A stretch of DNA of 31,378 nucleotides from a virus: IMG/VR virus record IMGVR_UViG_3300042691_013488, positions 1 through 31,378 of that record; one strand, given 5' to 3'. Made by a program: the position numbers and the translations under genes. The notes under the pieces are model-generated. The model was not told the DNA's origin, did no database searches, and saw only the letters and a list, made by a program, of their open reading frames with translations. Below, in pieces: positions 1 to 31,378 of the stretch; the stretch's first letter is position 1, and each line of letters starts with the position of its first letter.

Positions 1-416
1 TTAAAGAACAAACCCCCTTATTTCATGCTGCTAGTATTAAGTCTAAGGGTGATTATCCTGTAGCATGGCCTCATGACGGATTGCAGCACGATAAGGGGTC
101 AGGGCAAACGCTGCGCGATATGTACGCAAAGCACGGCTTAAAGATGTTGCCTGACAGGGCTACGTTCGAGGACGGAAGCAATGGATTGGAGGCAGGAATT
201 GCTCAAATGCTAGAGCGTATGCAGACTGGCCGTTTCAAAGTATTCAATCACTTGTCAGATTGGCGTGATGAATTCAGACAATACCACCGCAAGGATGGGT
301 TAATAGTTAAATTGAACGACGATATTATGAGCGCAACGCGCTACGCGATGATGATGCTGCGACATGCATCAAGCAAAACAACCGCATTCGATTATAGGGC
401 TTTTTATAACAGATGA
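1..416 (+). CDS. terL: Terminase large subunit, C-terminal end (partial)
   Basis: The reading frame is open from the window edge (first complete codon at 3), so only about the last 137 residues are present. The motor cuts concatemeric DNA and pumps it through the portal; this part is the RNase H-like nuclease domain. Visible hallmarks are a PHD tripeptide near the start (nt 69-77), a LRDMYAKHG helix, and a late DDIMSATRYAMMM helix carrying the usual final acidic residue of terminase nucleases. The stop overlaps the portal start as ATGA (413-416), so the two are probably translationally coupled. Terminase followed directly by portal is the standard order in tailed phages. The ATPase domain lies outside the window. 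Confidence 0.85.
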   Translation, partial: KEQTPLFHAASIKSKGDYPVAWPHDGLQHDKGSGQTLRDMYAKHGLKMLPDRATFEDGSNGLEAGIAQMLERMQTGRFKVFNHLSDWRDEFRQYHRKDGLIVKLNDDIMSATRYAMMMLRHASSKTTAFDYRAFYNR

Positions 417-3019
417 TAAAACTGAATGATGACACCGCAATTATCAAATACGCAAGCGAGTGCATAAGAAGGTTTACTAACGCCCCGAATACAAGGCAAT
501 GGCGCAATACGATATTAAAGAATGGTTATTTACTGGTTGCTAGTAGCCAGTGGGAAGAGAAAGAATATAACGAGCGCAAAGCGGATGGATTGCCAACGCT
601 TACGATTAACCGGACTGCCCCTGTTATTGATGCAATTGCTGGCTTTGAAACGCAGAATCGCGCAGAGGTTACGTACTCACCACGCGCCAAGCAAGACGAA
701 CAAATAACGCAGATTATTGAGCTAGGTGTAAACTGCATTGAAGATAACTGCTACGCTGGCTTTCATGATTCTGAATCCTTTAAGGATATGTTAATTTGTG
801 GTGTGGGTGGTACGAATACCTATATTTCATATGATGAAAATCCTGACGGTGATGCGCAGATGCGCCGTGTATTCCCCGGATACTTAGGATGGGAACCAAC
901 ATCACGCGCAAAGAACATCCTTGATAGTAACTTTGTGTTTGAAGCAAAGCTGTTATCGCCTGAAAGATTTGCGGAAGAAGTTGGCGAAGAAAACGGCTCA
1001 ATTTCTAACATGTCTATCCCTGAAAATGACTTCATAGAATTCTTTGGTGGGTATCGTTCGGCTGCTTATCAACGCCCTAGAATTATATTTGAGTTTCAGT
1101 GGCGGCAGAAAGAAACCTTCTACCGTGTACGCAATCCGTTCATGGGGCAGGAAAACAATCAGTTCGCTATGATTTACATGAACGAGGCGATGAATGATTA
1201 TGGGATTGATCCGCAGCTTGATTCATTCTCAATGCGTCCGGCAATGTTCAATAAGCTCAAGAAGGACATTGAGGGCTTTGGTGGTCAATTAGAATACCAA
1301 AAGCACAAGAAGTTTGTGTATTATCGCGCTATCATTGGCGGCAACAAGGTTATATCTAAGTCAGAAAACTACACACAAGATGCATTTAGTATCCTGTTCA
1401 TGACTGGTAAGTTTGACGAAGCAAACCAGTTTTACTATGGCGTATGTCGTTCATTGCAAGACCCGCAGCAGGTGTATAACCGCACAATCAGCAACCTGAT
1501 GACGCATCAAGAAACCGCCGCGCTTGGTGGGTATGATATTGAAGAAGATGCGGTGCATGATCTGAATGCGTTTAGGGATACAGCGCGTAAGGCTCGATTC
1601 CTTACGGTGTTTAAGCCGGGTTCATTAGCTGCACAAAAAGCCCGTCCTAAACAATATGGCGGTTTACCTGAAAGCATACCTCAGGCATTTTCGATTAGTG
1701 ATACATCGTTCATGTCTGTTTCAGGTGTGACAATGGACTTTATGGGGATGTCTGATAGCGCACCACAGCAGGCTGCGACTTTATACGAAGCCAAAGTGCG
1801 TCAAGGGATGACTATCCTTGCGCCATACTTTGATGCCAAACGCTTTAAGATGCAAAAGCAGGGTAAGCTGTACATATCATTGCTTGGTATCTTGCTTGAG
1901 AATAACCCATATTTTGCTACCCGCTTCTTGCCTAAAGACGCACAAATTAATATTCAATCATTAGTGGATGGTATCGCTGCTGAGTATGACGTACAGGTAG
2001 AGCAGTCACCACAGACGCAGAATGAGCGTCAGAAGATATTTGAGAAGTTCCTCGACCTCGCAGCTAAAGACCCTAAATTCATTGGCCTTGCTTTAGAATA
2101 CGCGCCGTTCAATAAAGAGCAGCTTGACCAAGCGCGCCAATTAATGATGCCTCCTCCCCCTCCACAGCCTGACCCTATGACGCAGCGGTTACTGGCAGCG
2201 GAAGCATCAAGCAAAGAAGCAAGCGCGGCGAAACAATTGGCCGATGCTGACAAGACTAAAGCTGAAACGATGGAAAAACTGAAAGCCATTCAAACGCCGG
2301 AAGTTGCAGAAACTCAGGCAGACCGCATGAAGCTTGCGGAAATGCTTGGCAATATTGAGCTTAAAGAGCGCGAAATGGATAATAAAGAAGCGCAGATGCT
2401 ATCTGATAATGCGTTCCGTAACCGAGAAATGAACGCACGCGAAAAAGAACTAGCAATTAAAGAGGCTAATTCAGAAATTGAACGTGAGAAAACACGCATT
2501 GAAGCGGCTAGAATGTTAGCGGATGCAATGGCACCTAAAACCGCATTTGGAACTGCCCCTGTATCTCCTGAAGATGTTGGCATGATTCAGGAAGTATTGA
2601 CGGGTAAGACTGTTAAGAAGGTCACGCAAGAAGATATGAAGCCAGTGCTGGAAGGTTTGGCAAAGCTGCTTGAATCTACGCAGTCAGATAGCTCAAAGCG
2701 CATTGAATCGCTTGAAAGCACCATCAAAGAGTTGCGCAACAAGCCTGAGCCTAAGCTTAAGGAGCGCGATGATGCGCCAATGTTTGCCGCAATCACCAGT
2801 ATTGCAGGGAGTGTGGGTAAACTAGCTGATTCACAGAATAAAATTGTAGATAAGCTCAAAGAGATTTCACAACCACAAGTCATCATTCAAAAGCAGGAAG
2901 TCAAAGAAAAACCTGAAAAAGAAGATGATGATGAAATTGAATACGAGATTGAAAAAATCAAAGACCCTCTCACAGGTGAACTCAAGGGCATGAAGAAAAC
3001 CAGAAAGAGAAAGGGATGA
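413..3019 (+). CDS. Portal protein (P22 gp1-like) with long C-terminal coiled coil
   Basis: This is the dodecameric ring at the capsid vertex through which DNA enters and leaves. The N-terminal ~550 residues look like a P22-type portal: a helical start, a GLPTLTINRTAPVIDAIAG segment, then the FETQNRAEV stretch typical of this family. At 868 residues it is longer than P22 gp1 (725). After a proline run near residue 577 comes a region rich in Ala, Glu and Lys with heptad character (about 590-700), then a charged end with alternating Lys and Glu. This tail could form the barrel that projects into the head in P22-type portals (inference). The start overlaps terL by ATGA. The 3' neighbour begins four bases after the stop. 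Confidence 0.85.
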   Translation: MIKLNDDTAIIKYASECIRRFTNAPNTRQWRNTILKNGYLLVASSQWEEKEYNERKADGLPTLTINRTAPVIDAIAGFETQNRAEVTYSPRAKQDEQITQIIELGVNCIEDNCYAGFHDSESFKDMLICGVGGTNTYISYDENPDGDAQMRRVFPGYLGWEPTSRAKNILDSNFVFEAKLLSPERFAEEVGEENGSISNMSIPENDFIEFFGGYRSAAYQRPRIIFEFQWRQKETFYRVRNPFMGQENNQFAMIYMNEAMNDYGIDPQLDSFSMRPAMFNKLKKDIEGFGGQLEYQKHKKFVYYRAIIGGNKVISKSENYTQDAFSILFMTGKFDEANQFYYGVCRSLQDPQQVYNRTISNLMTHQETAALGGYDIEEDAVHDLNAFRDTARKARFLTVFKPGSLAAQKARPKQYGGLPESIPQAFSISDTSFMSVSGVTMDFMGMSDSAPQQAATLYEAKVRQGMTILAPYFDAKRFKMQKQGKLYISLLGILLENNPYFATRFLPKDAQINIQSLVDGIAAEYDVQVEQSPQTQNERQKIFEKFLDLAAKDPKFIGLALEYAPFNKEQLDQARQLMMPPPPPQPDPMTQRLLAAEASSKEASAAKQLADADKTKAETMEKLKAIQTPEVAETQADRMKLAEMLGNIELKEREMDNKEAQMLSDNAFRNREMNAREKELAIKEANSEIEREKTRIEAARMLADAMAPKTAFGTAPVSPEDVGMIQEVLTGKTVKKVTQEDMKPVLEGLAKLLESTQSDSSKRIESLESTIKELRNKPEPKLKERDDAPMFAAITSIAGSVGKLADSQNKIVDKLKEISQPQVIIQKQEVKEKPEKEDDDEIEYEIEKIKDPLTGELKGMKKTRKRKG

Positions 3020-3022
3020 TAA

Positions 3023-5035
3023 ATGGCATTATACCATGCGTTTACCAATAACATCCCCAATGCTACTGGTACGCTCACGGTATGGAATGGCGCGACAACA
3101 GCAACTGTTGCGGCAACCGATATTGTCAGGCCAACAGATTGGAACAGCCAGCACATTCAGCAGGTAACGCTATCTGGCCACGTAGCTGGTAACAGCACGC
3201 TATCCGGCACGAACATTATTTATGAGGGTGGTCATAACATTACATTATCTGGCACCAGCAACACGATTATATTCAGCGTTCACGGCGGCGGCGGCGGTGG
3301 CGGTGGTGATGGTGGCAATGTTCTAGCCGCTGGCACTCAGACAGCCAACACAACTGGCACAGTGCTGTTTAGCAATGCCAATAATGTCACGTTCGGGATG
3401 AACAACTCCAGTGTGATGACTGCATCGGCGAGCTTTCCGGCGCAGTCTGTGCAACCAGCGATTCAATCAATCAGTGGTGGTACAACCCGCATTACCACTG
3501 GTGAGGTGGTTTTTAGCAACTCCAACGGCATGAGCTTTGGGGTAAATGGAAATACCATCACAGGCTCGCACAATGGAATCACTAGTCAATCCGTACAGAC
3601 ACAAAATCTCGTATCGGTACTTGGCAGCACAGGCAATATCAGCTTTGCCAACTCTAACGGCATTACGTTTGGTGGCAATGCTTCTACTGTAACTGCAAGC
3701 CATAACGGACTAACGTCGCAAAGCAACCAAGCATTAAGCGCATCAAACGGAAGTTTTACGTTTCAGACGCTAAATTTTAGTAATGCCAACAACGTGACAT
3801 TTGGCACAAGTGCCGGTGGCATTATGACTGCATCGGTCAATGCTCAGTCAGTGCAAACGCAGAATTTAGTATCCGTGCAAGGAAGCACTGGGAACATATC
3901 GTTTAGTAATTCAAACGGTGTAACTTTCGGATTTAACGCATCGACTATCACTGCTTCGCATAATGGTTTAACAAGCCAAAGCAATCAGGCTTTTAGCGCA
4001 TCGGGCGGCTCAAGTGCGTTTCAGACATTAAACTTTGCTAACAGCAACGGGTTAACCTTTAGCAATAGCAACGGCTCAGTAGTAGCAAGCTACACCGTAC
4101 CGACGCAAACAAATCAAACCATTGGTGGCTACGCGGTAGGTAACACTACAGGTGCAAGTTCGAGCTCTACCGTTGACGCCCGTAGCTTCTCCATACAAGG
4201 GGCGGGGGCGGCATCGGTGGGCTTTACCAATGGCTCGTGGGTGGTATCGGCTCCAAACGCAGCGGCAGGCAATGTGACATTCAGCGCTGGTACAACGAGC
4301 AATGGGCTTGCTAACGTAGTATTTAGCAACTCAAACAACGTGTCATTTGGATTGAACGGCTCTACCATTACGGCAAGCGCAGGGGGTGGTGGTGCAGGAG
4401 CAACGCAATCAACCTTCTGGTATCCGCAAGACAGGCTAATCACGGCTATTTCTGCCCCTGTGAATGGTTCAATGTCAGTACAGTTATTACTTGCTGATGC
4501 AAACTATTCAGCCACTAGAATGGGAATCTTGGCGTCAATGTCGCCAATTTCTAGTGCTGATAACCGGACATTTAGCTTTGTGTATTCGCATTGGTGCGGG
4601 ATTTATACGAATAATGCAGGCACGTTATCAAGTGTTTCTAGTGCATCAATCGCTACTACGCTTGGAACTTGGTCGTCAAATGCCACAAACAGCGCGAACT
4701 CCAAGCGTATACTGACAATGCCGTTCAATGTGAATTTAACAGAGGGATTGTACTACATAGCTAACATATTATCATTCCGCGCTATCTCTACTTCAACCAG
4801 CTCTCAAACGGTTGCAGCTATGAACATGACGCTGGACGGTGGTGCGTTCCTTACGCAGAATAACTATGCACTTATGGGTGTGGGAACTAATGCTACTGTC
4901 AACGAGTTCTTTACTGGGCAGGGCATTTACTTAACTACGACAAGCGCCGTTCCTGCGACGATTAACCTAACCGGAATGGCTGCAACCGGAACTAACCCCG
5001 CAAGGGCTAATATTGCATTAATGTTTAGAGCATAG
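3023..5035 (+). CDS. Repeat-rich fibre-like virion protein
   Basis: This 670-residue protein is dominated by Gly, Ser, Asn and Thr, with almost no Lys. A ~90-residue head is followed by a glycine run (about residues 91-101). Next come about eight repeats of roughly 43 residues (about 100-460), each with a core like FSNSNGVTFG followed by STITASHNG. Two repeat types alternate, one opening SVQTQNLVSV and one opening SNQA.SAS, giving an 86-residue super-period (Ser190 and Ser276 are equivalent). After a second glycine run comes a ~200-residue C-terminal domain with predicted beta character. The layout suits a long beta-structured fibre or head appendage with a distal binding domain. The position between portal and scaffold leaves head fibre and tail fibre equally possible. 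An RBS (AAAGGG) lies just upstream, overlapping the portal stop. Confidence 0.6.
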   Translation: MALYHAFTNNIPNATGTLTVWNGATTATVAATDIVRPTDWNSQHIQQVTLSGHVAGNSTLSGTNIIYEGGHNITLSGTSNTIIFSVHGGGGGGGGDGGNVLAAGTQTANTTGTVLFSNANNVTFGMNNSSVMTASASFPAQSVQPAIQSISGGTTRITTGEVVFSNSNGMSFGVNGNTITGSHNGITSQSVQTQNLVSVLGSTGNISFANSNGITFGGNASTVTASHNGLTSQSNQALSASNGSFTFQTLNFSNANNVTFGTSAGGIMTASVNAQSVQTQNLVSVQGSTGNISFSNSNGVTFGFNASTITASHNGLTSQSNQAFSASGGSSAFQTLNFANSNGLTFSNSNGSVVASYTVPTQTNQTIGGYAVGNTTGASSSSTVDARSFSIQGAGAASVGFTNGSWVVSAPNAAAGNVTFSAGTTSNGLANVVFSNSNNVSFGLNGSTITASAGGGGAGATQSTFWYPQDRLITAISAPVNGSMSVQLLLADANYSATRMGILASMSPISSADNRTFSFVYSHWCGIYTNNAGTLSSVSSASIATTLGTWSSNATNSANSKRILTMPFNVNLTEGLYYIANILSFRAISTSTSSQTVAAMNMTLDGGAFLTQNNYALMGVGTNATVNEFFTGQGIYLTTTSAVPATINLTGMAATGTNPARANIALMFRA

Positions 5036-5042
5036 GAGATTT

Positions 5043-5321
5043 ATGGCTAGAGCAACTATCGTACAAACTATCAAACGCAGTGATGAAACTGCAGACCCTA
5101 ATGTTGTTTCGGCTATTTACACAGGCCTTGCAATGTGGAATAACGAATTAGGTCAGCCGATTCAGGAAGATATTGAGTTCAATGTGATGTTTAATTTGAA
5201 CGCAACTGCAGACCAGATTGAAGTCGCAATCCGTAACGCTGCTAAGAAACGCTCGGAAGAAGTAAGCGGCCAGACTTGGCAGAATAACGATATTTACCAA
5301 CCAAACATCCGCAGGGGTTAA
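5043..5321 (+). CDS. Small protein of unknown function in the head operon
   Basis: This 92-residue protein is not one I recognise. It is soluble-looking and acidic in the middle, with no membrane segment, cysteine cluster or signal. The start has a good RBS (AGGAG, 4 bases upstream of ATG). The stop TAA overlaps the ATG of the glycosyltransferase gene (TAATG), which implies coupled translation with it. It lies between the fibre-like gene and the sugar-transfer gene, so it may belong to the virion or help the modification pair. Nothing in its sequence decides this. Confidence 0.7.
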   Translation: MARATIVQTIKRSDETADPNVVSAIYTGLAMWNNELGQPIQEDIEFNVMFNLNATADQIEVAIRNAAKKRSEEVSGQTWQNNDIYQPNIRRG

Positions 5322-6040
5322 TGGAACCGCAAATTATATCAGACTATGCAATGGGTCGACATAATATCGACCTGAATAAAACCATAAGCCGCCTTGATAA
5401 AGAATGTGCTTATAAAGACCTGTCATGCGTGATGATAGTGCCGGGATTTGGTACAGTACCAACGATGGTAGTCGCATCATGGTTATCACTATATGCTCCG
5501 CCTAATCAGAAGTTTTGCCGCTTGTTTCCTATTGGTATGGAAGTGGGTGACGCTTACAGTAAGTGCATTGAATCTATCCTTGCGCATCCTGATTTAGGCA
5601 AGTGGAAGTACATTGTGACGATGGAGCATGACAACACCCCGCAACCTGACGGGCTTGTAAGATTACTCGCTCAAATGGAAGCGCACCCAGAATATGCTTG
5701 CATAGGCGGCCTATATTATACGAAGGGTTTTGCCGGACAACCTCAGATATGGGGCGACCCTAAAGACCCTGTTATGAATTTTAGACCGCAAACGCCTATT
5801 CCTAACACGCTGCAAGAGTGCAACGGAACTGGAATGGGGTTTAATGTATTTCGCATGGATATGTTTAGAGATGATAAACTTCGCAAGCCTTGGTTTAAAA
5901 CCTGCGCAAGTCAAACCGATGGTATTTTTACACAGGACTTATATTTTTGGATGGATGCTAGAAAACACGGATACAGGTGCGCTATAGATACATCAGTGTT
6001 AGTCGGGCACTTTGATTCAACCACGGGGGAAAATTGGTAA
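5321..6040 (+). CDS. Glycosyltransferase, GT-A fold (GT2-like)
   Basis: The protein is predicted to transfer a sugar from a nucleotide-sugar donor. In 239 residues it shows the order expected of GT-A enzymes: an N-terminal strand SCVMIVPGFG (35-44), a metal-site-like EHDN motif (102-105, in place of a classic DxD), an acceptor-side CNGTGMGF motif (167-174), and a TQDLYFWMDARKHGY helix (204-218) corresponding to the ED..f....G motif. A late His (230) may complete the metal site. There is no membrane segment, so it acts in the cytosol. It is coupled to the gene before it (TAATG) and sits one base before a methyltransferase. The acceptor is unknown. Virion proteins made in the same operon, especially the Ser/Thr/Asn-rich fibre, are candidates (inference); host surface polysaccharide is the alternative. 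Confidence 0.75.
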   Translation: MEPQIISDYAMGRHNIDLNKTISRLDKECAYKDLSCVMIVPGFGTVPTMVVASWLSLYAPPNQKFCRLFPIGMEVGDAYSKCIESILAHPDLGKWKYIVTMEHDNTPQPDGLVRLLAQMEAHPEYACIGGLYYTKGFAGQPQIWGDPKDPVMNFRPQTPIPNTLQECNGTGMGFNVFRMDMFRDDKLRKPWFKTCASQTDGIFTQDLYFWMDARKHGYRCAIDTSVLVGHFDSTTGENW

Positions 6041-6041
6041 T

Positions 6042-6560
6042 ATGAAATTAGACCTAGGCGCAGGAAAGAACAAAAAAGAAGGTTTTATAGGTGTGGATTC
6101 AATCGCGTTTGAAGGTGTGGATATTGTTCACGACCTCACGCAAACACCTTGGCCTTTTGAAGATAATTCTGTTGATGAAATACACGCTTCGCACTTTGTA
6201 GAGCATCTCACAGCACCACAGCGTATTGCGTTTGTAAATGAGTGTTATCGTATTCTTAAAGATGGTGCTAAATGTACGATTATCACCCCACACTGGGCAT
6301 CTACCCGCGCTTATGGTGACTTAACCCACCAATGGCCGCCTGTATGTGAAATGTGGTATTACTATTTAAACAAAGAGTGGAGAGCGATTAACGCACCTCA
6401 CAATCAAGATTATCAATGCAATTTTGATGCATCATGGGGTTACTCAATGCACCCTGAGCTTTTGACGCGCACTCCCGAACATCAAACTCGCGCACTAGCG
6501 TTTTACAAAGAAGCGGCGCAGGATTTACACGCAACTATTATTAAAAAGAAACCTGAATGA
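6042..6560 (+). CDS. SAM-dependent methyltransferase, class I
   Basis: This 172-residue protein resembles small class I methyltransferases. Features are a glycine-rich SAM loop LDLGAG (3-8), an acidic residue ending strand 2 (Asp19), WPFEDNSVDEI (37-47), HFVEHL (51-56) and the YRILKDG segment (69-75) that commonly follows in sugar or small-molecule methylases. I place the start at the ATG at 6042, behind a GGGGGA motif. A longer in-frame ATG at 6012 lies inside the upstream gene, and the SAM loop would then not begin at the N-terminus. It directly follows the glycosyltransferase and overlaps the next gene by ATGA, so it may finish the same glycan. The substrate cannot be read from the sequence. 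Confidence 0.7.
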   Translation: MKLDLGAGKNKKEGFIGVDSIAFEGVDIVHDLTQTPWPFEDNSVDEIHASHFVEHLTAPQRIAFVNECYRILKDGAKCTIITPHWASTRAYGDLTHQWPPVCEMWYYYLNKEWRAINAPHNQDYQCNFDASWGYSMHPELLTRTPEHQTRALAFYKEAAQDLHATIIKKKPE

Positions 6561-6772
6561 CAACGGCCTTTCAGCCCAACGCGCTACAGCCTAATGCGTT
6601 TCAGATTGACCCGCCAATACCAAGCACACCACCTGCGATTGCGTCAATAGTAAATCGCTATGGCCGCGTACCACAGGCTCGCAAGTTAGGAATACCAAAC
6701 TATATCTATATGATGGAAAAAAACCGCTTGGATGAGGAAGAAATGCTCATTCTTGCTACATTAGACGATTAA
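6557..6772 (+). CDS. Small Pro/Gln-rich phage protein
   Basis: This 71-residue protein has an N-terminus that repeats AFQPNALQPNAFQ-type units, a motif I have often seen in small phage proteins of unknown role in head operons. A Pro-rich linker follows (about 17-27), then a basic, aromatic and finally acidic C-terminus. The start overlaps the methyltransferase stop by ATGA. No enzyme motif or membrane segment is visible. A minor virion or assembly role would fit the position, but this is inference. Confidence 0.65.
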   Translation: MTTAFQPNALQPNAFQIDPPIPSTPPAIASIVNRYGRVPQARKLGIPNYIYMMEKNRLDEEEMLILATLDD

Positions 6773-6783
6773 AGGAGAAAACA

Positions 6784-7125
6784 ATGGCAGTATCTAGCTT
6801 TATATCAATAAACTACCCAATTTATCCGCGTCCTGAATATGTAAACGCAGTTGCTATGGCTACTGCCACAGCAGAAAACATACCTGTACCAGCAGGAGCA
6901 ACACACGTTTTAATAAGTGGGTCAGGAAATTTCCTTGTAAATTTCTTTGGTACGGCATCCTCTCCGGGCGACACAACGGATGGCACGGCTTCATTCTATT
7001 GTGCAACACAAAAAGAATATTGGTTCTCTCTTGAACCAAGAACAGACGGAACACCCATAGCAAACATTAGTGTGATTCCCGTTACTAGTGCAACTGTCAC
7101 GGCGGCTTTTTACAAAAAGAACTGA
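6784..7125 (+). CDS. Small beta-rich protein, possible virion decoration
   Basis: This 113-residue protein is preceded by a textbook RBS (AAAGGAGAAAACA before the ATG), which implies high expression. The composition (many Ala, Thr, Val, Gly and aromatic residues, few charges) suggests an all-beta fold. There is no signal peptide or transmembrane helix. It lies just ahead of scaffold and capsid genes, so a head-decoration or head-tail accessory role is plausible but not shown. Confidence 0.6.
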   Translation: MAVSSFISINYPIYPRPEYVNAVAMATATAENIPVPAGATHVLISGSGNFLVNFFGTASSPGDTTDGTASFYCATQKEYWFSLEPRTDGTPIANISVIPVTSATVTAAFYKKN

Positions 7126-7149
7126 TTTTAACAACAAAAGAGGATTTGA

Positions 7150-8067
7150 ATGACTGAAACCACTGGTTTTCTGAAACCCGCAGATATTCGCGCTAAAGCG
7201 GATGCTGCATTTAACCAGCCCAAAGTAGAGGCATCTGAACAGCCACAACCTGTTAACGATGCACCGCAGGAAATTGCACAAGAACAGGTTACAGAAGCCC
7301 CTCAAGATGGTGAGGTTGAACAACCAATTGAACAGGCAGCGCAGCCTAAGCCTAAAACGCCATACATCCCCAAGCCCCGCGTGGATGAGATGGTGCAGAA
7401 AGCGCGAGAAGAAGGTGCTTTGACAGCTAAGCAGGAAGCCGAACAGTTGCGCCAACAAAACCTAGCAATGGCGCAGTATATTCAGCAGAATATGCAAAAA
7501 GCAGCACCTAAAAGCGAACCTGAAATTGACACTAGCAAGTATCTTGATGATGAGCTTGCTAAGGAAGTGTTTGCAATCAAGAAAGAAAACGAGCAGCTAC
7601 GCAATCAGTTAGGCCAGATTGTTCAAACCACTAGCGCAGATAAGACTTTTGGTCGTATGGAACAAATCGAAACCGCATTTGCAGCGCAGAATCCTGATTA
7701 CTCACAGGCCGTTCAGCATGTGATTGCATTGTATCCAAGTCAGGATATGGGTGCAAAAACGGTATGGGATATTGCAACGACAGCATTGAAAGAGAATAAA
7801 AACCCCGCCGCAGAGCTTTATGCTTTTGCAAAGAAAGCGGGATTTGCTGCTAAGCCAGCAGTTATAAAGAATTCACCTAATCTTGCAGCGATTAACCGCA
7901 ATGCGGATAAAGCGAGAAGCATAGGTGATATATCGTCGGACGTACCAACCACAGACGCACCAGCTTATGATTATAAAAAGCTGGTAGGCCGTCAAGGTTT
8001 GAGCGACCCGAAAAAGATACGCGAACTTGCTACTAAAATTGGCAATCGCGCAGGCAACCTCGTCTAA
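7150..8067 (+). CDS. Capsid scaffolding protein
   Basis: The protein directs procapsid assembly and leaves the head before or during DNA packaging. At 305 residues it matches the usual size (P22 gp8 has 303). It is Gln/Glu/Ala-rich and mostly helical, with a disordered acidic N-terminal third rich in Pro and Gln (about 20-75), a coiled-coil region (about 80-165) and a Lys/Arg-rich end, as expected for the helix-turn-helix that binds coat protein. It has an RBS (AGAGGA) 6 bases before the ATG. It lies immediately upstream of the major capsid gene, the classic order. I saw no protease domain or motif. Confidence 0.75.
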   Translation: MTETTGFLKPADIRAKADAAFNQPKVEASEQPQPVNDAPQEIAQEQVTEAPQDGEVEQPIEQAAQPKPKTPYIPKPRVDEMVQKAREEGALTAKQEAEQLRQQNLAMAQYIQQNMQKAAPKSEPEIDTSKYLDDELAKEVFAIKKENEQLRNQLGQIVQTTSADKTFGRMEQIETAFAAQNPDYSQAVQHVIALYPSQDMGAKTVWDIATTALKENKNPAAELYAFAKKAGFAAKPAVIKNSPNLAAINRNADKARSIGDISSDVPTTDAPAYDYKKLVGRQGLSDPKKIRELATKIGNRAGNLV

Positions 8068-8120
8068 TCCACGACACGGATTTATTGCCTTTTAATACAC
8101 CGTTAGTCCACGACACGGAC
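8066..8120 (+). promoter_or_regulatory. Twin hairpins with identical loops upstream of the capsid gene
   Basis: The 124-base gap between scaffold and capsid contains a 13-base direct repeat (8068-8080 and 8107-8119). Each copy is a small hairpin. The first has stem AATCC/GGATT (8066-8070 with 8078-8082) and loop ACGACAC. The second has stem GTCC/GGAC (8106-8109 with 8117-8120) and the same loop. The A-T pair of the first is replaced by G-C in the second, so pairing is kept while sequence changes. A third weak stem, CAGC/GCTG, lies at 8133-8146. The element probably acts in the mRNA, for example as a protein-binding, processing or translation-control site for the abundant capsid gene (inference). 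Confidence 0.5.
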
Positions 8121-8191
8121 ATTTCGCACGCACAGCGCGATAGCTGGCACTTCACACCTTTCATCAACAATCTAGCAAATAGGGGATTCCT

Positions 8192-9310
8192 ATGGCTTCC
8201 ACACAATTTCTAACGGGCGATCCGCAGACAGTTAAGGTCTGGGCTGATTCGCTCTACTATGACGCAGTCAGCGACAAGACGCTGGTGGGTCAACTTATTT
8301 CTAACGGTATTCTGGTTAACAAAGAAGAACTTAACAAAGGCGCGGGCGATCAGATTAAGATTGACCTTGCTGGCCGTATTATCAGCAAAGGCTCTATCGG
8401 TATGCAGCCTGTCACTGGTAACGAAGTTGCGCTCTCTTTCTATCAGGACACCATCGACATCAACGGGCTTCGTATTGCGGTGAATATACCTAATACCGGG
8501 ACCATTGATGCACAGCGTGTTAAGTTTGACCTTCCAGATACAAGCTATGAAATGCTGCGTAACTGGTATTCAGACCGCATGACGCTTTCCGCCATGAACC
8601 AGCTTGCAGGCTACACTGCAACATCTATTTCTTGGGATGGGCTGACCTATACTGGAACTGACCGTATAGAGTTGACTGGTATGCAGACCGCCGTTGCACC
8701 GACTGGTACTAACCGTATCATTCGTGCAAATGGCCTTGCAACTGACCAAGCAGTAGCAGCAGATGCAACTGCAACCTTCAAACTGTCGCTAATTGACGAT
8801 GCTGTATCGGCTGCAAATAAAAACCAGCCAACGGGTCGTTATATTGGACAGCTTGCAGGTGGTAACATCAAGTATCATTGCTACGTGCATGTTGACCAGT
8901 TCAAGCAGATTGTTCAGGACACCACCGCGCCTCAGCAGTTCCGCGAGATCATGCTTGCTAAAATCGCAAGCGGTCAGACGAACGCTGCATTGATTGGTCA
9001 GTCGCTTGAATACAATCAGACCTTGATTGTCGCAACCGACAAGATTCCAAACGGTGTAAACTCAGGCACTTCCGCAGCAGAAGCAAACGCACGCCGCGCC
9101 GTATTTACGGGCCGTGACGCTGGTTCTATTGCGTTTGGTATGGGTTATTCGGCTGGTGGCGAAACTACTCCGGGCTTCTCGTTCTATGAGGATATTCTGG
9201 ATGGTGGTGCTTACCGTCAAATCACTGCTTCGTGTGTGCATGGTATTAAAAAGCACACGTTTAACAGTGTGGACAATGGCACTATCGTTTTAACCACTTA
9301 CGTTGCTTAA
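8192..9310 (+). CDS. Major capsid protein (N4 gp56-like / DUF4043)
   Basis: This 372-residue protein builds the icosahedral shell. Family resemblance shows in the N-terminal third: a helical start, a NKEELNKGAGDQIKIDLAGR segment (about 46-66) and QRVKFDLPDT near residue 108. This pattern is typical of the N4 gp56 / DUF4043 type of HK97-fold capsid proteins rather than of P22 coat. Expression is supported by an AGGGG RBS and by the long structured leader. It follows scaffold and precedes a decoration candidate and the neck genes. I saw no N-terminal delta domain, in keeping with a separate scaffold gene. Confidence 0.8.
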   Translation: MASTQFLTGDPQTVKVWADSLYYDAVSDKTLVGQLISNGILVNKEELNKGAGDQIKIDLAGRIISKGSIGMQPVTGNEVALSFYQDTIDINGLRIAVNIPNTGTIDAQRVKFDLPDTSYEMLRNWYSDRMTLSAMNQLAGYTATSISWDGLTYTGTDRIELTGMQTAVAPTGTNRIIRANGLATDQAVAADATATFKLSLIDDAVSAANKNQPTGRYIGQLAGGNIKYHCYVHVDQFKQIVQDTTAPQQFREIMLAKIASGQTNAALIGQSLEYNQTLIVATDKIPNGVNSGTSAAEANARRAVFTGRDAGSIAFGMGYSAGGETTPGFSFYEDILDGGAYRQITASCVHGIKKHTFNSVDNGTIVLTTYVA

Positions 9311-9322
9311 GGAGATAGTCAC

Positions 9323-9751
9323 ATGCCTAATTTTAATGGAACCGCACTTGCTCCAGCACCTTTTGTTGCTGGCACAGTGCAAAGCGTAGTTGGTTCGGTC
9401 ACTTGGGGTTCCACCCTAGCGTCTGCTGATACGTTTACTTTCACTAACTTACTGCCTGCAAACCCAGTAGAGCCTATTGCGGTTTCTATATGGGGTTCTG
9501 AGCCAGACACTAACGCATCGCCAACCGCAACGCTTGTTTTTGGTAACTCAGATTCCGCAAACGGTTATCTGACTTCTAAAACAGCAGGCGGCGCAGTGCA
9601 GCAGTATAGAGTAGATGGTGATGGTGCATTGCTTGGAACGCTCGTTTCAAACCGTACTCTCATTGGTTTGCTTGGTGGCACAATGGGTACTGGCTCGGCA
9701 GCAGGCACGCTGTACGTCAAAGTTGACTACGTTTGCCAGAATCACCAGTAA
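9323..9751 (+). CDS. Head decoration candidate
   Basis: This 142-residue, low-charge protein is rich in Gly, Ala, Thr and Val and appears all-beta. The gene sits 12 bases behind the capsid gene with a strong RBS (AAGGAGA), the usual place for decoration or cement proteins. The tail ends with a Cys and a Gln/His-rich tip. There is no enzymatic motif, signal or membrane helix. The assignment rests on position and composition only; a minor tail or head fibre base is the alternative. Confidence 0.55.
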   Translation: MPNFNGTALAPAPFVAGTVQSVVGSVTWGSTLASADTFTFTNLLPANPVEPIAVSIWGSEPDTNASPTATLVFGNSDSANGYLTSKTAGGAVQQYRVDGDGALLGTLVSNRTLIGLLGGTMGTGSAAGTLYVKVDYVCQNHQ

Positions 9752-9763
9752 GGAGTAATTTGA

Positions 9764-10393
9764 ATGGCGACTTTAGGGCAAATGAAAACCCGCTTATTAG
9801 CGGAAATCAATCGTTCGTCAGCGGCGGATATAACCGCCGTTACGAATGCCCTATTGTCTGCCATTCGATATTATCAGGGGAGGCCTTTCTGGTTCTTGGA
9901 GGTATCCAGCACTTTAACAGTGACGGATAACACAAGCGATGTAAGCCTCCCCGCTAATTTTCAGCAGCTTGTCTGCTTGCGTAACGCTTACAATGGTACG
10001 GATTATGGTGATGGTTACGGCTTCGATGAGGTTACATTTCGTGAGTTGCAAAACGTCTGGAAACAAGTGGCACCCACGCAAAGACAATTCAGCAAATGGG
10101 CATTGTTTGGTACTAAGATTTATACGGACTCCCTCGCCAACGGTGCGCAAACCCTCAAGATAGATTACATTAAAGGCGATACCACGCTACCAAGCGGCGA
10201 TAGCGACACTTCTGTAATGTTTGAAGAGGCGCAGGACATGATTCGCTACCGCTCGCTAATCATGCTGTATCAGGATTATCTGCACGATACGGATAGCCCT
10301 ATGGTGGATAGATATCAGCAAGAAGTTATACGCTGGGAAAACAATTTAACCAGCCGTAGCAATACCCGCATGCAAACGATGAGAATAATGTGA
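9764..10393 (+). CDS. Head-tail adaptor / tail accessory factor (P22 gp4-like)
   Basis: This 209-residue protein is expected to form the ring beneath the portal that closes the head and receives the tail. The pattern fits the phage adaptor family: a helical start (MATLGQMKTRLLAEINR), a YYQGRPFWFLE segment (about 37-47), a beta region around DVSLPANFQQL, and a helical C-terminus with repeated Arg, Tyr and Asp. P22 gp4 is a little shorter (166). AAGGAG precedes the start. The stop overlaps the next gene's GTG start as GTGA. The order capsid, decoration, adaptor, nozzle supports the call. Confidence 0.7.
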   Translation: MATLGQMKTRLLAEINRSSAADITAVTNALLSAIRYYQGRPFWFLEVSSTLTVTDNTSDVSLPANFQQLVCLRNAYNGTDYGDGYGFDEVTFRELQNVWKQVAPTQRQFSKWALFGTKIYTDSLANGAQTLKIDYIKGDTTLPSGDSDTSVMFEEAQDMIRYRSLIMLYQDYLHDTDSPMVDRYQQEVIRWENNLTSRSNTRMQTMRIM

Positions 10394-12180
10394 CCACAGC
10401 AACCAAGCGCATTCCGATACCTATCATTGGGCAGTGTCAGCCTAATAGTTCATGGTCTGTAGATAATAGCGGCATTGATTACCTTGGAAACAGCACCAGC
10501 GCATACGGATTTGAAGGCAATAAAGTCCTGAATATGGATAAATGCTTTGTTCGTGCGGGTAAAATATATAGTTCGTTTGGATTCGTACAGCTTTATACAG
10601 GATTCACAGGCGTTCCATCCACGCAAATGCTGTATCAATATAATGCAACGTCATTTCGGTTAATGACCGGAACTAACACAAGATTATATGCGGATAATAT
10701 AAACATCACACCGCTACAAACCAGCACCACTGCAATTGCAAACAGTATAGATACGACAAACGGGCTTGCCACGATTGTTGTGGATGCAGTGGCTCACGGG
10801 CAGGCGGTAGGTGACCGTGTAAAAATAAACGGATCAACGGACGTTGGCGGTATTCTGGCTGCAAACATCAACAAAGAACATATCATCACGGCTATTACGA
10901 CTGACACTTTCACGGTGAACACCGGAACGAATGCGACATCGACCGTATCAAATGGCGGTGGCGGAGCGATAACGTATCAAAAACAGATAGCGGCTGGAAC
11001 TGCTATGGGTGTGATTGATGCTAGAATATGGTCAATGGATACGTTTGGAAACCTGCTTATTCTAACGCCCGGTAATCAAACGGGTGTATATAAATGGGAT
11101 GGGGACACAGCAATAGCACCAACGGCATTAACTAACGCACCAACCGCAGTTGATTATGTATTTGTACATAATAATATTATTTGCACACTTGGCGCAGGTG
11201 GGCAGCGCAACCGATTCAAAACTTGCTCGCGTGGCAATGAAACGCTTTGGGATGTGACCGCAACAGGTTCAACCGCGTATGAAGATGACATAGAGGGTGC
11301 AAGTCGCCTGATTAGTGGAATATCCGGCGATGGGTTTGCTTTGGTATGGTCGCTGAATAAATGTTACCGACTGGACTATAAAGGCACCCCCGATATATGG
11401 GGAGAGCCTGAGACAATCATGCAGGCCGATGGTATTGCATCCCCTATGGCTCGATGCTCTATTGAAAACGTCATATACTGGTCAGGCATCAATAACTGGT
11501 ACGCCTATGACGGGTCTGCAATTATTCCACTACCCACGGATGATTTCATGCAGCAAATGGCATCCGTTCCAATTAGAACATACAGGTTCTTTGTTAGCCT
11601 GATTCCTATGCCAATGCTCGATCAGGTTTGGTTTATGTATTCCAACGCTGGAACCGCAATAAGTAGAGTGGCAATATTTAATTACAAAGAAGCACAGTTT
11701 GCATTTTCTCGTTATGAGTTCAGCGCAGGTCTAAATCCTTATGCTTCCACTCAAACGGGAGTGCGTGGGTATTTTGCGCATAGCTCTAATGGCCGCGTCT
11801 ATCAAATCAATGCAACACAATTAGACTCGGCAGCCGCAAACAATACATTGATTTATCAAACCCCCTTTAATGCGGTGGGTGATGGTGATTTCAATATGGA
11901 AATTGAAGGGTTAGAGCTTCACACAAATCGCGCTTTTGATTCTGAATTAACCATTAAGTTAATAACCACAGACACATATACACCAACGACATCTAGCGGA
12001 AACTTCACCACCACCACTTATACAGGCGATGATGTGGTTAATAATTACTTAGAAGTGAAGAAAACAGCGCGTTATCGTTCATGGCGTTTTGAGTATGACT
12101 TAATTAACGGTGCGTCACAGTACGATGATGTTTTTATATCTAAACTCGTTGAACATGTACGCAAGGCAACTGAACGATGA
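10390..12180 (+). CDS. Tail nozzle / DNA stabilisation protein (P22 gp10-like)
   Basis: The start is a GTG (10390) overlapping the adaptor stop. The protein has 596 residues against 472 in P22 gp10. It has repeated Trp/Tyr-containing blade-like segments such as ARIWSMDTFGNLLI and NVIYWSGINNWYAYDG, consistent with a beta-propeller nozzle that keeps packaged DNA inside and joins the tail tip. Residues about 112-194 form a separate beta segment with an AHGQAVGDRVKINGST motif, resembling a small domain seen as an insertion in various phage tail proteins; this probably explains the extra length. The position after the adaptor matches P22. The stop overlaps the next start (ATGA). Confidence 0.7.
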   Translation: MTTATKRIPIPIIGQCQPNSSWSVDNSGIDYLGNSTSAYGFEGNKVLNMDKCFVRAGKIYSSFGFVQLYTGFTGVPSTQMLYQYNATSFRLMTGTNTRLYADNINITPLQTSTTAIANSIDTTNGLATIVVDAVAHGQAVGDRVKINGSTDVGGILAANINKEHIITAITTDTFTVNTGTNATSTVSNGGGGAITYQKQIAAGTAMGVIDARIWSMDTFGNLLILTPGNQTGVYKWDGDTAIAPTALTNAPTAVDYVFVHNNIICTLGAGGQRNRFKTCSRGNETLWDVTATGSTAYEDDIEGASRLISGISGDGFALVWSLNKCYRLDYKGTPDIWGEPETIMQADGIASPMARCSIENVIYWSGINNWYAYDGSAIIPLPTDDFMQQMASVPIRTYRFFVSLIPMPMLDQVWFMYSNAGTAISRVAIFNYKEAQFAFSRYEFSAGLNPYASTQTGVRGYFAHSSNGRVYQINATQLDSAAANNTLIYQTPFNAVGDGDFNMEIEGLELHTNRAFDSELTIKLITTDTYTPTTSSGNFTTTTYTGDDVVNNYLEVKKTARYRSWRFEYDLINGASQYDDVFISKLVEHVRKATER

Positions 12181-12752
12181 GAAACCTCCCTCGACTTAGT
12201 GGCAACACCATAGAAGCGGTGATTGCATGGGTTAAGGGTGTTCAGGGCGAAAGGCTTGGTGACGTTGCGGAAGTCAACCAGCTTGTAAAGCAGGCGGGGT
12301 TTTTTAGGCAGCTACAAAGCTTTATTACATCCGTTGGCAATATTGGCGGTGGTGAGGATGATTTAATTTCCTACACACTAGCCCCTGCGACATTTACGGC
12401 ATCCGGTCAGTACTACGAATTAGAAGGCGTAATCACGACAGCCGCTAATGCCAATAACAAGCGGTTACGTGTTAAGTTTGGCGCAACGACTATTTACGAC
12501 TCCGGCGCGGTCGCTTCTAATAATGAAACAATAGCGTTTAAATTCCGCGTGGTTCGCACTGGCACAAGTACACAAATCAGCACACTAACAATAACCAGTG
12601 CATCAACGCTGATTCCTACACGCGCAGTTTACACCGCAACAACAGAAAATGAGCAGGCCGCCATAGTGTTTAAATGCACAGGCGAGGCTACAGCCGATAA
12701 CGACATCGTGCAGCGTATGCTCACGGTAAAATGGTTTGATTCATTAATTTAA
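12177..12752 (+). CDS. Beta-sandwich tail protein, possible tail tip
   Basis: The first ~60 of 191 residues are helical (EAVIAWVKGVQGERLG, then NQLVKQAGFFRQLQSFI). The rest resembles the jelly-roll-like domains found at the ends of phage fibres: alternating strands around FTASGQYYELEG, RLRVKFGATTIYDSG and FKFRVVRTGTSTQ. In P22 the gene after the nozzle encodes the tail needle. This could play the same plug or knob role, though the helical part is far shorter than the P22 needle. It overlaps the nozzle stop by ATGA. Receptor binding is possible but unproven. Confidence 0.55.
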   Translation: MRNLPRLSGNTIEAVIAWVKGVQGERLGDVAEVNQLVKQAGFFRQLQSFITSVGNIGGGEDDLISYTLAPATFTASGQYYELEGVITTAANANNKRLRVKFGATTIYDSGAVASNNETIAFKFRVVRTGTSTQISTLTITSASTLIPTRAVYTATTENEQAAIVFKCTGEATADNDIVQRMLTVKWFDSLI

Positions 12753-12764
12753 CAAGAGGTTTAT

Positions 12765-13400
12765 ATGCTTGGAAGCATCCTAAGCGCAGGAGCGTCACTT
12801 ATTGGCGGCCTTGCGGGTGGTAAAAAGTCTGGCACCGGAACGCAATTAACGCCGTTTCAATCATTGCCTAGCGAGGTGCAGGATACGTATTTAAATACAT
12901 TCCTGCCTGACGTGCAGGCTAACTACGCCAAGGAGTTCAACCCCTTTCCCATGAAGCGCGTGGCAAACCCAATGGATGACCCATTTGGAAACACAGCCGC
13001 TTACGAATGGCAACAGTACAGTGACCAGATGGGCGGTTTGTTTTCCCCGTTTGGCTTACAGGAAGAGAAAAAACCAGAAGCTACAAACCCAGATGAAATC
13101 CCTGCAAGCATCAAGGATGTGCTTAACACGATATTGATGAGTCAGCTTAAACAATCTGGTGCAAATGACTGGATGGGACGCGTGCGCAATGTCAATGACA
13201 GCCCGCAAGATGATTATAATAGAGAGCTAAACGCCATTATTCAGACGCACTCAAACTTTGGTGCTGCTGATGATGTAATGAAGGCCTTAGACCTCCCTAA
13301 GCTCATGGCTGCAAAACCTAGTGAATATAGCAGTAATTTAGAAAAGGCCTCCAAAACCGCATCTGAGGCAATGCGTAAATATCTTCTAAGTGTGAGGTAA
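12765..13400 (+). CDS. Ejection protein candidate (P22 gp7 position)
   Basis: The N-terminus of this 211-residue protein is small and hydrophobic with glycines (LGSILSAGASLIGGLAGG, about 2-19). Such segments are common in internal virion proteins that insert into or cross the host envelope during DNA ejection. The remainder is hydrophilic with Asp/Asn/Pro and then helical near the end. The RBS AAGAGG is followed by ATG at 12765. It is the first of four consecutive genes of this style between the tail tip and the lysis cassette. The assignment is by position and composition. Confidence 0.5.
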   Translation: MLGSILSAGASLIGGLAGGKKSGTGTQLTPFQSLPSEVQDTYLNTFLPDVQANYAKEFNPFPMKRVANPMDDPFGNTAAYEWQQYSDQMGGLFSPFGLQEEKKPEATNPDEIPASIKDVLNTILMSQLKQSGANDWMGRVRNVNDSPQDDYNRELNAIIQTHSNFGAADDVMKALDLPKLMAAKPSEYSSNLEKASKTASEAMRKYLLSVR

Positions 13401-13403
13401 TCA

Positions 13404-14705
13404 ATGTATTGGACACAGCAAAACGGCCAATGGGTTCCGGGGAACGCCTCAAACTGGCAGGCAATGGGGGATGCACCACCCGTCGCAACGGTAACGCCAA
13501 CATATAGCGCACCATCTACCCCATCTTATTCCACCCCTGTTCCAGAACAAAAGCGCGCAACCGACCAGCCAGTTATGGTCAATCCCGGTGCTCCACCACA
13601 GATAGGCTTGCAAGATAACTGGGGGCCAAATATATTTTCGCAAAGCAACCCTCCCCCAAGCTATTCAACGCCTATTGCACAGGCTGGTGCTGCTGTAGCC
13701 CCGCCTGCACCCGCCAGTCAGCCGCAATCTTTATGGAATGTTCAAAGCGCAACAGAGATAGGTCGTAAACTTGGATTGCTTGGCGCAAATGAAATAGCGC
13801 AAGGCGGTTTGTTAAATACCCGCGTGCAGGCATCCGACCCTAAAATGCAAGAAATGTTTAATAAAATTGCTCTATCTATGCAACAAGGACAGCAGCCAGA
13901 CTGGTCTACAATTGGCCTTGGCGGGGTTATGCCTATTGGACAAGAACCTCTTAATCCTTGGGAAAAAGAGGGCCTTTCTGCATTAGCTCAGGGTACAACC
14001 GCACAAAATGAATTACTGCAAAAAGCGAATGATTTATACGCACAGATTAGCCAGCAGCTAAACAAAGCGTCTACGCCAATGTCTGATAGCGATTTTAACG
14101 CTTTGCTTGCAAGGTATCAAAATCCCTATCAACAGCAGGTGGTTAATCAGTCTATTGAATCCATCCGCCGCGATGCAGACAATGCACGCGCAAGGCTAAT
14201 GGCTGGTTCGGCTGCGTTTGGTAGTAGCTCGCAAGACAGGCAATTATCCGAACTTGAACGCAGCACGCAGGATGCAGTAGCACGCGCAACATCTGGATTA
14301 AATTATGAAGGATTCAATAATCTGGTAAGCACTATTGAAAACCGTCAAAACTCAGACCGCAGCGGCGCGTTACAAGCGGCAAGCACTGGATTAGGTGCGG
14401 CTTCTGGCATTGCGAATTTAGGACAAACATTACGCGAAAACACTATTGCGGATATTATGTCTAAGATTGGCGCGGGTGGGTATGTACGCGATTACAACCA
14501 GCAGCTTGCAGATAAAATTAGTGGTGAATATGGCCGTAAAGAGGGGTATGATAGCCAAAAATTGCAGGAGCTTATGTCTTTGCTTAGCGCGTTTAAAGAA
14601 GGTCAAACGACCATTCCAGCGGAACCAAACAGCGCAAGCAATTGGGCAGATAAATTAGGGGCTTTAGGTGGTGGGCTTAACTCATTAGCGGGGTTGTTAA
14701 AATAA
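13404..14705 (+). CDS. Ejection / internal virion protein candidate
   Basis: This 433-residue protein has a Pro/Ser/Thr-rich disordered N-terminus opening MYWTQQNGQWVPGNASNW (about 1-110), followed by a long helical Gln/Ala/Ser-rich region. Around residues 245-295 the sequence SIESIRRDADNARARLMAG, then GSSSQDRQLSELERS, resembles a motif recurring in phage internal virion proteins. The C-terminus has a GLGAASGIANLGQ stretch and a weakly hydrophobic end (GALGGGLNSLAGLLK). The start lies 3 bases after the previous stop and the end overlaps the next start (TAATG), so translation is coupled. The likely role is delivery into the host with the DNA. Confidence 0.5.
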   Translation: MYWTQQNGQWVPGNASNWQAMGDAPPVATVTPTYSAPSTPSYSTPVPEQKRATDQPVMVNPGAPPQIGLQDNWGPNIFSQSNPPPSYSTPIAQAGAAVAPPAPASQPQSLWNVQSATEIGRKLGLLGANEIAQGGLLNTRVQASDPKMQEMFNKIALSMQQGQQPDWSTIGLGGVMPIGQEPLNPWEKEGLSALAQGTTAQNELLQKANDLYAQISQQLNKASTPMSDSDFNALLARYQNPYQQQVVNQSIESIRRDADNARARLMAGSAAFGSSSQDRQLSELERSTQDAVARATSGLNYEGFNNLVSTIENRQNSDRSGALQAASTGLGAASGIANLGQTLRENTIADIMSKIGAGGYVRDYNQQLADKISGEYGRKEGYDSQKLQELMSLLSAFKEGQTTIPAEPNSASNWADKLGALGGGLNSLAGLLK

Positions 14706-15769
14706 TGGCAAGCATAGCAGAAATCATGCAAGGATTTGCACAAGGCGTAAATAGCTACGGGCAAAACGACCCTTATTTTATGGTGCGTCAATCGCAGCGT
14801 ATGGGTGAGCCTATTAATCTAGCGCAAGCACAGCAAATGCTTAGCCAACGCCAAGAGCAACAGCAACAAGCCGCGCTTCAACAGGCATTACCACAAATTG
14901 CAGGCTCTATTGATTACACCGACCCTAACAAAGCACTTGCACAGCTTGTTTCAATGGGGATTGACCAAAGCCTTGCAATTGCGATGGTTAAGAATGCAAT
15001 GGAGCAACAGAAATCACAAGCGCAAACGCAAATGATGCAAGGCGTTATGGGTGATTCCGGCGGTGGCGCAACACTTGATAAACTCAAACAGTTACCCGAT
15101 GAGAAACTGCGTATTTTAGCAAACATGGATTCTCCGTTAGCGCCAGCAGCAAAGGCAATCCTTGACCAAAAAGAGGCCGACCTAAAAGTCGCTAATCAGG
15201 AAGGATTAAAAGACGATAGAGCATTAATTAGAGAGGAAAGAAAACAACTCACCCTTGATAAGGACGTTCAAAACTTTGCTAAGCGATTAGACGATTCTGG
15301 CATGAACGATTTAATGTCTAGTGTGCAAATGTTTAATAATCAAGTGGCTGGTCTTAAGGATTTACCCGGATATGGTCAAACCTACGGACTACCTGATTTT
15401 ATGGTAAGTGAAGAGGGTAAGGGATTACGTCAAACCGTTGCGGCAATTAGAAATAATATATTGAAGGCGCGAAGCGGTGGCGCAGTAACTCCACAAGAAG
15501 CAGAAAGATTTTTAAGCGAGCTTGGTGAGGGTTATCTTAAAGGCGATACCCAGTTATTGCGAGGTGTTGGTAATCTTGAAACAACCCTCAAACAAAAAGT
15601 GCAAAACATCCGCGCAGGGTTTGGCGATGATGTTGTTTCAGAATACACTAAGCGAGGCGGTAAGCTGCTTGGCGAGCCAAACGCAACAGACCTTGACGCG
15701 CAAGCATTGCAAATGGGTGTATCTCAAGATGAGCTAATGGAATATAAACGCATGAAGGGGTTAAAATAA
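14705..15769 (+). CDS. Gln-rich ejection / internal virion protein candidate
   Basis: This 354-residue protein begins with a helical head, then a dense glutamine stretch (QRQEQQQQAALQQALPQI, about 49-66) and further long amphipathic helices rich in Gln, Ala, Asp and Lys. No enzyme motif, signal or clear transmembrane helix is visible. Its composition and place between two similar proteins suggest an internal head protein that is released with DNA. It is coupled at both ends by TAATG overlaps (14705 and 15769). In P22 the equivalent slots hold gp20 and gp16. Confidence 0.5.
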   Translation: MASIAEIMQGFAQGVNSYGQNDPYFMVRQSQRMGEPINLAQAQQMLSQRQEQQQQAALQQALPQIAGSIDYTDPNKALAQLVSMGIDQSLAIAMVKNAMEQQKSQAQTQMMQGVMGDSGGGATLDKLKQLPDEKLRILANMDSPLAPAAKAILDQKEADLKVANQEGLKDDRALIREERKQLTLDKDVQNFAKRLDDSGMNDLMSSVQMFNNQVAGLKDLPGYGQTYGLPDFMVSEEGKGLRQTVAAIRNNILKARSGGAVTPQEAERFLSELGEGYLKGDTQLLRGVGNLETTLKQKVQNIRAGFGDDVVSEYTKRGGKLLGEPNATDLDAQALQMGVSQDELMEYKRMKGLK

Positions 15770-18342
15770 TGCCTTTAAGCCCTGAAAAAATAGCATTACT
15801 TGATAATTTATACGGAGTTCAGGCACCTTCACCACCGCCCCCTGCACCATTTACGCCACCCGCTTCAACAATGACACCAATTGGAAAAATAGAAGAGGGC
15901 AGTTTTCTAAGCGATGTTGATCGCGCATTAGGGCGTGCGACGAGAATGGGTGTGACGGGAGTGGCAAGTATACTTGATTTGCCAAACATGGTTATGCAGG
16001 GCGGTGCTGATATAACATACAGCGGGGGGCGTGCTATTGCTAATGCGCTTGGTGCTGATTTACCACCGCGCCAAGACATAAACCAAACCCTTCCCATGCC
16101 TTCGCGTACTGCTGAAAGATTGTTTGATTACGTCACAAAAGGACAATACACACCGCGTAATAAGCTAGAAAAAGCCGTTGACACAGGCGGTCAGTTTCTT
16201 GCTTCCGGTGGTGGATATGCAAAAGCGGCTAACATACTACCAGAAATAGCAGCTCTTGCCCCTAGAACTGCAACACAGCTTGCAGGGTTTGGAACGGCTG
16301 GATTAGGGCTTGAAGCTGGCAAAGAGATGTTCCCTGACAATCCAGTTGCACAGCTTGGCATGGGCCTATTAGGCGGAATCACACCAGAGGCCACTGTTTC
16401 AGTAGCTAGAAACGCGCCTCGCGTAGCACAAAACTTAATGAGCATGGCAACCGGAGTAAATCCGCAAAAGCTGCAATCCTTTGTTGAAGCAGGGATAACA
16501 CCTAGGCTTGGCGATGTGACGGACACAAACGTCATGAAATCCACGCAAAATGTATTAAAGGAAGTGCCGCTATCATCCGGCGTGATTGTTAAGTCAGAGG
16601 AAAACGCGCTGAAACAAGCAACCAATATTTTAAACGATGCGGGATTATCTAACGCTAAGAGCGCAGCACAGGCCGGACAGACCGTAAGCGAGGGGCTTGG
16701 TAACTATGTCGCAAAAGGCAAGGAAGTAATTGGCAAGCTATACGATAATTTTGATAAGTTTGTCCCAAAAGATACCCTAGTTGAATCGCGTCCTATTGGG
16801 TTTGCCATATCTGAAATAGCTAAAAAGCCTACACCAGAATTGCAATCTATATTTAACAAATCGGAGGCGGGTCGCTTGGTTGGTAATATGATGCGCGATC
16901 TAAACTCAGGAAACGGCAAACTTCCCTATGAAGCAATTAAAAACTACCGCACTTTGATAGGAAACAACCTGCAAGATGTAACGATGCTAAAAACAGCAGA
17001 TAAAGCGGTTTATTCACGCTTATACGGTGCATTGTCTGAAACCATGAAACAAGAAGCGGCAACACGCGGAAAAAGTGCGTTAGATGCGTTTAATCGCGCA
17101 AACGCAGTAAACAAAGGTTTTATTGAAAAGGTTGAAAAGCAAATTGACCCATTGATGCGCCGCGATGATGTGCAAGAGCTGTTTAATAAGGTTCTTACAA
17201 ACTCCAAAATAGGCGGTAAAGCACAAAACGTCATGGGAATGCTCAAACCACAAGACCGTGAAATAGTGCGCGGTTCTCTTATAAAACAAATGGGAGATGA
17301 TGCTGTAAACGAGTTTGACCCTATACGTTTTGCAACAAAGTACAAAGGGTTAGAGCCAGAAGCGCGTGCAGCTTTAAAATCTGGCCTCAAGCCTGAAACT
17401 GCTAAACAGTTTGATGCTGCGATTGATTCGCTTATGCTCATGCGCGACACCAGAAACACTACAAATGCAAGCCGTTCTCTTTACGGTGGATTATCCGCAT
17501 TATCAGGCGTTGGTGCATGGTTTGACCCTATTAGCACAAGCGGGATTTTAGGGCTTGGCAACGTAACCGCTAGACTTTTCACCAATGACAAGTTTATCAA
17601 ATGGCTTGCTTATGCACCTAAGGGGCTTGCGAAAAACCCTGTAAAATACATGCAGAAACTAAATGTTATTGCACCTCAAATAGAGCGCAAGCCTAATATG
17701 GGCGCACCAAAAGCGATAGAGGTGAAACCAATGGCCCCTGTAGCACTTACACCAGAAAAGATAAAGATTTTGGACGATTTGTATTTTAACAACAAAGGTG
17801 CAAACGATGCGAATTCTATTCCTGATAGCCCTACTACTCCCTTTCAAATCAATCAAGGAGAGGAAAACATGACACCACAAATGGAAACCACCATACGCAA
17901 AGCTGAGGGTGAACGGTTTAAGGTTTATAAAGACACCGTTGGCAAGCGTACCGTTGGTGTTGGCTTCAATATGGATAGTCCTAATGCGCGTAAGGTGTGG
18001 GAAACGGCTGGCATCAAGACCAGTTTTGATGATGTGCTAAATGGTAAAACTCCAATTACAAAAGCGGATTCAGATGCGTTACTTCGTGTCACGATGGAAA
18101 CGGCTGAGAAAGATGCGCGCAAGTTAGTTCCAAACTTCGATACACACCCTGAAAACGTGCAAAGCGCAATTATTGAAATGTCATTCCAGCTTGGTAAGCC
18201 AACGCTATCACAATTCAAGCGTACCCTAAACGCTATCAAAAAAGGGCAGTATGAACTTGCTGCTAAGTTTTTGAAGCAATCCAAATACGCCACGCAGACA
18301 CCTAATCGCGTGAACCGTATAGCATCAACTTTAACCGCTTAA
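15769..18342 (+). CDS. Large ejection protein with C-terminal lysozyme domain
   Basis: This 857-residue protein has four visible parts: a short N-terminal motif LSPEKIALLDNLYG (3-16) followed by a proline-rich linker; a Gly/Ala-rich, possibly membrane-active region (about 40-215); a long helical body (about 225-640); and, after a linker, a T4-type GH24 lysozyme (about 707-857) with Glu713, Asp722 and Thr728 spaced exactly as in T4 lysozyme (E-9-D-6-T). It could cut peptidoglycan locally while the ejected proteins cross the envelope. The N-terminal motif is repeated as LTPEKIKILDDLYF (660-673) just before the lysozyme linker. An internal RBS and ATG would also yield the lysozyme alone (see the nested CDS). 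Confidence 0.7.
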   Translation: MPLSPEKIALLDNLYGVQAPSPPPPAPFTPPASTMTPIGKIEEGSFLSDVDRALGRATRMGVTGVASILDLPNMVMQGGADITYSGGRAIANALGADLPPRQDINQTLPMPSRTAERLFDYVTKGQYTPRNKLEKAVDTGGQFLASGGGYAKAANILPEIAALAPRTATQLAGFGTAGLGLEAGKEMFPDNPVAQLGMGLLGGITPEATVSVARNAPRVAQNLMSMATGVNPQKLQSFVEAGITPRLGDVTDTNVMKSTQNVLKEVPLSSGVIVKSEENALKQATNILNDAGLSNAKSAAQAGQTVSEGLGNYVAKGKEVIGKLYDNFDKFVPKDTLVESRPIGFAISEIAKKPTPELQSIFNKSEAGRLVGNMMRDLNSGNGKLPYEAIKNYRTLIGNNLQDVTMLKTADKAVYSRLYGALSETMKQEAATRGKSALDAFNRANAVNKGFIEKVEKQIDPLMRRDDVQELFNKVLTNSKIGGKAQNVMGMLKPQDREIVRGSLIKQMGDDAVNEFDPIRFATKYKGLEPEARAALKSGLKPETAKQFDAAIDSLMLMRDTRNTTNASRSLYGGLSALSGVGAWFDPISTSGILGLGNVTARLFTNDKFIKWLAYAPKGLAKNPVKYMQKLNVIAPQIERKPNMGAPKAIEVKPMAPVALTPEKIKILDDLYFNNKGANDANSIPDSPTTPFQINQGEENMTPQMETTIRKAEGERFKVYKDTVGKRTVGVGFNMDSPNARKVWETAGIKTSFDDVLNGKTPITKADSDALLRVTMETAEKDARKLVPNFDTHPENVQSAIIEMSFQLGKPTLSQFKRTLNAIKKGQYELAAKFLKQSKYATQTPNRVNRIASTLTA
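17855..17863 (+). promoter_or_regulatory. Strong internal ribosome binding site for the nested endolysin
   Basis: The sequence AAGGAGAGG lies five bases before the ATG at 17869, in an A-rich stretch. It encodes residues in a linker (QGEEN), which need not be conserved for folding. It matches the anti-Shine-Dalgarno sequence better than most true gene starts in this window. Confidence 0.6.
17869..18342 (+). CDS. Nested endolysin made by in-frame internal initiation (GH24 lysozyme)
   Basis: Within the 857-residue gene, ATG codon 701 is preceded by a near-ideal Shine-Dalgarno AAGGAGAGG with a 5-base spacer. Translation from it gives a 157-residue protein that is just the lysozyme: Glu13, Asp22 and Thr28 as catalytic triad, then a TVGVGFNMD strand. 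This is close to T4 lysozyme in size (164). The window has a holin candidate and spanin-like genes downstream but no other endolysin, so the lysis system would be incomplete unless this product exists. There is no signal peptide or SAR helix, so it needs a holin for export. The domain is clear; separate translation is inferred. Confidence 0.6.
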   Translation: MTPQMETTIRKAEGERFKVYKDTVGKRTVGVGFNMDSPNARKVWETAGIKTSFDDVLNGKTPITKADSDALLRVTMETAEKDARKLVPNFDTHPENVQSAIIEMSFQLGKPTLSQFKRTLNAIKKGQYELAAKFLKQSKYATQTPNRVNRIASTLTA

Positions 18343-18355
18343 TAAAGGATTAATT

Positions 18356-18601
18356 ATGTCACAATATAAACGAGCTATCTCTCAAGGTACTTTTACTGCT
18401 AATGGCGCGACCAGCGTTGTTATTTCTGATAAAAATTTTAACAGCACACAAACCGGTATTGATTTTTCAATGCGCACCGTTGGTGGTACTCCTGCTGGCC
18501 ATCCTTATGTATTTGCATTTACGAACGGTACAAGTGTTACGGTAAGGGCTGTCGCAGGTGATACGTCTGTTTACAACTATGTAATTTACGCATTTAATTA
18601 A
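18356..18601 (+). CDS. Small beta-rich protein of unknown function
   Basis: This 81-residue protein has alternating Thr/Val/Phe/Gly patterns suggesting a compact beta fold. There are no cysteines, signal or membrane helix. The start at 18356 has AAAGGA seven bases upstream. It resembles the other small beta proteins of this operon (6784 and 9323) in composition though not in sequence. It lies between the ejection genes and the holin candidate and could be a minor virion component. I do not recognise the family. Confidence 0.6.
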   Translation: MSQYKRAISQGTFTANGATSVVISDKNFNSTQTGIDFSMRTVGGTPAGHPYVFAFTNGTSVTVRAVAGDTSVYNYVIYAFN

Positions 18602-18612
18602 TAGGTGCGAAC

Positions 18613-18918
18613 ATGCCTGAGTCTGAAAAAGTCGTTTCAATAGTCAAGCAAGAACTAGAAAACGCCCTATCTATTGCCGACTTACGCGGCGATATTAAAG
18701 TAGTGAAATCTGAACTTGATGGTGTTAGGGAGCAACAGAAATCCCACCACACATCAACACAGGAATCATTCAAAGATTTAGGCGTTAAAATAGACGATCT
18801 AACCGCCGTTATGAACAAGGGCAAGGGGGCTTTTGCCGTTGCTCTAATGGCGGCTGGAACGGTTGGAGCGTTAATCAGTAAGGTGCTTGGCTATTTGTTT
18901 ACCAAAACCATTAACTAA
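18613..18918 (+). CDS. Holin candidate (XhlA-like topology)
   Basis: Residues about 15-65 of this 101-residue protein are helical and charged with coiled-coil character. A single hydrophobic segment, about 73-95 (FAVALMAAGTVGALISKVLG), is followed by a short basic tail. One C-terminal transmembrane helix after a soluble coil is the topology of XhlA-type haemolysin/holin proteins. The position directly between the lysozyme-bearing gene and the spanin-like genes supports a role in timing membrane permeabilisation. The RBS is weak (AGGTG). A membrane-anchored accessory of the next small protein is an alternative. Confidence 0.55.
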   Translation: MPESEKVVSIVKQELENALSIADLRGDIKVVKSELDGVREQQKSHHTSTQESFKDLGVKIDDLTAVMNKGKGAFAVALMAAGTVGALISKVLGYLFTKTIN

Positions 18919-18928
18919 CGAGGATATT

Positions 18929-19072
18929 ATGGAAAACGTATTTGAAATTGTCGGAGCCGTTACGATGATTCTTACCGGACTCTACACACTATCGCTGATT
19001 ATTCCCGGCGATCAGCCAGACAAAACATTAGAAAAGATTCTTGATTTCACCAAGCGATTCAGCAGGAAGTAG
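18929..19072 (+). CDS. Small single-pass membrane protein, lysis cassette
   Basis: I choose the ATG at 18929 (47 residues) because CGAGGA precedes it and the earlier in-frame start lies inside the upstream gene. One transmembrane helix spans about residues 5-24 (FEIVGAVTMILTGLYTLSLI), followed by a PGDQPDKTLEKILDFTKRFS segment. That second segment recurs in small phage membrane proteins next to lysis genes. It may be a second holin or antiholin, or an accessory of the neighbouring coil-TM protein. The function is not shown by sequence. Confidence 0.6.
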   Translation: MENVFEIVGAVTMILTGLYTLSLIIPGDQPDKTLEKILDFTKRFSRK

Positions 19073-19073
19073 T

Positions 19074-19277
19074 ATGGAATGGGCTGTAGCAGGTGCGATT
19101 ATTTCCGCACTAATTGGCTGGGTAGGGTGGATTCTTACCCGCGATTATAGGGAGTATCGCCGCCTTGAAGATGAAAAGCTAAATGATTTTATCAACGCAG
19201 AAAAGGCGCGTCAAAATGAAGCCAAGGAATATGCTGCTCCTCGTGGTAGCGTCAATGACATCATTGATAAGCTGTAG
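19074..19277 (+). CDS. i-spanin candidate (Rz-like)
   Basis: This 67-residue protein starts at the ATG at 19074 with AGGAAG upstream. It has an N-terminal transmembrane helix (about 4-19, AVAGAIISALIGWVGW) followed by a highly charged helix with coiled-coil character (REYRRLEDEKLNDF onwards). This is the inner-membrane spanin layout, though short for the family. The last 62 bases overlap, in another frame, a lipoprotein gene, the hallmark of Rz/Rz1 pairs. The complex would fuse inner and outer membranes at the end of lysis. The small size leaves some doubt. Confidence 0.55.
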   Translation: MEWAVAGAIISALIGWVGWILTRDYREYRRLEDEKLNDFINAEKARQNEAKEYAAPRGSVNDIIDKL

Positions 19278-19458
19278 CCCATCGCCAAGGGTAGCAGGGT
19301 TTTGTCCGTTACCACTAGTAACTGGTTGTGAGGTAAAATCATGGCTCAAAGCACAGGACAAACCTGATTATGTGGAAGATTGGATATTCAGGCTATCTGC
19401 ACAGCAAAAGACGATTCGTGCTAATTGCGGCTATCCTGAGCCTGATTCTTGTAAGTAG
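19216..19458 (+). CDS. o-spanin candidate (Rz1-like lipoprotein)
   Basis: Starting at the ATG at 19216, this 80-residue protein has a lipoprotein signal: MKPR, a hydrophobic core LLLVVASMTSL, then lipobox LISC with the lipidated Cys at residue 20. The mature part has several Pro and Cys residues and a charged helix. The 5' part overlaps the i-spanin gene in a different frame. Expected location is the inner leaflet of the outer membrane, reaching across the periplasm to its partner. An upstream in-frame ATG (19183) would bury the signal behind basic residues and is less likely. Confidence 0.6.
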   Translation: MKPRNMLLLVVASMTSLISCSPSPRVAGFCPLPLVTGCEVKSWLKAQDKPDYVEDWIFRLSAQQKTIRANCGYPEPDSCK

Positions 19459-19516
19459 CTGTAGGCCCGCTCCTTGGGATAAGATTTCACAGCAATACGA
19501 ATGGGGTAAGGATTAA
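19370..19516 (+). CDS. Second overlapping small lipoprotein gene
   Basis: This 48-residue protein runs from the ATG at 19370 to the TAA at 19516, overlapping the 3' half of the 80-residue lipoprotein gene in another frame. It shows a basic n-region (HSKRR), a hydrophobic core (FVLIAAILSLILV) and lipobox VSSC, with Cys31 followed by Pro and a short polar tail. It could be the true Rz1 (with the 80-residue protein acting as its partner), a third spanin-like factor, or a chance reading frame. The signal is too well formed to dismiss. The RBS (AGGA about 10 bases upstream) is mediocre. Confidence 0.45.
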   Translation: MWKIGYSGYLHSKRRFVLIAAILSLILVSSCRPAPWDKISQQYEWGKD

Positions 19517-19587
19517 CGACTGTATTTTCTAAGCGGAGGTAGGGTAGATAAATCAGCGTTGCACATTAAATTAATTCCTTTTATTAT

Positions 19588-19911
19588 CTATTCTTCAATT
19601 CCAAGATGCAAATACCAGTCGTTGTGTGGTATTTCCTTGGTTTTTCGTATAGCGTTATTATACAAATATGTGTAAGTTATTGTGGATTTTCCCCTTGATA
19701 ATTCATATCGTTTTCCATGCTGTGCCGGAGTAATATACTTAAAATCATCAGGGTTCACAGAATCGGGGTGTATGCTGATAATTGTAAATTCTGTTTGCAT
19801 CCAGTCTTTTTGAAAATTTGCATTTTTGTCATGCTCACATATTTTATAATCTAGTTTTATTTTATCACCTACAAAAGCGTCACCTTCAATAAAATGTAAA
19901 TCAATAATCAT
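19588..19911 (-). CDS. Last gene of the - strand accessory operon, unknown
   Basis: This 107-residue, acidic protein is likely soluble, with alternating beta-type segments (DKIKLDYKI, EFTIISI, STITYTYLY). A strong RBS (GAGGAG, 2-3 bases from ATG) precedes the start at 19911. I do not recognise it. It converges with the lysis genes across a 71-base gap (19517-19587) where I see no convincing terminator. A 7-bp inverted repeat, TAGATAA/TTATCTA (19545-19551 and 19584-19590), has a long loop. Confidence 0.65.
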   Translation of the reverse strand: MIIDLHFIEGDAFVGDKIKLDYKICEHDKNANFQKDWMQTEFTIISIHPDSVNPDDFKYITPAQHGKRYELSRGKSTITYTYLYNNAIRKTKEIPHNDWYLHLGIEE

Positions 19912-19945
19912 TTCTCCTCACTCTTTGCTGCTGCTACGACCGCCT

Positions 19946-20464
19946 TCATACTTTCACCCTCTCCTTAATAGCCGCAATCGCTGCTTTGGCTTGAGCAGTC
20001 CTGTATTCAAATTGTGTATCAAATAAAACCTGCCTCACTACTTCCACCATCTCAGGCGAATCAAGCATAGATAAAATGCGCTTACGTTCGTTATTTTTAC
20101 TATGTCGTGCAGTTAATACCACAAGCTCACATGTATCTTTTAGCGAATCAACGTGACCCATAGCAGTCTCTTTCATCCGTTCCAGCTCGGCCTCAAGCTT
20201 GGTGATGACGGCCATCATTTCATCTGCTGCAAACTGAAAGCGTGACACGGCATTAAGATTTTCAATTCCTGTAGTCTGCGTCCGTTTCTCATCCAACGCC
20301 TTCAATCTCGCAACCCTATCGTTCAAATCATTCTGCATCGGTTGGCTCACTATCTGACCTGTGTATTTATTTGTTCTACATTTTGGGCAGTAAATATCTT
20401 GCCCAATACCTCCAAAACCTCCTGCCCCTTCTGGTCTGTATCCGCATACATTACATTTTTCCAT
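19946..20464 (-). CDS. Zinc-ribbon plus coiled-coil protein
   Basis: This 172-residue protein has Cys4, Cys7, Cys26 and Cys29 as a probable four-Cys zinc ribbon (CNVC ... CPKC). Residues 45-120 are strongly helical and charged (NDLNDRVARLKALDEKRTQ and following) with coiled-coil character, and the end is Ala/Lys-rich. It may bind nucleic acid or a partner through the ribbon. The start at 20464 overlaps the upstream stop by 14 bases and has GGAG seven bases before it. The family is not recognised. Confidence 0.65.
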   Translation of the reverse strand: MEKCNVCGYRPEGAGGFGGIGQDIYCPKCRTNKYTGQIVSQPMQNDLNDRVARLKALDEKRTQTTGIENLNAVSRFQFAADEMMAVITKLEAELERMKETAMGHVDSLKDTCELVVLTARHSKNNERKRILSMLDSPEMVEVVRQVLFDTQFEYRTAQAKAAIAAIKERVKV

Positions 20465-20678
20465 TGGTTGGCTCCTTAGTTACAATATGCGGCTTAGGTA
20501 GCGCGTAAACATCTTTAGAATAAACCACTCCATCACCTAGTATTGACCCCGCCTTTATGGGGGGAATTTGTCCGCGCTCAATTAATCCATCCACAAAATC
20601 AATTAGGCGGCATGTAATAATAGCTTCAATTTCTGGCTGCAAAAATTTAAACAATACAGCTCTGATATAGTTACGCAT
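20451..20678 (-). CDS. Small protein of unknown function
   Basis: This gene encodes 75 residues from the ATG at 20678. I prefer it to the ATG five codons earlier because GGGGG sits seven bases before it. The N-terminal third is amphipathic (MRNYIRAVLFKFLQPEIEA) and the rest contains a DFVDGLIERGQIPPIKAG segment. There are no cysteine pairs, signal or membrane helix. Overlaps with both neighbours (8 and 14 bases) indicate translational coupling. No function can be assigned. Confidence 0.55.
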   Translation of the reverse strand: MRNYIRAVLFKFLQPEIEAIITCRLIDFVDGLIERGQIPPIKAGSILGDGVVYSKDVYALPKPHIVTKEPTNGKM

Positions 20679-20946
20679 TGCAATCCCCCTCATCCGTCAC
20701 GCCAGATAGCTTTAGTGCTTCTCGAGCAATGGTCTGTAATCTGACGCTACAAAAATAATCCTCTGATTTTCCCCCTATTGGACTATACGCAATCCTCCGC
20801 AAAGCATCCACGGCGGTTGCTAATTCAGCTTGTAGTTTAGCGGTGTAGGCAAACACCTTGCGTTGCACATCATCAACAACATCCTCTGGTATCTCTAAAA
20901 ATAAGCCACTAAGCGCCTCTATCATGTTATCTTCCAATTCACTCAT
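20671..20946 (-). CDS. Small helical acidic protein, unknown
   Basis: This gene encodes 91 residues starting at the ATG at 20946, which forms an ATGA overlap with the upstream stop and has AAGGAAGGGGG before it. A longer frame would run back through the neighbouring gene and is unlikely. The product is mostly helical with Leu/Ala/Glu repeats (AYTAKLQAELATAVDALRRI), then YSPIGGKSEDYFCS. It may be a small regulator or scaffold; I do not recognise it. Confidence 0.6.
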   Translation of the reverse strand: MSELEDNMIEALSGLFLEIPEDVVDDVQRKVFAYTAKLQAELATAVDALRRIAYSPIGGKSEDYFCSVRLQTIAREALKLSGVTDEGDCNA

Positions 20947-21230
20947 TCCAAGCCCCCTTCCTTGCGGATTATGTCGATGACGCATTCGACACCATCGTTG
21001 AATGATAGGCGCATATCTGTTGCTGGCTGTAAATGCCTTGGAAGCTCTGGCAACCTTGCTGCCTGACACTTCTTCACCAACTCATCAGCAAATGCGCGGC
21101 GGGATTCTTGCCATAGCTCCCAGTCGTTCTGAACACTTGTGAAATAATATCTGTCATCAGCACGAGTCATCTGACTAAGTGATAATCTCCTCTCAAACGC
21201 AATGCGCGATTCGTCTTTAGGGGCGGTCAT
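20943..21230 (-). CDS. Small phage protein, unknown
   Basis: This 95-residue protein contains a WELWQESRRAFADELV helix, similar in style to the W..A..... helices shared by many small accessory proteins of phages, including the DUF551-like ones further upstream in this operon. It is soluble and charged. The ATG overlaps the stop of the 57-residue membrane protein gene (ATGA), and its own stop overlaps the next gene. No function is assigned. Confidence 0.6.
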   Translation of the reverse strand: MTAPKDESRIAFERRLSLSQMTRADDRYYFTSVQNDWELWQESRRAFADELVKKCQAARLPELPRHLQPATDMRLSFNDGVECVIDIIRKEGGLE

Positions 21231-21400
21231 AAAATACCTACCGATCTCATGTATTTTCTGCCTAATGCCTGTCCAGTGTTGAACATAACCGCCAAAAACC
21301 TGTAGACAACGCCTAATAAAATTAATGGCGCGAATACGAATCCTAACACAAAAAACATTACTTTTTGCAAGGCCTCCAACACCTTCTCATTTATCGTCAT
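21227..21400 (-). CDS. Small membrane protein (57 residues)
   Basis: This short gene runs from the ATG at 21400 to the TGA at 21227. The product begins MTINEKVLEALQKV and continues into a hydrophobic segment of about 20 residues (FFVLGFVFAPLILLGVVY, about 16-33), then a basic, partly hydrophobic end. ATGA overlaps at both ends fit the operon style and make the gene credible. Its first codons and upstream DNA duplicate those of the preceding gene at 21654 (22 identical bases). Function unknown; it could act on the host envelope. Confidence 0.65.
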   Translation of the reverse strand: MTINEKVLEALQKVMFFVLGFVFAPLILLGVVYRFLAVMFNTGQALGRKYMRSVGIL

Positions 21401-21403
21401 ACC
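21382..21403. repeat. 22-base direct repeat at two gene starts, copy A
   Basis: These 22 bases are identical to 21636-21657. Each copy covers the ribosome-binding flank and the first codons (MTINEK) of a - strand gene (starts at 21400 and 21654). The bodies of the two genes differ. Confidence 0.8.
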
Positions 21404-21654
21404 TTCCCCCCTATGATTCCGCGTGAACGGAGTGCATCAAGCACAATCTTTGCTTTTTCGCGTGGATGCGTTCCATAATCCCAGCCGTTTGCTTGACATT
21501 CTGCGATTACGCTCAAAATCTCATCATCCCCCACAGGCTCTATCGCGTTGAGGTATGCCTCAATATATTCACGAACAGCTTCTTTGGTATTACCAAACGT
21601 AGAACCTTGATGTCGCGCAATAGCCGCTTCCAGTGCCTTCTCATTTATCGTCAT
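21397..21654 (-). CDS. Small accessory phage protein, unknown
   Basis: This 85-residue protein begins MTINEKALEAAIARHQG, a start style common among phage accessory proteins that carry an AL.AA...... helix. It continues with a TKEAVREYIEAYLNA helix, an acidic turn, and a DALRSRGIIGGKV end. It is soluble. The stop overlaps the ATG of the 57-residue membrane gene. It shares the first ten codons almost exactly with that gene, so one start region was probably copied onto another body. Confidence 0.6.
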   Translation of the reverse strand: MTINEKALEAAIARHQGSTFGNTKEAVREYIEAYLNAIEPVGDDEILSVIAECQANGWDYGTHPREKAKIVLDALRSRGIIGGKV

Positions 21655-21657
21655 ACC
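21636..21657. repeat. 22-base direct repeat at two gene starts, copy B
   Basis: This is the second copy of the repeat at 21382-21403, 254 bases away. It covers the start of the 85-residue protein gene. It suggests recombination or duplication of a start module. Confidence 0.8.
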
Positions 21658-21664
21658 CTATCCT

Positions 21665-22126
21665 CTATGCTTGTGGTGGTTGATAGTTGCAATCCGCATC
21701 ATCTATGCTGCTGTCACCGCGCACTTTATGTCTATCGCAAAACAAACGATATGGTGTTTGAAATTCCGGCTCTTTAACATTTCCGCATCTACCGCAGCCC
21801 TCTTTTGTCTGCACCAGCTTCACGGTAGCTTTATTCTTGCACCCCTCCTGGTCGCAGAAATCGCCTTCACCTGCATACATTGCAAAGCCGTTATCAATCG
21901 CATTTAAGTAGGTGTGCGAAAGCAGATGAACGGCAAAATCTAGCGACGTATGCCCATCATTGCGAAATACCAGATTGCCATTGCGGTAAAATTCTGTGTG
22001 GTAACTTACGCGCCATTCGCTACCCGATAGTTCCGATTCTTTGTAGCGCGGCACGCAAACAATGCGTATCTCATCAAATGCTGCTGCGTCTGGTTTTATT
22101 GCTCTACGTTCTGTCGGCATATCCAT
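21665..22126 (-). CDS. Cys-rich, probably zinc-binding phage protein
   Basis: I place the start at the ATG at 22126 (153 residues), eight bases after AGGAG; the earlier GTG is too close to the same motif. The N-terminal half has beta-type segments (EIRIVCVPRY, EWRVSYHTEFYRNGNL). The C-terminal half is Cys-rich: FCDQEGC, then EGCGRCGN, then FCDRH, which together could bind one or two metal ions. Function unknown; metal-binding accessory proteins of this type are common in phage early operons. Confidence 0.6.
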   Translation of the reverse strand: MDMPTERRAIKPDAAAFDEIRIVCVPRYKESELSGSEWRVSYHTEFYRNGNLVFRNDGHTSLDFAVHLLSHTYLNAIDNGFAMYAGEGDFCDQEGCKNKATVKLVQTKEGCGRCGNVKEPEFQTPYRLFCDRHKVRGDSSIDDADCNYQPPQA

Positions 22127-22141
22127 AATACTCACTCCTGT

Positions 22142-22273
22142 TCAGATGGCTGTTGGTGGGGTGCTTCTCCCGTCGGATCGGAGCCGTAAGACCATGCTCA
22201 CGGACACAGGAACGTGATCGTCATCACTTTTTAGACGTAACCGCCTACCTCGTATCATCTCCGGTGTTTTCAC
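22142..22273 (-). CDS. Possible short GTG-start gene in the gap
   Basis: The 164-base gap between two genes contains an open frame of 43 codons from GTG 22273 to TGA 22142. The product is very basic (MIRGRRLRLKSDDDHVP, then MVLRLRSDGRS). No clear RBS other than GGGGTG is seen. Its length fills most of the gap in an otherwise gap-free operon, which favours a real gene, but composition alone cannot prove it. Confidence 0.35.
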   Translation of the reverse strand: MKTPEMIRGRRLRLKSDDDHVPVSVSMVLRLRSDGRSTPPTAI

Positions 22274-22290
22274 AAGCACCCCATAAATTT

Positions 22291-22647
22291 TTACTTCTCC
22301 TCGTTAGTTTCAGATGGCGGTGCAGGGGGTGCGGGGAGTGGCATCCAGTGGGTAGGCTTGATACCGTCCAGATTATAATCATCAGGATAATCGTGATAAT
22401 AAAACCCGCTCAGTTCTTCATCCCTAAAATATCCGGCAACAACCTTTTTACCGTCAAATAATAATACGGTGGTGTCTAGTTGGTATTTTGGGAATGTATC
22501 AATCGGCATCCACTGCATAACCGCGCTGGTAGCTGCTTGCCATGCCTCCCAACGGGCTTGCTTAATTACTTCTGCGTGTCCATGCACATCTTCGTGGTAT
22601 CCACCATACCACTTCTCAAAAGCTGCTCTAATCGAGGGGTTAGTCAT
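22291..22647 (-). CDS. DUF551-like protein, copy 1
   Basis: This 118-residue protein has an N-terminal helix (MTNPSIRAAFEKWYGGY), a WEAWQAATSAVMQWMPID segment, then a DUF551-like domain: WMPID at its start, a strand TTVLLFDGKKVVAGYF, and the closing THWMPLPAPPAPP. The family is widespread in phages and prophages with unknown function. The start overlaps the preceding stop (ATGA). The gene at 23234 is a paralogue with the same opening and the same central stretch. Tandem variants like these are typical of exchangeable accessory genes. Confidence 0.75.
   Translation of the reverse strand: MTNPSIRAAFEKWYGGYHEDVHGHAEVIKQARWEAWQAATSAVMQWMPIDTFPKYQLDTTVLLFDGKKVVAGYFRDEELSGFYYHDYPDDYNLDGIKPTHWMPLPAPPAPPSETNEEK

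Positions 22648-31378: not shown

Follow-up and report, generated by a model that had tools for sequence, protein, structure and literature searches.

The cell-wall hydrolases that tailed phages use for entry and for exit are usually treated as distinct genes with distinct histories. T4-like lysozymes have been described in the C-terminal part of large injected proteins, namely gp36 of phiKMV, gp36 of SP6 and the OEP of Pectobacterium phage phiM1 (PMC5380687, PMC11440229), while gp16 of P22 and Sf6 is reported to lack a T7-type hydrolase domain (PMC8954989). Nested endolysins, with an in-frame internal start, their own ribosome-binding site (RBS) and a shared stop codon, are known from mycobacteriophage Ms6 (Lysin384/Lysin241), and from phi2638A, CTP1L and LysIME-EF1 (PMC3111421, PMC9430671, PMC4777826). 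Finally, P15 of PRD1 is a virion-associated muramidase that also acts as endolysin, together with holin P35 (PMC6356626).

The stretch of DNA analysed here (the window) is the whole of IMG/VR record IMGVR_UViG_3300042691_013488, with a length of 31,378 bases. By its sequence the phage is an uncultured P22-like podovirus, as marked by a portal protein (phrog_156), a coat protein (phrog_334) and a distant relative of the 'phage stabilization protein'. Candidate ejection genes follow the latter, with starts at positions 12765, 13404, 14705 and 15769, and the last of these carries the features under study:

15769..18342, plus strand: full-length ORF of 857 aa, a fusion of ejection protein and lysozyme, from the open frame and profile matches
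15775..15813, plus strand: N-terminal motif LSPEKIALLDNLY, spanning aa 3-15 and recurring in twin form at aa 660-672
17746..17784, plus strand: second copy of the motif, LTPEKIKILDDLY (aa 660-672), putative C-terminal tail of the ejection protein before the fusion
17785..17868, plus strand: linker (aa 673-700), disordered in the AlphaFold model, which carries the internal RBS
17816, plus strand: recombination junction, with about 99% identity to a related contig (L003) from there on
17855..17863, plus strand: internal Shine-Dalgarno (SD) sequence AAGGAGAGG, five bases (AAAAC) before the ATG at 17869
17869..18342, plus strand: nested T4-type lysozyme of 157 aa, putative endolysin, with E13, D22 and T28 in short-form numbering

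The region of residues 711-841 is a T4-type phage lysozyme as judged by profile, catalytic pattern and modelled fold, with predicted muramidase activity. It matches PF00959 (Phage_lysozyme) with a score of 40.0 bits, above the gathering cut-off of 22.3, and with E-values of 1.5e-8 in the 857-aa form and 6e-10 in the 157-aa form. The catalytic pattern E713-x8-D722-x5-T728 is intact, and its columns are retained in alignments. This confirms the sequence-only reading in its claim that a protein of 857 residues ends in a T4-type lysozyme. The domain also matches phrog_2083, the 'internal virion lysozyme motif' (1.8e-9), and, sharing its ORF with a predicted injected protein, it is presumably present in the virion. 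An assembly artefact is unlikely to account for the fusion, since the open frame is also found in a second contig (L002) and in L003, where the DNA upstream differs.

The 'ejection-type' label of the 857-aa protein derives from gene position and remote homology. The ejection part matches phrog_36512, a family annotated as of unknown function, and a Pan3 protein annotated as ejection protein has 25% identity to the window protein; the resemblance of the N-terminal 680 residues of the long product to ejection proteins is remote. Homologues of residues 41-635 were found in the related contigs L046, L028, L035, L022, L032, L044 and L017; they have 561-688 residues and end before any lysozyme. The score of the twin motif in the window was reached by none of 1000 shuffles, and several homologues also carry a motif at both ends, e.g. 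LSDTELERIIAED and LPDEELERIIAED in L046, and FSKEELLQELQRR and FSREELEAELQRR in L022. As the L046 and L022 proteins end a few residues beyond their own second copy, the second copy in the window is probably the old C-terminus, behind which the lysozyme was appended. The comparison suggests that the lysozyme is probably a module added behind the ancestral tail of the ejection protein.

The end motifs match within one phage and differ between phages (LEPVDFDPF and LEPIDYDPF in L003), and in four of 12 ejection proteins none of 1000 shuffles reached the score. The terminal twin motif may serve for docking to a virion partner that varies along with it; no clear copy was seen in any other protein encoded by the same contig.

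The explanation that we consider likely is that one late gene with two start sites supplies both a virion lysozyme and a free endolysin. Ribosomes starting at 15769 would make the 857-aa ejection protein, in which a flexible linker at the C-terminal side bears the T4-type lysozyme; as no stop codon intervenes, this full-length protein must form if the ejection gene is translated. Judging from family and position, the long form would be packaged, ejected and used to open the wall locally at entry. Ribosomes starting at 17869, at an SD sequence of its own within the linker, would make a free lysozyme of 157 aa (about 17 kDa), which would accumulate in the cytoplasm and lyse the host together with the downstream membrane and spanin-like products. 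In evolutionary terms, the lysozyme would have been added behind the ancestral ejection tail, and a sister phage would later have received an unrelated ejection part without loss of the fusion frame.

The ATG at 17869 is codon 701 and in frame, and the long and short forms share their stop codon. Its pairing energy with the anti-SD sequence is -8.5, whereas assigned gene starts have a median of -5.8 and 451 in-frame internal starts one of -1.5; six of the internal starts equal or exceed this strength. In the long ORFs of the same phage group (78,761 codons), only five in-frame ATGs are equally strong and well-spaced, copies of the codon-701 site included, which gives a chance expectation of about 0.0007 for the stretch of 11 codons in which an endolysin would be expected to start. 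The strong RBS five bases before codon 701, noticed earlier from the letters, is thereby borne out, with a chance expectation below 0.001. In the predicted mRNA fold, 63% of the region of SD and start is unpaired, placing it in the top 10% of in-frame ATGs for openness. Random synonymous recoding of the RBS peptide gives an equal SD strength in 18% of draws, so that codon choice alone is little proof of a selected SD sequence. Three copies of the fusion site are known, i.e. the window and two in viral_contigs (L002 and L003), and no further copies were found in genome_contigs; as the three are about 99% identical in that stretch, conservation of the RBS is uninformative. Substitutions between the window and L002 leave the lysozyme stretch nearly invariant, and its flanks equally so, which looks like a pattern of recombination rather than of selection. 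Among all internal starts in the window, the strongest lies elsewhere, at 27022 on the minus strand: an in-frame ATG (codon 399, 36 codons from the stop) in ORF 26912-28216, with SD sequence AAGGGAGGTT (-11.9).

The position of the internal start fits that of an endolysin gene. The ATG at 17869 lies 12 codons upstream of the catalytic Glu, and stand-alone T4-type lysozymes mostly start 10-18 codons before this residue, most commonly 13 (78 T4-type lysozyme loci). In an AlphaFold model of residues 660-857, pLDDT stays below 50 over residues 668-699 and exceeds 90 once the first lysozyme helix begins, and the best Foldseek matches to the model are to T4 lysozyme (probability 1.00). The onset of the fold at residues 700-703 coincides with the internal start, and the predicted placement of this start therefore agrees both with the fold boundary and with the canonical distance of endolysin starts. 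No well-spaced start with a strong SD sequence could be identified at the domain edge in the control fusions, i.e. Acj61, gp5 of L104, gp5 of L114 and gp36 of phiKMV; ATG 737 of the latter was rejected as a comparable start, its G-run being too far upstream for an SD sequence. Two lysozymes in long ORFs with strong internal starts (L071 and L088) were not counted as fusions: their DNA is GC-rich, and the N-terminal extensions seem to result from reading across adjacent genes out of frame. In L104 (1745-4950) and L114 (1727-4947) the gene for a gp5-type tail lysozyme is directly followed by a separate, similar lysozyme of 162 aa, as if duplicated.

The lysozyme of T4 gp5 is released by proteolysis, and a free lysozyme could in principle also be cut here from the full-length protein within the linker, which is predicted to be disordered. 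Such a release would leave unexplained why a strong, well-spaced SD sequence and an ATG are located at the edge of the fold, and we regard it as highly improbable.

Comparison with L003 shows that the ejection half has been exchanged. This contig represents the same phage across window positions 13767-14603 (99.9% identity), while no DNA match was detected from about 15013 to 17816, i.e. in the 2.8 kb before the junction. From 17816, which is 53 bp upstream of the internal ATG, the two are again 99% identical through the lysozyme to 18936, and once more from 19067. The entire ejection-protein region has thus been replaced by an unrelated one between otherwise near-identical phages, and the L003 ejection protein, of 898 aa and with an essentially unrelated sequence, is joined in frame to the same lysozyme. 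The fusion frame therefore survives before two unrelated ejection proteins. In the absence of selection, however, retention of the frame after a single swap has a one-in-three chance, which counts against our explanation.

These data also bear on the possibility that the fusion is passive, the 157-aa product being the endolysin, the joint resulting from loss of the stop codon of the ejection gene, and the lysozyme of the long form having no role at entry. The internal ATG follows the ancestral tail motif at a distance of 28 residues, and the fusion is restricted to a small group of contigs, ejection protein and lysozyme being separate in relatives, as would be expected in that case. The frame is nevertheless open in three contigs and before two unrelated ejection proteins, and lysozymes are known on the injected proteins of phiKMV (gp36), SP6 (gp36) and phiM1 (PMC5380687, PMC11440229), so that we consider a passive fusion unlikely.

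The lysozyme is directly followed by a series of small genes:

18356..18601, plus strand: protein of 81 aa with a sub-threshold match to K1-lyase_C (E-value 1.7e-4)
18613..18918, plus strand: protein of 101 aa with a C-terminal transmembrane (TM) segment (hydropathy peak 1.89), holin candidate
18929..19072, plus strand: tentative small ORF for a peptide of 47 aa with one TM segment (hydropathy peak 2.12), second holin candidate
19074..19277, plus strand: protein of 67 aa with an N-terminal TM segment, candidate inner-membrane spanin or holin, from hydropathy and matches of its L003 copy
19216..19458, plus strand: lipoprotein of 80 aa with lipobox LISC and a weak match to Phage_lipoprotein, o-spanin candidate overlapping the i-spanin candidate

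Profile searches gave no family above cut-off for the 101-aa protein. The near-identical L003 copy of the 67-aa protein matches phrog_1350 (holin, 6.5e-4) and phrog_1152 (Rz-like spanin, 0.034). TM and spanin-like genes are therefore found directly downstream of the lysozyme, and these genes look like a Gram-negative lysis cassette with the nested ORF as its endolysin.

A close relative of the window (G001, i.e. L006 and L007; 37,172 bases) was included in the search for another endolysin. Its record has been classified as linear. Over 130 bp, however, the two ends overlap with 99% identity (about one difference), and the window sequence spans the end-to-end join, so that it is effectively a complete circular map; despite its class, the relative is probably complete. 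Compared with it, about 5.3 kb is missing from the window, including the terminase genes. Both the window and the relative have a single match to PF00959, and scans with Pfam, PHROGs and NCBIfam recognised no other endolysin in their larger ORFs, in agreement with the earlier statement that no other endolysin gene accompanies the holin and spanin candidates. Among 29 distant MCP-related records, many of which are fragments, a stand-alone PF00959 gene is present in three and the fusion in none.

Alternatively, the lysozyme could serve in the virion only, the SD sequence being a relic or a chance occurrence and the full-length protein the sole product, with lysis effected by this protein or by an unrecognised one. 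Similar lysozyme-tipped injected proteins are indeed known (PMC5380687), and some of the small early proteins lack a family match and could include a lysis protein that escaped recognition, which also weighs against a nested endolysin. This alternative is improbable given the chance level of the start (<0.001), its coincidence with the edge of the fold, the TM and spanin-like genes directly downstream, and the relative in which no other endolysin could be recognised.

All checkable predictions of the nested-endolysin reading turned out favourably, including the in-frame module on an unrelated ejection protein, and we infer that the 157-aa form is very likely made. We lean, by a small degree, towards the wider proposal that this tailed phage has no stand-alone endolysin gene, uses one lysozyme for both entry and lysis by means of two starts, and can exchange its ejection half by recombination while retaining the nested lysozyme and its frame. 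If true, both wall hydrolases would come from one gene and be divided at translation initiation, which would offer a testable route from lysis enzymes to virion enzymes or the reverse. It would also be a warning for annotation, since the endolysin of a phage that seems to have none may be concealed behind an internal start codon of a virion gene.

The open-access literature yielded no description of an ejection-protein gene with an endolysin nested inside it. As the last ejection-protein gene in a P22-like late region, the fusion gene resembles gp16 of P22 and Sf6, from which it differs by the appended lysozyme. With gp36 of phiKMV (phrog_2083), gp36 of SP6 and the OEP of phiM1 it shares a C-terminal lysozyme on a predicted injected protein; however, the annotations of phiKMV and SP6 include a distinct gene for a lysozyme or endolysin, phiKMV gp36 has no strong and suitably spaced internal start at the edge of its domain, and the phage described here is P22-like rather than phiKMV-like. 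The in-frame internal start, own RBS and shared stop codon are as in the nested endolysins of the Ms6 type, in which the long as well as the short product is encoded by an endolysin gene, whereas the long product here is a predicted virion protein. As in PRD1 P15, a virion enzyme and an endolysin would be encoded by one gene, but a single P15 protein is described as fulfilling both functions, whereas the two starts would give two forms. Lysozyme-tipped ejection proteins, nested in-frame endolysins and virion enzymes acting as endolysins are thus each known singly, and what would be new at this locus is their combination.
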